Positions 1-64,000 of a stretch of DNA of 64,000 nt are shown here, piece after piece. Where the stretch lies: positions 372,001 to 436,000 of the forward strand of contig NZ_SCOU01000002.1 in the NCBI RefSeq assembly GCF_005502435.1. The letters run 5' to 3'. This DNA comes from Methylobacillus flagellatus. GTDB taxonomy: Bacteria > Pseudomonadota > Gammaproteobacteria > Burkholderiales > Methylophilaceae. Under the pieces are notes generated by a model. It did no database searches and was not told the origin of the DNA. It saw nothing but the letters and a program-made list of their open reading frames with translations. The stretch's first letter is position 1, and each line of letters begins with the position of its first letter. The translations under genes were made by a program, and so were the position numbers.

Positions 1-231
1 ATCACCATGCTCACGTCCACCTTGGCGGTCGCCAGCCTGCTGACGCCCGTCATCACGGCCGTACTGCTTATCTTGCTGGCTTTGCTTGCCACCCTTGTTC
101 GGGTTGCCAGCATGGTCCGGTTTTTCTGCCCAGGCATTCGCCGTGAACAGGCTGACAGCCAACAGGCTGCTGATCAGGGAACAACGCATCCGGTACTTGC
201 TGTTCTGGTATTGGCTATCATGGCTTTGCAT
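1..231 (-). CDS. Secreted protein, RcnB-like N-terminus (partial)
   Basis: This is the N-terminal 77 codons of a minus-strand gene that runs off the left edge; the frame stays open to base 1. The start is an ATG preceded by AGGAG at good spacing. Residues about 15-36 form a signal peptide (MRCSLISSLLAVSLFTANAWA), and the mature part begins EKPDHAGNPNKGG, followed by a Gln/Asp/Arg/Gly-rich stretch. Small periplasmic RcnB-family proteins often begin this way, but the diagnostic C-terminal part lies outside the window. Export is well supported; the family assignment is tentative. Confidence 0.55.
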   Translation of the reverse strand, partial: MQSHDSQYQNSKYRMRCSLISSLLAVSLFTANAWAEKPDHAGNPNKGGKQSQQDKQYGRDDGRQQAGDRQGGREHGD

Positions 232-325
232 GGTGATCTCCTCTGCTTGTAGGGACTTGTAAGTTTTGTTCATGGTCCGTCCTTCAACGTTTGAATGGCT
301 GAAAGGTTACAACAGCAAGCCTGTG

Positions 326-925
326 TCACCCCACACTACGGCGTTCCATCATGGCTTGTGCCAGCGTGCCACTATCGACATGCTCGATCTCGCCGCCCAT
401 GGGCAGGCCACGGGCGATACGGCTGACGCGCAGACCGCGTGCGCGTAACAAGCCACTGACGTAGTGGGCGGTGGCTTCGCCTTCCACCGTGTAATTGGTG
501 GCCAGGATCACTTCTTCCACTAGGCCATCCTGCGCGCGCTTGATCAGCTTGTCGAGATGGATATCACGCGGCCCGATACCATCCAGTGGCGACAACCGTC
601 CCATCAGCACAAAATAGCGCCCTTTGAAGGCCTGCGTCTGTTCCAGCAGCATGAAATCCGTGGGCATCTCCACTACGCACAACTGCGTCTGGTCGCGTTG
701 TGGCGAGGCGCACATCGGGCACACCGGCTGTTCGCTAAAGTTATTGCACAGGCTGCAATGACTGACCACTTGCAAGGCATTGTCCAGCGCTTGCGCCAGT
801 TTGGCACTGCCCGGCCTGTCGTGTTGCAGCAGATGATAGGCCATGCGTAGCGCTGATTTTGGCCCCACGCCTGGCAGGCAGCGCAAAGCGTCGACCAGTT
901 GCTCCAGTGCGGGCGGGTTACGCAT
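326..925 (-). CDS. recR: Recombination protein RecR
   Basis: RecR acts with RecF and RecO to load RecA onto gapped DNA. The 199-aa product has the family's usual length. It has an N-terminal helix-hairpin-helix ([20 protein letters not shown]), a four-cysteine zinc finger at about 57-72 (CSLC and CPMC) and a Toprim domain across the second half. It is the last gene of the leftward dnaX-ybaB-recR cluster, 9 bp after ybaB, an order typical of proteobacteria. Confidence 0.97.
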
Positions 926-934
926 GTGGCGACA

Positions 935-1243
935 TCAGAACGGCAATTTCATGCCGGCTGGCATCAGGCCGCTCATGCGCTGCTGCGTAGTGGCTTCGGC
1001 CTTGCGAGCCGCGTCGTTCAATGCGGTCACGATCAGGTCTTCCAGCATCTCGCGGTCATCCATCACGCTGTCGTCTATGCTGACGCGCTTGACCTGGTGT
1101 TTGCAGCTCATGCTGACCTTCACCATGCCATTAGCGGCCTGGCCTTCCACGTCGATATTGGCCAGTTCGGCCTCCGCGCGTTTGATATTTTCCTGCATTT
1201 GCTGGGCCTGTTTCATCAGGTTGCCCATGCCGCCTTTCATCAT
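935..1243 (-). CDS. ybaB: YbaB/EbfC family nucleoid-associated protein
   Basis: This is a small dimeric DNA-binding protein of 102 aa. It begins [17 protein letters not shown], a typical YbaB start, followed by a helix rich in Lys, Glu and Gln and the conserved V-K-V-S-M/C-K pattern. It lies between dnaX and recR on the same strand with short gaps, which is its standard genomic position. The family is linked to nucleoid organisation and sometimes to recombination with RecR. It starts either at the first or the second Met. Confidence 0.95.
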
Positions 1244-1276
1244 ACGATGCTCCTTGAACGTCTTTGTTGAACTTGA

Positions 1277-3061
1277 TTATTGAATAGGGCGAATGCTGGA
1301 TGGAATGATCTGCGCGCCGAAGTCATTGACCAGCGCCTGTACGAAATCATCCTGACGTATGGCTTGTTCGGCCTCCGACTGCAAGCGCGCCCGTTCCTGG
1401 CCCATCAGCGCAGCAGGGGTGTTGTCGCCACCGCCGGAAGAGAAATGCAATTTGATCGGTCGATCGAAATGCTGGGAGATAGCCTGGCTGAGCTTCTGCT
1501 GATAATTCTGGTTGAGCAAATGACTATGCGCTTGCGGCACGTTCAGGTACATGGCGTTGCCGTCATAGCGCGACAATTCACAATGCTGCGCTAGCGCACG
1601 TGCTAGGCCGAGTTTGAGCTGATCGACCAGGCCACGCCAATTGCCATCGAAGGCGATGGCTTCGATGGCGATGGCGGTAGTGACTAGGTCCATGGCCTCA
1701 TCTGGCGCGGCCACAGCGCTAGTCGGGTCCGCGACAGGGCTGCTGGGGCCATCGGCATGCGAACTGTCATCCTGTTCATGACGGGACACACTCTCTGCCT
1801 GCTTGAGCTGGCGGGGGCTGGATTCAACCGTCTTGCTGGGCGCTGGCCTGGTTTCAGCAGCTAGATCGCTTGCATGAGCCGAGGTCTGACTGCTTAGCGT
1901 CTGCGTAACCGCTGGCGATCTGCCTGCAGGTGCTGGCTCACGGCCCTGGTCGGGGCTGCGCTTGTCGAACGCTTTCTCGCCAGGCATGAATGCCAGCATA
2001 CGCAGCATGCACATGCTGAAGCCAGCTGCTTCGTCGGGTGCCAGACCCAGGTCGCGTTTCCCCAGAATGGCGATCTGATAAAACAGTTGCACCTGTTCAG
2101 CACTCATTTGCGCCGCCATGTCCTGCAGCAGCAGGTGGTCGGGTGATGCGGTATCGGCGGCACCCGGCACGGTCTGCGCCAGTGCGATCTGATAAAGCAG
2201 GTTGGCCAGATCGGACAGGGCGGTGGGGAAGCTGATGCTGCGCTGTTCCATCTCGCGCACCTGTTGCAGCAGCGAGGTTCCATCACTGCGCAACAGCGCT
2301 TGTAACAGCGCAAACAGATAACGCTGGTCGATGGCCCCCAGCATTTGCCGCACTTCGGCTTCGCTGACTTTGTCGCCGCCGTAGGCGATGGCCTGGTCCA
2401 GCAGGGAGAGTGCGTCGCGCATGCTGCCAGCCGCAGCACGCGCTACCAGTTGCAGCGCAGCTAGCTCGGCCGGGATCTGTTCCGCAGCCAGTACGGTCTG
2501 CATGTGCTCGGCGATGACGCTGGCGGACAGTTGGCGCAGATTGAACTGCAGGCAGCGCGATAATACCGTGACCGGGACTTTTTGCGGGTCTGTGGTGGCC
2601 AGGATGAATTTGACGTGCGCCGGTGGTTCTTCCAGCGTCTTCAGCATGGCGTTGAACGCGTGGCCGGTCAGCTGGTGCACTTCATCCAGCATGTAGACCT
2701 TGAAGCGCCCTTGCGTAGGCGCGTAGATGGCTTTTTCCAGCAACGCGGTCATGTCGTCGATGCCGCGATTGGAAGCCGCATCCATCTCCACATAGTCGAT
2801 GAAGCTGCCTTGGTCGATGCCCACACATGCGCTGCATTTGCCGCACGGCGTGGCAGTGATGCCGGTTTCGCAATTGAGGGATTTGGCGACGATGCGCGAC
2901 AGCGTGGTCTTGCCCACACCGCGGGTCCCCGTGAATAAATAAGCGTGATGCAGGCGTTGCTGTTCGAGGGCGTTGTGCAGCGCGCGAACCACATGTTCCT
3001 GGCCCACCAATGCATCAAACGATTTTGGTCGCCACTTTCTGGCGAGAACCTGATAACTCAT
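1277..3061 (-). CDS. dnaX: DNA polymerase III subunit gamma/tau
   Basis: This is the clamp-loader ATPase. The start chosen is MSYQVLARKWRPKSFDALVG, the family-typical N-terminus, giving 594 aa; the frame is open further upstream, but that would add an atypical 38-residue leader. It has Walker A GTRGVGKTT near 45-53, a zinc module with CxxC-type cysteines near 64-79, and DEVHQLT as the Walker B region. The C-terminal third is Pro/Ser/Ala-rich, then a tau-like domain. No A AAA AAG-type slippery heptamer was seen on the coding strand, so there is no visible signal for a separate gamma form. Confidence 0.96.
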   Translation of the reverse strand: MSYQVLARKWRPKSFDALVGQEHVVRALHNALEQQRLHHAYLFTGTRGVGKTTLSRIVAKSLNCETGITATPCGKCSACVGIDQGSFIDYVEMDAASNRGIDDMTALLEKAIYAPTQGRFKVYMLDEVHQLTGHAFNAMLKTLEEPPAHVKFILATTDPQKVPVTVLSRCLQFNLRQLSASVIAEHMQTVLAAEQIPAELAALQLVARAAAGSMRDALSLLDQAIAYGGDKVSEAEVRQMLGAIDQRYLFALLQALLRSDGTSLLQQVREMEQRSISFPTALSDLANLLYQIALAQTVPGAADTASPDHLLLQDMAAQMSAEQVQLFYQIAILGKRDLGLAPDEAAGFSMCMLRMLAFMPGEKAFDKRSPDQGREPAPAGRSPAVTQTLSSQTSAHASDLAAETRPAPSKTVESSPRQLKQAESVSRHEQDDSSHADGPSSPVADPTSAVAAPDEAMDLVTTAIAIEAIAFDGNWRGLVDQLKLGLARALAQHCELSRYDGNAMYLNVPQAHSHLLNQNYQQKLSQAISQHFDRPIKLHFSSGGGDNTPAALMGQERARLQSEAEQAIRQDDFVQALVNDFGAQIIPSSIRPIQ

Positions 3062-3153
3062 ATGCGATTGGACCCCGGAGATGCAGCCTGTCACTCTAGC
3101 GGAAAACCTGAACCGCGTCCAAGCACGGCCATCACGGATAACAACTGGAAAGG

Positions 3154-3249
3154 GGGCGAGCCTAACCCCCGGCACTTGCTACATAGTTGTGGCTGCTTGC
3201 TTCCGCACCTGACCAGGTTGGCTACTTCACAATGCGGGGAGGCCCGCCT
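3154..3249 (-). ncRNA. ffs: Signal recognition particle RNA (4.5S-type)
   Basis: On the minus strand the segment contains the SRP RNA core ACCTGGTCAGG, TGCGGAAGCAAGCAGCC and, after it, TGCCGGGGG, matching the bacterial small SRP RNA apical loop. The outer ends pair (GGCGGGCC with GGCTCGCC), closing a hairpin of about 95 nt. It lies just upstream of dnaX, as in many betaproteobacteria. The ends are estimated from the terminal pairing and the promoter position. Confidence 0.93.
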
Positions 3250-3255
3250 TGTGTA

Positions 3256-3283
3256 ATGGTAACCGAAAGCCGGGCGAGTTCAA
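3256..3283 (-). promoter_or_regulatory. Promoter of ffs
   Basis: On the minus strand TTGAAC is followed after 16 bp by TACCAT. The predicted transcription start falls at about 3249, matching the 5' end expected from the RNA's terminal helix. The fit between promoter and folded RNA end is the main support. Confidence 0.6.
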
Positions 3284-3343
3284 AATCGGCAGCGCGCCAA
3301 ATCGTCAGAAACGCGCGCGGCAGAAACAAGCTGTCGTCATTAT

Positions 3344-3372
3344 TTGGACTAGGCCGATACTTGCGCTATAAT
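3344..3372 (+). promoter_or_regulatory. Promoter of tRNA-Ser
   Basis: TTGGAC (3344-3349), a 17-bp spacer and a perfect TATAAT (3367-3372) lie just upstream of the tRNA, followed by the GC-rich discriminator GCGCGCC typical of stable RNA promoters. Confidence 0.85.
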
Positions 3373-3386
3373 GCGCGCCTTGTCGC

Positions 3387-3476
3387 GGAGAGGTGGATGA
3401 GCGGTTTAAGTCACCACCCTGGAAAGGTGGCACAGGGGTAACTCTGTCGCGGGTTCGAATCCCGCCCTCTCCGCCA
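3387..3476 (+). tRNA. tRNA-Ser(GGA), host gene used as prophage attachment site
   Basis: The acceptor stem GGAGAGG pairs with CCTCTCC, the anticodon stem-loop reads CACCCTGGAAAGGTG with anticodon GGA, and there is a long class II variable arm, a T-loop GGTTCGAATCC and an encoded CCA. The last 14 bases are repeated at 40482-40495, so the prophage has integrated into the 3' end and restores an intact tRNA. Confidence 0.97.
3463..3476 (+). repeat. attL core (CGCCCTCTCCGCCA)
   Basis: This is the 14-bp 3' end of tRNA-Ser, including the CCA. An identical copy lies at 40482-40495. Flanking bases differ between the copies, which fixes the core length. It marks the left prophage boundary. Confidence 0.9.
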
Positions 3477-3612
3477 ACCTGCTTTTCCATAAGCGTCCAG
3501 TTTCTTCCAGATGCATCCACAAAGCCCTGTTATATATAGGGCATCCTTTGATTTAATCCCTCGATTCTTTCCATATACTTCCATTTGCGTGCGATTGCAT
3601 CCGCAGGTGAAG

Positions 3613-3661
3613 TGTGGTTAATTGTGTGGTCATTGTTAACCACATAGTTTCCTGACCACAC
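3613..3661. promoter_or_regulatory. Integrase arm-type sites near attL
   Basis: TGTGGTT (3613-3619) and TGTGGTCA (3625-3632) are separated by 5 bp, and inverted copies follow (TTAACCAC 3636-3643, TGACCACAC 3653-3661). The direct pair recurs with identical spacing at 40399-40418 near attR, which points to integrase or excisionase binding sites. They also overlap the region upstream of int and could autoregulate it. Confidence 0.65.
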
Positions 3662-3664
3662 TTT

Positions 3665-4873
3665 ATGAAGCTGACCGACATGAAATGCCGTGCTGCCAAG
3701 TGCGACGGCCAGAAAATCCTCAAGTTAGGCGATGGAGGTGGGTTGTACCTTTGGGTGCTAGACACTGGTCGCAAATTTTGGAAATTTCGCTACAAGATCG
3801 ACCAGCGCGAGAACAGCCTTACCATTGGTGACTACCCTGGCGTAAGCATCACAGACGCTCGGAAGAAGGCGCGCGAGTGGCAGGACATGCTGAAGAGTGG
3901 TCAAGATCCATCCTCCGAGCGAAGACGTGCGACGCGAGTCCCGGTGGAGGTTGCTAACAGCTTCGAGGTGGTGGGCCGGGAGTGGTACGAGAAGAATGAG
4001 TCACTGTGGAAGCCCGCCCATGCAAAGGATGTCCTTAGGCGACTGGAGGTGAACATCTTCCCTCACCTGGGGAAGCGCGCTATCGATAGAATCAAAGGCC
4101 CCGAGTTGCTTGAGGTCATTATGATCATGGAAAAGCGAGGGGCCACTGATCTCAGTCACCGGGTCAACAGCGTGGTTGGCCAAGTATTCCGCTATGGGAT
4201 TGCGAAGGGCATTTGCAATTACGATATTGCTGCCAGCATCAAAGATGCGCTCAAGCCACATAAGGTAGTCAACCAGTCGTGTATCCCTATCAAGTCGATT
4301 GGCCAGCTGATGCGGGACATTGCGACGTACCGCGAGAAAGGCGGTGATGAGCACACGATGCTGGGTTTGCAGCTGCTGGCACACACATTCCCGCGCACTA
4401 TGGAGCTGATCAGTTCACACAAGTCGGAGTTCGATCTGGATGCTGGCGTGTGGGAAGTGCCTGAAGGCCGGATGAAGAACGGCCAAGCTCACATTGTGCC
4501 GCTATCCACACAAGTCAAACAGATTGTGACGCGCCTGATCGAGTTAAGTGGGCACAGTGATTACTTATTGCCAGGTTTGACGTTTAGAACGCACATCAGC
4601 ACTAATACGCTACTGTATGCGCTTTATCGACTTGGGTATCGTCACAGAATGACTGGCCACGGGTTCAGGGCCATGGCTTCAACCGTGCTGAACGAAAGCG
4701 GCTGGAACTCAGCATGGATCGAGATGCAGCTGGCCCACCATGATAAGAACAAGGTCCGGGCTGCCTACAATCGGGCGCAGTATTTGAAATACAGAAAAGA
4801 GATGATGCAGTGGTGGTCTGATTATCTTGAGGCAGCGGAACAAGGAAAGCCGCTGCCCGAGTATAACGACTGA
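3665..4873 (+). CDS. Prophage integrase, P4-type tyrosine recombinase
   Basis: This is a 402-aa site-specific recombinase. It has the N-terminal DUF4102-type arm-binding domain of P4 integrases (LGDGGGLYLWV, KFWKFRYKIDQRENSLTIG). The catalytic domain shows the first Arg in HTFPRTMEL, the box HGFRAMAST, the downstream HH of LAHHDKNKVR and the Tyr nucleophile in RAAYNRAQY. It lies about 190 bp from attL and reads into the prophage. The family commonly integrates at tRNA 3' ends, as here. Confidence 0.96.
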   Translation: MKLTDMKCRAAKCDGQKILKLGDGGGLYLWVLDTGRKFWKFRYKIDQRENSLTIGDYPGVSITDARKKAREWQDMLKSGQDPSSERRRATRVPVEVANSFEVVGREWYEKNESLWKPAHAKDVLRRLEVNIFPHLGKRAIDRIKGPELLEVIMIMEKRGATDLSHRVNSVVGQVFRYGIAKGICNYDIAASIKDALKPHKVVNQSCIPIKSIGQLMRDIATYREKGGDEHTMLGLQLLAHTFPRTMELISSHKSEFDLDAGVWEVPEGRMKNGQAHIVPLSTQVKQIVTRLIELSGHSDYLLPGLTFRTHISTNTLLYALYRLGYRHRMTGHGFRAMASTVLNESGWNSAWIEMQLAHHDKNKVRAAYNRAQYLKYRKEMMQWWSDYLEAAEQGKPLPEYND

Positions 4874-4876
4874 AGG

Positions 4877-5101
4877 CTAGGCTGCTTTTTGTTCCGGCTG
4901 CCAGGTTCCCATTACGAAGCTATCAATGTCAGATGACAGCCAGCCTAATACCTTACGATCTGGAAAGCGGTTTGCGCGGATCTCGGCGTATATCCAGGAC
5001 TTCTTCCGATTGACGCGCTGTTCCACTCTCGCCAGACTGAGGTAACTTGGGGGTGTTGACTGTTCAAACCTAGATGTTGTCTCGTGAGATTTATTCATCA
5101 T
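4877..5101 (-). CDS. AlpA-family regulator, excisionase candidate
   Basis: This is a 74-aa protein with an AlpA-type winged helix: YLSLARVEQRVNRKKSWIYA, then RFPDRKVLGWLSSDIDSFV. An upstream in-frame GTG is possible, but the tandem ATG at 5099-5101 is preceded by AAAGGTAAGAGA, a better ribosome site. It is the last gene of the leftward early operon and converges on int with a 3-bp gap. AlpA proteins regulate integrase or act as excisionases, so this is the best Xis candidate in the prophage. Confidence 0.85.
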   Translation of the reverse strand: MMNKSHETTSRFEQSTPPSYLSLARVEQRVNRKKSWIYAEIRANRFPDRKVLGWLSSDIDSFVMGTWQPEQKAA

Positions 5102-5122
5102 TCTCTTACCTTTATGCACTTA

Positions 5123-5380
5123 CTAGCGGCATGACAGCGCGATCCATAACCCACGAGGTGGGTAGGTGGCGTGGTCAAAGTGATCGATCTCTACCAGGCC
5201 CTGCGCTTTGAGTTGCTGCAGCGCATAGGTGATGTCCCGGCGGTTGGCCCCCGATTTACTCAGGGCTTCCAGATCGATGTTACTAAGTGGCTCGTGGCTA
5301 TTGCTGAGGATCTGCAGTATTTCATCGCGGAGTACGATCTCGACCTTGCCCAGCTGTTCAATCATGATGGCGTTAAACAT
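5123..5380 (-). CDS. Small phage protein, winged-helix-like
   Basis: This 85-aa product is of unknown function. The sequence LRDEILQILSNSHEPLSNIDLEALSKSGANRR has the pattern of a winged-helix DNA-binding domain, with an ALQQLKAQGLVEI recognition/wing region. The start has AGGAGACGC upstream and overlaps the stop of the preceding gene by 8 bp. It belongs to the leftward early operon; a regulatory role is possible but unproven. Confidence 0.75.
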   Translation of the reverse strand: MFNAIMIEQLGKVEIVLRDEILQILSNSHEPLSNIDLEALSKSGANRRDITYALQQLKAQGLVEIDHFDHATYPPRGLWIALSCR

Positions 5381-6020
5381 GGTGCGTCTCCTCAGGGTGG
5401 GTGTTGATGCCTTCCAACATGGCGGAGATCATGGCGCTGCGCATTCCCTCAATCGTCTTGTCCATGGAGTAATGCTCCAAGCTTGAGCCAGACGCTTGTA
5501 GTACCGCTTCCAGGTGGCTGTCTACCGCGCTCACCACCTCATCGTTATTTAGCAGGTCTTCAATATTTTTGAACTTATATGAGACTCTATTGCTACCCCG
5601 CCTTGGCTTGGATATGACGAAAGCATCGTCGTAGCCGGTTACTAGTATCACTGGATCATGGCTTGAAATGCCGGCTTTGAACTGCTTGGAAAGGCGGTCT
5701 AGTACCTCTGTGGGCAGCATCCGCTTGAACCCCAAAATCAGCTGATCTGTATCCGAGTTGATTTCAACCGGCAGTTGTTTAATAAGTGGCCATCCATGCA
5801 TCCACATTAAGGTTATGAAATTGGCGGCGCTGATGTGGTCACCTTGGCGTATCTGCTCGAACATCTGCTGCCGGCAGGAATCTTCCCAGCACACCATCTC
5901 ACCCTGGTGCGCCTGGAGGTGCAACTGGATGAGTTTCTCAACCATTTGAGCGGTGAAGGACCCGATCAGGTAGGCGGTTTCTTGCGGCAGTTCGTCGCCG
6001 GTGTCGATGTGGAGCATCAT
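5373..6020 (-). CDS. Hypothetical phage early protein
   Basis: This is a 215-aa protein that I do not recognise. It is acidic, without membrane segments or clear motifs. The start overlaps the parB-like stop by an ATGA junction, showing translational coupling in the leftward operon. The C-terminal part (about 165-210) is helical. It could be part of the recombination or early take-over functions usual for this position, but nothing in the sequence shows it. Confidence 0.75.
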   Translation of the reverse strand: MMLHIDTGDELPQETAYLIGSFTAQMVEKLIQLHLQAHQGEMVCWEDSCRQQMFEQIRQGDHISAANFITLMWMHGWPLIKQLPVEINSDTDQLILGFKRMLPTEVLDRLSKQFKAGISSHDPVILVTGYDDAFVISKPRRGSNRVSYKFKNIEDLLNNDEVVSAVDSHLEAVLQASGSSLEHYSMDKTIEGMRSAMISAMLEGINTHPEETHHV

Positions 6021-7771
6021 ACTGCGACCCCCTCGGTTTGCTCGGGCGCTGCAGCGGCCGAGACAGACGTTTGCACGTCGGCGTTAGCCGACACCTTTTG
6101 TGATTGCCTACGGGCACGCTTGGCCAGCTCGGCGGTTTTGATCTTCGCGTGCGCAGCGGGGACCGTTTGCCCTTCGGCCAGCTGATCAACCGCTTGCGCA
6201 GCAGGAGGTGGGGTAGGGACCAGTTCGGCCAACGGGGTATCAGGGTCAATGCCGGCGGCAAGTGCAAACCCGCGAAACTGTTCGGACGGGTTGCGCTCTT
6301 CGGCATCCTCTGTCCACCAGTCGGGGACGTTAGCGTCATCAAATGCGAAGGTGGCCGCGTAAAACACTATTACATCCATGATGCTAAGGCTGCATGCCCA
6401 CTCTAACAAGGCTTCGTCATCTCCTGAAATTGGCCCGCCAGCCATTGCAGAGGCCGCCAGTTTAGCGGCCACATCCGGCAGCCTATGTTCAATCATGACC
6501 TTCGCCAAATATATGGCAACGAGCCCACGGCGACGCGCAAGAGTGCCAAGTCCATCCTGGCGGCCATCTACAGCATCTGAGCACGTGGCCTTAATCGCTT
6601 TTCTCATGATGGCCAGCCTGCGTTCACGCTCGGCTTCAGCAGCGGCCACTTCCAGGCGTCGCTGCTTTTGGTATTCGTTTTCTTCACTCACCGGGCGGGT
6701 GATCTCGCCGGCATCGATCTTTTCCTGCAGCTTCTGCGCCAACGCCCCGCGCTCATACACCTCCCGCGTGTTGTTGTTTTTGTCGATGACGGTAATCGGT
6801 TCGGGCATGTCTTCGCGCAGCAGCTCGGTGACCTCTGTGCCATCGATGAATATCCGCTGGCCATTGGCGGGCTCGTAGCCGCCTGTGATGTAGCTATTAG
6901 CCCCGTAGGGTGCGATTTGTTCGGCCTGTTCGCCGTGGATGACGCGCTTGCCTGAGGTAATGAGCTGCTGGGCGTGGGCGGCCTTTTTCTGCGCAAAACA
7001 GTCGGGGTCTGTGCAGACGTCTGCACTGTCGATGTCGTTGAACAGTTCGGGGTAGTTGCCGCTGCGCTTGGGGCAGCTGAGGCATGAGCCGGCAGCGGGC
7101 AGCAGGTCGGCTGTGTGCCGATCAAACTGGGCCTTGGTGAGATCCAGCGTGTAGCGCTCACGAATGTGGTGGGCAGCCTGGCGGAAGCTCATGGGCTCAC
7201 CGTTGGTTTTACTCACCACTTCTTTCACTGCCTGGGTCTGCAGCTTTTCGCCAGGGATACGGGCGATGAGGATGCTGACCTCTTTGGCCAGCGCGCCATC
7301 ATAGAACTTGTCTTTGGCGTAGGTACACAATTCGCACAGTTTCAGCTTGCTGTACACGCTGCTTTTGCTGATGCCCAGTTTTTCAGCCAGCTGCTCGGCG
7401 GTGTAGTGCTGATGCTGCATGAGGTATTTGAGGCCTTCGGCCTCTTCCATGGGGTGCACATCGCGGCGCTTGAGGTTTTCCAGGATCTGCAGCTCCAGCG
7501 CCTGGGCGTCGCTCAGCTCACGCACCATCACCGGCACGGTCTCTTGCTGTGCGGCGATGCTGGCACGGTAGCGGCACTCGCCCGCCACGATCTGGTACTT
7601 GCCCAGAGTGAGCGGGTGAGGGCGCACCAACAGCGGCTGGATGACGCCCACTTCGCGGATGCTGTTGGCCAGCTCGGCGATCCATTCCTCCGAAAAGCGC
7701 TTGCGGGGGTTGGTTGGGCTGGGTTCCAGATCCAGAATGGGGATGATCTTGTACTCTTCAGCGGGGTGCAT
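6017..7771 (-). CDS. ParB/RepB/Spo0J-like phage protein
   Basis: This is a 584-aa protein starting MHPAEEYKII after AGGAGCCACC; the frame is open upstream, but the added residues are the antisense of neighbouring genes. Residues 8-100 form a ParB N-terminal domain with GECRYRA at 64-70 (family GERRxRA), and an HTH lies at about 123-142. A cysteine cluster follows (C230, C233, C253, C258), then a long variable C-terminal region. No ParA is encoded in the prophage, so classical partition is unlikely. A role in DNA binding, transcription or replication control of the phage is more likely. It carries one copy of the GCAGACGTCTGC palindrome. Confidence 0.85.
   Translation of the reverse strand: MHPAEEYKIIPILDLEPSPTNPRKRFSEEWIAELANSIREVGVIQPLLVRPHPLTLGKYQIVAGECRYRASIAAQQETVPVMVRELSDAQALELQILENLKRRDVHPMEEAEGLKYLMQHQHYTAEQLAEKLGISKSSVYSKLKLCELCTYAKDKFYDGALAKEVSILIARIPGEKLQTQAVKEVVSKTNGEPMSFRQAAHHIRERYTLDLTKAQFDRHTADLLPAAGSCLSCPKRSGNYPELFNDIDSADVCTDPDCFAQKKAAHAQQLITSGKRVIHGEQAEQIAPYGANSYITGGYEPANGQRIFIDGTEVTELLREDMPEPITVIDKNNNTREVYERGALAQKLQEKIDAGEITRPVSEENEYQKQRRLEVAAAEAERERRLAIMRKAIKATCSDAVDGRQDGLGTLARRRGLVAIYLAKVMIEHRLPDVAAKLAASAMAGGPISGDDEALLEWACSLSIMDVIVFYAATFAFDDANVPDWWTEDAEERNPSEQFRGFALAAGIDPDTPLAELVPTPPPAAQAVDQLAEGQTVPAAHAKIKTAELAKRARRQSQKVSANADVQTSVSAAAAPEQTEGVAV
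7013..7024. repeat. 12-bp palindrome GCAGACGTCTGC, copy 1
   Basis: A perfect palindrome, extended to 16 bp (7011-7026) by flanking GT/AC, lies inside the ParB-like gene. Identical 12-mers occur at 15469-15480 and 24941-24952, both intergenic. A weaker variant is at 6063-6076. Confidence 0.6.
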
Positions 7772-7779
7772 GGTGGCTC

Positions 7780-7920
7780 CTAAAAGTTGCTGCAGCCACC
7801 CACGATGGGGCAGTGCAGGCTGCTGATGATGGGTTCGGGTTGGGCTTGGTGGTCGTTGACCAGGGCGAAGGCCAGTAGGACCAGCGCCACTACAAGCAGG
7901 GTTCTCAGGTCGATGTTCAT
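7780..7920 (-). CDS. Small single-pass membrane protein (46 aa)
   Basis: This short frame has one strong membrane segment (LLVVALVLLAFALV) after MNIDLRT and a soluble tail ending CPIVGGCSNF with two cysteines. Its ATG overlaps the stop of the preceding gene as ATGA, and it ends 8 bp before the ParB-like start, so it fills the operon exactly. No function is recognisable; small phage inner-membrane proteins can affect host physiology. Confidence 0.6.
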   Translation of the reverse strand: MNIDLRTLLVVALVLLAFALVNDHQAQPEPIISSLHCPIVGGCSNF

Positions 7921-8318
7921 GCGGCACCGCCCTGCTGCTGGGTGGCCTGCCGGCGGGCACGCATGTCCTGGAAGATGCCTTGCAGGTGCAGGGCGGCCTC
8001 GGTGGCTTTGGCTGCGCGCTCTTCCTGGTTGACGGTGGCTTTCTGGATGGCGGCCAGGTCGGTTTTATAGAGGTTGAGCGCCGGGCCGTGGCGGCCAGAG
8101 AGGTGAGATTTACCACCACGGTGGATCATGCTGATGGCGCGCAGCCTATCCACCGCATAGTTGATGCGCGAGTTGGGCAGCGGCTGGCCGGCCGCTTTTA
8201 AGGCCTTGCGCAGATCGTCAATGGTCCAGGGCGCATTGTTGGTGGCGGCGGCCATGCTGATCAGCACGTTGCTGATGAGCTTGAGGGTGTCGAGGTGCTG
8301 TGCGCTAGGCATGGTCAT
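7917..8318 (-). CDS. Hypothetical phage early protein
   Basis: This is a 133-aa protein with a helical N-terminal half that resembles a winged-helix fold (WTIDDLRKALKAAG, NYAVDRLRAISMIHRGG) and an Ala/Gln-rich helical tail. Start MTMPSAQHL has AGAGGTG upstream. It overlaps both neighbours in the leftward operon. No family is recognised with certainty. Confidence 0.75.
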   Translation of the reverse strand: MTMPSAQHLDTLKLISNVLISMAAATNNAPWTIDDLRKALKAAGQPLPNSRINYAVDRLRAISMIHRGGKSHLSGRHGPALNLYKTDLAAIQKATVNQEERAAKATEAALHLQGIFQDMRARRQATQQQGGAA

Positions 8319-8487
8319 GGCGGGCCACCTCTTTACTTGTGACGCACACGCGGTGCCAGCCTGCGGGGATGGTAGGGGAGAGCACGGCGCGCTGGCCGTT
8401 GCTGATCAGGTGCAGGTGCTGCGCCTGGGCTAGCTTGGCAGCGGCCAGCAGCTCTGCTTCTTCGGGCAAGAGGATGGTGAGGCTCAT
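8305..8487 (-). CDS. Hypothetical small phage protein
   Basis: This is a 60-aa protein, MSLTILLPEEAELLAAAKLA..., without recognisable motifs. It is accepted as real because it is fused by short overlaps to the genes on both sides (4 bp with 8484-8705, 14 bp with 7917-8318) on the same strand. Function is unknown. Confidence 0.6.
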   Translation of the reverse strand: MSLTILLPEEAELLAAAKLAQAQHLHLISNGQRAVLSPTIPAGWHRVCVTSKEVARHDHA

Positions 8488-8705
8488 GCCGCCACCTGAC
8501 TGGCCTTGGCTTTTGCAGCCTGTGCCTGGCGGGTAATGGTGTAGTTGAGATCTACCTTGAGATTGATAGGCAGATCGATAAACGCACGGTAGGCGTGCGC
8601 CATGCCCTGCTGCCAGCCAGCCTCACGCAGCAGCGCGATCTTTTGCCCTGGCGTGGATTTATCCCAGCGCCGTTGCGCGGAGAGGAAGTGATCTTCGGTG
8701 TGCAT
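8484..8705 (-). CDS. Hypothetical phage protein, first gene of leftward operon
   Basis: This is a 73-aa protein with strong AAGGAGG 8 bp before its ATG. It is the first gene read from the leftward promoter at 8738-8767, the position of N in lambda. It is basic at the C-terminus (RQAQAAKAKASQVAA) and contains WDKSTPGQKIALLREAGW. No similarity to a known antiterminator is visible; position alone makes that idea worth testing. Confidence 0.75.
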   Translation of the reverse strand: MHTEDHFLSAQRRWDKSTPGQKIALLREAGWQQGMAHAYRAFIDLPINLKVDLNYTITRQAQAAKAKASQVAA

Positions 8706-8737
8706 CTGCGAAACCTCCTTGTCGGTGAGTTTCGCAG

Positions 8738-8783
8738 ATACTACACACCATGTTTACTAAATGTCAAACACCGTGTGTAGTAT
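8738..8783. promoter_or_regulatory. Leftward early promoter with paired operators (OL/PL type)
   Basis: On the minus strand TTGACA (8767-8762), 18 bp and TAGTAT (8743-8738) form a strong promoter for the leftward operon. It overlaps two inverted copies of a motif AAACA(T/C)-N2-TGTGTAGTAT, at 8738-8755 and 8766-8783. The same motif pair lies at 10101-10142, so both are probably bound by the repressor encoded between them. Confidence 0.8.
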
Positions 8784-8850
8784 TTTGGTTTCGAAGTACA
8801 CAAAAGTAGATCAAATTTCTACAAGGGCTAAAAATTTGCAGTGTCGAGGG

Positions 8851-9160
8851 CAACAAAAAACCCGGCGAAGCGGGTTTGCATTTGTTAAAACGGAAGTCAA
8901 TTTCCTTGCTTTACGCCTAACCTAATCAAAAAATTGGGTAAACCCTTTTGGTTTACCCAGTTCGTTGTGCAACAAAAAATCCCGCCGAAGCGGGTTTGCA
9001 TTTGTTAAAACGGAAGTCAATTTCCTTGCTTTACGCCTAACGTAATCAAAAAATTGGGTAAACCCTTTTGGTTTACCCAGTTCGTTGTGCAACAAAAAAA
9101 CCCGCCGAAGCGGGTTTGCATTTGTTAAAACGGAAGTCAATTTCCTTGCTTTACGCCTAG
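8851..9160. repeat. 120-bp tandem repeats, 2.6 copies, with hairpins
   Basis: The unit repeats with a period of 120 bp (two full copies and a partial third) with only a few differences. Each unit has two hairpins: AAACCCG-CCGAA-GCGGGTTT, and TGGGTAAACC-CTTTT-GGTTTACCCA in the first two. Each also has the string GCGTAAAGCAAGGAAATTGA, which is the last codons and stop of the 9137-9649 gene. So the gene's 3' end plus its terminator has been tandemly copied. It insulates the repressor transcript from the leftward promoter. Confidence 0.9.
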
Positions 9161-9649
9161 TGTTACCCAGCTACCTTCGGTGTAAATCAGCATGCACTCA
9201 AAGTTGACCAGGCGCAGCGCACCAAAGCCGTTCTCAGCCCGCACAGGGAACACCACTCGCCAGGCGCCCGTCTCATCCTTGTTTGCTGAGGCCTCACTAG
9301 TGTGAGCGAACTCGGCGCTATCCGGGTTGTGCAAGTGCTGTTTGATCATCTGCATGCAGTGGGCTTTAGCGCCATAGGCTTCATCGTAGGGTTCTGGGGC
9401 CTTCTTAAAGCCAGAGTTGGGGGTGAACCAAATCATGCCGATAGTGGCTGATATGCCAAGCAGCATCCAGAAAATCATTCCGTAAAAGAAGTTTCGGTTA
9501 TTTTTTTGGGGTGGGCTGTTGGCTGTAGCAACTTGAATGGTGTTGTGGGATGAGTGGAGGGAGAGTTCAACTGGCGCCCCACAATTCGGGCAGGTCGTTG
9601 CTTTGTCGCTTAAAGACTTCCAGCACTCAACGCACTTGATCAGCGCCAT
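9137..9649 (-). CDS. Zinc-ribbon membrane protein in rex position
   Basis: This is a 170-aa protein with an N-terminal zinc ribbon (C6, C9, C20, C23 in KCVECWKSL and CPNCGAP), a linker, one membrane segment at about 53-74 (FFYGMIFWMLLGISATIGMI) and a C-terminal domain with KQHLHNPDSAEFAH. It lies downstream of the repressor on the same strand between the two operators, so it should be expressed in the lysogen. That is the place of lambda rexAB and other exclusion genes; a superinfection-exclusion role is inferred from position only. Confidence 0.8.
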   Translation of the reverse strand: MALIKCVECWKSLSDKATTCPNCGAPVELSLHSSHNTIQVATANSPPQKNNRNFFYGMIFWMLLGISATIGMIWFTPNSGFKKAPEPYDEAYGAKAHCMQMIKQHLHNPDSAEFAHTSEASANKDETGAWRVVFPVRAENGFGALRLVNFECMLIYTEGSWVTLGVKQGN

Positions 9650-9717
9650 GTTCTACCCCGAAGTTGAATTCCATTTGTACTTGAATCCGGATCACGTTGG
9701 ATTTTCCTGAGGCGTGA

Positions 9718-10065
9718 TTAGGCAGACTTTCCGTTTTTGTCCGGTTCAGCAAGCGAATTGCCAATTTTCACCATATTGTCTTGTTCATATGAAGACATCT
9801 GTTGCATGGCTTTCAATACAGTCCTTTGCTGCCGGGTAAGAGAATAGTCTGCACTGATCATTTCTCCTGTACCGTCTTCTAACCAAAAGGGGTTGCAACC
9901 TATGACTTTGCTAATTCCCATTAACTTGTTTTTAGGTAAACCTCTATTTTTCCAGTTGGTCATCACCTGATCGGAGACATTTAACAACCTGGCAGTCTCA
10001 GCTGGGCCATTGCAGTTCTTAATTTGTTGAGCTGCTTCAATCAATCTTTCGTAAGTTTTTTTCAT
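9718..10065 (-). CDS. CI-like lysogeny repressor without peptidase domain
   Basis: This is a 115-aa protein starting MKKTYERLIEAAQQ. Residues about 20-60 form a CI-type helix-turn-helix (GPAETARLLNVSDQVMTNW, RGLPKNKLMGISKVIGCNPFWLEDG). The C-terminal 45 residues are helical and lack the S24 autoprotease domain, so RecA-stimulated self-cleavage is not expected. It is divergent from the Cro-like gene, with the operator between them. Confidence 0.85.
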   Translation of the reverse strand: MKKTYERLIEAAQQIKNCNGPAETARLLNVSDQVMTNWKNRGLPKNKLMGISKVIGCNPFWLEDGTGEMISADYSLTRQQRTVLKAMQQMSSYEQDNMVKIGNSLAEPDKNGKSA

Positions 10066-10100
10066 TGTTTTGTGATGGTATTTAGTAGACGAGCGGCGTG

Positions 10101-10142
10101 CTACACAGTGTGTTTGCAATAACTAAACACAATGTGTAGTAT
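10101..10142. promoter_or_regulatory. Rightward early promoter with paired operators (OR/PR type)
   Basis: TTGCAA (10114-10119), 17 bp and TAGTAT (10137-10142) form a plus-strand promoter. Two inverted copies of the AAACAC-N2-TGTGTAG motif (10101-10117 and 10125-10142) overlap it. The predicted start of transcription is near 10149, two bases before the ATG of the Cro-like gene. Confidence 0.8.
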
Positions 10143-10150
10143 TGGCGCCC

Positions 10151-10378
10151 ATGGACATCACAACCGTTATCGACAAGTACGGCCCGGCATATATTGCTGC
10201 CCAGCTGCATACAACCTCGCAGCGTGTTAATAATTGGAAATCGCGGGGCGTCCCGCTCAATTCCGCTATAGCATTTTGTGCAGCTGTTGGCTGGGAGATA
10301 ACCCCGAATCAGCTCTATCCTCAGAACTATCCAAATCCAACTGACGGACTGCCTACAGAGTTGAGAGCCTCTGTATGA
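10151..10378 (+). CDS. Cro-like regulator
   Basis: This is a 75-aa protein, MDITTVIDKYGPAYIAAQL, with a compact HTH (AAQLHTTSQRVNNWKSRGVP then NSAIAFCAAVGWEITPNQLYP) of the YdaS/Cro type. No ribosome site precedes the ATG, and the promoter places the transcript start at or next to it, so the message may be leaderless. It is the first gene of the rightward operon, opposite the repressor. Confidence 0.88.
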   Translation: MDITTVIDKYGPAYIAAQLHTTSQRVNNWKSRGVPLNSAIAFCAAVGWEITPNQLYPQNYPNPTDGLPTELRASV

Positions 10379-10692
10379 CAGGCCCGTTTGACGCATCAGA
10401 TTCACGCTTCCTCCCCACCCGTCCCGGCCGCGATGCCGGGGCGGCATTTTTTTGCCCGCAGGTAGCTGCCTTGAACAGCGCTGACCAGGGCGTGATCGAT
10501 GGCCAGCGGTTGCCCACAGCCATTGCACTGGCTTGCGAACCTGAATGGGTGGGGATTGAGTGCGGGGTCTACACGTTCTTGCCTGCATTGGCCGCAATAG
10601 CTGCATGTGTGCAGAAACTGGCTACCGCTGCTGCTGAGTTGAGTGGTCATGCCAGCCAGTGTGGTTTGGCTTTAGGACGTTTGCATGCGTAG
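10375..10692 (+). CDS. Doubtful small ORF after cro
   Basis: This is a 105-aa frame that starts by ATGA overlap with the Cro-like stop and ends overlapping the next gene by 8 bp, as expected of an operon member. Against it, a terminator hairpin lies in its first third, and the opposite strand (10402-10650) encodes an 82-aa frame with zinc-finger-like cysteines (CSYCGQC, CNGCG). The start fits, but no family is recognised. One of the two strands may be coding, or neither. Confidence 0.35.
   Translation: MTGPFDASDSRFLPTRPGRDAGAAFFCPQVAALNSADQGVIDGQRLPTAIALACEPEWVGIECGVYTFLPALAAIAACVQKLATAAAELSGHASQCGLALGRLHA
10423..10453 (+). terminator. Terminator after cro (tR1-like)
   Basis: CCCGGC and GCCGGG pair around CGCGAT, with an alternative GCCGC/GCGGC stem directly before seven T residues. 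It lies in the early rightward transcript just after the Cro-like gene, as tR1 does in lambda. Confidence 0.6.
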
Positions 10693-11242
10693 TGATACGC
10701 AGACCTTGATCGGGATAATCCGTGAGGGCGTGCAGGCCTGGCGCAAGCGGGAGGATTGGAGCCGTGAGACGGTGTGCGCGGTGCTGATCGAGAAGTTCAC
10801 CTTGCTGGGTGGCACGCGTATCACCGGCCTGGTGTTTGACCCGCCCACGCGGGACGCTTATGACCGCCAGCGCATCAGTGCTGAGCGCATTTACCGCTGG
10901 CTGGACGATGAGAGCAAGGACACCAACTTGCTGCCGGCCAATTTTATCCCTTTCTTGCTGGCGGCCTTGCCGGTGGATCTGCGCATCGAGGCGGTGGACC
11001 GGGTGCTGCAGTTGAGTAACCTGACTGTGCGGGTGCGCAACGCCAGCGAGGATGGCTGCCTGATTCAGGCGGTGCAGGACATGGCCAAGGAAAACGGTGA
11101 GGCGATCAATGCGGTGCTGAACCTGATTGATGGGGCCACCGAGGATGAGCTGCGCGCCGCGCAGCGCGAGGTGACCGAGGCAGACCGGGCCAACCGGCAC
11201 GCGCTGAAACTGATTGAGGCCTTGCTACCCCATGGCCAGTAA
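10685..11242 (+). CDS. YdaT-like phage regulatory protein
   Basis: This is a 185-aa protein. The N-terminal half (WSRETVCAVLIEKFTLLGG, then DRQRISAERIYRWLDDESK and LLPANFIPFLLAALPVDLR) has the layout of the YdaT family of lambdoid phages, found beside cro. The C-terminal half is a helical region (residues 115-185). YdaT proteins have been called toxins but probably act as CII-like regulators. The start has AGGA upstream and overlaps the helicase gene at its end. Assignment is by pattern only. Confidence 0.6.
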   Translation: MRSDTQTLIGIIREGVQAWRKREDWSRETVCAVLIEKFTLLGGTRITGLVFDPPTRDAYDRQRISAERIYRWLDDESKDTNLLPANFIPFLLAALPVDLRIEAVDRVLQLSNLTVRVRNASEDGCLIQAVQDMAKENGEAINAVLNLIDGATEDELRAAQREVTEADRANRHALKLIEALLPHGQ

Positions 11243-13697
11243 ACGCCCACCGTTACCCTTTGCGGAGATCGCCCGTTATGCGCTGGGCTTTGCCGATGCG
11301 CTGATCACCAGCTGGTTGCCCGCTGGCAAGAAGGTGGGGCATGAGTGGTCTGCCACCAACCCGAACCGCGCTGACAACAACGCGGGGAGCTTCAGCGTGA
11401 ACCTGAATACGGGTGAGTGGGGGGATTTTGCCACCGATGACAAGGGTGGTGACCTCATCAGCTTGTATGCCTACCTGCAGGGCTTGGAGCAGTACCAGGC
11501 CGCGCTGGAAGTGGCGGACGCGGTGGGCTTTACCCTGCCCGACGGGGTGATCCGCTGGCGTGCGCATAGAGATGCACCTGCGCCTAAACCCCGGCAGATC
11601 GCGCTGGATGCCAAGCCGAAGAAGATCAAAACCGCTTCCCCTTGGGTGCCGGTGCTGCCGGTGCCAGCTGATGCGCCTGCGCCACACAAGGCGCATGAGA
11701 TCCGGGGCGTGCCACAGGCCACCTGGGCCTACCGTGACGCGGCTGGCCAGTTGCTGGGCTACATCTACCGCTTTGTGACCAGTGATGGTGGCAAAGAGAC
11801 CATCCCGCATACCTATTGCCGCAACAGCCAGACCGGCCAGCATGAGTGGCGCTGGATGCAGCTACCTGACCCACGGCCCTTGTACGGCCTGGACAGGTTG
11901 GCGGCGCACCCGGATGCCTGGGTGCTGTTGGTGGAGGGCGAAAAATGCGCGGATGCGCCGCTTGAGTTGATCAAGGGCGTGCCGGTGAGCTGGCCCGGCG
12001 GTAGCAAGGCGGTGGATAAAGCTGATTTCAGCCCACTGGCCGGGCGCAAGGTGTATGCCTGGGCAGATTGCGACGCCAAGCGGGAGCCATTGAGCCGGGC
12101 AGAGAAAGAGGCGGGCGCAGACCCGCAGAGCAAGCCACTGTTGCCCGAACACAAGCAGCCCGGCATGAAGGCCATGCTGCAGATCCGCGACAAGCTACTG
12201 GCCCTGGAGCCGCCTGCTGAATTCCACTTGATTGATATCCCCGCGCCCTTGGCCAAGCCGGACGGGTGGGACATTGCGGACGCCATTGCTGAGGGCATGG
12301 ATGCGCAGGCGCTTACGGCCTTTATCCTCCGCACGCGCGAGCTTGGCCCCGCGCTCACGCTTGCTTCTAGCCAGGAGCTACCTGCTGCTGGCCATGGAAA
12401 ACCGCCTGCTACCCCACCTAAGGCTGACGCGGGAGAGGATGAAGATGGCCCTGCCTGGCGGCGGATGTTGCTGTTCAAGAAGGGTGACATGGTCGCCTGC
12501 CTGGCGAACGTGTATGACATTTTGGCGAACGATTCACGCTGGGCCGGGGTGTTGGCCTACGATGAATTCAGCCAGCGGGTGATGAAGCTGAAGCCGCCGC
12601 CTTACTACGAGCGGAACGGTGCGGTGGGCGAGTGGGATGTGCAGGACGATATCCGGACGGCCATGTGGTTGACCCGCACTTACCGGCTGAACATTACGCC
12701 AGCGCTCGCCAGCGAGGGCGTGGAGGCCGTGGCGCGTAGCCATGTGATCAACCCGCCCAAGGACTGGATGCGCAGCTTGGAGTGGGACGGCGTGAACCGG
12801 CTGGATCTTTGGATGCGCGACTTTATGGACGTGCCCATCACCAAATACAGCAAGCGCGTAGCTAGGTGGTTTTTTATGGGCATGGTGAAGCGGGTGATGG
12901 AGCCGGGTTGCCAGTTTGACTACTGCCTGGTGTTGGAAGGCCCGCAGGGCAAGAAGAAGTCATCCGCGCTGGCGGTCATTGGCGGCGATTGGTTTGGTGA
13001 CACTGACCTGGACCTGAACAACAAAGACAGCATGAGCGCGCTGCGGGGCAAGATGCTGTACGAGTTTTCTGAGATGGGCTCGGTGGCCCGCGCAGAGGCA
13101 ACCAAGCAAAAATCGTTTCTTACCCGCCGCATCGATGAATACCGCCCGGTGTATGGCCGGCGTGAGATACGTTGCCCGCGTCAGCTGGTATTTTGCGGCA
13201 GCACGAACGAGTGGGAGTGGAACAAGGACCCGACCGGCGGCCGCCGCTTTTGGCCGGTGATGGTGCAGGCTGAGATCGATGTGGAAGGCCTGAGGGAAGT
13301 GCGCGACCAGCTCTTTGCTGAGGCCGTGGCCATGGTGGATGAGGGGTTGCGGTATTGGCCCAATGCCCAGGAGCAGGCGGAGTTGTTCGACCCTGAGCAA
13401 CTGCGCAGGACCATGCAAGAGGCTTTTGTGGACATGCTGCACGACCACGTGATGAGTTACGTGGGGGAGTTCTCCCTGGCATACGCAGCGAAAGAGTGGC
13501 TGGGGCTGGATGCCTCAAAGATCACCCGTGATATTCAAACCCGGATCGGCTCGGCGCTTTATAGGCTGGGCTGCTCCAAGCATGACAAGGGCAGCAAGTC
13601 GCTGACCCGCTTTGTGTACAAGGCCCCCGAGAGAAATGGGCTGGCGTCGGACAGCGGGCAAGCGGTTGGAAAGGATGACGATGACATCCCATTCTAG
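11232..13697 (+). CDS. Phage primase-helicase, VapE type
   Basis: This is an 821-aa replication protein, start MASKRPPLPF with GAGG upstream. The N-terminal part has a primase-like domain (WSATNPNRADNNAGSFSVN, GEWGDFATDDKGGDLISLY) and a Toprim-like stretch VLLVEGEKCADAPL near 230 with WADCD near 277. The C-terminal half is a VapE-type helicase with Walker A EGPQGKKKSSAL near 568, YEFSEMG near 612 and FCGSTNEWEW near 655. It is followed directly by the iteron array, suggesting that the protein starts replication there. Confidence 0.92.
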   Translation: MASKRPPLPFAEIARYALGFADALITSWLPAGKKVGHEWSATNPNRADNNAGSFSVNLNTGEWGDFATDDKGGDLISLYAYLQGLEQYQAALEVADAVGFTLPDGVIRWRAHRDAPAPKPRQIALDAKPKKIKTASPWVPVLPVPADAPAPHKAHEIRGVPQATWAYRDAAGQLLGYIYRFVTSDGGKETIPHTYCRNSQTGQHEWRWMQLPDPRPLYGLDRLAAHPDAWVLLVEGEKCADAPLELIKGVPVSWPGGSKAVDKADFSPLAGRKVYAWADCDAKREPLSRAEKEAGADPQSKPLLPEHKQPGMKAMLQIRDKLLALEPPAEFHLIDIPAPLAKPDGWDIADAIAEGMDAQALTAFILRTRELGPALTLASSQELPAAGHGKPPATPPKADAGEDEDGPAWRRMLLFKKGDMVACLANVYDILANDSRWAGVLAYDEFSQRVMKLKPPPYYERNGAVGEWDVQDDIRTAMWLTRTYRLNITPALASEGVEAVARSHVINPPKDWMRSLEWDGVNRLDLWMRDFMDVPITKYSKRVARWFFMGMVKRVMEPGCQFDYCLVLEGPQGKKKSSALAVIGGDWFGDTDLDLNNKDSMSALRGKMLYEFSEMGSVARAEATKQKSFLTRRIDEYRPVYGRREIRCPRQLVFCGSTNEWEWNKDPTGGRRFWPVMVQAEIDVEGLREVRDQLFAEAVAMVDEGLRYWPNAQEQAELFDPEQLRRTMQEAFVDMLHDHVMSYVGEFSLAYAAKEWLGLDASKITRDIQTRIGSALYRLGCSKHDKGSKSLTRFVYKAPERNGLASDSGQAVGKDDDDIPF

Positions 13698-13703
13698 CTG
13701 CAT

Positions 13704-14022
13704 GGTGTGGAAGGTATGGAGGTATGGAAAACCCGCGCCGTTACTGGGTTTGCGCGTTCCATACCTGCCCCGAGGTGTGGAACAGGTATGGAAGCCTGAA
13801 ACCCGCGCCGTTACTGGGTTTTCCATACCTTCCATACCTTCCATACCGTTTTCTCGTGTGCACATGCGTACACACGTGCGCGTACACAGGCGCACACGCA
13901 CGCGCGCGCACGCGTATGTGTGTCTCTTTTTGGTATGGAAGGTATGGAGGTATGGAAAAGCCGCGCCAGTAAAGGGTTTGCGCGTTCCATACCTCGGCAA
14001 CAGGTCTGGAATAGGTATGGAA
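13704..14022. other. Iteron array, candidate phage replication origin
   Basis: About 14 copies of GGTATGGAA or close variants (GGTGTGGAA, GGTATGGAG, GGTCTGGAA) occur in both orientations. They are grouped in three modules, each with a hairpin-forming segment AAACCCGCGCC-N-GGGTTT between outward and inward copies (13727-13749, 13798-13821, and a diverged third at 13955-13980). The second and third modules are separated by an alternating purine-pyrimidine tract. No convincing gene fits in this stretch. The position just after the primase-helicase is typical for a phage origin. Confidence 0.75.
13856..13923. repeat. Alternating purine-pyrimidine tract (Z-DNA prone)
   Basis: About 68 bp of nearly perfect GT/AC and CG alternation (GTGTGCACATGCGTACAC..., then CGCGCGCGCACGCGTATGTG). 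Such sequence readily forms left-handed DNA under supercoiling. It sits between iteron modules of the candidate origin and could be the unwinding or structural element. Confidence 0.8.
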
Positions 14023-14327
14023 TGATGGGTCGGTTTCGGGAGTTTGATGACCTGACGCCGCCCGAGCCAGCGGCCACCAAGGCGGATATGCGAGCGAGTA
14101 TGCCAGCCGCTGCTGCGATGGTGGATGAATTGCGCCTGGTGTTCGGTGCTGACCTCAAGGTGCTGCGGGTGGAAGAAGCAGGTGCCGTGGTGGTGACCAA
14201 GGCCTACCGGCCTGATACAAGCTACCGTGCCTGCCTGACAGCCTCTGACTACCTGGAGCTGGGTGAGATCGCCCAGCGCAATGCGGATGATCTGGAAGCC
14301 AAGGCGGCGGGCAATGGAAAGAAGTAG
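14022..14327 (+). CDS. Hypothetical phage protein next to origin
   Basis: This is a 101-aa protein starting MMGRFREFDDLTPPEPAATK. The last iteron, AGGTATGGA, lies directly upstream of the tandem ATGs and may serve as ribosome site. The sequence is a small alpha/beta domain (LRLVFGADLKVLRVEEAGAV). It overlaps the next gene by 14 bp. Function is not recognised; the position suggests a role in replication or its control. Confidence 0.7.
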   Translation: MMGRFREFDDLTPPEPAATKADMRASMPAAAAMVDELRLVFGADLKVLRVEEAGAVVVTKAYRPDTSYRACLTASDYLELGEIAQRNADDLEAKAAGNGKK

Positions 14328-14520
14328 GGCGCTGCCGGTGCGGTTTTATGGTGACCCGGCCATGGCGCTGGAGCGTGAGCAGATGGATACGCTGGGGTGC
14401 ACGGCCTGCAGTTCGCATGTGCGGGTGTGCGGGAGGGTGGTGTGTTGCGATGGCAGGAACGACAGGCAAAAGGGTGTGCCCAGGATTGGGCACCGGTGTA
14501 AATGGTTTGCAGGGGAATGA
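14314..14520 (+). CDS. Small cysteine-rich phage protein
   Basis: This is a 68-aa protein with the pattern LGCTACSSHVRVCGRVVCC...HRCKW, likely a zinc-binding module. The start MERSRALPVRFYGDPAMALE overlaps the previous gene, and the stop overlaps the next start. Comparable small zinc-finger proteins are common before the late regulator in phages of this type. Function is unknown. Confidence 0.65.
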   Translation: MERSRALPVRFYGDPAMALEREQMDTLGCTACSSHVRVCGRVVCCDGRNDRQKGVPRIGHRCKWFAGE

Positions 14521-14891
14521 TGATGGTGAATACCTACGTTGAGAGTCGGTTGAATTTGTGGGCAGAGTGGCGGCACCGTAGGCTCACCGATGCGCTGGGC
14601 TACCCCAGGCGGGCCGCCTTTGTGCGTGAGCCTGGCTCGGGCTACTGGACCCCGGAGATGGAATCCGCATCTTATGAGATGGACAAGTGTGTGGTGGCGC
14701 TGATCGATGAACGCAAGCTCGCGGTGCTGGAGTGCTATGCAACCACTGGCACGCGCGAACAAAAGGCGAAGCGTCTCGGATGCTGCCTGCGCACTTATGA
14801 GTATCGGCTGGAGGCGGCAAAGATCGACCTGCTAGGCTATCTGAATGACCTGGCCGCAGGGGTGCCGCTGCCGATGAAAGAAAGAGCTTGA
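14520..14891 (+). CDS. Q-like late regulator (antitermination type)
   Basis: This is a protein of about 123 aa (tandem ATGs at 14517, 14520 and 14523; AGGGG upstream). MVNTYVESRLNLWAEWRH, YPRRAAFVREPGSGYWTPEM, CVVALIDERKLAVLECYAT and TREQKAKRLGCCLRTYEYRL match the layout of phage proteins with a sigma-70 region-4-like HTH annotated as antitermination or late regulators. It lies at the end of the early operon, before the late genes. Several terminators inside the late operon fit a need for antitermination. Confidence 0.65.
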   Translation: MMVNTYVESRLNLWAEWRHRRLTDALGYPRRAAFVREPGSGYWTPEMESASYEMDKCVVALIDERKLAVLECYATTGTREQKAKRLGCCLRTYEYRLEAAKIDLLGYLNDLAAGVPLPMKERA

Positions 14892-14945
14892 CGTGGTTTG
14901 CATGAATTCTTATCATTTCAGCTAAATTTTAGTTATTGCGTCCAG

Positions 14946-14980
14946 AACCCGCATAGGCCTCTCGCCTCTGCGGGTTTTTT
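14946..14980 (+). terminator. Terminator after the early rightward operon
   Basis: AACCCGCA and TGCGGGTT pair around a 15-nt loop, followed by a run of T residues. It separates the Q-like gene from the HNH gene. Confidence 0.85.
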
Positions 14981-14992
14981 GTTGCCCAAACC

Positions 14993-15364
14993 ATGCCAAC
15001 CAAACCGCCCAAACCCTGCAAGCAAGCTGGTTGCAGGGCGCTGGTCTATGGTGGCGCGTACTGCGAGGATCACGCGAAGCAGAGGCGCAAGCAGGTTGAG
15101 GCGCAACGGGGCACGTCAACGCAACGTGGCTATGGCTACAAGTGGCAGCAGGCCAGCAAGGGATACCTGAAGCAGCACCCGCTGTGCGAATGTGAGCAAT
15201 GCCTAGCTGGCCAGCTGCGACTGCGGCAGGCCACGGTAGTTGATCATAAGATTCCGCACCGTGGTGACATGACGCTGTTCTGGGATAGGCAGAACTGGCA
15301 GGCGATGAATAAATCCTGCCACGACAGCAAAACTGCCCGCGAGGATGGAGGCTTTGGCCTTTGA
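14993..15364 (+). CDS. HNH endonuclease
   Basis: This is a 123-aa protein with an N-terminal zinc-binding part (CKQAGCRALVYGGAYCEDH) and an HNH motif near 82-110: VVDHKIPHRGD, DRQNWQAMNKSCHDSKTARE. HNH proteins beside terminase genes often help cohesive-end packaging in HK97-like phages. The ribosome site is weak. The position before terS supports the packaging role. Confidence 0.9.
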   Translation: MPTKPPKPCKQAGCRALVYGGAYCEDHAKQRRKQVEAQRGTSTQRGYGYKWQQASKGYLKQHPLCECEQCLAGQLRLRQATVVDHKIPHRGDMTLFWDRQNWQAMNKSCHDSKTAREDGGFGL

Positions 15365-15468
15365 CCAGGGGGGTAGTAAATGTCTGAGGCCTATTGCCTC
15401 TAGACCGTATGCTTAGTTAGATTTTTTTATGCGGGAGTTGCAGGGGAGGGGGGGGTGTCCCCGATGCT

Positions 15469-15480
15469 GCAGACGTCTGC
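15469..15480. repeat. 12-bp palindrome GCAGACGTCTGC, copy 2
   Basis: A perfect palindrome, 14 bp with flanking T/A, in the gap between HNH and small terminase. Identical cores lie at 7013 and 24941. Confidence 0.6.
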
Positions 15481-15525
15481 AAACTAGATACATCCTGAGC
15501 CGAGTGCTCCACCAGGATGTCATGC

Positions 15526-15564
15526 AAGGCCCGACCGGAGTGATCCAGTCGGGCCTTTGCTTTT
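15526..15564 (+). terminator. Terminator upstream of terS
   Basis: A 10-bp perfect stem, AAGGCCCGAC with GTCGGGCCTT, and a T-rich tail. It lies within the region the late transcript must cross. Confidence 0.85.
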
Positions 15565-15622
15565 CCTGGCGAGCAATTGCACGTGAGCGCGCATGCACTC
15601 CCCGGCTGGGGAAAGGAACACC

Positions 15623-16183
15623 ATGGCGAAACCAGGCCCAAAACCAAAGCCAAGCAACGTCCATTACCTGAACGGTAACCCGAGCAAGAAGAACCTCGGC
15701 GCATTGATGGACTCGCTGCAACCTGAGATCGAGATCCCCGGCTGCCCGCCGCACTTGCTGCCTGAGGCGAAAAAAGAATTTCGGCGTATCACCCCGGAGC
15801 TGCAGCGCTACGGGTTGATCTCAAAGCTGGATCGCGCAGCCCTGAGTCTCTACCTGCAAAGCTGGGCCGAGCTGGTGTGGGCGGAAAAGATGCTGAAACG
15901 AAAGATGGATGCAGCGGCCAAGGCCATGCAGCAAGCAGAAGCAGAGGGTAAAGAGTACACCGGTGGCGACGGCATGGTGGAGATGACCACCAACGGCAAC
16001 GTGATTTACTCACCGTATTGGATCATCGCCAACAAGTCCCGGCACAACGTGGACAAGTTCCTGCAAAACTTTGGCATGTCGCCGAGCGCCCGCAGCCGTG
16101 TCACGCCCAGCAACCATCTACAGGGCAGCCTGTTTGAGCCCGAAGCTGGGGAAGAAAGTCCCACTGGTTTCGGCGCGATATGA
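15623..16183 (+). CDS. Terminase small subunit, P27 family
   Basis: This is a 186-aa DNA-recognition subunit of the packaging motor. Start MAKPGPKPKPSNVHYLNGNPSK is the classic P27-family beginning, with AAAGGAA upstream. It has PGCPPHLLPEAKKEFRRI, then a helical oligomerisation region and a C-terminal HNVDKFLQNFGMSPSARSRV. It overlaps terL by ATGA. Confidence 0.95.
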   Translation: MAKPGPKPKPSNVHYLNGNPSKKNLGALMDSLQPEIEIPGCPPHLLPEAKKEFRRITPELQRYGLISKLDRAALSLYLQSWAELVWAEKMLKRKMDAAAKAMQQAEAEGKEYTGGDGMVEMTTNGNVIYSPYWIIANKSRHNVDKFLQNFGMSPSARSRVTPSNHLQGSLFEPEAGEESPTGFGAI

Positions 16184-17889
16184 CGCAATCCTACGCGCAG
16201 GTCGCGCTGGAGTATGCGCGGGATGTCGTTGCCGGGATCGAGCCGGCGTGCAAACTGCACAAGCAAGCGTGCCAGCGGCACCTGGATGACCTAGCCAGGG
16301 CCGACTCCGGCGAGTGGGACTATGTTTTCAATCCGGAGCTGATTGATAGCCGTGGCAAGAAGTACCTCCCGGCGGAACGCGTCTGCGCATTCAGTGAGCG
16401 CATGCCACACATCAAAAGCGACTGGGGTGCACGTGGTCAGCTCATCAAGCTGGAACGCTGGCAGGTGTTCGCCCTCGCCGTAGGATTTGGCTGGATCAAG
16501 CGGCTCACTGGCAAGCGCCGTTTCCGCAAGATAACGTTGCTAGTGCCGCGAAAAAACGCCAAGTCCACGCTGGCCGCCATCATCGGCCTGTACATGCTCG
16601 CGGCCGATGGTGAGTTTGGTGCAGAGGTTTACAGCGGCGCAACCAGCAAGGACCAAGCGTATGAGGTGTTTAGCCCGGCCCGGCTGATGGCCATTGCAAC
16701 ACCAGAGTTCCGAAGCTTTTACGGCGTGGTGCCCAACATCTCCAACCTGGCGATACAGGACACTAACAGCAAGTTCCAGCCAGTGATCGGTAACCCTGGG
16801 GATGGCGCATCACCCAGCTGCGCCATTGTGGATGAGTACCACGAGCACAAAACCGATGAGCTGTACGAGACGATGTACACCGGCATGGGGGCACGTTCCC
16901 AGCCCATCATCCTGGTGATCAGCACCGCCGGTGCCAACATCGGTGGCCCCTGTTACCAGCACCAGAAAAAGTTGGAAAAAGTCCTGCAAGGGTTAGAGGT
17001 CGATGAAGAGCACTTCGGCATCATCTTCGGCATCGACCCAGGTGACGAATGGGCAAGCGAAGAAGCGCTGCGTAAGGCCAACCCCAATTACAACATCTCA
17101 GTCAGCGCTGAGTTCCTGCTATCCGCCATGAAAGAGGCGTTGGCAGATCCACGCAAGCAGGCCACCTTTAAGACCAAGCACCTCAACATCTGGGTGGCCA
17201 GCGCATCGCCCTGGATCAATGTGGAGAACCTGCAGCGCTGCGGGGACAGCACCCTCAGCATCGAGTCGTTTGCTGGGGAGCAGTGCTACATCGGCAACGA
17301 CCTGGCCAGCAAGAACGACATTGCCAGCACCGCCTTTGAGTTCGTCAAAGAGATCGATGGAGAAAAGCACTACTACGTTTTCAGCAAAAACTACGTACCC
17401 GAAGCGGCTGTGGAAAAGGCAGAAAACTCGCACTACCGAGGCTGGGTCGTCCAGGGGCACCTGGTGGCCACTGCCGGCAACATGATCAACCTGAGACAAA
17501 TAGAGGAAGACACCGTCGAGGTCGCAGAGCAGGTGCAAGTGGCAGAGATCGCCATGGACGCCTGGGGTGCCCGTGAAATGGCGCCCAGCCTGCAAGAGCA
17601 AGGTTATACCGTGATCGACGTCCCCATGGCGGTCAAGTACCTGTCCGAGCCCATGAAAGACATTGCTGCGCTGATTGATGCTGGCCGCTTTCATCATGAC
17701 GGCAACCCGGCATTTGAATGGATGATGAGCAACGTGGAAGTGAAGCCAGACCGTAACGAGAACATTTTCCCTCGCAAGCAAGGTGCAGAGAAAAAGATAG
17801 ACGCAGCCCTGGCTGTCATCCTGGCACACAGCCGCGCCATGCTTGGTAATGAAGCTGAAGACCAAACCCCGGAGATCATCGGATTGTGA
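16180..17889 (+). CDS. Terminase large subunit
   Basis: This is a 569-aa packaging ATPase and nuclease. Walker A LVPRKNAKSTLAA lies near 119-132 and Walker B CAIVDEY near 213-219, followed by the coupling motif region VISTAGAN. The nuclease domain has acidic residues in CYIGNDLASKNDIAS and IAMDAWGARE. Length and order with terS and portal match HK97-like phages. It overlaps the portal start. Confidence 0.97.
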   Translation: MTQSYAQVALEYARDVVAGIEPACKLHKQACQRHLDDLARADSGEWDYVFNPELIDSRGKKYLPAERVCAFSERMPHIKSDWGARGQLIKLERWQVFALAVGFGWIKRLTGKRRFRKITLLVPRKNAKSTLAAIIGLYMLAADGEFGAEVYSGATSKDQAYEVFSPARLMAIATPEFRSFYGVVPNISNLAIQDTNSKFQPVIGNPGDGASPSCAIVDEYHEHKTDELYETMYTGMGARSQPIILVISTAGANIGGPCYQHQKKLEKVLQGLEVDEEHFGIIFGIDPGDEWASEEALRKANPNYNISVSAEFLLSAMKEALADPRKQATFKTKHLNIWVASASPWINVENLQRCGDSTLSIESFAGEQCYIGNDLASKNDIASTAFEFVKEIDGEKHYYVFSKNYVPEAAVEKAENSHYRGWVVQGHLVATAGNMINLRQIEEDTVEVAEQVQVAEIAMDAWGAREMAPSLQEQGYTVIDVPMAVKYLSEPMKDIAALIDAGRFHHDGNPAFEWMMSNVEVKPDRNENIFPRKQGAEKKIDAALAVILAHSRAMLGNEAEDQTPEIIGL

Positions 17890-19190
17890 AAACTGAACCC
17901 TGGTACAACGAGGACCGCGTCGCTCATAAGGGCAGCACCATCCTCACCCAGTGGAAGGCAGAGCGCGAGGCCATCCGCGCGCTGGGGGAAAATGGCACCG
18001 AGATCGGCCTCACGCCAGAGCAGTTGTATGAGCGTTTGTCTGGTATGGATGGCAACACCCATGCTGGCCAGCACGTCACGGAAGAGATCGCCATGCGCGT
18101 CTCTGCGGTATACGGGTGCGTTGATCTCCTTGCGGGGGTGATCAGCAGCATGCCGGTCAACATCTTTGAGCGCAAAGGCGCCAATCGTGTGCCGGTCGAT
18201 CATGACTACTGGTGGCTGCTTAACGAGCAAGCCAACCCAGAGATGACCGCCGCCGTGGTCACCAGCTGGCTCATCAGCTCAAAGTGCTTTAATGGTGACG
18301 GCTTTTTCGAGATCCTGCGTCCCACATTTTTGAGCAAGAAGGTCAGCGGCTTATTGCCGCACCACCCGGCTCGTGTGCAACCGTTCCGGGACATGAACAC
18401 CAAGCGGCTTTACTACCGCATCACACCCCATGATGGTGGCCCGCAGTATGTGTTGGACCCGGCCGACATCATCCATCTGCCCAGCATGGGGTTCGATGGG
18501 CTGACCAGCCCGTCGCCCATCACCTGGTCAGCGCGCCAGAACATCGGCATTGCACTGGCTGCGGAAGAATACAGCGCCAAGTTTTTCCGCAACGGTGCCA
18601 CCTCACAGATCGCGCTTAAGTCAGAAAAGAAGCTGGACAAAGAGCAAATCGATCTGCTGCGTAGCAGCTTCATGGCCAAGTATTCAGGCAGCGGCAACTA
18701 CCACATGCCGCTGGTGTTGAGCGGTGGCCTCAGTGTTGAAACGCTCTCCATCAACCCGGAAGACGCGGCGTTGATCGCCACGCGTCAATTTTCGGTCGAA
18801 GAGATCTGCCGGGTGTTTCACATCCCGCCGCACATGATCGGCCACACCACCAACACCACCAGTTGGGGGACCGGCATCGAGCAGCTGTCGCTGGGGTTCG
18901 TCAAGTACGCCCTGCGCCCGATACTCAACGCGCTGCAGCAAGAGCTGAACCGCAAGCTGTGGCCAGTGGATGAACGCTATTTTGTACGCTACGACACCAG
19001 CGAGATCGAGCGCGGTGATCTCAAGTCGCAGTACGAAGCGCTGCGGATCGGGCTAGGCCGGGCAGGGGAAAAGCCCTGGTTCAGCCAGAACGACATTCGC
19101 CGCAAGATCGGTGAGCCGCCCATCGTGGGCGGCGATAACTATGACCCCGTTGCCGGCAAGCCCGCCGACAACAGAACGGAGCCTGCATGA
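17886..19190 (+). CDS. Portal protein, HK97 family
   Basis: This is a 434-aa dodecameric capsid vertex protein. The GTG start overlaps terL by 4 bp. Family patterns include VSAVYGCVDLLAGVISSMPV, HPARVQPFRD, DIIHLPSMGFDGLTSPSPI and EEICRVFHIPPHMIGH. It is followed by the protease with ATGA overlap, the standard HK97 head order. Confidence 0.97.
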   Translation: MKTEPWYNEDRVAHKGSTILTQWKAEREAIRALGENGTEIGLTPEQLYERLSGMDGNTHAGQHVTEEIAMRVSAVYGCVDLLAGVISSMPVNIFERKGANRVPVDHDYWWLLNEQANPEMTAAVVTSWLISSKCFNGDGFFEILRPTFLSKKVSGLLPHHPARVQPFRDMNTKRLYYRITPHDGGPQYVLDPADIIHLPSMGFDGLTSPSPITWSARQNIGIALAAEEYSAKFFRNGATSQIALKSEKKLDKEQIDLLRSSFMAKYSGSGNYHMPLVLSGGLSVETLSINPEDAALIATRQFSVEEICRVFHIPPHMIGHTTNTTSWGTGIEQLSLGFVKYALRPILNALQQELNRKLWPVDERYFVRYDTSEIERGDLKSQYEALRIGLGRAGEKPWFSQNDIRRKIGEPPIVGGDNYDPVAGKPADNRTEPA

Positions 19191-19948
19191 GCCGCTTACT
19201 AAAACTCTTCGCCCTCAACGCGAAAAACAGCCACCGCAAATTCGAAGTAAAGGCCGAAGGTGATGAGGCCACCATCTACCTTTACGACAGCATCGTGTCA
19301 GACGATTTCATTGCTGAATGGTGGGGTGGTGTGTCGGCCACGAGTTTTGTGCTGCAGCTCAACCAGATCACCGCCCCGGTGATCCACCTGCGCATCAACT
19401 GTCCCGGTGGCGATGTGTTTGGTGCGCGGGTCATGGAGCAAGCCATCCGCCAGCACAAAGCCAAGGTCATCGCCCACATCGACGGTTATGCCGCCAGTGC
19501 CGCCAGCTTCTTGGCCATCGCCTGCGACGAAGTCAGGATCGCCAAGGGTGGCTTCGTCATGATCCACAAAGCGTGGTCCATCTCCCTGGGTAACGCGGAC
19601 GACTTGCGGAAAGATGCCGACCTGCTCGACAAGATCGACGAATCCCTGGTCACCAGTTACGAAGAAGAGACCGGCCAACCACCAGAACAGATCCGCAGCT
19701 GGATGGCAGACGAAACCTGGTTCAGCGCAGACGACGCCCTGAAGTACGGTTTTGCTGACAGCATCGCTGAAACAAAAGCCAAGGCCAACTGGGATATGTC
19801 GGTCTACGACAAAGCTCCGCAGATCGCGAATGCGGAGGATACCCCACCTGCACCAACTGAAATCCAGCAAGAAAGCTTCATCGAACCAGATCACCGCGTC
19901 CGGCAGCAGCAGCGCATGAAAGTGCTGGCGCACACCAGTATCGGGTAG
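19187..19948 (+). CDS. Head maturation protease, ClpP-like (S14)
   Basis: This is a 253-aa capsid protease. It has INCPGGDVFGARVMEQ, a catalytic Ser in GYAASAASFL near 98-106, a His in VMIHKAWS near 125-131, and a likely Asp in the following helix (ADDLRKDADLLDKIDE). It probably cleaves the capsid N-terminal scaffold. It is followed by a terminator and the capsid gene. Confidence 0.95.
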   Translation: MSRLLKLFALNAKNSHRKFEVKAEGDEATIYLYDSIVSDDFIAEWWGGVSATSFVLQLNQITAPVIHLRINCPGGDVFGARVMEQAIRQHKAKVIAHIDGYAASAASFLAIACDEVRIAKGGFVMIHKAWSISLGNADDLRKDADLLDKIDESLVTSYEEETGQPPEQIRSWMADETWFSADDALKYGFADSIAETKAKANWDMSVYDKAPQIANAEDTPPAPTEIQQESFIEPDHRVRQQQRMKVLAHTSIG

Positions 19949-19971
19949 CGCCCTCGCGCACCGATTTCCAG

Positions 19972-19993
19972 CCCGCATACGCGGGTTTTTTTT
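19972..19993 (+). terminator. Terminator between protease and capsid genes
   Basis: CCCGC-ATAC-GCGGG followed by eight T residues. It lies inside the late operon, so full late expression needs read-through or antitermination. Confidence 0.85.
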
Positions 19994-20015
19994 CGTCCTA
20001 AGAAAGGAAATAACC

Positions 20016-21290
20016 ATGAGCAAACTCGCTCAATTGCGCGAGCACCGCAACGCCAAGGCTCAAGAGGCGCAAGCGCTCAACAACAAGTACCCTGCCGACC
20101 AGCGCATGCCGGCGGCGGAAGCAGAAAAGCTGGACCAGGTCCTGGCAGAGATCGAAGCGATCGATGCTGAGATGGTGCAAGCCAATCGCGCTGCCCAGCT
20201 GCTGAATGCAGATGACGATCTGGACCTGGATGCTGCCCGTCACAAGGCAAGCCGTCCACCATCCGAACAGTCGGATGAGTCGAAAGCGTTGCGCGCTTAC
20301 CTCACTGGCGGCATCAGCGCACTCACGCCTGAGCAGCATCACCGTATGCAAGCCCGTGTGAATAGCGACATCCGTGCCGCCATGCGTTTGCCCAGCAATG
20401 CCATGTCCACCACCACCCCTTCCGAAGGCGGTTACACCACCTCGACGGAATACTACCGCCAGCTCGAAGAGGCCATGAAAGCCTACGGTGGCATGCGCGA
20501 AGCAGCCAATACCATCCGCACGGCCACCGGCGCCAGCATGAATTTCCCTACCGCTGATGCCACATCGGAAGAAGGCGAGATCCTAGGCCAGAACGCCGCA
20601 GCGGCTTCGGGAGAAACCGCGTTCGGCAACGCCACCCTGGAAGTCTTCAAGTACAGCTCCAAGAAGATCGCGCTGCCGTTCGAGCTGGTCCAGGACAGCT
20701 TCCTCGACATTGAATCCTACATCCTCAACCTGCTGGGGATCCGTATCGGCCGAATCACCAATCGCCACTACACCACTGGCACAGGCACTGGCCAACCGTT
20801 CGGTATCGTGCCCACAGCAGCCCTGGGCAAGGCAGGCACCACGGGGCAGGTGGCCACCATCACCTATGACGATCTGGTTGATCTGGAACACGCTGTGGAC
20901 CCAGCCTATCGCGGCATGCCGGGTGTGGGCTTCATGATGCACGATTCCTCGCTCAAGGTTCTGCGCAAGCTGAAAGACAGCCAAGGCCGTCCGATCTTCG
21001 TGCCTGGCTATGAGCAAGGCAATCCAGGTGGTGCACCAGATCGCCTGCTCAATCGCCCCATCATCATCAACCAGAACATGCCAGTTATGGCCGCCTCTGC
21101 CAAGTCGGTGCTGTTCGGTGATTTCAAAAAGTACACCATCCGTGACGTGATGGACTTGACGCTGTTCCGCATGACCGACAGCGCCTTCACGCTGCTGGGG
21201 CAAGTGGGCTTCGTGGCCTTCATGCGCAGCGGTGGCAACCTCATCGATGCCGGGGGCGCGGTCAAGTATTACCAGAACTCCGCCACCTAA
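20016..21290 (+). CDS. Major capsid protein, HK97 fold
   Basis: This is a 424-aa protein. Residues 1-about 100 form a charged coiled coil, the delta scaffold domain removed on maturation. The rest has HK97 patterns: TTPSEGGYTTSTEYYRQLEE, KIALPFELVQDS, YTTGTGTGQPFGIV, MMHDSSLKVLRKLKDSQGRP and the C-terminal GQVGFVAFMRSGGNLID. It has a strong AAGGAAA upstream. Confidence 0.97.
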   Translation: MSKLAQLREHRNAKAQEAQALNNKYPADQRMPAAEAEKLDQVLAEIEAIDAEMVQANRAAQLLNADDDLDLDAARHKASRPPSEQSDESKALRAYLTGGISALTPEQHHRMQARVNSDIRAAMRLPSNAMSTTTPSEGGYTTSTEYYRQLEEAMKAYGGMREAANTIRTATGASMNFPTADATSEEGEILGQNAAAASGETAFGNATLEVFKYSSKKIALPFELVQDSFLDIESYILNLLGIRIGRITNRHYTTGTGTGQPFGIVPTAALGKAGTTGQVATITYDDLVDLEHAVDPAYRGMPGVGFMMHDSSLKVLRKLKDSQGRPIFVPGYEQGNPGGAPDRLLNRPIIINQNMPVMAASAKSVLFGDFKKYTIRDVMDLTLFRMTDSAFTLLGQVGFVAFMRSGGNLIDAGGAVKYYQNSAT

Positions 21291-21307
21291 GCAGCACTGC
21301 AGCAATC

Positions 21308-21335
21308 CCAGCCCGGCTAGCCGGGCTGGTTTATT
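21308..21335 (+). terminator. Terminator after capsid gene
   Basis: A perfect 22-bp palindrome CCAGCCCGGC-TAGCCGGGCTGG and a T-rich tail TTTATTT. Confidence 0.75.
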
Positions 21336-21353
21336 TCCCGTCAGGAGAACAAC

Positions 21354-21773
21354 ATGTCAGCAAAAAAAAACGCAACAAAGATCAAAGCGCGCATCCTCAC
21401 GCAGGTCTATATCGAGGGTCAGCCCATCCGCGCCAATGCCGTGGTGGAAGGCACCAAGCAGCAAATCGCAGCGCTGGTTGACCAAGGGGCTGCCGATACC
21501 AACGGCGCTGCCGTCGCGTATGCTCTGAATGCCAATGGCAATGTCGTCACCCAGCTGCCCTCCGTTGTTGAAGAGGCCTATGACGATAACGAAGCAGAAA
21601 AAGCCGAAGCGGCTAAGCAGGCCGCCTTGGAAAAATCCACCGCCCTCGCCAATGCCGAAGCCGCTGTGCAAGCAGCCGAAGCCCAAGTGCTGGCCGCCCC
21701 CACACCGGAAGAAAAGGCCGCCGCCGAAACAGCGCTGGAATCCGCCCAAGCTGCACTGCAGGCCTTGAAGTAA
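21354..21773 (+). CDS. Alanine-rich head-region protein
   Basis: This is a 139-aa protein with AGGAGAAC upstream. The N-terminal 60 residues form a small domain (ILTQVYIEGQPIRANAVVEG, IAALVDQGAADTN), followed by an acidic Ala/Glu-rich helical tail that could form a coiled coil. In this position such proteins can be head decoration or fibre proteins; not recognised with certainty. Confidence 0.8.
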   Translation: MSAKKNATKIKARILTQVYIEGQPIRANAVVEGTKQQIAALVDQGAADTNGAAVAYALNANGNVVTQLPSVVEEAYDDNEAEKAEAAKQAALEKSTALANAEAAVQAAEAQVLAAPTPEEKAAAETALESAQAALQALK

Positions 21774-21776
21774 CCC

Positions 21777-22361
21777 ATGGGCTTGAGTGTCATCAGCGCT
21801 CCGGAGCAAGAGCCGATCACCCTGGCCCTAGCCAAGCTGGAAGCCGGGGTCGATGCCGACATCACGGCCTTCGATAGCCTGTTCCAGAGCTACTGGATCC
21901 CGACGGCCCGTGAGCAGGCAGAGCACCGCACCGGCCGCGCCCTGGTGACGCAAACGCTGCGCCACACGCGTGACTGTTTTCCCGGTTGCGCGGTGCGCCT
22001 GCCACGGCCTGCACTGCAGTCTGTGGAGCACGTTAAGTACATCGACCCCAACGGGGCGCTGCAAACACTGGACCCATCGCGCTATCAGGTCGTCACCGAT
22101 GAGCTGCTTGGCTGGGTGTTGCCCGCCTATGGTGAAGCTTGGCCCAGTGTGCGGGCGCAACCCGGTGCTGTGCAGATCCAGTATGTGGCAGGCTACGGCA
22201 CGCCCGAGCAAGTGCCAGTCAGCATCAAGCACTGGATGTTGATGGCGGTCGCTACCTGGTTTAAGCAGCACGAGGCAGTGGTCACAGGCACCATCGTTGC
22301 CGAGCTGCCGCGTGACTTTTTCGCGGCACTGCTGGATCCACACTCGGTGGAGTGGCTGTAA
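21777..22361 (+). CDS. Head-tail connector protein, gp6-like
   Basis: This is a 194-aa protein with N-terminal helices (ITLALAKLEAGVDADITAFDS, AREQAEHRTGRALVTQTL), the family pattern LPRPALQSVEHVKYID, and VQIQYVAGYGTPEQVPVSIK. It matches the connector protein that docks under the portal in HK97-like phages, and it lies in the expected order before the adaptor gene. Confidence 0.9.
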   Translation: MGLSVISAPEQEPITLALAKLEAGVDADITAFDSLFQSYWIPTAREQAEHRTGRALVTQTLRHTRDCFPGCAVRLPRPALQSVEHVKYIDPNGALQTLDPSRYQVVTDELLGWVLPAYGEAWPSVRAQPGAVQIQYVAGYGTPEQVPVSIKHWMLMAVATWFKQHEAVVTGTIVAELPRDFFAALLDPHSVEWL

Positions 22362-22708
22362 TGAGCGGGCCCGGCGCTGGGGTGTTCGACCAGGTGATCC
22401 GCATCGATGCGCAGGTGCACGGTAAGGGCGCCCACGGTGGCAAAACCACCACCTGGCAACCGGTCTATCAAAACGTGCTGGCCCGCCGGATGAACCTCTC
22501 CGGCAACGAGCGCAGCCTGACCAGTGCCGGCGGGCAGGTGGCTGTTGCGCGGGTGGAGTTCACCATCCGCTACCGTGCCGACATCGACGAAAGCATGCGC
22601 GTGGTGCACAAAGGCAAGCACTACGCCATCCGTCATGTGAACAACTGGAACGAGGAAGGCATCAACCTCATCCTCACCTGTGACACCGACAGCACGGACG
22701 GGCGCTGA
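22361..22708 (+). CDS. Head-tail adaptor (head closure) protein
   Basis: This is a 115-aa protein starting at the ATG that overlaps the connector stop. It has KTTTWQPVYQNVLARRM and RYRADIDESMRVVHKGKHYAI, the layout of SPP1 gp16-type closure proteins. It overlaps the next gene by one base. Confidence 0.88.
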   Translation: MSGPGAGVFDQVIRIDAQVHGKGAHGGKTTTWQPVYQNVLARRMNLSGNERSLTSAGGQVAVARVEFTIRYRADIDESMRVVHKGKHYAIRHVNNWNEEGINLILTCDTDSTDGR

Positions 22709-23310
22709 TGACCACCAAAGTAGAAGGCCTGACCAGCTTGCAAAAGGCGTTTGAGCAGGTCAAGGAAGACATGACGCTGTCGCTCTCCCGCCGTATGGCG
22801 GCCAGTGGTGCCAACCAGATCAAGCGCCGCGCCGTGGCCAATGCCGAAAAGTTGGGGCTGCGTAAGTCCGGGGCGCTCATCAGCAACATCGCCATCAAGC
22901 GCGAGCGCACGCCTGAGGGTGTGGCCCAGTACAACGTCGGCGTGCGTCATGGCCGGGAGCTGGGACGCAAGTACCGGCAGCTGGAGGTAGGCAAAAGCGG
23001 GCGGGTCCGCACCACTTATAAAAATAACCCGTTCTACTGGTCCTACCTGGAGTTCGGTCGCAACATCGTGGCCCGCGCAAGCGGGGTCAAGGGCACGGGC
23101 AGCACCACCTACACGCAGTTTTTGCGCAATGGCCGCATTGCTACGCGCACCAAAAAATATGGCCTGGATGGTCTGGTCAACCGCCGCCGCCAGGCCACCG
23201 GCAGGGTAGAGGCCACCCCGTTCCTGCAGCCCGCCCTGGATAACCAGGATGAAGTGATCGCGGAAATGGTCAAGCCGCTCAACCGCTACCTGAAGCGCAA
23301 CAAGCTATGA
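22708..23310 (+). CDS. HK97 gp10-like neck/tail protein
   Basis: This is a 200-aa protein with the pattern VEGLTSLQKAFEQVKEDM, ANQIKRRAVANAEKLGL and the later FYWSYLEFG, then ATPFLQPALDNQ near the C-terminus. That is typical of gp10-family proteins involved in head-tail joining. It is rich in Arg and Lys, and coupled to neighbours by overlaps. Confidence 0.9.
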   Translation: MTTKVEGLTSLQKAFEQVKEDMTLSLSRRMAASGANQIKRRAVANAEKLGLRKSGALISNIAIKRERTPEGVAQYNVGVRHGRELGRKYRQLEVGKSGRVRTTYKNNPFYWSYLEFGRNIVARASGVKGTGSTTYTQFLRNGRIATRTKKYGLDGLVNRRRQATGRVEATPFLQPALDNQDEVIAEMVKPLNRYLKRNKL

Positions 23311-23657
23311 ACATACGCGAACTGCTGCTGCAAACCCTCACCCCGGTGCTGGACAACACCTGGGCGGTAGAGCTGCCAGACAACCCTACGTTCCCTGCCA
23401 TCGTCTACGACGTGCGCACCGAACCGGAAGGCTGGGCCTGCGCTGGCCAGGTGGCTTATGAGCAGCACACCGTGGCCATCGTCATCATCGCCGAAACGGT
23501 AGAAGAGATCGACCCGCTGCACCGAGCTGCCACCGCTGCCCTCATGGCGCTGCCGGAGTACCTGGCCGATGGCGAGCATGGTGACGCCGCCTTCGAAGAG
23601 GCCCCGCAGCTGTTCGGCTATTTCAGCAACCACGTCATACGTCTGCGCAACATCTAG
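23307..23657 (+). CDS. Tail terminator-like protein (DUF3168 type)
   Basis: This is a 116-aa protein. MNIRELLLQTLTPVLDNTWA, TFPAIVYDV and YEQHTVAIVIIAE fit the small tail-completion or terminator proteins found before the tube gene. It overlaps the gp10-like gene by 4 bp. Confidence 0.82.
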   Translation: MNIRELLLQTLTPVLDNTWAVELPDNPTFPAIVYDVRTEPEGWACAGQVAYEQHTVAIVIIAETVEEIDPLHRAATAALMALPEYLADGEHGDAAFEEAPQLFGYFSNHVIRLRNI

Positions 23658-23670
23658 CCTGGAGATCGTC

Positions 23671-23886
23671 ATGCAAGCCAAACAAGCCAAGCAACCAAAG
23701 ATCAACGCTGCCACCACAGCAGCCCCATCACCGCCCGGCGCCGCTGTTCAAGGTGCGGCCCCTGACGCCCCCTCGGTGGCGCCGGTCACCGGTGATCATG
23801 GCAAGGTTAAAGACCCGCACTGGGGGCAGGGCGGCTCTTACGTAGTAGACCCAAGCACTGGCCAGCGCGTGCGCCGCCCAGATTAA
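23671..23886 (+). CDS. Small hypothetical phage protein
   Basis: This is a 71-aa protein with GGAGATCGTC before the ATG. It is low in complexity (Ala, Pro, Lys), ending DPHWGQGGSYVVDPSTGQRVRRPD. It is followed by a terminator and the tube gene. No function is recognised. Confidence 0.7.
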   Translation: MQAKQAKQPKINAATTAAPSPPGAAVQGAAPDAPSVAPVTGDHGKVKDPHWGQGGSYVVDPSTGQRVRRPD

Positions 23887-23904
23887 CCGCCCTGCAACCA
23901 CCAC

Positions 23905-23927
23905 AGCCCGCCCATGCGGGCTTTTTT
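23905..23927 (+). terminator. Terminator before tail tube gene
   Basis: AGCCCGC-CCAT-GCGGGCT followed by T residues. Confidence 0.85.
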
Positions 23928-23947
23928 AATGCCCAGAGGAACTCACC

Positions 23948-24877
23948 ATGAAGAAAATGCGCAACGTTTTGATGCTGGCCAAGATCCAGCCCACCGCAGG
24001 CACCGACCCAGTGCCCGCCGCCGCAACCAATGCCATCCTGTGCAAGGTCAGCAACCCCAAGCCACTGATGGCGGAGTTCGTCCAGCGCAACCTGGACCGC
24101 CCCTATTTCGGTAACAAGGGCAGCGTGCTGGCCGCCCAGCATGCGGAGTTCGATATCGAGGTGGAGCTGCAAGGCAGTGGCGCTCCCGGTGCCGCACCGG
24201 CCTGGGGGGTGCTGCTGCGTGCCTGCGCCGCCGCCGAAACCATCACGGCCGATACCTCGGTCAAATACAACCGCATCACCAACATCCTCGAAGCGGTGGC
24301 GCTCTACTGGTTCCTGGACGGCATCCGTTTCATCGCCCTGGGCTGCCGTGGCAACCCCAGCTTCACCGTCAACGCCAAGGGCATCCCCATCATCAGCTTC
24401 AAAATGATCGGCCTGTACGGCACGCCCACCGACCAGACCATGCCGACCGACGCCGATTTCAGTGGCTTCAAGCAAGCGCTGGCGGTCAACAAGCAGAACA
24501 CCCCCAGCTTCAATCTGCACGGCTACGCCGCCTGCCTGGAATCGCTCTCCATCGATTTTGGCAACGATGTGCAGTACCGCAACCTGGTCAACTGCGAAAG
24601 CGTGGAGGTCGTCGATAGCCTCATGACCGGCTCGGCGGTCATTGAGCTGCCCAGCATCGCCACCAAGAATTATTTCGCGCAGATCAGCACCGAAGTGCTG
24701 GGCCCGCTGACCCTGGTGCACGGCACCCAAGCGGGCTACATCGTCACCCTCACCGCGCCCAAGGTCAAGATCAAGGACATCAGCATGAGCGAGTCCCAAG
24801 GCATCGCCATGGCCAACCTCACGCTGGATTTCGAGCCGGACGAAGGCAACGACGAACTGGAGCTACTGCTCACCTAA
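23948..24877 (+). CDS. Tail tube protein
   Basis: This is a 309-aa major tail protein, MKKMRNVLMLAKIQPTAGTD. Patterns VQRNLDRPYFGNKGSVLAA, EFDIEVELQGSGAPG, and PAWGVLLRACAAAETI are shared by tube proteins of long-tailed phages. It is followed by the frameshifted chaperone gene and the tape measure, the standard tail order. Confidence 0.88.
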   Translation: MKKMRNVLMLAKIQPTAGTDPVPAAATNAILCKVSNPKPLMAEFVQRNLDRPYFGNKGSVLAAQHAEFDIEVELQGSGAPGAAPAWGVLLRACAAAETITADTSVKYNRITNILEAVALYWFLDGIRFIALGCRGNPSFTVNAKGIPIISFKMIGLYGTPTDQTMPTDADFSGFKQALAVNKQNTPSFNLHGYAACLESLSIDFGNDVQYRNLVNCESVEVVDSLMTGSAVIELPSIATKNYFAQISTEVLGPLTLVHGTQAGYIVTLTAPKVKIKDISMSESQGIAMANLTLDFEPDEGNDELELLLT

Positions 24878-24940
24878 GCCCGTGCAGTACGCCCATCCGG
24901 GCAATAGCCGCCTACCCAAACAGGTAAGCACACTTTAATC

Positions 24941-24952
24941 GCAGACGTCTGC
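24941..24952. repeat. 12-bp palindrome GCAGACGTCTGC, copy 3
   Basis: This lies in the gap between tail tube and chaperone genes. It is identical to the copies at 7013 and 15469. Confidence 0.6.
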
Positions 24953-24972
24953 ACAACGCCGTCTACACACAC

Positions 24973-25005
24973 AAGCCCGCCCAGGTGTTCTGGTGCGGGC
25001 TTTTT
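24973..25005 (+). terminator. Terminator before tail chaperone gene
   Basis: AAGCCCGC and GCGGGCTT pair around a 14-nt loop, followed by T residues. Confidence 0.85.
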
Positions 25006-25039
25006 CACGACCAGCAGTTAAACCATCAGGGGAACAACC

Positions 25040-25399
25040 ATGGCTTTCAGGCTCACGCAAAAACCAACCTACCAGGCACCCGTAGAAGTGTGGATGCCCA
25101 ACAACAAAGGCGGCTTCACGGTGGAGAAATTCACCGCTGTTTTCCGTCAGTGCGTCATGACGCATGTGGATGAGAACGACACCCGGCCGCTCATTGATGA
25201 GTTGAGGAATCTGCCCCAGGCCGAGGTCATGCGCCAGGTGTTGACCAACGTCATCGACCTGCTGGACGACGACGACGCGCAAGTGCAGTTCAACGAGGCA
25301 ACGCTTAATGCGCTGCTGGCCATCCCGCAAGCGCTGCATGGCCTGTCGGAGTCGTTCTGGAGTTCCATCTTCAGGGCCCCGGAAAAAAACTCGAACTAG
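25040..25399 (+). CDS. Tail assembly chaperone, short form (gpG-like)
   Basis: This is a 119-aa protein lying between tube and tape measure, the place of lambda G. AFRLTQKPTYQAPVEVWMP, FTAVFRQCVMTHVDE and VLTNVIDLLDDDDAQVQFNE fit the family. A slippery heptamer lies six codons before its stop, giving a long form by -1 frameshift. Confidence 0.9.
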   Translation: MAFRLTQKPTYQAPVEVWMPNNKGGFTVEKFTAVFRQCVMTHVDENDTRPLIDELRNLPQAEVMRQVLTNVIDLLDDDDAQVQFNEATLNALLAIPQALHGLSESFWSSIFRAPEKNSN

Positions 25400-25773
25400 C
25401 TGCCCGCTACTGGGCTGGTGAGCAACCAGCCCAGGGCATCGAGGTGGACAGCAACGTGATCGACGGCCTCATCGAGGCCGGCGCTCCGGAGCAGGTGATC
25501 GCGGCAGCTCGATCAAGCATGACCCCACCAGAAACCCATTGTGAGGTTTGGCCAGACAACTGGCCCACCCTCACATTTTTTTTGAGCCTCAACACCCAAT
25601 GGCAGCGCGTGATTGGGTTGGGCGGCCAGGCCTGGCTGGGCATCCCCAGCACGGCCATCGAAAGCGAGATGTGTATGCAAGGCATAGCAAGGAAGCGGCG
25701 CCCAGCGCTGCTGGCCTCCATCCGTCTCATGGAACACGCCGCGCTCGCAGTACTGAATAAAGTGAAGGAGTAA
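25040..25773 (+). CDS. Tail assembly chaperone, frameshifted long form (gpGT-like)
   Basis: The slip at A AAA AAC (25384-25390) joins codon 117 of the short form to a -1 frame that continues LELAARYWAGEQPAQGIEVD and ends at 25773, giving about 244 aa. The second frame has no ribosome site of its own; its only early start would be a GTG at 25444. The tail order and the heptamer match the conserved G/GT frameshift of long-tailed phages. The ratio of the two forms cannot be seen. Confidence 0.85.
25384..25390 (+). promoter_or_regulatory. -1 frameshift slippery site AAAAAAC
   Basis: In the reading frame it is GAA AAA AAC, containing A AAA AAC, an efficient heptamer in bacteria. The zero frame stops nine bases later. 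Confidence 0.85.
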
Positions 25774-25776
25774 GCC

Positions 25777-28700
25777 ATGGCCGCACTGGGATCGCTCGTT
25801 GTCAAGCTCGCGCTGGAATATGCGGAGTACACCAAAGGGCTTGATAAAAACTCGCAAGAAGCGCTCAAGTTCGCCAAGAACCAACAGCGCATCTTTGACG
25901 ATTTCAGCAAGTCCGTCAGCAGCTCTTTCGTTGGCATGGCACGGAGTGCGGTGCCTGCCATCGCCGCCCTCACCAGTGTTGGTGCCACCGTTACTGCGCT
26001 CAATTCCTCGATAAACCGCCTCGCTACCCTTGATGATCTTGCCCAGTCAGCAGGTGGCGCAGTAGGTGAGTTGTCCCAATTGCAAGCAATTGCCCGGCAA
26101 TTCAATCAAGACTTTGGTGAAGTTAGTAAGTCTGTCATTTTCCTTGCAAAAAACCTTGGCGATACCGGTGAGGCTGGAGACAAGACACGCGCAGCTCTTG
26201 CCGCACTGGGGCTTACTCAAGACGATCTCGCAGACAAAAAACCTGCTGAGATCTATATCGCAATTGCAAAGGCTCTTCAGAATTATCAGGACGATGCCAC
26301 GAAAACAAAAGTCGTGGTGGACCTGCTTGGTAAGTCTGGTGCCTCTCTGCTGCCGTTCCTAAATGATGTTGCTGATGTCATCGATAAAACAGGCAAGCGC
26401 ACAGAAGAGGCAACGAAGCGCGCCTCTGAATTTCAGGACACGCTGGGCAAGTTAACTGTGTCGTCCGACCAGTTTTTTGATTCCGCCACCGACAAGCTGC
26501 TGCCAGCATTGATCGGCATTGCCAAGCTGTTAAGCGCCACCTTTGACGGAACAATAGTGCAAGGGCTGACAGGCAACATTGCTGGCCAGAAGGCGGATAG
26601 TTTTGTCGGCGCATTGTTCGGACAAACCAAAGCGCTGGAGGTCTACGCCGTTGCCAGCGGTAAAGGTGCATCTGGCAGCTGGGGCTTTGCTGAAGCCAGC
26701 AAGGCAGCAGCAGGCGCAACAGAAACCGGCACGAAGAAAACCCTCGACTACTCGGCCAGCTTCGATGAGCTGACCAAGTCGCTCAAGGGCGCCTCGGGCC
26801 AAACGGCGGAATACGAAGCGGCCAAAGCGGCCATCACCGCCGCTGCCACAAAAGAAGGGCGTTCGGCTGCAGAGCTGAGCACCGCGCTCGCAGCCCTTGA
26901 AGACAAGTATTTCGGCACCGGCAAGGCGGCGTCTACCGCCGCCAAGCAGTTTGAATCCTCTTACCAGTCCCTGGTTAAATCCTCCACCGACCACATCCGG
27001 CAGGTGACGCAAGAGCGGGAGGCAGGCGCGGCACTGTCGCAAGAGCAAAAGCAGGCCAGCGAGATCCGCCAGTTCCTCGCGGAGAACACCCGCAGCCTCA
27101 CGGGCACGCAGCGCGCCTACCTGGACATGCTGATCCAGTCGCTGGAATCCATCGATGCGGTGAACAAAGCAGAAACGCTGCGGCAGGAGCAGATCGCCCG
27201 CCACGTGGAGATCCAGATCGAGCAGTTGGAACAAACCCGTGCGCAGACCGAAGCGCTGCACACCCTGCGCGAAGCCTCGGCTGCCCTGGTAGAAACCGAG
27301 AACGAGCGCCTGGCGGAATCGCAGCGCCAGCTGGATATCCTGCTGCTAGGCCGCGACCGTGTGGAGCAGCTGGAAGTGGCGCGCTTGCGTGAGATCGCTT
27401 CGGTGTATGAGCAGAACCTGGCCTATGCAGAGCAGAACAATGTCGCGCAGGAAAACATCGACTACATCCGCAGCCAGGCAGAGGCCTACCGCACGCTAGC
27501 CGATGCCCGCGAGCGCACCTATACCAACGAGGTCAACACCGCCACCATCGAGGCGGCCAAGCAAAAGGCCGCAGACCTCGCCATCGGCATCGAAGAAAAG
27601 TTCGATGAAACCGTGCGCGGCATCGACGAAACCTTCCGCGAGACCTTTGCCCGCCTGGTCACCCGCACAGACAACGATTGGAAAGCCCTGGCCAAGAGCA
27701 TGCTGGTCACGTTCAAAACCACGGTAGCAGACCAGATCTATCGAATGTTCTTGCAGCCGTTTGTGGTCAAGATCCTGGCCAGCATCATCGGTGCCACTGG
27801 CGTGGGGGGCACAGCCAACGCGGTGACCAACAGCCTGGTGGCCCAGGGCACGCCCGGCGGGTTGGGTGATTTCACGCAGCTGTTCAGCAAACTGAATAGT
27901 GACTACATCGGCAGCATCAGCAAACTGGGTGCAGTGATTGCCAATGGCCAGGGGGGCTTGCGCGACACGATTGGCGGCTTTCTTGGTCAGCATTCCTTGG
28001 CCATCGGCAAAGCGCTGCCGTATGCCGGTGCGGTGTATGACTTGCTGAATGGTGACCTCAAGGGCGCAGCCTTCCAAGCTGCAGGGGCATTTGTCGGCAA
28101 CCTGATCTTGCCTGGCATCGGCGGCGCTATTGGTGCCAGCCTTGGGAGCTTGGTGGGTGGCTTGTTTGGCAAAGACGAAGCACCACTGGTTGGTAGTGAA
28201 GCCTTCGGTCGATACTCGGGCGGCCAGTTCAACACCACATTCACAGGCAAACAGAAAGGCGCTGATAAAGACCTGGGTGCCGGTGCCGCCTTGGCTCAAG
28301 TCAATCAGCAGTTCTCGCAAACCTTCGGTTCACTGTTGGACAGCTTCGACAAGAACGCAGACTTTTATGTCTCCAGCCTGTTCCGTACCCGCACCAAAAC
28401 CTTCGGGGCCTTCTTCGCTGGTCAATCTCAGGCAGAGATGGAAAAGCTGTTTGCAGGGGATTACAAGGGCGATAAGGCCTTTGAGAACTATGCCAATGAC
28501 GTGCTCTCCCAAGGCATCGTCAACGCCATTGCAAAGTCAGAGTTGCCGGCAGAAGTAAAGTCGATCTTTGATTCGCTGCTGGATGGTGTAAGCAAGGAAG
28601 CAAGAGCAGACACCATCTCCCGTGCAGTCAACGCGGTTGCACAGTTGAACGCGGCTGCCGACGAATTGGACGAACGCTTTGGCCTCTCGGCCACCGAGGC

Positions 28701-29724
28701 ACTCAAGCTCGCCGATGGCCAGGAGAACGTCATCGGTTTTATTGAGCGGTTAGGGAGTGCCGCCGCTGCATTCACCACGGCAGGTGAGCAGATCGTGGCC
28801 AGCCGTGAACGGCTATTCAAGGCTTTTGAGCAGGTGGCCGGGCCCGACATCGCCCAGTCACTGGATGATTTCGATGCCCAGCTCCGTGCCATCGATGTCA
28901 CCACCAAAGAGGGACGCAAAACCTTCGCCTCCCTGTTGGAACTGCGCCCGCAGTTTGCTGAGTTTGCGCTCAACATCAAAGCCATGCGCGCATCCATCAG
29001 CGAGTCGCTGTATGGCCTGCTCTCAGTGAATGAGCAACGTGCCTATGCGCAGGACCAGCTGGATCAGCTGGCCATCGCCATGGGCGTTGAAACCCCCGAA
29101 AGCCTGGATGACCTGATCCGCATCGGCCGCGAACTGGAGCAGGCCCTGGGCAGCATAGACGGCGCCAGCGCCGCGCAGCTGGATCTTGCCTCCGGGTTCC
29201 CGGCACTCATTGCCGCCTTCCAGCGCACCCGTGATTCTGTCGATGGTGTGGTCAACAGCCTGGATAACCTCGACGCCAGCCGCTTTGCCAACCGGGCGGA
29301 TTTCGAGTTTTACCAAAAAGTCAGCCAGCGCTACGGCACCGTGCGCGCAGAACAAGCGCTGTCCGCCAGCAACCTGGCACTGGGCCGCGTGCCTGGCTTT
29401 GCAGCAGGTGGCCGGCACACGGGCGGCCTGCGCCTTGTCGGCGAAAACGGTCCGGAACTGGAAGTCACTGGCCCCAGCACCATCATCCCCAACCCGCCCA
29501 GCATGGCCCTCATGCGCCGCCTGAGCGACCCAGACCAAAACGAGAACGCACTACTGGGCGAACTGCGCGCCATGCGGCAAGAGCTGCGCACCATGAATCA
29601 ACGCATGGAGCGCATCGAGACCAATCAGCGTGTGGCTGATGTGGCCAAGGTCACCCGGCTCAATGACATCAAGAACAGCAACGAAGACATCTACATCAAC
29701 GGCATCAAAATGAGGGATCAATAA
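25777..29724 (+). CDS. Tail tape measure protein
   Basis: This is a 1315-aa protein that sets tail length; a rule of about 0.15 nm per residue suggests a tail near 200 nm. The N-terminal part has KLALEYAEYTKGLDKNSQEA. Long coiled coils lie near 400-620, and hydrophobic Gly/Ala-rich segments near 755-800 (VGNLILPGIGGAIGASLGSL). The C-terminus is a charged helix. It follows the chaperone with a 3-bp gap. Confidence 0.95.
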   Translation: MAALGSLVVKLALEYAEYTKGLDKNSQEALKFAKNQQRIFDDFSKSVSSSFVGMARSAVPAIAALTSVGATVTALNSSINRLATLDDLAQSAGGAVGELSQLQAIARQFNQDFGEVSKSVIFLAKNLGDTGEAGDKTRAALAALGLTQDDLADKKPAEIYIAIAKALQNYQDDATKTKVVVDLLGKSGASLLPFLNDVADVIDKTGKRTEEATKRASEFQDTLGKLTVSSDQFFDSATDKLLPALIGIAKLLSATFDGTIVQGLTGNIAGQKADSFVGALFGQTKALEVYAVASGKGASGSWGFAEASKAAAGATETGTKKTLDYSASFDELTKSLKGASGQTAEYEAAKAAITAAATKEGRSAAELSTALAALEDKYFGTGKAASTAAKQFESSYQSLVKSSTDHIRQVTQEREAGAALSQEQKQASEIRQFLAENTRSLTGTQRAYLDMLIQSLESIDAVNKAETLRQEQIARHVEIQIEQLEQTRAQTEALHTLREASAALVETENERLAESQRQLDILLLGRDRVEQLEVARLREIASVYEQNLAYAEQNNVAQENIDYIRSQAEAYRTLADARERTYTNEVNTATIEAAKQKAADLAIGIEEKFDETVRGIDETFRETFARLVTRTDNDWKALAKSMLVTFKTTVADQIYRMFLQPFVVKILASIIGATGVGGTANAVTNSLVAQGTPGGLGDFTQLFSKLNSDYIGSISKLGAVIANGQGGLRDTIGGFLGQHSLAIGKALPYAGAVYDLLNGDLKGAAFQAAGAFVGNLILPGIGGAIGASLGSLVGGLFGKDEAPLVGSEAFGRYSGGQFNTTFTGKQKGADKDLGAGAALAQVNQQFSQTFGSLLDSFDKNADFYVSSLFRTRTKTFGAFFAGQSQAEMEKLFAGDYKGDKAFENYANDVLSQGIVNAIAKSELPAEVKSIFDSLLDGVSKEARADTISRAVNAVAQLNAAADELDERFGLSATEALKLADGQENVIGFIERLGSAAAAFTTAGEQIVASRERLFKAFEQVAGPDIAQSLDDFDAQLRAIDVTTKEGRKTFASLLELRPQFAEFALNIKAMRASISESLYGLLSVNEQRAYAQDQLDQLAIAMGVETPESLDDLIRIGRELEQALGSIDGASAAQLDLASGFPALIAAFQRTRDSVDGVVNSLDNLDASRFANRADFEFYQKVSQRYGTVRAEQALSASNLALGRVPGFAAGGRHTGGLRLVGENGPELEVTGPSTIIPNPPSMALMRRLSDPDQNENALLGELRAMRQELRTMNQRMERIETNQRVADVAKVTRLNDIKNSNEDIYINGIKMRDQ

Positions 29725-31388
29725 TGGCGATCACGATCTACCCAGCCACGGAGGCCACCGTCCCCTCGACCGAGGAAGACAAGCAGCTCGGCAAAATCAC
29801 AGACGAAGACTACAACAAGCCGATGCGGATAGATGCCGCGAGCTATGCCACCGACTACATCATGCAACTGGGCGAATCGCAAGAAGCGTATCTAATGACT
29901 CCCGCCCAGGTGCGCCTTTCTGTTTTGGAGCACACCCCACAGACAGTGGCGGCCGCAATGGGGACGTGGAAAGACACCACGACTGGCTTGGGTAAAACGG
30001 AAAACGGGCAGATGTTCCTGGTGCCAACGGCGGATCCTGACAAATTCAGTCTCTTTGAGCGTATCGATGCAGCAACCGCAACGCTGCGTAACTTGCTTGC
30101 CGTTGCGGATGCCCTCCGCTACAAGTACACCAAGAAGATTGCCAACCTCACAGACTATGTCTGGAGTATCCGTGGAGCAGGTGGAAGGGTCTATGCCTCA
30201 CTGCGAAATGGTAAGGGCTTTCGGTTTGCCGGGCCTTTTAGAATACTTGGCAGTTTTTTTGCGGAAGCGATTGAGACCGATTCCCTAACAACTGCACAGT
30301 TCTATCTAAGCGACTTACTCTTTAAGCGCGCAGCGGACGTGCTGCTAAGGTTCCGCAGTTCGGGTGGTGCTTCCGTGTTCACCCTGAAAAATGACGGGCA
30401 TCTGCTAACCAACAAAGTGACAGCCACCACTGGGCGGTTCCGCACATTGGAGGTGAACGGCCTGCCATTTGCGTTGGCAGGCGTTTACCTGACGCCTACC
30501 AAGAATATCTATGGTTTTGGGGATTCGATGCTGACGGACTATGCCGGCCAGTCCGGATTGCTCACCGCCTTGCAAGCGCTTTATGGCACCACCCGCACTA
30601 TTTACAAGAATGGTATCGGCGGGCAAATCTCAGATCAGATCGTTGCCCGCCTTGGGGGTACTCGTTCCCTGGTGACATTAACTGGTAATCAGATCCCGGA
30701 ATCCGGTGCGGTGGATCTGACAAGCACCAGTATTGAGCTGATCACAGCAGGCAGCTTGGGTAGCGTGTCGTTTACCGGGTCTATCAATGGCATCCACGGC
30801 ACACTGACCTACGTACCGGGCCCGCCAAGCAAATTCACGTTCACCCGCACCACTCCCGGTGCCGCGCAGTTTGTGCCTCCACAGACGCCTTTCTTGCTGG
30901 ATGACTTCGGCCAAGGGTTCGGGACACTGCTACTACGGATGGGGCGTAACGATATCGGTGACATCCTTTCAGGGTCTACCAGCGAAGAGATAGCGGCCAT
31001 CAAGGGCCGTATCCTGAAGCGTTATGCAGAAGCTGTGGCTTATCAAAAGCCGGTTAAAAAGCAATACATCACATTCGGTATCGCACTCACTGCGAACGAG
31101 GGCATGAGTGCTACAGGCACCAATGCCCTACGTCGCAGCGCAATCCTTGAGGTCAACGCGGAAATAAAAGCCGCATATCAGGATAGTTTCTACGACCCCA
31201 ACGTGTATCTGGCCAGCCTGGCAGATACAGGCAGCACGGAGGATATGGCGGATGTTGCCGATGGCCGTATTCCCACACGCTTCTACAGAGTGGGTGAATC
31301 CGGCCTGGATCCATTCCACTTTACCCCAGAGGTTTTCGCAATTGAAGCCCTGGAAATCAAACGCATCATGGACAGCCTTGGCTATTAG
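29724..31388 (+). CDS. Tail fibre protein with SGNH/GDSL esterase domain
   Basis: This is a 554-aa protein that starts by overlap with the tape measure gene. Residues 1-240 are fibre-like. From about 255 there is an SGNH hydrolase: block I GFGDSMLTD with Ser near 267, block III MGRND with Asn near 408, and block V DPFHF with Asp near 529 and His near 532. Such domains in tail proteins deacetylate capsule or LPS sugars during adsorption. The enzyme role is inferred from these motifs; Ser in a GDS context is normal. Confidence 0.8.
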   Translation: MAITIYPATEATVPSTEEDKQLGKITDEDYNKPMRIDAASYATDYIMQLGESQEAYLMTPAQVRLSVLEHTPQTVAAAMGTWKDTTTGLGKTENGQMFLVPTADPDKFSLFERIDAATATLRNLLAVADALRYKYTKKIANLTDYVWSIRGAGGRVYASLRNGKGFRFAGPFRILGSFFAEAIETDSLTTAQFYLSDLLFKRAADVLLRFRSSGGASVFTLKNDGHLLTNKVTATTGRFRTLEVNGLPFALAGVYLTPTKNIYGFGDSMLTDYAGQSGLLTALQALYGTTRTIYKNGIGGQISDQIVARLGGTRSLVTLTGNQIPESGAVDLTSTSIELITAGSLGSVSFTGSINGIHGTLTYVPGPPSKFTFTRTTPGAAQFVPPQTPFLLDDFGQGFGTLLLRMGRNDIGDILSGSTSEEIAAIKGRILKRYAEAVAYQKPVKKQYITFGIALTANEGMSATGTNALRRSAILEVNAEIKAAYQDSFYDPNVYLASLADTGSTEDMADVADGRIPTRFYRVGESGLDPFHFTPEVFAIEALEIKRIMDSLGY

Positions 31389-31400
31389 GAGACCAGCATT

Positions 31401-32156
31401 ATGACAACCGGCGCAATTGAACTGATCACGGAAGGGGCGGCAAATCACGCCATGGCGGACTGGGGGGCTGCTGTTGTGCGCGGGCTCGTCGATGTGCGCT
31501 TTCCGCGCGTGGGTAGCTTTGAGACCCTGCGTAACTGGGAGGATTCCGATCAAGAAGGCAGCATCGTCGGCAGCCCCATCTACTCGGAGGGTTACGCTGA
31601 GTTTGATTCGGGCTCAGCATATCTCCAAACCGCTACGCCAAGCTCGATCAACCTGACCATCATTTCGGTGCTGAAGTTGCCAGTTGTCCCAACTGACACC
31701 ACCAACTCAGGGGTCGTTGCAGGCAATCTGTTAAACGGCATATCGGGCTTTATCTTTTATGTCGGCCTGACCGGTGGCCAGGTGGCGCTGTTGGCGCGCC
31801 GGGTTGGGAGCAATGCCGGGGTCCCAGTTAATGGCAGCATTGCCAGCCTGTTGTTCAGTGGCGCTGACCCACTCGTTGAGCGCTGTGTGTGCCTGAAGAT
31901 GCGTCAGGTGGGTGTTAATTATGGTGTGCAGGTGCGAGACCTGACGCGTGGAGTGAACGGCACTGAAGTGCTGACAGCCAACCCCCCAGTGCTCGGCGGT
32001 AATATTGCCATTGGGTCATCGGCAACGATTACCGGATCCAGCCATCATCTGTGCGACGTGATCCACAACGTCGAGTTGACTGATGATGAGATCAACAAGC
32101 AATACCTGCAGCTGCAAGAGTATTACGCTGCACTCCCTGTGCCGATCCTGATCTGA
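31401..32156 (+). CDS. Tail-associated protein, possible lectin-like fold
   Basis: This is a 251-aa protein with AGGAGACC upstream. Segments YLQTATPSSINLTIISVLKL, GFIFYVGLTGGQVALLARR and the C-terminal LCDVIHNVELTDDEINKQYL resemble concanavalin/LamG-like jelly-roll domains, which end with a helix like this. It is placed among fibre and tail-tip genes, so surface binding is plausible. Not proven. Confidence 0.7.
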   Translation: MTTGAIELITEGAANHAMADWGAAVVRGLVDVRFPRVGSFETLRNWEDSDQEGSIVGSPIYSEGYAEFDSGSAYLQTATPSSINLTIISVLKLPVVPTDTTNSGVVAGNLLNGISGFIFYVGLTGGQVALLARRVGSNAGVPVNGSIASLLFSGADPLVERCVCLKMRQVGVNYGVQVRDLTRGVNGTEVLTANPPVLGGNIAIGSSATITGSSHHLCDVIHNVELTDDEINKQYLQLQEYYAALPVPILI

Positions 32157-32158
32157 GT

Positions 32159-33118
32159 ATGTCCACCTTCTCTGCAAGCTTTGGGGAGTCGTTTTCCAGC
32201 GTTGCGCTGCCATCGACAGCCATGGCAGTGCGGCAGCGGGGCATGCTACTTATTGAGCCCATGCCCATAGATGAGACCAATCTGCTCTACAGCAACATCC
32301 CCGAGAACGATGCCGTCGCATGGATACCCGGCGCCTATGGGCTAGGTGAAGCAGTGGTGGATTCGCACACGGTGTACCGCAGCCTGCAGACTAACAACAC
32401 CAACATCGTCACCAACAAAGAAGCCTGGCAGGTGGTGGGTAGAACCAACCGCTACAAGATGTTTGATCGGGAGCTGTTCAGCCAGTCAGTGAAAGATGGA
32501 CCTATTGCAGTGGTGATCCTAGCGGACCGCATCTGCGACAGCCTGGTGATCACTGGGGCTACCGCCTCGGGCATTGAGGTCTCGGTGTACAACCGTGCTG
32601 GCGTCAAGGTTGGCTATGTTAAAGCGTTGATGTCGGTGCGCAGCGGCCCTGGTTCGTTTCACCGCTGGTTCTTCGGGCGGAATGCGACCAATCGTGAACT
32701 GCACATCCCTGGCCTGCAGATATTCCCCGGCTATCGCGTTGAAGTGGTCGTGAGCGGTGGGCGGGTGCAGGTGAGCAGTTTGTTCATTGGCCGCAGCATC
32801 GAGCTGGGGGATATCAAGTTTGGATTCGGTGCACGCCTGAGGTCGTACTCGGCGCAGGTGGAAGACGAATTCGGCAACGTGACCATCACGCCGCGTCCTG
32901 CCTCCCGCTCGCAAAATTACATTCTGCAGCTACCGCGTAAACGATTCGACGAAGTGCATCGGCTCTTTCAGGAATACGAGTCTCAATTCGCTATTTGGGT
33001 GGGGCCGGCTGATCTCACCACGACCATCGTCGCCGGAATATACGAGGATTTTGAGCTGGTGATGGAGTATCCACAGCTTGCTGTTTGTTCGCTAAAGTTA
33101 AAAGGGACCACAGGATGA
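32159..33118 (+). CDS. Hypothetical tail protein
   Basis: This is a 319-aa protein. The N-terminal part has IPENDAVAWIPGAYGLGEAV and TVYRSLQTNNTN, a pattern seen in phage proteins with carbohydrate-binding repeats. The middle is beta-rich with RFD/jelly-roll character, and the C-terminus has RKRFDEVHRLFQEYESQFAI. It could be the distal tail or baseplate-type component of this tail. It overlaps the next gene by ATGA. Confidence 0.7.
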   Translation: MSTFSASFGESFSSVALPSTAMAVRQRGMLLIEPMPIDETNLLYSNIPENDAVAWIPGAYGLGEAVVDSHTVYRSLQTNNTNIVTNKEAWQVVGRTNRYKMFDRELFSQSVKDGPIAVVILADRICDSLVITGATASGIEVSVYNRAGVKVGYVKALMSVRSGPGSFHRWFFGRNATNRELHIPGLQIFPGYRVEVVVSGGRVQVSSLFIGRSIELGDIKFGFGARLRSYSAQVEDEFGNVTITPRPASRSQNYILQLPRKRFDEVHRLFQEYESQFAIWVGPADLTTTIVAGIYEDFELVMEYPQLAVCSLKLKGTTG

Positions 33119-34230
33119 TTTCACCCAAACCACGCACCCCGCTGCAAACCGATCCGGATCCAGTCTTCGACGCGGGGATGTCTGCCCTGGTCGAATGGAT
33201 GGGCCTTGCGGCTGCAGAGTTCAACCAAGCCATTAAGACCTTGGCCAATGTAGCGACCAACTCCCATTCTGGCAGCACGGTGACCATAGGCACAGGCATC
33301 AAGCTGCTCACCATAGATCCAGGGCTGGCCTGGTTGCCTGGCATGTCCATCGGCATCACCTCGCAAGAGCAGCCCACCGATGGCATGTTCGGCATTGTCA
33401 AAGCCTATGACCTCAGCACCGGGCTCACTGAAGTGCAGGTCACTGATGTGGTCGGGGAGGGGGAGGTGTACAGCAGTTGGTGGGTGTTTCTCTCACTGAA
33501 CGAATCGCTGAGCATTGTCACACCGCCGCAGTTCGACCGAAGCGTGAGCGAGGCAACCACCGAATTCGTCGGTCGGGCAATGGGTGGCTATAACAGCCTG
33601 ATCGAAACATCCGCCTCTCGCACAGTCACCGCCGCAGAGTTAGGCTCGTTTGTGTTGATCAGCAACGCAGCTGCAGCAGACCTGACCATCACCATCCCGG
33701 AAGGGGCCGTCACGGGCGGGCTCAAGTTTCACAACGCAAGCAACTTTGTAGCGAGCGTTGCACCTGCTGCAGGCACCATGCTTAACGCACGCAGTGCGAT
33801 CACAACGTTTGATCTCCTGCCAGGCAAAACACTAGAGTTGATCGCCAAGGCTGGCATCTGGAGTCTGCTGGCAGGCACTGCTTTGGCAGCCCCTTTGCCA
33901 TCCCCACTATTAGCCACTGGGGACATGCTCGGCCCCATTGAGATCGTCAACGGTTCGCTGGTCACCGTACCACATTCCCTGGGGCAATTACCTAAAACCT
34001 TGCAGGGCAAGCTGGTTTGCCTTGCAGATGACCAGGGCGTTACCGCCGGCGAAGAGCAGCTACATCCACTAGCAGAGAGGGGCACCAATGGTGGAATCAG
34101 TGTGCGCATCACCTCAGCCGAACTGCTGGTTAAATTTGGCAACGCTGGCCAAGTGATTCTCCGGCCGGATGGTGTTAGCGCAGGCATCGACGAATCCAAG
34201 TGGCAGCTTTACATCTGGGTGGCCGCATGA
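33115..34230 (+). CDS. Hypothetical tail protein
   Basis: This is a 371-aa protein beginning MISPKPRTPLQTDPDPVFDA at the ATG overlapping the previous stop. The middle is Ala/Thr-rich beta sequence like fibre shafts (SLIETSASRTVTAAELGSFV, LTITIPEGAVTGGLKFHNAS). The end is compact. It is last of the tail group and coupled to the holin-like gene. No clear family. Confidence 0.72.
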   Translation: MISPKPRTPLQTDPDPVFDAGMSALVEWMGLAAAEFNQAIKTLANVATNSHSGSTVTIGTGIKLLTIDPGLAWLPGMSIGITSQEQPTDGMFGIVKAYDLSTGLTEVQVTDVVGEGEVYSSWWVFLSLNESLSIVTPPQFDRSVSEATTEFVGRAMGGYNSLIETSASRTVTAAELGSFVLISNAAAADLTITIPEGAVTGGLKFHNASNFVASVAPAAGTMLNARSAITTFDLLPGKTLELIAKAGIWSLLAGTALAAPLPSPLLATGDMLGPIEIVNGSLVTVPHSLGQLPKTLQGKLVCLADDQGVTAGEEQLHPLAERGTNGGISVRITSAELLVKFGNAGQVILRPDGVSAGIDESKWQLYIWVAA

Positions 34231-34607
34231 TGCACCAAACCGACAACCTGATCGTTGCGCTGTTTGGTCTGGCCACTACGTTCGTGGGTGTGCTGTTCGA
34301 CGTGCCGGCGCCCACCTTGTTTGCGGCCTGCGCCGGCAGCTGTTTTGGTGTGGCCATTGGTGACCAGGTGGGGCGCATCAAGGGCGCAGCGCTGATTCTG
34401 GCCGGCACCATCATTGCCGGGTATTTCGTGCCGGTGTTGCTCGATAAGCTACTGCCAGGTGCGAACGAAAAAGCGCTCGCCTTTGCGCTGGCCCTGGTGG
34501 TGATCTGGCAGCGCGGCTTGATACTGACCGAGGTGCCCAAACTGGTTAAGCAGGGGTTCGATGCCGCTGGCCGCGCCATCACCCGCTGGGGAGGTGGCGA
34601 TGCCTGA
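34227..34607 (+). CDS. Holin-like membrane protein
   Basis: This is a 126-aa protein with three membrane segments (about 10-30 LIVALFGLATTFVGVLF, 33-50, 57-80 ALILAGTIIAGYFVPVLLD) and a C-terminal basic tail. It is first of the lysis group, followed by a second membrane protein, a DUF5675 protein and Rz/Rz1. Holin function is inferred from topology and position. Confidence 0.7.
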   Translation: MMHQTDNLIVALFGLATTFVGVLFDVPAPTLFAACAGSCFGVAIGDQVGRIKGAALILAGTIIAGYFVPVLLDKLLPGANEKALAFALALVVIWQRGLILTEVPKLVKQGFDAAGRAITRWGGGDA

Positions 34608-34905
34608 TCTGACAGTGCTCCAATCTTTGACCTTGATCGCAGCGCTGTATGTGCTGCTGGAATCCCTCGATGCCATTTGCCACATGCCCAAAGGCTGGGT
34701 GCGCTGCTTCTGCAGCAAGGTCAAATACACCCTGGCGTTGATCTGTGGTTTGGGTGCGATCTACTGCACCTTATCTGGCACGCTAGGCCGTGATCTGCAG
34801 TACCTGGTGGCATGCAACATTGCCGCGCTGGCCTGGTTTGTGTGGCCGCGCATGGTGTTTCGCCTTAATCGATTTTTTCGCACAGAAGGGAGCTGCACAG
34901 AATGA
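34600..34905 (+). CDS. Small membrane protein of the lysis cassette
   Basis: This is a 101-aa protein with membrane segments near 7-24 (LQSLTLIAALYVLLESLD), 40-58 (KYTLALICGLGAIYCTLSG) and 66-83, and a basic C-terminus. It overlaps both neighbours. It may be a second holin or an antiholin; the sequence does not decide. Confidence 0.65.
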   Translation: MPDLTVLQSLTLIAALYVLLESLDAICHMPKGWVRCFCSKVKYTLALICGLGAIYCTLSGTLGRDLQYLVACNIAALAWFVWPRMVFRLNRFFRTEGSCTE

Positions 34906-35354
34906 GCCCGATGACCGTGGTACTGCAACGCAATGAGGGGTTCACGGCGGGCTACACCGCTGGGCGTTTGATGCTGGATGGCCAGCTCATCTGTTACACG
35001 CTGGAAGATGAGTGCCGCGAGGTGGCTGGCCAGCCTGTTGAAACCTGGAAGGTGAAGGGGGCCACGTGCATTCCACGTGGGCGCTATCGTGTGGTGCTGA
35101 CCAAAAGCCCGCGCTTTGGCCGCGTGCTGCCTGAGCTGCTGCTTGTGCCCGGCTTTACAGCCATCCGGATCCACTCCGGCAACACGGCCGCTCACACCGA
35201 GGGCTGCCCACTGGTGGGTATGGAGGATGGCAACCCCAACGACGGCTGGCTAGGCCGCAGCCGCGAAGCGGAGGGCCAGGTGGTGGCGCTGTTTAAGGAG
35301 GCCATCCACACCGGGCGTGAAGTGTGGATCGAGGTGAGAGGGGGTGGCCGATGA
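34902..35354 (+). CDS. DUF5675 family protein, lysis enzyme candidate
   Basis: This is a 150-aa protein in the endolysin position. It has CYTLEDECREV, GRYRVVLTKSPRFGRVLPEL and RIHSGNTAAHTEGCPLVG, a His/Cys pattern like the catalytic motif of YkuD-type L,D-transpeptidases. No lysozyme, amidase or transglycosylase is present elsewhere in the late region, so this is the best endolysin candidate. It has no signal peptide. Confidence 0.78.
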   Translation: MSPMTVVLQRNEGFTAGYTAGRLMLDGQLICYTLEDECREVAGQPVETWKVKGATCIPRGRYRVVLTKSPRFGRVLPELLLVPGFTAIRIHSGNTAAHTEGCPLVGMEDGNPNDGWLGRSREAEGQVVALFKEAIHTGREVWIEVRGGGR

Positions 35355-35791
35355 TCAGCATCGTTAAAGCCTTCCTGGGCAAATACCAGTTGCCCATGCT
35401 GCTGATCATGGCCGGCCTGGTGCTGGCCTACATCGGCACACTCAAGTTGCAGGTTGGCATGGCCAGAGGCGATCTCATGCACGTGCAGGGCGAGCTGGCC
35501 GGTGAGCAGGCGCGCGTTGCGCAGCTGCAGCAAGAGCTCGGTGAATGGTCTGGTGCATACACCACACTGGCAAAGCTGACGCAGGAGCAGTCTGCCGGTA
35601 TCGAACAACTCAAGCAGGCATCAGAGGCCGCAAAAATACGCAGCCTGGCAGCGATTAAAAATGCAGAGGTAATAGCGGAGGCAAGGGCCGGGGCAATTAT
35701 CGCCGCCACGGCCCGCGCTGCAAGCCCTGACCTGACGTGCGATCAGGCAGTAGACGCCGCCAAGGCGGAACTGATGGGGAGCATGCTATGA
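35351..35791 (+). CDS. Rz-like inner-membrane spanin
   Basis: This is a 146-aa protein with one N-terminal membrane anchor (LPMLLIMAGLVLAYIGTL) and a periplasmic coiled coil (about 30-100, EQARVAQLQQELGEW), the topology of i-spanins. It overlaps the next gene, which encodes a small lipoprotein, forming an Rz/Rz1 pair for outer-membrane disruption. Confidence 0.8.
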   Translation: MISIVKAFLGKYQLPMLLIMAGLVLAYIGTLKLQVGMARGDLMHVQGELAGEQARVAQLQQELGEWSGAYTTLAKLTQEQSAGIEQLKQASEAAKIRSLAAIKNAEVIAEARAGAIIAATARAASPDLTCDQAVDAAKAELMGSML

Positions 35792-36060
35792 GGCGGATCG
35801 TTTTGTTGATAGCAACACTATGTTCGGTTGCCTGTGCTGGCCAGCCAGCAACGCCTGGCAAAGCGCCTATCGTGCAGCGTGTGGAGATCCCGGTGCCGGT
35901 CAGCTGCATCGATCAGATCCCAGCGCGGCCTCAATTGATCACAGATGCAGAGCTGATGGAACTGCAGCCCGGCCAGTTTGTGACCGCGCTGCATGTGGAT
36001 CGCTTAAAGCGGGACGGCTACCAGGCGAATCTGGAAGCCTTATTGGAGGGCTGTTTATAA
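35788..36060 (+). CDS. Rz1-like outer-membrane lipoprotein spanin
   Basis: This is a 90-aa protein with signal MRRIVLLIATLCSVACAGQP, in which Cys16 fits a lipoprotein site (SVAC), then a Pro-rich segment. It starts by 4-bp overlap with the Rz-like gene. It is the partner of the i-spanin. The lipobox is loose, so the processing site is uncertain. Confidence 0.72.
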   Translation: MRRIVLLIATLCSVACAGQPATPGKAPIVQRVEIPVPVSCIDQIPARPQLITDAELMELQPGQFVTALHVDRLKRDGYQANLEALLEGCL

Positions 36061-36187
36061 TCTGATTGCTTCTAAGCATCAAGTATCAAGCATCTAGCGT
36101 AGCCAACTCGGAGTGCCCAGGCTTTGTACTGCGAGAATTCAGGATTATTTATTGGCATCTAGCGAATTCTCTTTCCTCAACATACCT

Positions 36188-37042
36188 CTAGATTTTGGCT
36201 TTGGCCCTATACGCTTCGAGTAGACTAGTCAATTTGGCGTGCACTTCTAAGTTGATTGCTCTATTTCTAAGTAATTCTAAAAGCTGAGAATTAAAATCCC
36301 TTGAAAAATCGTCGGTGAACATTGTAATGAATTCTAATTGTCTACTAAGAATTTCGTTTTCTGAATTTGTGGCTGCCAAGCGGTCTAGCTGTAATTTTTT
36401 GTGAGCATCCTCGCTCTTCAAATTATCTATATCGATTTGATATTTATTGTTCAAAGAATTATTTTCTTGAGTAAGTTGCACAATGTGATTGTTAGCTTTA
36501 TTTAGCAGTCCATCCTTTGATAATAAATTTTCTTCAAGTACTGAATTGTTCGAATGTAATGATTTTATTTGGCTATTATTTTCTTCAATAGTGGCTTTTA
36601 ATTTTCTGATATTACGCTCATATATATCAAAAATTTCAGACTGGCTTTCGCTCTGCTTTAGAAGCTCAGATTTAACTTTGACATATGTATCTTCTGCCAT
36701 CAGTCTTTTTTCTTCAATCGCCAGCCCCGAATTGTTCAGCTCAACTTTTTTCTTGTACCAATACTTGAATATAATTTTAGAAGGGTAGGGGTAGGCAAAA
36801 ATGATAGCCAACGCATAAAGCATAGGAAGCAGAAATAGATACCATGCGGAGCTTGTCCATCCACTTGGGTACAGTTTAGGCACCTCTTCAATTTTTTGTA
36901 GAGCACCCAGATCGAATGAAGTTAGAATTAAAACTAGCTTATAGTTCACAACACACCAAGAACCAAGAAATACGCCAAAAAGCGGACTTGTAACTCGATC
37001 TTCAAGCGCTACTTTTATTGATGTAATTGCATCTTTCACCAT
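36188..37042 (-). CDS. Membrane-anchored coiled-coil protein, prophage cargo
   Basis: This is a 284-aa protein. Start MVKDAITSIKVALEDRVTSP has a GGGGAC ribosome-like site; the frame is open further upstream into umuC. There are two membrane segments at about 19-43 and 67-86, then a coiled coil at about 95-245 and a short C-terminal helix. The gene is clearly AT-rich compared with its neighbours, a sign of recent transfer. It lies 37 bp downstream of umuC on the same strand, so it may be cotranscribed with umuDC. No function is recognised; membrane sensors with coiled coils are common in phage exclusion. Confidence 0.75.
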   Translation of the reverse strand: MVKDAITSIKVALEDRVTSPLFGVFLGSWCVVNYKLVLILTSFDLGALQKIEEVPKLYPSGWTSSAWYLFLLPMLYALAIIFAYPYPSKIIFKYWYKKKVELNNSGLAIEEKRLMAEDTYVKVKSELLKQSESQSEIFDIYERNIRKLKATIEENNSQIKSLHSNNSVLEENLLSKDGLLNKANNHIVQLTQENNSLNNKYQIDIDNLKSEDAHKKLQLDRLAATNSENEILSRQLEFITMFTDDFSRDFNSQLLELLRNRAINLEVHAKLTSLLEAYRAKAKI

Positions 37043-37079
37043 GCTCAAGTCCCCTGATTGATATATTTGTTGTTTGTTA

Positions 37080-38351
37080 TTAGGAACAGATAATAATCTC
37101 TGGCCAATTGGTTGTGTATCCGGCACTTAAGTTATTCTGCCTCATCGCCCAGGGTCTGCGATACCCCTGCGACGCCACCCGTAACGTGTGCTTCCCCATC
37201 TTTCTGTTCACCTGGTCCAGCGCGGCCATCAGTTTGGCTGATTTACTGCCCCCGTCCTGAAACCCAAACAGATCCGTCTGCTGTCCACCTGCCGGCATGA
37301 TCTCCCCCAGCATCACCCCTGATTTGTGGTATCGATAGCCTGGCTTGTAGATCTGCCTTGCGGCCCACATGGCCACGCGCACCAGTTGCAGCGTGTCATC
37401 CGTAGGGGCGGGCAGGGCCACTGTCTTGTGAGCGCTGTAGCGCGGGTCATCGTTGAACGGGTTAGTGCGCATGAACACCGTGATGGTAGCCGCGTGGCTC
37501 TTTTGTTTACGCAGTTTTTCGGCCGCCCGCGAGGCGTAGAGGCTGAGTGACTGGCAGATGCTGTCCAGGTCGGTGACCTTCTGCCCGAATGACCGCGACA
37601 CCACGATCTGCTGCTTATTAGGGGCGATCAGTTCCAGCTCGATGCACGCCTGGCCATTCAGCTCGCGGACGGTTTTCTCAACCACCACGCTGAACTGCTG
37701 CCGGATGTATTCCGGGGTCTGGCAGCGCAGATCCTGCACGGAGTGAATGCCGATGTGGTTGAGGCGCGGGGCCAGGCGCGGGCCTATGCCCCACACTTCG
37801 CCCACCTCGATGCTGGCCAGCAGGGCGCCCAGCTCACTTGATGACAGCTGGTTGAGATCGCAGACGCCTGCATATTCCGGACGCTTCTTGGCCACATGGT
37901 TGGCCAGCTTGGCCAAGGTCTTGGTCGGGCCGATGCCAACGCACACCGGCAGACCTGTCCACTGCAGGATGCGGCTACGCATGCGCTGCGCGATTGCGGT
38001 GTGCTGGCCAGGCATGCCGGTCAGGTCCAGGAAAGATTCATCGATGCTGTAGACCTCCTGCGTGGGTGCAAACTGGCTGATGATGGTCATCACCCGGTCG
38101 GACATATCGGCATACAGCGCAAAGTTGCTGGACCGCGCAATGATGCCGTGCTGTCTGGCCAAGCCTTTCAGCTCGTGCCATGGGGCACCCATCTTAACGC
38201 CCAGTTCCCGTGACTCCTTGTTGCGGGCGATCACGCAGCCGTCGTTGTTGCTGAGCACCACCACGGGCTTGCCTTCCAGCTTGGGGTCGAACACCCGTTC
38301 GCAGCTGGCGTAGAAATTGTTGACATCGATCAGGGCAATGGCACGTGTCAT
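37080..38351 (-). CDS. umuC: Error-prone DNA polymerase V subunit UmuC
   Basis: This is a 423-aa Y-family polymerase. It has [18 protein letters not shown] with the metal-binding Asp and aromatic steric gate, [13 protein letters not shown], and the catalytic [10 protein letters not shown]. Thumb and little-finger domains follow, ending near AGYTTNWPE, a UmuC-typical C-terminus. It overlaps umuD by 4 bp. It acts with UmuD' in SOS translesion synthesis. Confidence 0.96.
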
Positions 38352-38824
38352 TTGAACTTGCGCATGGAGCCTGTCACCACGCCCACCACCTCGAATTGCT
38401 GGCCTTCCTGGATCTCGATCACCTGGTAATCCTTGTTCGCAGGAATCAGACGCGGGCCTTTCCTGGAGCGCCCCAAGGTCTTCACCGTGAACTCACCATC
38501 CAGGATGGCCAGCACGATGTCGCCGATTGAGGCGGTGACTGAGCGATCTACCACCAGGACATCTTTATCAAAGATGCCGGCCTCGATCATGGAATGACCC
38601 TGCACGCGCACAAAGTAGGTGGAGGTCTCATTGTCTACCAGGAAGCTGTTGGGGCTGAGCCGCTGCTCAATGTGGTCATCTGCGGGTGAGGGGAACCCGG
38701 CTGCCACGCTCGTACTGTAAAGCGGTAAACCGCCGCAGCCACTGAATGGGTCGATGACAGATAGGCTAGCGACATTGCCCATGCCGTTGGGGGTATTCGT
38801 TGGTGCGTTGATATTTTGTAACAT
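38348..38824 (-). CDS. umuD: UmuD-like S24 autoprotease
   Basis: This is a 158-aa protein with the cleavage site region [12 protein letters not shown] (probably A-G), catalytic Ser in GHSMIEAGI and Lys in FTVKTLGR. The ATG at 38824 is chosen over an upstream TTG. It is processed in the SOS response to the active form that joins UmuC. No clear LexA box was seen upstream, so control is uncertain. Confidence 0.93.
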
Positions 38825-38906
38825 CAATCAAGTTTAATGCAGCGCCCTAGCACTCGCAATCGCGCACGATGTTTTATTTGGCCGCTTGATGTTCTATGCT
38901 GACCGC

Positions 38907-39332
38907 ATGTGTGGTGGCGCGAGATACGTGGATGAAGCTGGGCGGGATTGGAAGATCTACTTTCCGAACCCCAAAGCCGCGCTGCCCGTCGCAAGAGCAT
39001 CTGGCCAGGTGGAATGGGTGAAGTGGGGTAGGCGCAAGGAAGAGCCTGGCAAGTTCGTCCAGGGAGGCTGGGCGCGTCAGGAATCGGTTAATGCTGGCAA
39101 GTGGGACAGGGTAGAACCCGAGCTTGTGCAGTTGGCCGTTACGTCATTTATGGAAAAAGATGCCGCCCGTACCTCACACTGGATCGACGTACCTGCAGGC
39201 ATGGCCATCAACGCGCTGATCGCCACCATGGAGGGTGAATCGAGGCTTTATGTGATCACGACGGAGACGCCTGCAGAGTACGTCTGGGTGCATGATCGGT
39301 GGCCGCTTATTAAAATTATCACAACTGATTGA
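38907..39332 (+). CDS. Compact SRAP (YedK/HMCES-like) protein
   Basis: This is a 141-aa protein. Starting at MCGGARY places a Cys at position 2, the nucleophile that SRAP proteins use to trap abasic sites after Met removal. It also has ESVNAGKW, SHWIDVPAG, and VHDRWPLI, matching the family's Asn, acidic and His motifs (the last like HxRMP). It is shorter than YedK (about 220 aa). It is divergent from umuD, so a shared SOS-type control region is plausible. Confidence 0.78.
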   Translation: MCGGARYVDEAGRDWKIYFPNPKAALPVARASGQVEWVKWGRRKEEPGKFVQGGWARQESVNAGKWDRVEPELVQLAVTSFMEKDAARTSHWIDVPAGMAINALIATMEGESRLYVITTETPAEYVWVHDRWPLIKIITTD

Positions 39333-39340
39333 ATACGACT

Positions 39341-40228
39341 ATGAACATTAAAGTTTTAGAGATTATTAAAAATTACGGAATGATCTTGGTTCCAACCATT
39401 GTGATTCTTATCGTTTTTCTTACCCCATTTATTATGGAGTCAATAGTAACTACGTCTGTAGTTACTGGCTTTTATACAGCCGAGAAAGCCGAATTTGGTG
39501 ATATGTATGGAGTTGTCAATGCACTCTTTTCTGGGTTGGCATTCAGTGGACTTATCTATACGGCTTTGCTTCAGAAAGAAGAGCTGAAACTTCAAAGGAA
39601 AGAACTGGCTGACACAAGAGAGGTGCTCCAGGATCAGAAAAACCAACTTGAGGCACAGACCCAACTTTTTAACAGACAAAACTTTGAGTCAACGTTATTT
39701 AATCTTCTTAATTTACACAACGACGTTGTGCAAAAACTGTCATTGAAGTTAGATAAAGGTCAATACCATCATAGAGTCAGTCAAGCAGCAGGGCGTGAAG
39801 GATTTAGTTCAATCCATGAATTCTTAAAAAGCTGGAACTCTGATCCTCAAGGAAACAGCTTTCCTTCATCAGATGCTCAAGCCAACACTATAAATTCTCA
39901 TTACAAAGCGCTATATGAAAAAAACAAACATCAATTAATGCAGTATTACGGGAATGTAGAGTTCATCATCAACTACATTGATAATAGTAGTGTTGGTAAC
40001 AAGTTTTTTTATATTCAAGTCTTGAAGACACAATTATCAGCTTATGAGTTGGCTGCTATTTTTTATCATGCAAAATCGCATCCTAATTTCGAACAATTCA
40101 AAAAAATGATTGAACATTATGGTTTGTTCTATCACTTAGATCAGAAGCTAATTCTTAACTATCCTCATGAATGGTATTGTTACCATGAAGACGCCTTCTT
40201 AAAAAATACGAATTTTAATAGTGATTAA
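39341..40228 (+). CDS. Putative phage abortive-infection protein (putAbiC type)
   Basis: This is a 295-aa protein with two N-terminal membrane segments (GMILVPTIVILIVFLTPFIM, ALFSGLAFSGLIYTALL) and then the charged helix KEELKLQRKELADTREVL and QNFESTLFNLLNLHNDVV, the signature of the putative AbiC family. It is AT-rich and lies next to attR, a usual site for phage cargo. It may protect the lysogen from other phages. The family link is from pattern memory; function is untested. Confidence 0.72.
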   Translation: MNIKVLEIIKNYGMILVPTIVILIVFLTPFIMESIVTTSVVTGFYTAEKAEFGDMYGVVNALFSGLAFSGLIYTALLQKEELKLQRKELADTREVLQDQKNQLEAQTQLFNRQNFESTLFNLLNLHNDVVQKLSLKLDKGQYHHRVSQAAGREGFSSIHEFLKSWNSDPQGNSFPSSDAQANTINSHYKALYEKNKHQLMQYYGNVEFIINYIDNSSVGNKFFYIQVLKTQLSAYELAAIFYHAKSHPNFEQFKKMIEHYGLFYHLDQKLILNYPHEWYCYHEDAFLKNTNFNSD

Positions 40229-40398
40229 GCAATAGTCTACTTATTTGGCTGAGGCATTCGCCAATAAAATCAAAGCCGGCCTGTAGATCTGTTTAAGAAG
40301 CGGCAGCCGTGACGTACCCATCGACATCCAGTTCCGGCAGCCCCAAGTGCTAGTGTAACTTCATAGCATTGTAATTTTGACTATTGTTGTTGAGTTGG

Positions 40399-40418
40399 TG
40401 TGGTTGTAGGTGTGGTCA
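40399..40418. promoter_or_regulatory. Integrase arm-type sites near attR
   Basis: TGTGGTT (40399-40405), 5 bp, TGTGGTCA (40411-40418): the same pair and spacing as 3613-3632 beside attL. They lie 64 bp inside the attR core. Confidence 0.65.
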
Positions 40419-40481
40419 AGAATTTTCAATGACTTTAGAAGTTGAAGTTAAATCAGTTATCTATAAGCGAAATATGTAAGT

Positions 40482-40495
40482 CGCCCTCTCCGCCA
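40482..40495 (+). repeat. attR core (CGCCCTCTCCGCCA)
   Basis: A 14-bp copy of the tRNA-Ser 3' end. Host sequence resumes at once, with the ftsX stop 24 bp further on. The 291-bp gap 40229-40519 otherwise holds only the arm sites and no gene. Confidence 0.9.
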
Positions 40496-40519
40496 GTCCT
40501 GCTAGACCTCGTTTCCTTG

Positions 40520-41431
40520 TTATCCCGCCTGCTGCAACTTCGCCAACGACCTACCCACGGCGAAATACGATGCCAGCCAGCCTATGATCACCGCCGTACC
40601 GACCAGCACCAGCGATAGATTCGCCCATTGGGTGTGTAGATGAAAATCGCTGCCATACAGTAGTGCCAGTTCCGCCACTGAGCGGTTGAACGATACGATG
40701 CCCGCATACAGTAACAGCAAGGCCGCCAGCCCACCGCCACCGCCGTAGAGCATGCCGGCATACAGGAACGGCCTGCGGATGAACTGGTCGGTGGCGCCTA
40801 TCAGCTTGCTGACTTCGATCTCTTCACGCTGCGTCATGATCTGCAGACGTATGGTGTTGGCGATGATCACCGTCAGGGCGAACGCCAGCAGGATCGCCAG
40901 CGCCAGCACCGCCTGTTTGCCCAGTTGCAGCAGCGCGTACAGGCGTTTGATCCAGCTTGCATCGGCCTGCGCCAGCTCCACACCATCCCAAGCCTGCATC
41001 TCTTTTTGCAAACTGCTGACACTCTCCGGGTCGGTCTGCTTCAGCTTGACGAAATAGGCATCCGGCAGCGGGTTCTGTTCCAGGCTGCTGGCCGGATGGT
41101 CGGTGGCGAGGCCACTGCGGAACTCACGCCAGGCGGTGTCACGGTCCACAAAACGCACTTCGCTCACCGAGGGGTGGCGGCGCAGTTGTTCACCCAGTGC
41201 GGTTGCGGCGGATTTTGCGATGTCCTGCTTCAGGAACAGGCTGATCTGCGCGTCGCCCTGCAACAGTTCGGTGGCACGGCTGACATTGTCCACCGCCACA
41301 TACAGCATGGCGGGCAGGCACAAAGCCACACCGATCACGCTGCAGATCATCAACGTGGAAGACAGGCTGCGCCGCATGCGCGCCAGCACCAGACGGATCG
41401 CTTGCACGTGCTGATTTAGACGGTGTTTCAT
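40520..41431 (-). CDS. ftsX: Cell division protein FtsX
   Basis: This is a 303-aa inner-membrane partner of FtsE that activates cell-wall hydrolases at the septum. It has an N-terminal membrane segment, a periplasmic domain (about 55-165) and three C-terminal membrane segments (AVLALAILLAFALTVIIANT and two more). It overlaps the ftsE stop by 4 bp. It is the last gene of ftsY-ftsE-ftsX. Confidence 0.96.
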   Translation of the reverse strand: MKHRLNQHVQAIRLVLARMRRSLSSTLMICSVIGVALCLPAMLYVAVDNVSRATELLQGDAQISLFLKQDIAKSAATALGEQLRRHPSVSEVRFVDRDTAWREFRSGLATDHPASSLEQNPLPDAYFVKLKQTDPESVSSLQKEMQAWDGVELAQADASWIKRLYALLQLGKQAVLALAILLAFALTVIIANTIRLQIMTQREEIEVSKLIGATDQFIRRPFLYAGMLYGGGGGLAALLLLYAGIVSFNRSVAELALLYGSDFHLHTQWANLSLVLVGTAVIIGWLASYFAVGRSLAKLQQAG

Positions 41432-42102
41432 GATGCGAACTCCGTGATCTGGACTTCGAGCAGGCCTTGCGACAAGTGCAGGGCACGATGCGGTGACTGG
41501 CTGATGGTGTTCACATCATGGGTGGCCACGATGACGGTGACGCCCACCTGCTGGAACGCATTGAACAAAGCCATGATCTCGCCCGCATAGCTTTCATCCA
41601 GATTGCCGGTCGGTTCGTCGGCGATCAGGATGGAAGGGCGGCTGACCACGGCGCGCGCGATGGCCAGCCGTTGCTGTTCACCGCCGGATAGCGTGATCGG
41701 CATGGCTTTTTCCTTGTTCAGCAAACCCACCTTGTCCAGCGCGGCGCGGATGCGTTTTGCTGCATCGTTACCGGTCACGCCGTTGATGTATAGCGGTAGC
41801 GCCACATTCTCAAAGCAGTTGCGGTCATAAAGCAGTTTGTGGTCCTGGAACACTAGGCCGAACTTGCGTCGTAAGTAAGGAATGACGGCTGGGCGCAGTT
41901 TGCTGATGTTCTGGTTGCCGATGAGCACCGTGCCCGAGGTGGGCCGCTCGATGGCGGCCATCAGTTTCAGCAGAGTGCTCTTGCCGGCACCGGATTGGCC
42001 GGTGAGCAGCACCAGCTCGCCTTCGGCGATCTCGAATGAAACGCCGCGCAGGATCTCGTCACTGCCGGGATAACGTTTACGTACCTGATCAAAGCGGATC
42101 AT
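41428..42102 (-). CDS. ftsE: Cell division ATP-binding protein FtsE
   Basis: This is a 224-aa ABC ATPase, start [13 protein letters not shown] with AAGGA upstream. It has Walker [10 protein letters not shown], signature [13 protein letters not shown], Walker [13 protein letters not shown] and H-loop VATHD. It is paired with FtsX in divisome signalling. The upstream extension of the frame lacks a ribosome site. Confidence 0.97.
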
Positions 42103-42206
42103 GCGTCGCGGTCCTTCTCGAAAACGCTGAGATAAAAAAACGATCACCAAAACCGGCGCTGGCCTCAGCCCAACGCTGCTGCGCGACAGTCGCCGCCAGG
42201 GTGCTC

Positions 42207-43265
42207 TCAGGCAAACAAGGCATCGACGAACTCGGCAGCCTTGAACGGGCGCAGGTCATCGATCTTCTCGCCTACACCGATATAACGGATGGGGATAGGC
42301 CGTGCCTGGGCGATGGCTGCGATCACGCCACCCTTGGCGCTGCCATCCAGCTTGCTCAATACCAGCCCTGTCACACCCAGTGCATCGTCGAACGCTTTTA
42401 CCTGAGTGACTGCATTCTGGCCGGTGTTGGCATCCAGCACCAACAGCACTTCATGCGGTGCCCCCGGCAAGGCTTTGTTGATCACGCGCTGCACCTTGCG
42501 GATCTCCTCCATCAGGTTGAGCTGGGTAGGCAATCGTCCGGCCGTGTCGGCCAGCACGATATCGATGCCACGCGCCTGCGCTGCATTCACTGCATCGAAC
42601 ATCACCGCTGCCGCATCGCCACTTTGCTGCGAAATGACCTGCACCTGATTGCGCTCGCCCCAGGCTTGTAACTGCTCGCGTGCGGCAGCACGGAAGGTGT
42701 CGCCAGCCGCGATCAGTACGGATTTCCCTTCGGCCTGGAATTGCCGCGCCAGCTTGCCTATGGTGGTGGTCTTGCCAGCGCCATTCACGCCAGCCAGCAT
42801 GATGACAAAAGGCTTGTGTGTAGTCTGCAGCGGCTGTTCCAGCGTGATCAGCAGCTCCAGCAGGGATTGCTTCAGTGCTTCGCGTAGTTGGTGAGTGTCG
42901 CTCAAACTCTGACGTTTGACGCGCGCGCGCACCTGCTCCAGCAGGCTTTGCGTAGCGGCTACGCCGACATCCGACGTCAGTAGGATGGTCTCCAGCTCTT
43001 CATACACCGCTTCGTCGATCTTGCCGCCATTGAACAGGCTGGCGAACTGGCTGCCCAGTTGGTCACGCGTGCGTGACAAGCCCTGCTTCAGTCGCTCGGC
43101 CCAGCTCAGGCTGGCAACATGCTCGGCCTCAGCAGGCGGCGTAATCGGCGTGATCGCCAGTGGATCAGGCGTTTGATGCATTTGTGCATCGGCGGTATCG
43201 CCTGGCGCTGCAGTCGTTTCTTTGGGAGCCTCTGCAGGCGTGGATTTTTTGAACAGATTAAACAT
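42207..43265 (-). CDS. ftsY: Signal recognition particle receptor FtsY
   Basis: This is a 352-aa GTPase that docks SRP-ribosome complexes. It has a short acidic N-terminal region, an N domain and a G domain with GVNGAGKTTTIGKLA, DTAGRLPTQ and TKLDGSAKGG-type motif (LSKLDGSAKGGV), ending YIGVGEKIDDLRPFKAAEFV. First gene of the leftward fts cluster; ffs for its RNA partner lies across the prophage. Confidence 0.97.
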   Translation of the reverse strand: MFNLFKKSTPAEAPKETTAAPGDTADAQMHQTPDPLAITPITPPAEAEHVASLSWAERLKQGLSRTRDQLGSQFASLFNGGKIDEAVYEELETILLTSDVGVAATQSLLEQVRARVKRQSLSDTHQLREALKQSLLELLITLEQPLQTTHKPFVIMLAGVNGAGKTTTIGKLARQFQAEGKSVLIAAGDTFRAAAREQLQAWGERNQVQVISQQSGDAAAVMFDAVNAAQARGIDIVLADTAGRLPTQLNLMEEIRKVQRVINKALPGAPHEVLLVLDANTGQNAVTQVKAFDDALGVTGLVLSKLDGSAKGGVIAAIAQARPIPIRYIGVGEKIDDLRPFKAAEFVDALFA

Positions 43266-43586
43266 TACTCTCTATCATGGCTGTCTGGTGTGGCTATTCA
43301 AGTACTGCGCGGTCTTGCACTCTGAGGTCTTGGCATGACGCTTAACCTGGGCACCCACCCCGGCGTGCCAGTTGAGCGCAGGCTCAGCTGGAACAGGGTA
43401 CTCCGTTGTGCCGACCGTGCGGGCTGACGGATAGTATTATTTTAGTCGTGTTGCCGTGGCGGCGCCACGAAACTTAGCCAGTCGAGCCGGGTCAGATTGG
43501 TGCAATAAACACGGGCCGCTATAATCTGCCACCCCGTTCTGCCACCCGTGCAGTAAGCTCACCGCACTTTCGAGGAGAATAAAGCC
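43266..43586. other. Divergent intergenic region between ftsY and M16 peptidase
   Basis: 321 bp without a gene. It holds a good plus-strand promoter at 43497-43525. Nothing else stands out. Confidence 0.5.
43497..43525 (+). promoter_or_regulatory. Promoter of the M16 peptidase operon
   Basis: TTGGTG (43497-43502), 17-bp spacer, TATAAT (43520-43525), about 60 bp upstream of the GTG start. Confidence 0.75.
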
Positions 43587-44942
43587 GTGTCAATTCGCAG
43601 TTTAATGCTGTTGTTGCTGTGTGTGCCGACGATTGCGCTGGCCAATGTGCATGAGTTCAAGCTCAGCAACGGCATGCGCATCATCGTCAAGGAAGACCAC
43701 CGCTCGCCCGTGGTGGTGTCTCAGGTTTGGTACCGTGCGGGTAGCATGGACGAGGTGAACGGCAAGACCGGGGTCGCCCATGTGCTTGAACACATGATGT
43801 TCAAGGGCACCAAGACCATCAAGCCCGGCCAGTTCTCGCGCATCATCGCAGCGGCAGGTGGTCGTGAGAATGCGTTCACGGGCACCGATTACACCGGCTA
43901 CTACCAGCAACTGGAGAAATCCCAGCTGCCCTTGTCCATCAAGATGGAAGCGGATCGCATGGTCAACCTCAAGCTGACCGATGAAGAGTTCGCCAAAGAG
44001 GTGAAGGTGGTGATGGAAGAGCGGCGCTGGCGTACGGATGACAAGCCACAAGGGCTGATTAACGAACAATTCAACCGTGCCATGTTCACGGCACACCCGT
44101 ATGGCCGCCCCATCGTAGGCTGGATGAACGATCTGGAGAACATGACCGCTGAAGATGCGCGGGAGTGGTACCGTACCTGGTATGCCCCCAACAATGCCAC
44201 GCTGGTGGTGGCGGGTGATGTGAAGGCTGCGGACGTATTGAAACTGGCCCAGCAGCATTTCGGCCCGATCAAGGCGCGACCATTGCCAGCCCGCAAGCCA
44301 CAGACCGAACCGCCCCAGCTTGGTCTCAAGCGTGTGGTGGTGAAAGCACCGGCCAAACTGCCTTATATCCGCATGGGCTACCATGTGCCCGCATTGCAAG
44401 ACGCGGACAAGGACTGGGAGCCGTATGCGCTGCAGATCCTGTCCGGCGTGCTGGACGGCAATGCCTCGGCACGCTTGAATCAGCAATTGGTGCGCGAGCG
44501 TCAACTGGCTGTGGAAGCCAGCGCCGGTTACAACATGATACGCCGTGGTCGTGAGGCGGTATTCGAGCTGGATGGCACGCCAAGCGAAGGCAAGAGTGTG
44601 AACGAGCTGGAAGCCGCGTTACTTGAGCAGGTGGAGCAGATCAAGACTTCCGGCATCACGCCGGAAGAATTGCAGCGCGTCAAAGCGCAGGTGATCGCCA
44701 GCGATGTGTATCAGCGTGATTCCGTATTCGCGCAGGCCATGACCATAGGCACACTGGAAACGGCTGGGTTCTCTTGGCGCATCCTGCCTGGTTACCCTGC
44801 CAAACTTTCTGCCGTGACTGCCGAGCAGGTGCAAGCCGTCGCCAAAAAGTACCTGACTCCGGATAACCTCACCATCGCCACGCTGGACCCGCAACCCATA
44901 GACCCGAATGCAAAGCCCAAGGGGAAGCCAAGTGATCACTAA
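43587..44942 (+). CDS. Zinc peptidase M16 (pitrilysin family), catalytic subunit
   Basis: This is a 451-aa periplasmic peptidase. The GTG start has GAGGAGAA upstream and is followed by a signal peptide (LMLLLLCVPTIALA). The inverted zinc motif HVLEH is at about 68-72, with the downstream Glu in the next 80 residues. It overlaps a second M16 gene that lacks the motif, forming the usual active/inactive heterodimer. Confidence 0.94.
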   Translation: MSIRSLMLLLLCVPTIALANVHEFKLSNGMRIIVKEDHRSPVVVSQVWYRAGSMDEVNGKTGVAHVLEHMMFKGTKTIKPGQFSRIIAAAGGRENAFTGTDYTGYYQQLEKSQLPLSIKMEADRMVNLKLTDEEFAKEVKVVMEERRWRTDDKPQGLINEQFNRAMFTAHPYGRPIVGWMNDLENMTAEDAREWYRTWYAPNNATLVVAGDVKAADVLKLAQQHFGPIKARPLPARKPQTEPPQLGLKRVVVKAPAKLPYIRMGYHVPALQDADKDWEPYALQILSGVLDGNASARLNQQLVRERQLAVEASAGYNMIRRGREAVFELDGTPSEGKSVNELEAALLEQVEQIKTSGITPEELQRVKAQVIASDVYQRDSVFAQAMTIGTLETAGFSWRILPGYPAKLSAVTAEQVQAVAKKYLTPDNLTIATLDPQPIDPNAKPKGKPSDH

Positions 44943-46252
44943 GTTATACCAAACCCTATGCCGTGCCGTGTCGGCACTGGCCATCCTGAGTTTCAGCCTA
45001 GGCTTCAGCCTGAGTACGCAGGCAGCCGTGAATATCCAGCAATGGCAGACCAACCAAGGCGCACAAGTCTATTTCGTGGAGAACCACGACCTGCCCATGC
45101 TGGACATGAGCGTCACTTTCGCAGCCGGTAGTGCCCGCGACAGCCAGGATAAAGCGGGTGTGGCAGGCATCACCCGCTACATGATGACGCTGGGCGCTGG
45201 TGGGCTCAGCGATGAACAGATCTCCACGCGTCTCGCCGATATCGGTGCAGTGATGAGCGGCGATCTGGATGCCGACCGTGCCGGCTTCAAGCTGCGCACA
45301 CTGAGCAGCGAACGCGAGCGCGAGCAGGCGCTGGCGGTCTACAGCGCCATCCTGCACAAGCCGGATTTCCCGGAAGCCGTGTTGACGCGCGAAAAAGCGC
45401 GCATCCTGGCGGGCCTCAAGGAAGCGGCGACGCAGCCCGAGAGCATGGCCAACCGCGCCTTCATGCAAGCGCTGTATGGCACGCATCCTTATGCCAATGA
45501 CGAGAGCGGCGAGCTGACCACCGTGCCACAGATCCAGGCGGCTGATCTGCGTGCCTTCTATCAGCGCTATTACGCGGCCCAGGGTGCGGTGATCGCACTG
45601 ATCGGGGATCTTACCCGTGCCCAGGCGGAGCAATTGGCTGAGCGCCTGTCGGCAGGGCTGCCAAGCGCTGAACCTGTGCCTGCTTTACCGGCGGTTGCTT
45701 ACCCGCAGCAAGCCGTGGAGCAGCGTATCCCGCATCCGGCCAGTCAAGCGCATATCCTGCTCGGTTACCCTGGCGTGAAGCGCATAGACCCGGACTATTT
45801 CCCGCTGTATGTCGGTAATTACATCCTGGGTGGTGGCGGTTTCGTGTCGCGCCTGACCGAAGAAGTGCGCGAGAAGCGCGGCTTGGTCTACAGTGTCTAC
45901 AGCTACTTCCTGCCTCTGTCCGAGCTGGGGCCGTTCCAGTTGGGCCTGCAGACCAAGCAGGCGCAAGCCAACGAGGCCCTGCAGCTGGTGCGCACCACGC
46001 TGGGCAACTTCATCAGCAAAGGTGTCAGCGAAAAAGAGTTGAAAGCCGCCAAGCAGAACATCATCGGCGGTTTCCCGTTGCGGCTGGACAGTAATGCCAA
46101 GATACTGGAGTATCTGTCCGTGATCGGTTTTTACAAATTGCCGCTGACCTACCTTGATGACTTCAACAAAAAAGTGGCCGCTGTGACGGCGGCGCAGATC
46201 CAGGACGCGTTCAAGCGTCGTGTAGACCCAGACCGCATGGTCACGGTGATCG

Positions 46253-46269
<17 letters not shown>
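44932..46269 (+). CDS. M16 peptidase-like protein, non-catalytic subunit
   Basis: This is about 445 aa from a GTG that follows AAGGGGAAG and overlaps the previous stop; an in-frame ATG lies 24 bp upstream. It has a signal peptide (ALAILSFSLGFSLSTQA). The HxxEH position reads ITRYM, so it lacks zinc ligands, as partner subunits do, but keeps the R/Y substrate region EEVREKRGLVYSVYSYF. Confidence 0.92.
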
Positions 46270-47550
<1,281 letters not shown>

Positions 47551-47572
47551 AAAGCATTTGAGGAGAGACGCA

Positions 47573-47974
47573 ATGCGCATACTGCATACCATGTTACGCG
47601 TGGGTAACCTGCAACGTTCCATCGATTTCTACCAGCGCGTGCTGGGTATGCGCCTGCTGCGGCAGCAAGACTACCCGGATGGCCGTTTCTCGCTCGCCTT
47701 TGTGGGGTATGGCAGCGAGAACGAGCACAGTGCACTGGAGCTCACCCACAACTGGGATACCGACAGTTACGAGCTGGGCAATGCCTATGGGCACATCGCG
47801 CTGGAAGTGGACGACGCTTACGCGGCCTGTGAGCAGGTGAAGCAGGCCGGTGGCAAGGTGGTGCGCGAAGCCGGGCCGATGAAGCATGGCACCATCGTCA
47901 TCGCCTTTGTGGAAGACCCGGATGGTTACAAGATCGAGTTCATCCAGAAAGGCAGCATCAGCTACCCCCCCTAG
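47573..47974 (+). CDS. gloA: Lactoylglutathione lyase (glyoxalase I)
   Basis: This is a 133-aa methylglyoxal detoxification enzyme. Start [20 protein letters not shown] has GAGGAGAG upstream. Metal ligands are His5, Glu in ALELTHNW, His in YGHIALEV and Glu in YKIEFIQ. Usual length. Confidence 0.96.
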
Positions 47975-48011
47975 ACTTTGCCTTGGCGCATGTCGTTATC
48001 GTCGCCAAATA

Positions 48012-48047
48012 AACAAACAAGCCTGCATACGCAGGCTTGTTTGTTTT
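48012..48047. terminator. Bidirectional terminator between gloA and lipoprotein gene
   Basis: A 15-bp stem AACAAACAAGCCTGC with its complement around ATAC, flanked by A and T runs, between convergent genes. Confidence 0.9.
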
Positions 48048-48068
48048 AAATACAGCAGTGGTTTGGAC

Positions 48069-48395
48069 TCAGCGCCAACCTCGGCCCTGACCGCGACCAT
48101 GATGGTGATGGTCGCCCCCGCGATGGTGGCGATCCCAGCCACGGCTATGTGGATGCCAGTTGTCTCGGTAGTAAGGACGGCTGTAGGAACGGTAATGGGG
48201 GCTGTAGTAAGGGCTGTAATAGGGTCTATAGCTATAGCCGAAGGTCACGATGGGCGGCCGGTAGGCAGGCTCGACATAGACCACGCCTGGTGGCCCGCCA
48301 TAACTGACACGTGCTGGTTGTATGGTGCAGCCGGTGAAGCTGATCAAGGCCAAGGTCGCCAAGCCAGCGAGTGACATGAAGCGTTTGATTTTCAT
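48069..48395 (-). CDS. Small His/Tyr/Arg-rich lipoprotein
   Basis: This is a 108-aa protein. Start MKIKRFMSLAGLATLALISFTGC gives a lipoprotein signal with lipobox FTGC near residue 22. The mature part has YRPYYSPYYSPHYRSYSRPY repeats and a His-rich tail (HHRGGDHHHHGRGQ) that could bind metals. Function unknown. An upstream in-frame start exists, but the signal peptide argues for this one. Confidence 0.8.
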   Translation of the reverse strand: MKIKRFMSLAGLATLALISFTGCTIQPARVSYGGPPGVVYVEPAYRPPIVTFGYSYRPYYSPYYSPHYRSYSRPYYRDNWHPHSRGWDRHHRGGDHHHHGRGQGRGWR

Positions 48396-48490
48396 GGTGT
48401 GGAACGCCTGAACGTGAACATTGGCTTTTAACGTTCCAACCCAGCTATGGTTTACCTGAGCGTTCATTACTTAGCCAAGCCGATAAAACA

Positions 48491-48515
48491 AAAAACCTGC
48501 GTAAGCAGGTTTTTT
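48491..48515. terminator. Terminator downstream of dnaJ
   Basis: AAAAACCTGC-GTAA-GCAGGTTTTT, symmetric, 50 bp after the dnaJ stop on the minus strand. Confidence 0.85.
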
Positions 48516-48565
48516 GTTAAGGGATCATGCGTGTTTGAAGACTGGGTTTACGCTTGCTGGCGAAC

Positions 48566-49693
48566 TCAGTTGAACAAGTCTTTCACCTTGGTCATCCAGG
48601 ACTTCTCGCGCGGGCTGTGTTTGGCCGAGTCGGTCTGGTTGATCTCTTCCATCTCGCGCAGCAGTTCTTTCTGACGCTCGGTGAGCCGTACCGGCGTTTC
48701 CACCACCACATGGCACATCAGGTCGCCAAGCTCGTTGCTGCGCAGCGGCTTGATGCCCTTGCCACGCAAACGGAACACCGCGCCGGTTTGTGTTTCGGCC
48801 GGGATCTTCATCTTGGCGTGTCCATCCAGTGTGGGGATCTCGATCTCGCCGCCCAGTGCTGCAGTGGTGAAGCTGATCGGCATCTCGCAGTGCAGGTTGG
48901 CCCCGTCACGCTTGAAGATCTCGTGTGGTTTGAGGTGTACCACCACATACAGATCGCCGGTGGGGCCGCCGTTGACTCCGGCTTCGCCTTCACCGGACAG
49001 GCGGATGCGGTCGCCTTCGTCCACGCCAGCCGGGATCTTCACGGACAGGGTCTTGTGCTGTTTGACGCGGCCGCCGCCATGACAGGTGGGGCAGGGTTCT
49101 TTCACCATCTTGCCGCTGCCATGACACTTGGGGCAGGTCTGCTGCACGGAGAAGAATCCTTGCTGCATGCGCACCTGGCCGTGCCCGTTACAGGTGGTGC
49201 AAGTCACTGGCTGGGTACCGGGACGCGCGCCTGAACCGTGGCAGGTCTCGCATTCGGACATGACCGGGATGCGGATCTTGGTTTCGGTGCCGCGCGCGGC
49301 GTCTTCCAGCGAGATCTCCATGTTATAGCGCAGGTCGGCACCGCGATAGACGTTGGAGCGACGTCCGCCGCCACCTCCGCCACCAAAGATGTCACCGAAG
49401 ATATCGCCAAACGCATCAGAGAAGTTGCCGAAGCCAGCACCACCGCCTCCACCACCGCCCATGCTGGGGTCTACCCCGGCATGACCGTACTGGTCATAAG
49501 CGCCACGCTTCTCTTCGTCGGACAGGATCTCGTAAGCTTCCTTGGCTTCCTTGAAGCTTTCCTCGGCTTTCGGGTTGTCCGGATTACGGTCCGGGTGGTA
49601 CTTCATCGCCAGTTTGCGATATGCCTTCTTGATCTCCTCGTCGGAGGCATCGCGATTGACGCCGAGTACTTCGTAAAAGTCTTTTTTTGCCAT
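48566..49693 (-). CDS. dnaJ: Chaperone DnaJ
   Basis: This is a 375-aa Hsp40. It has a J domain with HPD ([10 protein letters not shown]), a Gly/Phe-rich region ([17 protein letters not shown]) and four zinc repeats ([32 protein letters not shown]). Same strand as dnaK, but separated from it by 435 bp holding an inverted-repeat cassette. Confidence 0.97.
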
Positions 49694-49700
49694 AGTTCAG

Positions 49701-50119
49701 GTGAAGGGGGAAGTGAGAAGGAGGAAGGGTTACAGTTTACGGCGTATTGAAGCTGCCAAATCCATAACCAATCCCGAAACATCGTCCACTTGCCGCTGTA
49801 ATTCCTCGTTGTGTTCCAGATAACCCAGTGTATGAGCTAATTCTACCAATGTATCCAGTTCCGATAATGAGCCACTCGCAATGCTGAGGAAATACAGCAA
49901 TTCTTTTCTTTACTGCCATTGCGCGCGAATCCTTCAGCAATGTTGGCAGGAACGGAAACCGCTGCTCGTCGTAACTGGCTGATCAGTCCAAACTGTTCGT
50001 GTTGAGGGAAGGTGGCAGTCGTCGAGTAAATGCTAGCCACTAACTGCGTCGCTTGTTGCCATGCTTTCAGCTCACGGTGGCTACGTTTCACCCTTCCTCC
50101 TTGCCCCTTCTCCCTTCAC
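49701..50119. mobile_element. S23-type cassette flanked by 30-bp imperfect inverted repeats
   Basis: Purine-rich repeats at 49701-49730 and, inverted, 50090-50119 agree at 26 of 30 positions (outer ends GTGAAGGG, inner ends GGAGGAAGGGT). Between them lies only the four-helix-bundle gene. The right repeat supplies its ribosome site and the left repeat overlaps its stop. No transposase is inside. No target duplication was seen. It behaves like a short mobile unit inserted between dnaK and dnaJ. Confidence 0.7.
49730..50091 (-). pseudogene. Four-helix-bundle protein (S23/IVP family), frameshifted
   Basis: From a GTG after GGAGGAAGG the frame reads MKRSHRELKAWQQATQLVAS, FGLISQLRRAAVSVPANIAE and GFARNGSKE, a clear match to the S23 family. 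It then breaks near 49901-49910 (AAAGAAAAGAA). One frame over, the family continues LLYFLSIASGSLSELDTLVE, AHTLGYLEHNEELQRQVDDV and MDLAASIRRKL to a TAA at 49730. A single-base change would restore about 120 aa. The break is at an A-rich run, so recent decay, sequencing error or recoding are all possible. Confidence 0.85.
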
Positions 50120-50128
50120 GATGCGAGA

Positions 50129-52057
50129 TTACTTCTTCGCATCCTTCACTTCTTCGAACTCGGCATCGACCACTTCTGCATCAACGGTCTTTTCGGCTTG
50201 CGGTTGCGCCTCATCACCAGCGCCTTGTTGCGCTTGCTGCTCGGCGTAGACCTTCTCGCCCAGCTTTTGTGAGGCGTCCATCAGCGCGTTGGTCTTGGCT
50301 TCGATGGCGTCCTTGTCGTCGGACTTGAGTACGTCTTCCACGTCCTTGATGGCGGCTTCGATGTTGGCTTTTTCTTCAGCATCCAGCTTGTCGCCATGTT
50401 CGCCCAGTGATTTCTTGACACTATGGATCATGCCATCAGCCGCATTGCGGGCATCGACCAGTTCGCGCAGCTTCTTGTCTTCGTCGGCGTACTTGGCAGC
50501 ATCTTCTTCCATGCGCTTGATCTCATCTTCAGACAAACCGGAGTTAGCCTTGATGGTGATCTTATTTTCCTTGCCGGTGGCCTTGTCCTTGGCCGATACG
50601 TGCAGGATGCCGTTGGCGTCGATGTCAAAGGTGACTTCGATCTGTGGCATGCCACGTGGTGCCGGCGGGATGTCGGACAGGTTGAACTGGCCTAGGCTCT
50701 TGTTGCCGGCGGCCATCTCGCGCTCGCCCTGCAGCACCTGGATGGTCACGGCATTCTGGTTGTCTTCGGCGGTGGAGAACACTTGCGACGCCTTGGTCGG
50801 GATGGTGGTGTTCTTCTTGATGAGCTTGGTCATTACGCCGCCCAGCGTCTCGATACCCAGCGACAGCGGGGTGACATCCAGTAGCAGCACGTCCTTGACG
50901 TCACCCTTGAGCACGCCACCCTGGATGGCTGCACCTACGGCCACGGCTTCATCCGGGTTCACGTCCTTGCGTGGTTCCTTGCCGAAGAATTCCTGCACCT
51001 TTTCTTGCACCTTAGGCATGCGGGTCTGGCCTCCCACCAGGATCACGTCCTGAATGTCGGACAGCTTGACGCCCGCATCTTTCAGCGCCATTTCGCATGG
51101 CTTGATGGTACGTGCGATCAGGTCTTCCACCAGCGACTCGAACTTGGCGCGGGTGATCTTTACCACCAGGTGCTTGGGGCCGGTGGCGTCAGCTGTGATG
51201 TAGGGCAGGTTGACATCGGTTTGCGTGCTGGAGGACAGCTCGATCTTGGCTTTTTCAGCGGCTTCCTTGAGGCGCTGCTTGGCTAGTAGGTCGTTGCGCA
51301 GATCTAGGCCGCCGTTGTCCTTTTTGAATTCGTCGGCCAGGAAGTCGATCAGGCGGTTGTCGAAGTCTTCGCCACCTAGGAAGGTGTCACCGTTGGTGGA
51401 CAGCACTTCGAACTGGTGTTCGCCGTCGATCTCGGAGATCTCGATGATGGAGATATCGAACGTGCCACCGCCCAGGTCATAGACGGCGACCTTGCGATCA
51501 CCTTCTTGCTTATCCATACCGAACGCCAGTGCCGCAGCAGTAGGTTCGTTGATGATGCGCTTCACTTCCAGACCGGCGATACGGCCGGCATCCTTGGTGG
51601 CCTGGCGCTGGCTGTCATTGAAGTAAGCCGGTACCGTGATCACGGCTTCGGTGACTTCTTCACCCAGGTAGTCCTCGGCGGTCTTCTTCATCTTGCGCAG
51701 CACTTCTGCGGAGATCTGTGGTGGTGCCATCTTCTGGCCGCGCACTTCTACCCAGGCGTCACCGTTGTCAGCCTTGGCGATGGTGTAGGGCATCAGGCCG
51801 ATGTCCTTCTGCACTTCTTTTTCTTCAAAGCGACGGCCGATCAGGCGCTTCACTGCGTACAGCGTGTTCTTGGGGTTGGTCACCGCCTGACGCTTGGCAG
51901 GGGCGCCGGTCAGGATCTCGCCATCTTCCTGATAGGCGATGATGGACGGGGTGGTGCGAGCGCCTTCGGCGTTCTCGATCACGCGTGGCTTACCGCCTTC
52001 CATGACGGCTACGCAGGAGTTGGTGGTGCCCAGGTCAATACCGATGATTTTTGACAT
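50129..52057 (-). CDS. dnaK: Chaperone DnaK (Hsp70)
   Basis: This is a 642-aa ATP-dependent chaperone. It has [43 protein letters not shown], the substrate-binding domain from about 390 and a C-terminus ending EEVKDAKK. A sigma-32 type promoter lies just upstream, and grpE precedes it on the same strand. Confidence 0.98.
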
Positions 52058-52107
52058 GATGTCTGTTTCCTCTACACATTCTTAGAATAAATACTGATGT
52101 TGCCAAC

Positions 52108-52133
52108 ATGGGGATTGCAGCAACGATTTCAAG
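52108..52133 (-). promoter_or_regulatory. Sigma-32 heat-shock promoter of dnaK
   Basis: On the minus strand CCCCTTGAAA, 13 bp, CCCCATGTT: a near-perfect match to the sigma-32 consensus (CTTGAAA, CCCCAT). Confidence 0.88.
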
Positions 52134-52149
52134 GGGTGCCGCTGGCGGC

Positions 52150-52662
52150 TCAGGCCTTGGCTTTTGCCACCATCACCAGTGCCGGGCGCAGGATGCGCTC
52201 ATTCAGCGTGTAGCCTTTTTGCAGCACGGTGATCACGGTGTTGGGTTCAGCATCGGATTCCAGCATGCTGATGGCCTGATGCTTGTTCGGGTCGAATTTC
52301 TCGCCTAGTGGATTGATCTCGGCGATACTGAATTTTTCGAACACGCTGCTCAATTGTTTGACGGTGAGTTCTATGCCGTTCCTGTAGCTGGCGATGTCGG
52401 TGGTTTCCACCGTCAATGCTGCATCCAGGCTGTCTTTCACGGCCAGCAGTTCGCTGGAGAACTTCTCCAGCGCGTACTTGCGTGCCTTGTCGATGTCTTC
52501 CGCGGCACGGCGGCGGATGTTCTCACCTTCGGCCTTGGCGTACAGCACCGCCGCTTGCTGCTCGGCGATCTGGGCTTCCAGTTCGGCGAAGCGCTCATCA
52601 AGCGAGCCAGCCGCACCGCTGTGCTCGTTGTCGTGAATCTCGTTATGTTGATCTTGTTGCAT
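52150..52662 (-). CDS. grpE: Nucleotide exchange factor GrpE
   Basis: This is a 170-aa cochaperone of DnaK. Start MQQDQHNEIHDNEHSG has AGGGAA upstream. The long dimerisation helix (about 30-75, LEAQIAEQQAAVLYAKAEGE) and the C-terminal beta domain ending VMVAKAKA are present. An in-frame ATG eight codons upstream is less likely. Confidence 0.96.
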   Translation of the reverse strand: MQQDQHNEIHDNEHSGAAGSLDERFAELEAQIAEQQAAVLYAKAEGENIRRRAAEDIDKARKYALEKFSSELLAVKDSLDAALTVETTDIASYRNGIELTVKQLSSVFEKFSIAEINPLGEKFDPNKHQAISMLESDAEPNTVITVLQKGYTLNERILRPALVMVAKAKA

Positions 52663-52698
52663 GGCATTCCCTGAATAGTTTGTCATCCATAGCACTGT

Positions 52699-52724
52699 AT
52701 GGAGGCGGGTGAAAAGAATTCAAG
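52699..52724 (-). promoter_or_regulatory. Sigma-32-like promoter of grpE
   Basis: On the minus strand CTTGAA (52724-52719), 14 bp, CTCCAT (52704-52699). Slightly weaker match than the dnaK promoter. Confidence 0.65.
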
Positions 52725-52767
52725 CCTGCAGCACGCACAATTTTAGTGAAATGTGCGTGTTGCAGGC
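52724..52767. terminator. Strong hairpin between LPS kinase gene and grpE
   Basis: A 16-bp stem, GCCTGCAGCACGCACA with its near-perfect complement, around a 12-nt loop. It ends the leftward LPS transcript before the grpE promoter. Confidence 0.75.
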
Positions 52768-52779
52768 GTTGTTGCAGGC

Positions 52780-55002
52780 TTAGTGGGCGGGGCGTTTTTT
52801 GCGGAACAGGCGCGTGATGGCTTTGCGGCCCAGATAGCGCTTGAGCCAGACTTTGCTGTCATACAGGTAGAACGGCAGTTTGAAACGCAGGCTGAAGGAT
52901 TTGCCAAGGGCGGCCAGGTAGCGGCCCACCAGTTGCTCGCGGCCTTCCCAATGCAGCTTGTTGCAGATGCGCGTGAGGTCGGCGATGCGCTTGGACAGTA
53001 CCGTGGACTTGTTGAAGAAATGCGCACGGTTGATGTCGATCAGGCTGAACGCCAGTGTGCCATCCGCTTGTTTGCGAATGAGGATGTTGCCACCGGACAG
53101 GTCGCGGAAGAACACGCCACGCCCATGCAGCATGAGCAGGAACTGACTCAGTTGCTGATATGCCGATTCCTGTGAGATCCCTTCGAATTCTGCGGCCCCT
53201 GCTGCAAAGGCGGACAGCAGTTCGCGTGCAGAAAAGTCCGCCGGGAAGAAGTCGCAGATGTAGTAATTGTCTTTCAGCGAGCGGTCGTTGATGCGCTCGA
53301 AATAGGCGATCGGCTCGGCGGTGGGGATGCCGCGGCGCATCAGTTCAGCGGCGGCGTCCCAGCTGCGTCTGGCTTTGGACGGCTTGAAGCGGTCCACCAG
53401 GTGCTTCTGCAGCGCGATCTTGATGGGCTGTTTGGCGACCACTTTGCCGATCAGCGGGTTCTCTATGGTCCAGATCACATTGCGTGCGTTGCGCAGCGTA
53501 GTGGCTTTGGCCGGTGCTGGCAAACGTGCCGGGTGCAGCACTTCCTGCAGGATGCCAGCCGCCGCTGCGCTGGATGCCACGAACATGCCGCGCCAGCCAT
53601 CGGCCTCGAACAGGTGATAATGTCGGCCGCGCATATGACGGTGGATGCTGAAGAACGGCGACGACGGTAATTTGCTTACGGCCTGATTGTTTGTATCGGC
53701 AGGCCAGCACAAATAGATAGGCGCTTCACTGACCAGTGCAGGCAATGCAGCCAGCAACTCGCCATCTCTATCTAGGCAGCGCGCCTGTGACAGGGCGGCG
53801 GCTGGGTATACGCTGGCCAGGGCGATGGCTTTGCCGTTGCTGGTCCAGACCGCATGCACATACTGTTGGGCCGACCTGAAGGCATGCAGTTCCAGGCCAC
53901 GCGTGGTGTGCATGGCGCCTTCATAACGCGAGCCCGGGATCAGTGAATTGAAAGTGCGCATGGCTAGCAATGCCGGGCGTGCGCGGAACTGGGTACCGGG
54001 CACGCTGGCATAGTGCGTGATGCGTTCCAGTACCGGATAGCGGTCGCTGCCGTCGTCGATCAAGCCTTCACGCTGGCAGATCAACGGCCCCCAGAATGCC
54101 TGTTCCAGCACCCCGGAAGCAGCACATATCAGCATGTGGCGTGCCAGATAGTCAGCCTGTTTCTCTTCGCCATCCGGTAGCAGGCGTTCGATACGTGGCA
54201 GGGTCCAGAACGCGGCGGGCGAACTCAGTCTGGATACCCCGAAATGCAGGCCGATGTCCTGCAACAGCCTGGCTTTTTTCATCAGATTGACTTTGAGTCT
54301 ACGTGCCCATTGAAACCCCAGAATACGGTGATCATAGCGCTCCGGCTCGGTCACGCGTTCACTGAACAGATTGTTGGTGTGGATGTCGGGTAATTGGCCC
54401 AGTTGCGCCAGCTTACCCAGCACGGCGATGTTATAGAGCGGCTCGAAGTCGGTCACATTGGGCCCGGCCAAGGTGACGCCGTGCGCGCGTACCAGCCGGT
54501 AGGCGATGTCCCAGGCAATGAAGAATCCTTTGGAATCGTAGCCTGCCCAGCGTCTACGGTTGATGGTGGAGCCGATCTCGATACAACGGATGCGTTGCCC
54601 GTAGCGTTGCAGCACGCTGACCACGAAATCATGCCATTCCTGCTGCACGCTGGCCTCGGCCATGCGGCGGGCAGCAGAGAACGGTTGCACCAGATGCAGC
54701 ATCACGCCGATATCGGCGGCCAGCAAGCGTTCCAGCAGGCGGCTGGGCGGGCCTTCCAGATCCCCATAACTGAGGTCTATCCTGGCCTGACGCAAGCCCA
54801 TGCTCTGCAGCGCCTGCATCACCACCTCATCCACGGCCGTGTCGTCAGCAGTGGCCACGCCCACGCCAGCGAAATCGGCCGGAACCGTGTGGCCCGTTGA
54901 TGGCAGATGCCCACCACGTTTCGCCAGGCCGCCACGCAACACATAGCGCAGGCCGGCCCATAGCAGTGCCGGCGTCAGCACGCCTTTGTTTTCAGCACTC
55001 AT
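52780..55002 (-). CDS. TIM-barrel (glycosidase-like) and LPS kinase fusion protein
   Basis: This is a 740-aa protein. Residues about 45-400 look like a glycoside-hydrolase TIM barrel (RQARIDLSYGDLEGPPSRLL, RCIEIGSTINRRRWAGYDSK, THYASVPGTQF). Residues about 490-720 form a Kdo/WaaP-type kinase domain: VDRFKPSKARRSWDAAAELM, FFRDLSGGNILI with the catalytic Asp, and LIDINRAHF as the metal-binding motif. It overlaps waaC by 4 bp. A likely cytoplasmic LPS sugar kinase with an added sugar-binding or hydrolase module; the barrel's activity is uncertain. Confidence 0.8.
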   Translation of the reverse strand: MSAENKGVLTPALLWAGLRYVLRGGLAKRGGHLPSTGHTVPADFAGVGVATADDTAVDEVVMQALQSMGLRQARIDLSYGDLEGPPSRLLERLLAADIGVMLHLVQPFSAARRMAEASVQQEWHDFVVSVLQRYGQRIRCIEIGSTINRRRWAGYDSKGFFIAWDIAYRLVRAHGVTLAGPNVTDFEPLYNIAVLGKLAQLGQLPDIHTNNLFSERVTEPERYDHRILGFQWARRLKVNLMKKARLLQDIGLHFGVSRLSSPAAFWTLPRIERLLPDGEEKQADYLARHMLICAASGVLEQAFWGPLICQREGLIDDGSDRYPVLERITHYASVPGTQFRARPALLAMRTFNSLIPGSRYEGAMHTTRGLELHAFRSAQQYVHAVWTSNGKAIALASVYPAAALSQARCLDRDGELLAALPALVSEAPIYLCWPADTNNQAVSKLPSSPFFSIHRHMRGRHYHLFEADGWRGMFVASSAAAAGILQEVLHPARLPAPAKATTLRNARNVIWTIENPLIGKVVAKQPIKIALQKHLVDRFKPSKARRSWDAAAELMRRGIPTAEPIAYFERINDRSLKDNYYICDFFPADFSARELLSAFAAGAAEFEGISQESAYQQLSQFLLMLHGRGVFFRDLSGGNILIRKQADGTLAFSLIDINRAHFFNKSTVLSKRIADLTRICNKLHWEGREQLVGRYLAALGKSFSLRFKLPFYLYDSKVWLKRYLGRKAITRLFRKKRPAH

Positions 55003-56018
55003 GCGCTGCTCCTGTCGGATGGGTGATGCGCTTGTGATCGGGCGCGATCGGGCATTTCACAGAGTGATTGCAAGGCTTGCCAGGCTTCGTCTGGTGAGGG
55101 CGTGATGCCTTTGCCACCTATGGTGACCGCCTTGCCGGACGCGGCCGGTAAAGCGCCCGCCTGCCAGAGATGGGTGTCGCAGAAAATGGCCAGCGTGGGA
55201 ATGTCGAGCGCCACGGCAAGATGCATCAGGCCCGTATCCAGGCCTATGGTCAGCGGGGCTTGCTGGATCAGCGCCGCCAACTGGCTCAAGCTCATGCGCG
55301 GCGGAACGATGGCTGCAGGTACCGCCTCGGCGATCTTTACCGCGCGCAAACGCTCCACCTCGCTTCCCCAGGGCAGCAGCATCTGCAAGCCTTGTTGCTG
55401 CATGGTGACGCCCAGTGCGATCCAGTGTTCTACCGGCCACAACTTGGCGGCACGCGCCGTGCCGTGGAACACAGGGACAGTGTGCTTGCTGATGGCGAAG
55501 GGCAGGGCGGTGTCGGGCACCTTCAGGTCATAACGCAAGGGCAGGCTATCTAGGCTGTAGCCGAGCGCCTTGGCCGCCACCAGACGATTGCGCGTTACGG
55601 CATGCAAATCCTTGGGGATGTCATGTGCATGCTCGTAGACACGGCCGGCGATGGCTTCTCTGGCGGTGTGGCGGTCTGCACCATGCGACGGCCCGTGCGC
55701 CCAGTGACAGATCAGCGCGCTCTTGAGCAGGCCCTGTGTATCCAGGATGGCATCGTAACGTCGCTGACGCAAACGCTGACGAAACGCAAAGAACGCCTGC
55801 CAGGTCGCTTTGCTGAACAGCTGCTTTTTCCAGCGCCGCATGGACACGATGATGCGCTGGTCGATGCGTGGGTTCAGGGCGGTGATCTCGGCGAAACTGT
55901 CTTCGGTGACCCAGTCGATCACGGCGTCCGGATGGTGGGCGCGGATGTCCGCGATCACCGGCATATTGTGGATCAGGTCTCCCATGGAGGAGGTTTTGAC
56001 GAGCAGGATGTTCAGCAT
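54999..56018 (-). CDS. waaC: ADP-heptose:LPS heptosyltransferase I
   Basis: This is a 339-aa family 9 glycosyltransferase adding the first heptose to Kdo. Start MLNILLVKTSSMGDLIHNMP is the family signature with the SSMGD loop. The C-terminal domain has PLTIGLDTGLMHLAVALDIP. It starts 20 bp from the divergent waaG frame, so their promoters must overlap coding sequence. Confidence 0.93.
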   Translation of the reverse strand: MLNILLVKTSSMGDLIHNMPVIADIRAHHPDAVIDWVTEDSFAEITALNPRIDQRIIVSMRRWKKQLFSKATWQAFFAFRQRLRQRRYDAILDTQGLLKSALICHWAHGPSHGADRHTAREAIAGRVYEHAHDIPKDLHAVTRNRLVAAKALGYSLDSLPLRYDLKVPDTALPFAISKHTVPVFHGTARAAKLWPVEHWIALGVTMQQQGLQMLLPWGSEVERLRAVKIAEAVPAAIVPPRMSLSQLAALIQQAPLTIGLDTGLMHLAVALDIPTLAIFCDTHLWQAGALPAASGKAVTIGGKGITPSPDEAWQALQSLCEMPDRARSQAHHPSDRSSA

Positions 56019-56038
56019 GGCCAATATTTTCGCATACA

Positions 56039-57187
56039 ATGCCTCATTTACTCTCAGCCGGCTGCTCCGCCTTGCGATTCGCTTTCCTGATCTTCAAATA
56101 CTTTCCTTACGGCGGCGTACAGCGCGACATGCTGCGTATCGCCAAAGATTGTGTGAGTAAAGGCCATCAAGTCACCATCTACACGGGCAGCTGGCGCGGT
56201 GATGCGCCGCCAGACAATATCCGGGTGGAGTTGCTGAAGGCACGTGGCATTCTCAATCATCAACGTCATCAATCCCTGATCGACGGCATGGCAGCCTTGA
56301 TACAGCGCGACGTTCCAGACTTGATCGTGGGTTTCAATCGCATGCCCGGCCTGGATGTCTATTACGCCGCAGACCCCTGTTTCCTCGAGCGCGCGCATCA
56401 TGACCGCGGCTGGTGGTATCGCTTCAGCGGGCGTTATCGTTTCTTTGCCGGTACCGAACGTGCGGTATTCGGAGCAGAGAGCCGCTGTCGTGTGCTGTTG
56501 TTGTCCTCGCGTGACTTGCACACCTTCCAGCACTGGTATCAGACCCCGGTAGAGCGCTTCCACATCCTGCCACCTTCCATTCCTGACTTTGCTGTCTTTG
56601 ATCGCGTTGCACAGCGGCGTGCACTACGTGAGGAATTCGGCCTGCCCGAGCAGGCTAATGTACTGTTGATGGTGGGTTCTGCTTTTGTGCGCAAGGGACT
56701 GGATCGCAGCATACGGACACTGGCCGCGCTGCCACCACGCTTGCTTGGCAACACCTGGCTGGTGGCCGTCGGCGAGGACAGGGCGGAGCCCATGACGAAA
56801 CTGGCGCGTGAGCTGGGGGTGGCGGATCGCGTGATCATCACGGCAGGTCGCCATGATGTGGCTCAGCTGATGCAGGGCGCGGATGTGCTGATGCATCTGG
56901 CGCGTTCCGAGTTGGCCGGTATCGTGATCATCGAAGCGCTCACCGTGGGTTTGCCGGTGATGGTCACTGCAGCTTGTGGCTATGCTCAGCATGTGGCGGA
57001 TGCCGCTGCAGGTGTGGTATTGCCTGAGCCGTTCGATCAACTGCATAGCCAGCAGCAATTGGTCATGATGCTGGAATCTGCTACCCGGCAGCAATGGTCA
57101 GCGGCTGGTATGGCCTACACCGCTGCAATTGCGGCGCGCCACTCCCGGACCGTGGAGGCTGATCTGTTGGAACACTATGCACGATAG
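56039..57187 (+). CDS. waaG: LPS core glycosyltransferase family 4 (WaaG-like)
   Basis: This frame is 382 aa from an ATG at 56039, but family members begin near LRFAFLIFKYFPYGGVQRDM, so a TTG at 56072 is the more likely start; a TACAAT box at 56034-56039 also fits a later start. It has the GT4 fold with the C-terminal EALTVGLPVMVTAACGYAQH Glu motif. It adds glucose to heptose II. Overlaps waaP by 11 bp. Confidence 0.92.
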   Translation: MPHLLSAGCSALRFAFLIFKYFPYGGVQRDMLRIAKDCVSKGHQVTIYTGSWRGDAPPDNIRVELLKARGILNHQRHQSLIDGMAALIQRDVPDLIVGFNRMPGLDVYYAADPCFLERAHHDRGWWYRFSGRYRFFAGTERAVFGAESRCRVLLLSSRDLHTFQHWYQTPVERFHILPPSIPDFAVFDRVAQRRALREEFGLPEQANVLLMVGSAFVRKGLDRSIRTLAALPPRLLGNTWLVAVGEDRAEPMTKLARELGVADRVIITAGRHDVAQLMQGADVLMHLARSELAGIVIIEALTVGLPVMVTAACGYAQHVADAAAGVVLPEPFDQLHSQQQLVMMLESATRQQWSAAGMAYTAAIAARHSRTVEADLLEHYAR

Positions 57188-58028
57188 GCAGACGCAGAAG
57201 CCTCGTCAGGGTACCGGGTGCGCGAATGAGCAGATACCGCTCCCCGTTGCCAGGCACTTCGGTGGTGAACAGGCGTTCTCCGAGATCATGGTGCTCAATG
57301 GCGAAGTGTTCCGCGACATGCCAGGCCGCCGTACTTTGCGCTTCCATCTTGATGGACGACCTTATTTTGTCAAGTTGCATTTTGGTGTGGGCTGGCGCGA
57401 GATATTCAAGAACCTGCTGACGCTGCGCCTGCCTATCGTCAGCGCCATGCCCGAATGGCGGGCGATCCACCGCTTCAATCAGATCGGCATCCCCACGACG
57501 CCACCCGTGGCATTTGCGAGCCGTGGCTGCAACCCGGCACAACGGCAGTCATTCGTGATGACCGAGGATCTGGGCGATATCGTTTCTCTGGAGACGCTGT
57601 GTGCAGACTGGAAGACCCAGCCGCCAGAGCCAGCCTTCAAACGCAGCTTGATTCTGGAGGTGGCGCGCTTGACGCAGTTGCTGCATGCAAACGGCATGAA
57701 CCACCGTGACTTGTATATCTGCCATTTCTGCCTGGATCTACCCAGGCTGGCGCAGGGCGATCTGCATCTATATCTGATCGATCTGCACCGGGTCGGCATG
57801 CGCCGTCGCATTTCTTATACAGATCGCCTGAAAGATATCGCGGCGCTGTATTTCTCGGCCCTGGATATCGGGTTGACGCAGCGCGACTTTTTGCGTTTTG
57901 TACGTGCTTATCGCGGCCATCTCCGTGACTGGCCGAAACAAGACCGGCACTTCTGGCCAGAGGTGCAGAAGCGTGCAGTCAAACTGTTCCAGAAGTTCCA
58001 TGGGCGGCCGCCAGCCCTGCCGTTTTAG
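57177..58028 (+). CDS. waaP: LPS core heptose(I) kinase
   Basis: This is a 283-aa kinase phosphorylating the core heptose. It has FVKLHFGVGWREIFKNLLTLR, EWRAIHRFNQIGIPTTP, the catalytic MNHRDLYICHFCLDL and the metal motif LIDLHRVGMRRR, all typical of WaaP. The ATG overlaps the waaG stop. Confidence 0.95.
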   Translation: MHDRQTQKPRQGTGCANEQIPLPVARHFGGEQAFSEIMVLNGEVFRDMPGRRTLRFHLDGRPYFVKLHFGVGWREIFKNLLTLRLPIVSAMPEWRAIHRFNQIGIPTTPPVAFASRGCNPAQRQSFVMTEDLGDIVSLETLCADWKTQPPEPAFKRSLILEVARLTQLLHANGMNHRDLYICHFCLDLPRLAQGDLHLYLIDLHRVGMRRRISYTDRLKDIAALYFSALDIGLTQRDFLRFVRAYRGHLRDWPKQDRHFWPEVQKRAVKLFQKFHGRPPALPF

Positions 58029-58071
58029 TTAAGCAACGATACTGGTCAACAGCTAAGGATAATCAAGGAAG

Positions 58072-59601
58072 ATGCAATTGAATCGCACATTAAAGACGCT
58101 GATGGTACTGGTGGTGTTTTTGATCGCGGCGCTCGCACAAGGCCTGGATACGCGGCCCTTGTACAAGACCCAGGAAGTGCGCGTTGCCGAGACGGCGCGC
58201 GAGATGCTGGTTTCCGGCGAGTGGATCGTGCCGCATTACAACGGTGAACTACGCCTGCAGAAGCCACCTCTGCCTTACTGGATGACGGCGCTGAGTTTTC
58301 GGCTTGGTGGCGTCAGCGAAGCGATGGCACGCGTTCCTTCCGTGCTATTCGGTAGCACTGTTGCGCTGATATTGTTCCTATGGCTGCGTCGCAGTGTGAG
58401 CCTTGGCGCTGCCACCAATAGCCTGCTGGTGTTGGCGAGTAGTTTTATTTGCATGCGCTATTTTCGTAGTGGCGAGGCCGATGCCCTGTTACTGATGTTC
58501 GTGACAGCTGCCAGCGTGGCGGGCTATCACTTGCAATCAGGTCGAATCCTTTCGGCAAAAGTGCATCATGCTTGGCGTTTATTGTTCTTTGTTGCTATCG
58601 GACTGGGCTTTTTGACCAAAGGCCCGGCAGCGATCGCGATGCCAGTGTTGACTGTGGTGGCTTTTGCACTGCTGATGCGCCAGCCAGCCAGCTTGCGGCA
58701 ATACCTTTATCTGCCAGGCTGGCTGCTGCTGTTGCTGCTGGCAGCAGGATGGTATCTGTTACTGTTGTGGCAGATGCCGGATGCCATGCAATATTTTGTG
58801 CAAAGGCAGGTCGATGAGACCTTTATCCGTGGTAACCATGCGCAGCCGATCTGGTGGTATCTGGGGCGCATCCCTGAATTCTTCCTGCCTTGGAGCCTGC
58901 TGATCGTGCCCGCCGCGATCTGGTTGTGGGCCGTGCGTCCTATCAGCATGCCGGTGACGTATGCGCTGGTATGGTTCGCGGTGGCGTTCGTCCTGCTAAG
59001 TCTTACTGTTAATAAACAGACCCAATATGCACTCTTGTTGGCGCCGCCCTTGGCAGTGCTGCTGGGTTGCTATCTTGACCAGGCTCAAGGTCGTCTGGCG
59101 CGTTTCAATCGCTGGTTCGTGTATGGCTTTTTCGCTTTGATGGTCGTGGCGCTGGCTTATTTGCTCATCAAGCGGCCTTGGCTGGAAGTGTGGACCCCGG
59201 CCTGGGTATTGCTACTGCTACCTTTGCTGGCAGTGCGGCTGCTCAAGCTGGACAGCTTGTCCGTGCCTGTGTTGCTAGTAGCTTCGCTGTTCGCGATGAG
59301 CTATGTTTACAGTGAAGACCACGCTTCTGGGGAATCCCAAAAGACCGAAGCACGTGATATGGCAGCATACACGGCTGGTCTCGTGCCCTTGTTCCAGACC
59401 AAGCCTGGTGACGGGGCATTATCCTACTACGCTATAAAGGTCATCCCACCATTGGACGAGACGGGCATCGAGACCGAGTTGCAGCGTCATGATGCGATCT
59501 GGCTGATCAGCGAACAGCCGGTCCAGTCCGGCGCCTATCGAGCTGAGCTGCAATACAGTGTGGGCAAGCTACAATTATGGAAGCTGCGTAAAATCCCATG
59601 A
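58072..59601 (+). CDS. Family 39 glycosyltransferase, ArnT-like
   Basis: This is a 509-aa polytopic membrane enzyme using undecaprenyl-phosphate sugars. After the first membrane segment it has LDTRPLYKTQEVRVAETARE, with the acidic residue of the GT-C catalytic loop, and RLQKPPLPYWMTAL. About ten further membrane segments follow. It probably modifies lipid A or core; the sugar is not known. Overlaps the next gene by 4 bp. Confidence 0.88.
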   Translation: MQLNRTLKTLMVLVVFLIAALAQGLDTRPLYKTQEVRVAETAREMLVSGEWIVPHYNGELRLQKPPLPYWMTALSFRLGGVSEAMARVPSVLFGSTVALILFLWLRRSVSLGAATNSLLVLASSFICMRYFRSGEADALLLMFVTAASVAGYHLQSGRILSAKVHHAWRLLFFVAIGLGFLTKGPAAIAMPVLTVVAFALLMRQPASLRQYLYLPGWLLLLLLAAGWYLLLLWQMPDAMQYFVQRQVDETFIRGNHAQPIWWYLGRIPEFFLPWSLLIVPAAIWLWAVRPISMPVTYALVWFAVAFVLLSLTVNKQTQYALLLAPPLAVLLGCYLDQAQGRLARFNRWFVYGFFALMVVALAYLLIKRPWLEVWTPAWVLLLLPLLAVRLLKLDSLSVPVLLVASLFAMSYVYSEDHASGESQKTEARDMAAYTAGLVPLFQTKPGDGALSYYAIKVIPPLDETGIETELQRHDAIWLISEQPVQSGAYRAELQYSVGKLQLWKLRKIP

Positions 59602-61079
59602 ATGTCGATCTGCATGCAGTGGCCGATGGCAGCATTCCACAATTCACTTTGACTCTGGCTGACGGCAATCAGCTGGATTGCCTGCAAGTCGTGCGGCGTG
59701 TGCCGGGCCGCCGCGTAGTTTGCCGGGCGCGCTGGTCAGGCAAAGCAGTTTACGCCAAGATATTCCTGGGCAAGGGTGCTGCCCGCTATGCGCAACGCGA
59801 CCAGCGTGGTGCATTGAGTCTGGCTGCTGCCGGTATCGCCACGCCCGAGTTGCTGCATGCAGGAGCTTTGCCTGCGGAGGCCGCCCAAGTGCTGCTCTAT
59901 GCCGAGGTGGCTGAAGCCATCAGTGCAGATCAGGCCTGGAGCCGCAGTGATGTTACGGACCGCAGCAAGCTGGCGTTCGGACTGGTGCGCGAGGTGGCCT
60001 TGCATCATCAGGCGGGCTTGCTGCAGACGGATCTTTATCTCAAGAATTTCTTAGTGCAGGGCAGCGTCATCTACACTCTGGATGGTGACGGCATCCGTCC
60101 TTTGCCACGACTGTTCAGCCGAGGTGCTGAATTGCAAAATCTGGCCATCCTGCTGGGCAAGCTGGACGTGCTGGATGTTTGGCCGCTACTGCCTGCGTTG
60201 CTGGATCAATACGCACGTTTGCGTGGCTGGCAACAGAGCCCCTCACTCGCCAAGATGAAGCACATGATGGCCAAGCAACGCTATGACTTGGCACAGGGCT
60301 ACGCGCAGCGCAAAGTACTGCGCCAGTGCAGTGATGTGAACGTGCAGGTTTCATCAAAACGATTCCTTGCCATTAGCCGGGATAGTGATACCCCTGCGCT
60401 GCGGGCTAGCCTAGAAACTCCGGATCGATGCTTGGACGCGAATCATGTCCGGCTTAAATCTGGTAACACCTGCACAGTCAGTTTGATACAACTTGGCGCG
60501 CTAAATATCGTCGTCAAGCGCTACAATATCAAGAATTTCTGGCATGGCTTGAACCGTGCGCTGCGTAATACTCGCGCTGCTGCGTCTTGGTCCAATGCCT
60601 ATCGCTTGCACCTGCTGGGCGTGGCAACGCCAGAGCCAGTAGCCTTGCTGGAGCAGCGTATCGGATGCATACGACGAGAGGCTTATTTTCTGGCCAAGTA
60701 TGTGGATGCACCTGATGTGGCTCAGTATTTTGCAGCGGAGACGGATGGTTTGCAGAGCCAAGCCACTGCTTTGGAGGTGGCGCGACTGTTTTATCAGTTG
60801 TACCTGCTTGGTATCGTGCATGGCGATTTCAAGTCCACCAATATGAAGATCGTGCATGGTAAGCCTATGTTGATCGATCTCGATAGCATGCGACAATACG
60901 CGCCGGGCGTCCTCAGTGAGCTGCGCTTCCGTCGAGGGCATGTGCGGGATCTGCGGCGCTTCTTGCGCAACTGGCAGCCAGGTGCCGTTGTCCTTGATGA
61001 GTTGCAGCAGGCATTTGTGATGACGTATAAAGAACCGGCTGTGTTGTTGGCAGCGGGCATCAATACTAAAAAAATCTAA
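59598..61079 (+). CDS. Tandem LPS kinase-like protein
   Basis: This is a 493-aa protein with two kinase-like halves. The first (1-about 240) has LLQTDLYLKNFLV and LDGDGI; the catalytic His of the usual HxD is Gln, though the Asp remains. The second (about 280-490) has IVHGDFKSTNMKI and MLIDLDSMRQ, a complete pair. So the second half looks active and the first altered. It lies between the transferase and the carbamoyltransferase genes, fitting LPS core phosphorylation. Confidence 0.8.
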   Translation: MNVDLHAVADGSIPQFTLTLADGNQLDCLQVVRRVPGRRVVCRARWSGKAVYAKIFLGKGAARYAQRDQRGALSLAAAGIATPELLHAGALPAEAAQVLLYAEVAEAISADQAWSRSDVTDRSKLAFGLVREVALHHQAGLLQTDLYLKNFLVQGSVIYTLDGDGIRPLPRLFSRGAELQNLAILLGKLDVLDVWPLLPALLDQYARLRGWQQSPSLAKMKHMMAKQRYDLAQGYAQRKVLRQCSDVNVQVSSKRFLAISRDSDTPALRASLETPDRCLDANHVRLKSGNTCTVSLIQLGALNIVVKRYNIKNFWHGLNRALRNTRAAASWSNAYRLHLLGVATPEPVALLEQRIGCIRREAYFLAKYVDAPDVAQYFAAETDGLQSQATALEVARLFYQLYLLGIVHGDFKSTNMKIVHGKPMLIDLDSMRQYAPGVLSELRFRRGHVRDLRRFLRNWQPGAVVLDELQQAFVMTYKEPAVLLAAGINTKKI

Positions 61080-61084
61080 AACGT

Positions 61085-62815
61085 ATGAATATTCTCGGTT
61101 TATCTGGGGCGCTCGGGCACGATGCGTCCGCAGCGATCATCGTCAACGGCAAGATCCTGGCAGCAGCGGAAGAAGAACGCTTCATCCGCGACAAGCATGC
61201 CAAGAATCTGTTTCCGTACGAAGCTGCCAGGTATTGTCTGCGTGAGGCGGGTGTGCGCCCGGAGCAGGTCGACGTGGTGGCGTTTCCGTATGGCGAGATC
61301 CCACTGACCAGCGCTGCGCGCTGGCACTATGCCAAGCGCCACTGGTATGCGCCGGACCGTGTCATCGATGCCCTCTTCAATGGCAACCGCCGTTTCCGGC
61401 GTAACCGCGACAAGGCACTGGCTCTGATGGCGGAGCTGGGGCTCAGCAACGCCGAGTATGTGCCGGTGGAACACCATCTGGCGCATGCCAGCAGTGCTTA
61501 TCATCTGAGTGGCTTCAAGGAAAAGACCGCCATCGTCGGCATAGACGGCAAGGGGGAATACGCGACCACCTTCTTCGGCTATGGCGAGCATGGCAAGATC
61601 CACAAGATCAAGGAGTTCTACGATCCGGATTCGCTGGGAGGCATGTATGGCGCCATCACCGAATATCTGGGTTTCGAGATGCTGGACGGCGAGTTCAAGG
61701 TGATGGGCATGGCGCCGTATGGCGATGCGAACAAATACGACCTTTCCCGTCTGGTGCAATTCAAGGACGGTGAGCTGCGCGTCAACACCAAGCTGGTCAA
61801 TGTGATCGGTCTGCGCCGCTACAAGGAAAATGGTAGAGGCCATTATTTCACGCCTGCATTGGTGGATTGGCTGGGGCCAAAACGTCAGGGCGACGAGATC
61901 GACGACCCGTACATCCACTACGCGGCTTCGGTGCAGCAATTGCTGGAAGACATCGCGCTGCAAATGATCGAGTATTACCTGGGTGACATCATCCGCGAGA
62001 CTGGCCGCATCGCCATGGCGGGCGGGGTCGCGCTCAATGTGAAATTGAATCAGCGCATCATCGCCATGCCGGGCGTGAAAGAGTTGTTCGTGCAGCCGGC
62101 GTCAGGCGATGCCGGGACTTCGCTGGGCGCTGCCAGCTTCGTCGCGGCTCAACGTGGTGAGCCGCTGGAGGCCATGCCGCATGCTTACCTGGGCCCGTCC
62201 TTCACCACCGAAGAATGCCTGGCGGCCTGTGCTGCACACCCTTCCAAGCCGGTGTTCAAGCGTATAGCCGACGCTGCAGCGACGGGTGCCGAACTGCTGG
62301 CGAATGGTCATCCGCTGGCCTGGTTCCAGGGGCGCATGGAGTTCGGCCCGCGTGCGCTGGGCTGTCGCAGTATCCTGGGTGACCCCAGCCACCCTGGCGT
62401 GGCGGACCGCATCAATGCCCAGATCAAGTACCGCGAGCGCTGGCGTCCATTTTGTCCTTCCATGCTGGACCGGGCGGCGGAGGATATTCTGCAGACGGCC
62501 CATCCAGCGCCTTACATGACCTTTACCTTTGATGTGGCAGAGCATTGGAAGTCGCGTATCCCAGAAGTGGTGCATGAGGATGGCACGGCGCGCGCTCAAG
62601 TGGTGACCCGCGCTACCAATCCACGCTATTACGCGCTGATCGAAGCGCTGGAACAGCGCCGCAATGTGCCGGTGGTGCTGAACACCTCACTCAACCGTCG
62701 TGGCGAACCCATGATCTGCAGCCCTAAGGATGCGCTCGACATGTTTTTTGGCTGTGATCTGGAATACCTGATCATGGAAGATGTGCTGGTTCAAAAAACG
62801 CCTGATAATACTTAA
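61085..62815 (+). CDS. Carbamoyltransferase, NodU/WapO-like
   Basis: This is a 576-aa enzyme transferring carbamoyl groups. It has MNILGLSGALGHDASAAIIV, EEERFIRDKHAKN, VEHHLAHASSAYHLSGF, then IAMAGGVALNVKLNQRI, and the C-terminal YrdC-like region with FGPRALGCRSILGDP. In the Pseudomonas core cluster a related enzyme carbamoylates heptose II, and gene order here is similar; the substrate is therefore probably core heptose. Confidence 0.9.
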   Translation: MNILGLSGALGHDASAAIIVNGKILAAAEEERFIRDKHAKNLFPYEAARYCLREAGVRPEQVDVVAFPYGEIPLTSAARWHYAKRHWYAPDRVIDALFNGNRRFRRNRDKALALMAELGLSNAEYVPVEHHLAHASSAYHLSGFKEKTAIVGIDGKGEYATTFFGYGEHGKIHKIKEFYDPDSLGGMYGAITEYLGFEMLDGEFKVMGMAPYGDANKYDLSRLVQFKDGELRVNTKLVNVIGLRRYKENGRGHYFTPALVDWLGPKRQGDEIDDPYIHYAASVQQLLEDIALQMIEYYLGDIIRETGRIAMAGGVALNVKLNQRIIAMPGVKELFVQPASGDAGTSLGAASFVAAQRGEPLEAMPHAYLGPSFTTEECLAACAAHPSKPVFKRIADAAATGAELLANGHPLAWFQGRMEFGPRALGCRSILGDPSHPGVADRINAQIKYRERWRPFCPSMLDRAAEDILQTAHPAPYMTFTFDVAEHWKSRIPEVVHEDGTARAQVVTRATNPRYYALIEALEQRRNVPVVLNTSLNRRGEPMICSPKDALDMFFGCDLEYLIMEDVLVQKTPDNT

Positions 62816-62829
62816 TCTGAGGTTCACTT

Positions 62830-63567
62830 TTGACGTCCCCTAATGTTTATCCGGCACAGTTGTCGGTGGTGGTGCCTGTTCGCAATGAAGCGGACAACGT
62901 GGCCGACTTGATCGGTGAGATATCTCTCGCGCTGGAAGGCCTGCTCGAATACGAGATCATCTATGTCGATGACGGCAGTACTGATCCAACCTTGCTCCGC
63001 TTGTTAGCGGTCCGTCAGCAACAACCGCGTTTACGCATCATCAGTCATGCGGCCAGTTGTGGACAGAGCACGGCGGTACGCAGCGGCGTCAAGGCGGCGC
63101 GCTTTGACTGGGTCGTGACCCTGGATGGTGACGGCCAGAATGATCCGGCCGATATTCCCAAGCTGTTGGCAGCACTGGCACCCGGTGTCGAGTTGGTGGG
63201 TGGCAACCGTCGCCATAGCCGCAAGGACACCTGGATCAAGCGTCTCTCTTCACGCGTCGCAAATGCGGTGCGCTCGCGCATGCTCAACGATGAGACTCCA
63301 GACAGTGGCTGCGGCCTGAAACTGTTCCCGCGTGCCGTTTTCCTCGATCTGCCGTATTTTGACCATATGCATCGCTTTTTGCCTGCTTTGATCAAGCGTC
63401 ATGGTGGTTTGGTGGTGTCGGTACCGGTTGGTCACAGACAGCGTGAACACGGTCGCTCCAATTACGGTACGCTGGATCGCTTGCTGGTAGGTATCGTCGA
63501 CCTGTTCGGCGTTGCCTGGTTGCAGCGCAGAGCCAAGTTGCCCGTGGCGACTGAAAAAGCATCATAA
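62830..63567 (+). CDS. Family 2 glycosyltransferase, polyprenyl-phosphate type
   Basis: This is a 245-aa enzyme with a TTG start after GAGG. It has LSVVVPVRNEADNVADLIGE, YVDDGSTD and VTLDGDGQNDPADIPKLL, then HRQREHGRSNYG, as in enzymes making undecaprenyl- or dolichyl-phosphate sugars. With the LAB_N gene next to it and the ArnT-like transferase, it may supply lipid-linked sugar for LPS modification. Confidence 0.92.
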   Translation: MTSPNVYPAQLSVVVPVRNEADNVADLIGEISLALEGLLEYEIIYVDDGSTDPTLLRLLAVRQQQPRLRIISHAASCGQSTAVRSGVKAARFDWVVTLDGDGQNDPADIPKLLAALAPGVELVGGNRRHSRKDTWIKRLSSRVANAVRSRMLNDETPDSGCGLKLFPRAVFLDLPYFDHMHRFLPALIKRHGGLVVSVPVGHRQREHGRSNYGTLDRLLVGIVDLFGVAWLQRRAKLPVATEKAS

Positions 63568-63588
63568 GAACCACAGGAAAGCGCGCAT

Positions 63589-63936
63589 ATGGACCAGGGC
63601 TTGGGCTATTTTCTCGGACATTTGATACAGGCTATCGAAGATTACATCGCCGGTATGTCGGACACCGACATGATCTGGCTGGGGATAGGTTTGCTGGGAC
63701 AGTCTTTGTTCATGTTGCGTTTCATCGTGCAGTGGATACACAGCGAGCGCCATCAACAAAGCCTGATTCCGGTCAGCTTCTGGTATTTCAGCCTGGTCGG
63801 CGGGCTGACGGTGCTGGCGTATGGCATTCATGATATGGACCCGGTCATCATCCTCGGACAATTGCCGGGAACAGTGGTGTACGCCAGAAACCTGATGTTG
63901 CTGCGTCATGCTGCACGCGAGAATCGTCATCTATGA
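63589..63936 (+). CDS. LAB_N domain membrane protein
   Basis: This is a 115-aa protein with three membrane segments. WLGIGLLGQSLFMLRFIVQW, SERHQQSLIPVSFWYFSLVG and the last hydrophobic stretch match the lipid A biosynthesis N-terminal domain. Such proteins accompany GT2 and GT39 genes, possibly handling lipid-linked sugar. Overlaps the epimerase start by 4 bp. Confidence 0.9.
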   Translation: MDQGLGYFLGHLIQAIEDYIAGMSDTDMIWLGIGLLGQSLFMLRFIVQWIHSERHQQSLIPVSFWYFSLVGGLTVLAYGIHDMDPVIILGQLPGTVVYARNLMLLRHAARENRHL

Positions 63937-64000
63937 GCGCTACCCTGACCGGTAAGCGCGTGTTGGTCACCGGGGCGGCCGGGTTCATCGGATTCCATCT
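63933..64000 (+). CDS. NAD-dependent epimerase/dehydratase (partial)
   Basis: This is the first 22 codons of a gene cut by the window edge: MSATLTGKRVLVTGAAGFIG, with the Rossmann GxxGxxG of the extended SDR sugar epimerases. The ATG overlaps the previous stop. Substrate unknown; likely makes a sugar nucleotide for this LPS cluster. Confidence 0.85.
   Translation, partial: MSATLTGKRVLVTGAAGFIGFH

Follow-up and report, generated by a model that had tools for sequence, protein, structure and literature searches.

Genes of the S23 protein family appear, on comparison of their flanks, to be framed by inverted arrays of tandem heptamers as a general rule across many phyla, and this recurring architecture, which is similar to that of the parasitic inserts of rRNA genes, points to a single, widely distributed family of very small mobile elements inside transcripts. 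The unit described here belongs to Methylobacillus flagellatus and lies in the 64,000-nucleotide stretch of DNA that was analyzed (the window), between dnaK and dnaJ and not inside a 16S or 23S rRNA gene. It is probably a mobile element of the rRNA intervening sequence (IVS) type living in a transcribed operon spacer.

The S23 unit spans 419 bp of the dnaK-dnaJ spacer (49701 to 50119, minus strand), with the following features.

50129 to 52057, minus strand: dnaK, operon neighbour upstream (NCBIfam)
50090 to 50119, minus strand: 5' arm (mRNA sense), about four degenerate heptamers, GTGAAGG GAGAAGG GGCAAGG AGGAAGG GT
50096 to 50101, minus strand: AGGAGG, Shine-Dalgarno-like, for S23, within the 5' arm and ahead of the GTG start
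49843 to 50091, minus strand: N-terminal frame of S23 (PF05635, TIGR02436), GTG start, departing from the family frame past GSKE
49901 to 49912, minus strand: frameshift site, extra AAGAA adjoining AAAGAA (compared with L013 and other relatives)
49730 to 49900, minus strand: C-terminal part of S23 in a different frame (profile positions 53 to 102), ending RRKL-stop, TAA at 49730 to 49732
49701 to 49730, minus strand: 3' arm (mRNA sense), inverted heptamer array, one-base overlap with the S23 TAA stop
48566 to 49693, minus strand: dnaJ, operon neighbour downstream (NCBIfam)

The inverted arms, 30 nt each (49701 to 49730 and 50090 to 50119) and 359 nt apart, are complementary at 26 of 30 positions (87%); 9 nt separate dnaK from the 5' arm, and 7 nt separate the 3' arm from the dnaJ start codon. 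A preliminary description of this DNA had proposed such repeats around the S23 gene, the right one supplying the ribosome site and the left one covering the stop codon, and both proposals hold: AGGAGG lies in the right repeat, which also shares bases with the S23 start codon, and the left repeat takes in one base of the TAA. The repeats are not, however, unique sequence but arrays of about four degenerate RRRAAGG heptamers, and the heptamer pattern of the 5' arm recurs elsewhere in the same genome. The arm-pair alignment score is 40, against a 99th percentile of 32 or 34 in two runs of a null in which S23 upstream flanks were paired with downstream flanks of other loci; the null maxima (45 and 48) exceed the score of the window unit, some of the chance pairs having heptamers in common. 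No Rfam family was matched at the gathering threshold across 48400 to 51000, and a simple consensus scan gave no sigma-70-like promoter in 49650 to 50200.

The first frame of the S23 gene matches PF05635 (E = 3.3e-22; 79.1 bits, cut-off 33.8) and TIGR02436 (E = 2.5e-19; 69.5 bits, cut-off 24) above the curated cut-offs, while a profile search with the second frame on its own matched neither. The reading frame is disrupted, with profile positions 1 to 66 in one frame and 53 to 102 in another; the extra AAGAA has the appearance of a duplicated 5-nt stretch, although the assembly may be at fault. The two pieces are a single gene, the only S23 match in this genome. The four-helix-bundle gene of the preliminary description is an S23 gene by family but is broken by a frameshift. 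Because of this break, the window copy is probably immobile. The sister species carries an intact S23 frame (L012).

In at least five of the 18 loci in the window family S23 is broken or truncated, which would suggest that an element can persist without it. The dN/dS of S23 pairs was 0.10, 0.16, 0.24, 0.07, 0.30 and once 0.58, with five further pairs saturated, and these values indicate that S23 is under purifying selection in five of the six computable pairs. Structures among the profile matches are 2gsc (E = 5e-41) and 2rld (E = 7e-12), with five chains each, and the Xanthomonas S23 protein is described as a homopentameric toroid (PMC4990558). S23 is like Avd of the diversity-generating retroelements by protein family; Avd is homologous to the S23 family and essential for retrohoming (PMC10053308). 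The window S23 matches DivGenRetAVD weakly (E = 1.4e-4, below the cut-off). Rings of the S23/Avd type are likely to bind nucleic acids. Diversity-generating retroelements differ in having a reverse transcriptase and template/variable repeats beside avd, whereas the immediate neighbours of the window unit are dnaK and dnaJ.

One 1.5-Mb genome of the class (G526; L222 to L231) has ten near-identical Avd-like genes in repeated blocks, for which DivGenRetAVD is the best family (47.8 bits, cut-off 80). These copies reach 17 nt of pairing at most (score 19 to 24), without heptamer arms, and were ruled out as S23 cassettes, being Avd-like genes within longer repeated blocks.

To the loci of the window family (18, S23 being present in 17 of its 187 genomes) were added 80 loci on genome contigs, the best 80 of at least 585 confirmed, and 30 loci of the class, kept from matches in 77 of 369 genomes. 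In these 128 loci, each upstream flank was compared with the reverse complement of its own downstream flank, with 2,560 mismatched pairs as the null. Inverted arms scored above 99% of the null in 68 of the 128 loci (8/18 family, 44/80 genome-contig and 16/30 class loci) and above 95% in 102, 60 and 26 loci, respectively, falling short of these levels; this null is conservative because some elements have heptamers in common. Pooled self-identity in the 68 arm pairs was 0.705 at lag 7, 0.716 at lag 14 and 0.674 at lag 21, compared with ≤0.316 at the other lags from 2 to 20. Among lags 3 to 12, the best was 7 in 61 of the 68 pairs, 8 in five, 9 in one and 11 in one.

A period count that is independent of pairing covered 127 loci and 126 flanks per side, excluding the window locus (L001) and dropping flanks of ≤100 nt. 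The share of flanks with a period-7 score of ≥14 was 54% upstream and 57% downstream, versus 2.2% of 2,512 windows further away, and among periods 3 to 14 only 7 and 14 were clearly enriched, with 8 enriched slightly (7% versus 0.4%). At a score of ≥12, arrays were present upstream at 76 loci, downstream at 85 and on both sides at 70 of 125, leaving 55 of 125 without two-sided arrays. The commonest of the 161 arrays had four units (52), followed by five (39; together 91), and the median length was 35 nt; 67 were longer and three had three units, a class against which the score threshold is biased.

The 5' arms are rich in G (0.389) and poor in C (0.119). The heptamer often varies from element to element while the two arms within one element match, and relatedness of the S23 proteins is linked only weakly to heptamer type (Mantel r = 0.14; 35 of 2,000 permutations as high; 59 elements). 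The expectation that similar repeats would flank other S23 genes was borne out for about half to four fifths of the loci, depending on the threshold, not as a common sequence but as a common period of 7.

Searches with one query protein found S23 in 39 of 72,556 plasmid records and in none of 50,697 phage records. Six loci from the 39 plasmid records, all cyanobacterial, comprised four with clear heptamer arms (scores 43 to 63) and two with weaker ones (29 and 32). Nine S23 copies were compared in three multi-copy genomes, two of which were already among the 128 loci: six scored >34 and three did not (15, 14 and 25), arms being absent from two of the four copies in G286 (15 and 14). Arm pairs could be read for four copies in G544, one with AGCGGGC, one with GGTAGAT and two of the GTGANTN type, the fifth copy lying at a contig end. 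Multi-copy genomes were rejected as evidence of recent copying, as the G544 copies encode different proteins and mostly have different heptamers. A few loci have long frames that overlap S23; these were also set aside, the frame being other than that of S23 in L081, L098, L099 and L129 (derived by hand).

The most frequent arrangement has the element in sense orientation, with genes of its own direction on either side. Both neighbours were called, from crude ORF calls, at 70 of the 80 genome-contig loci and were codirectional with S23 at 40, against it at 6 and mixed at 24. Among the six plasmid copies, one runs opposite to the genes on both sides, and one belongs to a row of genes that includes TrbI/VirB10. 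In the window family, six of 18 loci reside between dnaK and dnaJ and eight between guaB and guaA; outside it these two sites account for 4 of 110 loci in all (L050, L052 and L089 for the former, on the dnaK side before a contig end in L089; L069 for the latter). Two S23 genes are located among cas genes, one separating cas10 from cmr3 (L403, 1192 to 1548) and the other cas6 from cas4 (L404, 1189 to 1557). Such genes could pass for CRISPR accessory genes, but the plain reason for their position would be that cassettes sit in operon spacers; the term "23S rRNA IVP" appears in the legend to a figure in a study of rare CRISPR systems (PMC10910872).

The comparison of cassettes with their flanks indicates that the cassette has passed from species to species while most of the flanking sequence stayed behind. 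Two genomes of one genus, G148 and G138, have dnaK-dnaJ cassettes that are 97.8% identical over 456 aligned nt, compared with 87.8% for dnaK and 82.7% for dnaJ, while the G148 flanks are 92.7 to 93.8% identical to those of G110 and G146, both of which hold an unrelated 101-bp hairpin spacer instead. On the dnaJ side of G148 the identity switches at the start codon, the first 50 nt being 0.80 identical to the relative of the cassette and 0.92 to 0.96 to the relatives of the host; at the dnaK end, the final 50 nt are conserved throughout and do not allow a switch point to be placed. The flanks of the window unit and of its sister species G179 are 95.8 and 96.6% identical and the cassettes 68%. 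The closest cassette to that of the window is in G182 (79.7%), and the closest to that of G179 is a shortened one in G186 (80.3% over 325 nt).

The S23 tree, which includes 123 of the 128 loci (five short ones were dropped, including L016, L017, L018 and L089) and has few columns and a bootstrap that had not settled, groups the window copy with those of G182, Chitiniphilus and Hydrogenophilus, all at dnaK-dnaJ (support 99/93), and the sister-species copy with G138 (100/82). Copies cluster by site in this tree, in which 109 rows from other sites are outside the test and many forks are unresolved.

These comparisons support a mobile cassette, as the preliminary description had proposed for a unit in a conserved gene pair with no transposase gene inside it. 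Its more specific reading, a minimal non-autonomous transposon with S23 as cargo, fares less well: the unit appears to be mobile, but there is no common end sequence, target duplications are not seen by eye and S23 is under purifying selection in five of the six computable pairs. A recent empty site at dnaK-dnaJ, suggested as a check, is contradicted by the sister species, which holds another cassette in that gap. The outcome named as refuting, a gene that occupies one site in every relative and has drifting flanks, was found in part; the result is mixed because the cassettes share the place but are swapped between species.

In predicted RNA folds, ≥70% of the 5' arm pairs with the 3' arm in 58 of the 68 elements with significant arms, and <30% of the arm is paired in three. 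The window unit folds with 28 of 30 arm positions paired (-139.0 kcal/mol). Pairing of the arms would cover the AGGAGG of S23, and the Shine-Dalgarno sequence may thus be sequestered by the 3' arm.

Hairpins of the same construction occur without S23. A pattern search of the window genome found the window heptamer in two more inverted pairs, one at carA-carB and one at glyA-nrdR, as well as in two single arrays, one upstream of acpS and one within leuS. The control with the pattern read backwards can match the same arrays and is not clean. Of these pairs, a repeat search at the settings used recovered only the one at glyA-nrdR; the one at carA-carB is based on pattern matches and the fold, and a de novo array scan at score 16 overlooks degenerate arrays, including the arms of the window unit itself. 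The carA-carB spacer is 3 to 13 nt in six genomes of the family (G032, G053, G034, G186, G185 and G038) and, with the hairpin, 95 nt in the window genome (G000), 87 nt in G179 and 93 nt in G182; it is 79 nt in G051. G182, G185 and G186 are one genus, in which G182 has the hairpin and the other two the short spacer. Other such hairpins are found in guaB-guaA and dnaK-dnaJ spacers of the family, including genomes without an S23 match (e.g., G110 and G139). In G138, a GTGAAAC-type hairpin at guaB-guaA has the same heptamer type as the S23 cassette at dnaK-dnaJ.

The dnaK-dnaJ, carA-carB and glyA-nrdR spacers are all of the GAAGG type in G000 and all of the GTGAAAC type in G179. A genome-wide rule that hairpin type follows S23 type was nevertheless rejected: in 856 kb scanned of 2.38 Mb, G000 also has GTGAAAC-type arrays at three places and one of the GGGGCTA type, the leuS array is of the GAAGG type in both G000 and G179, and G046 has S23 arms of GGGGCTG and a carA-carB hairpin of the AGTCGTT type. 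AAACC as a common loop motif of the S23-less hairpins was weak and was dropped.

The closest known kind of element is the rRNA IVS rather than the MITE. The IVS of Coxiella burnetii (428 nt) has an S23 ORF, GACAGAT heptamers before that ORF and a 28-bp stem, with cleavage by RNase III (PMC4990558). It is like the window unit in its S23 ORF, inverted stem-forming ends, heptamers and decaying ORF, and differs in lying in an rRNA gene, whereas the window unit lies in an mRNA spacer and has another heptamer. Because a check with nine oligonucleotides found no 23S rRNA copy among the first 98 loci, the identity with rRNA IVSs relies on this one paper.

Free heptamer repeats are reported in Xanthomonas and Nostoc (PMC4692102) and in Beggiatoaceae (PMC4679880). 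The GGGAATC heptamers of Xanthomonas mostly have four units, form 70 inverted pairs in one genome and 75 in another, lie mostly in spacers of codirectional genes and are described as generally unassociated with mobile elements (PMC4692102). "S23" does not occur in the main text of that paper, and no S23 gene is linked to heptamers there; GGGAATC is, in our set, the arm heptamer of S23 cassettes in Xanthomonas vasicola (L124), Luteimonas (L078) and Rhodanobacter (L111; GGGATTC in L083).

Thus the S23 family, the rRNA IVS, the heptamers of the Coxiella IVS and free heptamer repeats are already known, and we found no prior report in the open-access literature of the rule linking S23 to heptamer arms or of S23 elements in protein operons. 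In the account of PMC4990558 (2016), neither a function nor a mechanism of movement is accepted for S23 proteins and rRNA IVSs. Why 7-bp repeats are in excess in bacterial spacers is a question of its own (PMC4692102). Connecting S23 with heptamers joins these two puzzles and raises a testable question, whether the S23 ring binds its own heptamer array.

An IVS-type element in an operon spacer could operate as follows. It would be promoterless and cotranscribed with dnaK and dnaJ, and its arms would form a stem of ∼28 to 35 bp; cotranscription and folding are inferred from the orientation, the lack of a promoter match and the predicted fold. The stem may be cut by RNase III, as published for rRNA IVSs, and the cistrons would then be separated, making the insertion nearly harmless. 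S23 would be made early, from the Shine-Dalgarno sequence in the 5' arm, and be turned off once the 3' arm is transcribed, and its pentameric, Avd-related ring may act on the arms. Movement could involve transfer of an RNA or DNA hairpin, aided by S23, into spacers in which a hairpin of similar design is already present, which we consider more likely than a transposase acting in trans. A bolder and rather doubtful extension is that many of the unexplained heptamer repeats of spacers form one RNA-hairpin mobile class, comprising S23 elements and S23-less hairpins. The S23 homopentamer would read one heptamer per subunit (5 × 7 = 35 nt, equal to the median array length), register mattering more than sequence, and a reverse transcriptase supplied in trans would, with S23 acting as Avd does, copy the excised hairpin into other transcribed spacers; one heptamer per subunit is suggested by the arrays of four to five units and the five subunits.

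Mobility need not be intrinsic, as exchange at a conserved site can also occur by homologous recombination through dnaK and dnaJ. Passive allele exchange, in which recombination moves a variable spacer and the arms are transcript-processing hairpins, is possible but unlikely to be the whole account. It would fit the repeated occupation, among the 18 family loci, of dnaK-dnaJ (6) and guaB-guaA (8) and the clustering of S23 copies by site, but the exchanged tract of G148 stops at the spacer on the dnaJ side, and allele exchange fails to explain why one genome has S23-less hairpins of a single heptamer, that of the window unit, at loci unrelated to each other.

MITEs and REPINs are short non-coding derivatives with inverted ends that lie in spacers. 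The short S23-less inverted derivatives found here are like them, and a MITE whose arms are the ends of a DNA transposon mobilized by a transposase in trans would account for the inverted ends, these derivatives and the sporadic distribution. We nonetheless regard it as improbable, since window-type ends are tandem heptamers of element-specific sequence, arm pairs differ even within G544, and neither a target duplication nor a fixed target sequence was seen by eye at dnaK-dnaJ, guaB-guaA and carA-carB, where spacers diverge. Tuning of dnaJ, guaA and other downstream genes by an RNA-binding S23 in the service of the host is less probable still, despite the recurrence of the dnaK-dnaJ and guaB-guaA sites and the purifying selection on S23: the gene is present in only 17 of 187 family genomes, occurs also at cas6-cas4, at cas10-cmr3 and in the TrbI/VirB10 gene row, and is broken or truncated in at least 5 of 18 family copies.

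Several further observations concern heptamers and spacers in the same genomes. The leuS array (L244, G000 C3:493358-493385; L253 in the sister species) is in frame and encodes EKGEGGSEKG, or EKGEGGIEKG in the sister; it need not be an insertion, as the loop is of variable length in relatives also. A GTGAAAR tandem array at one site is 61 nt in G000 (C2:300446-300506) and 154 nt in G179 (C5:17842-17995) and is a fast-changing heptamer microsatellite. At carA-carB of G179 (L265), the first hairpin heptamer gives the carA stop, with the tail EKRMNQ-stop versus EKRK-stop in G000. CACAGAG-like inverted spacers form a second family, at dnaK-dnaJ (L203 and L216), at guaB-guaA (L170 and several of L173 to L186) and in L037; their units have a period of 9 in L203 and L037 and not clearly so in L216. 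CACAGAG-like repeats often lie beside GxxExxY genes. In G126 (L202), a 1,322-bp dnaK-dnaJ spacer has a 401-codon frame beside a TAGTCGT-type hairpin.
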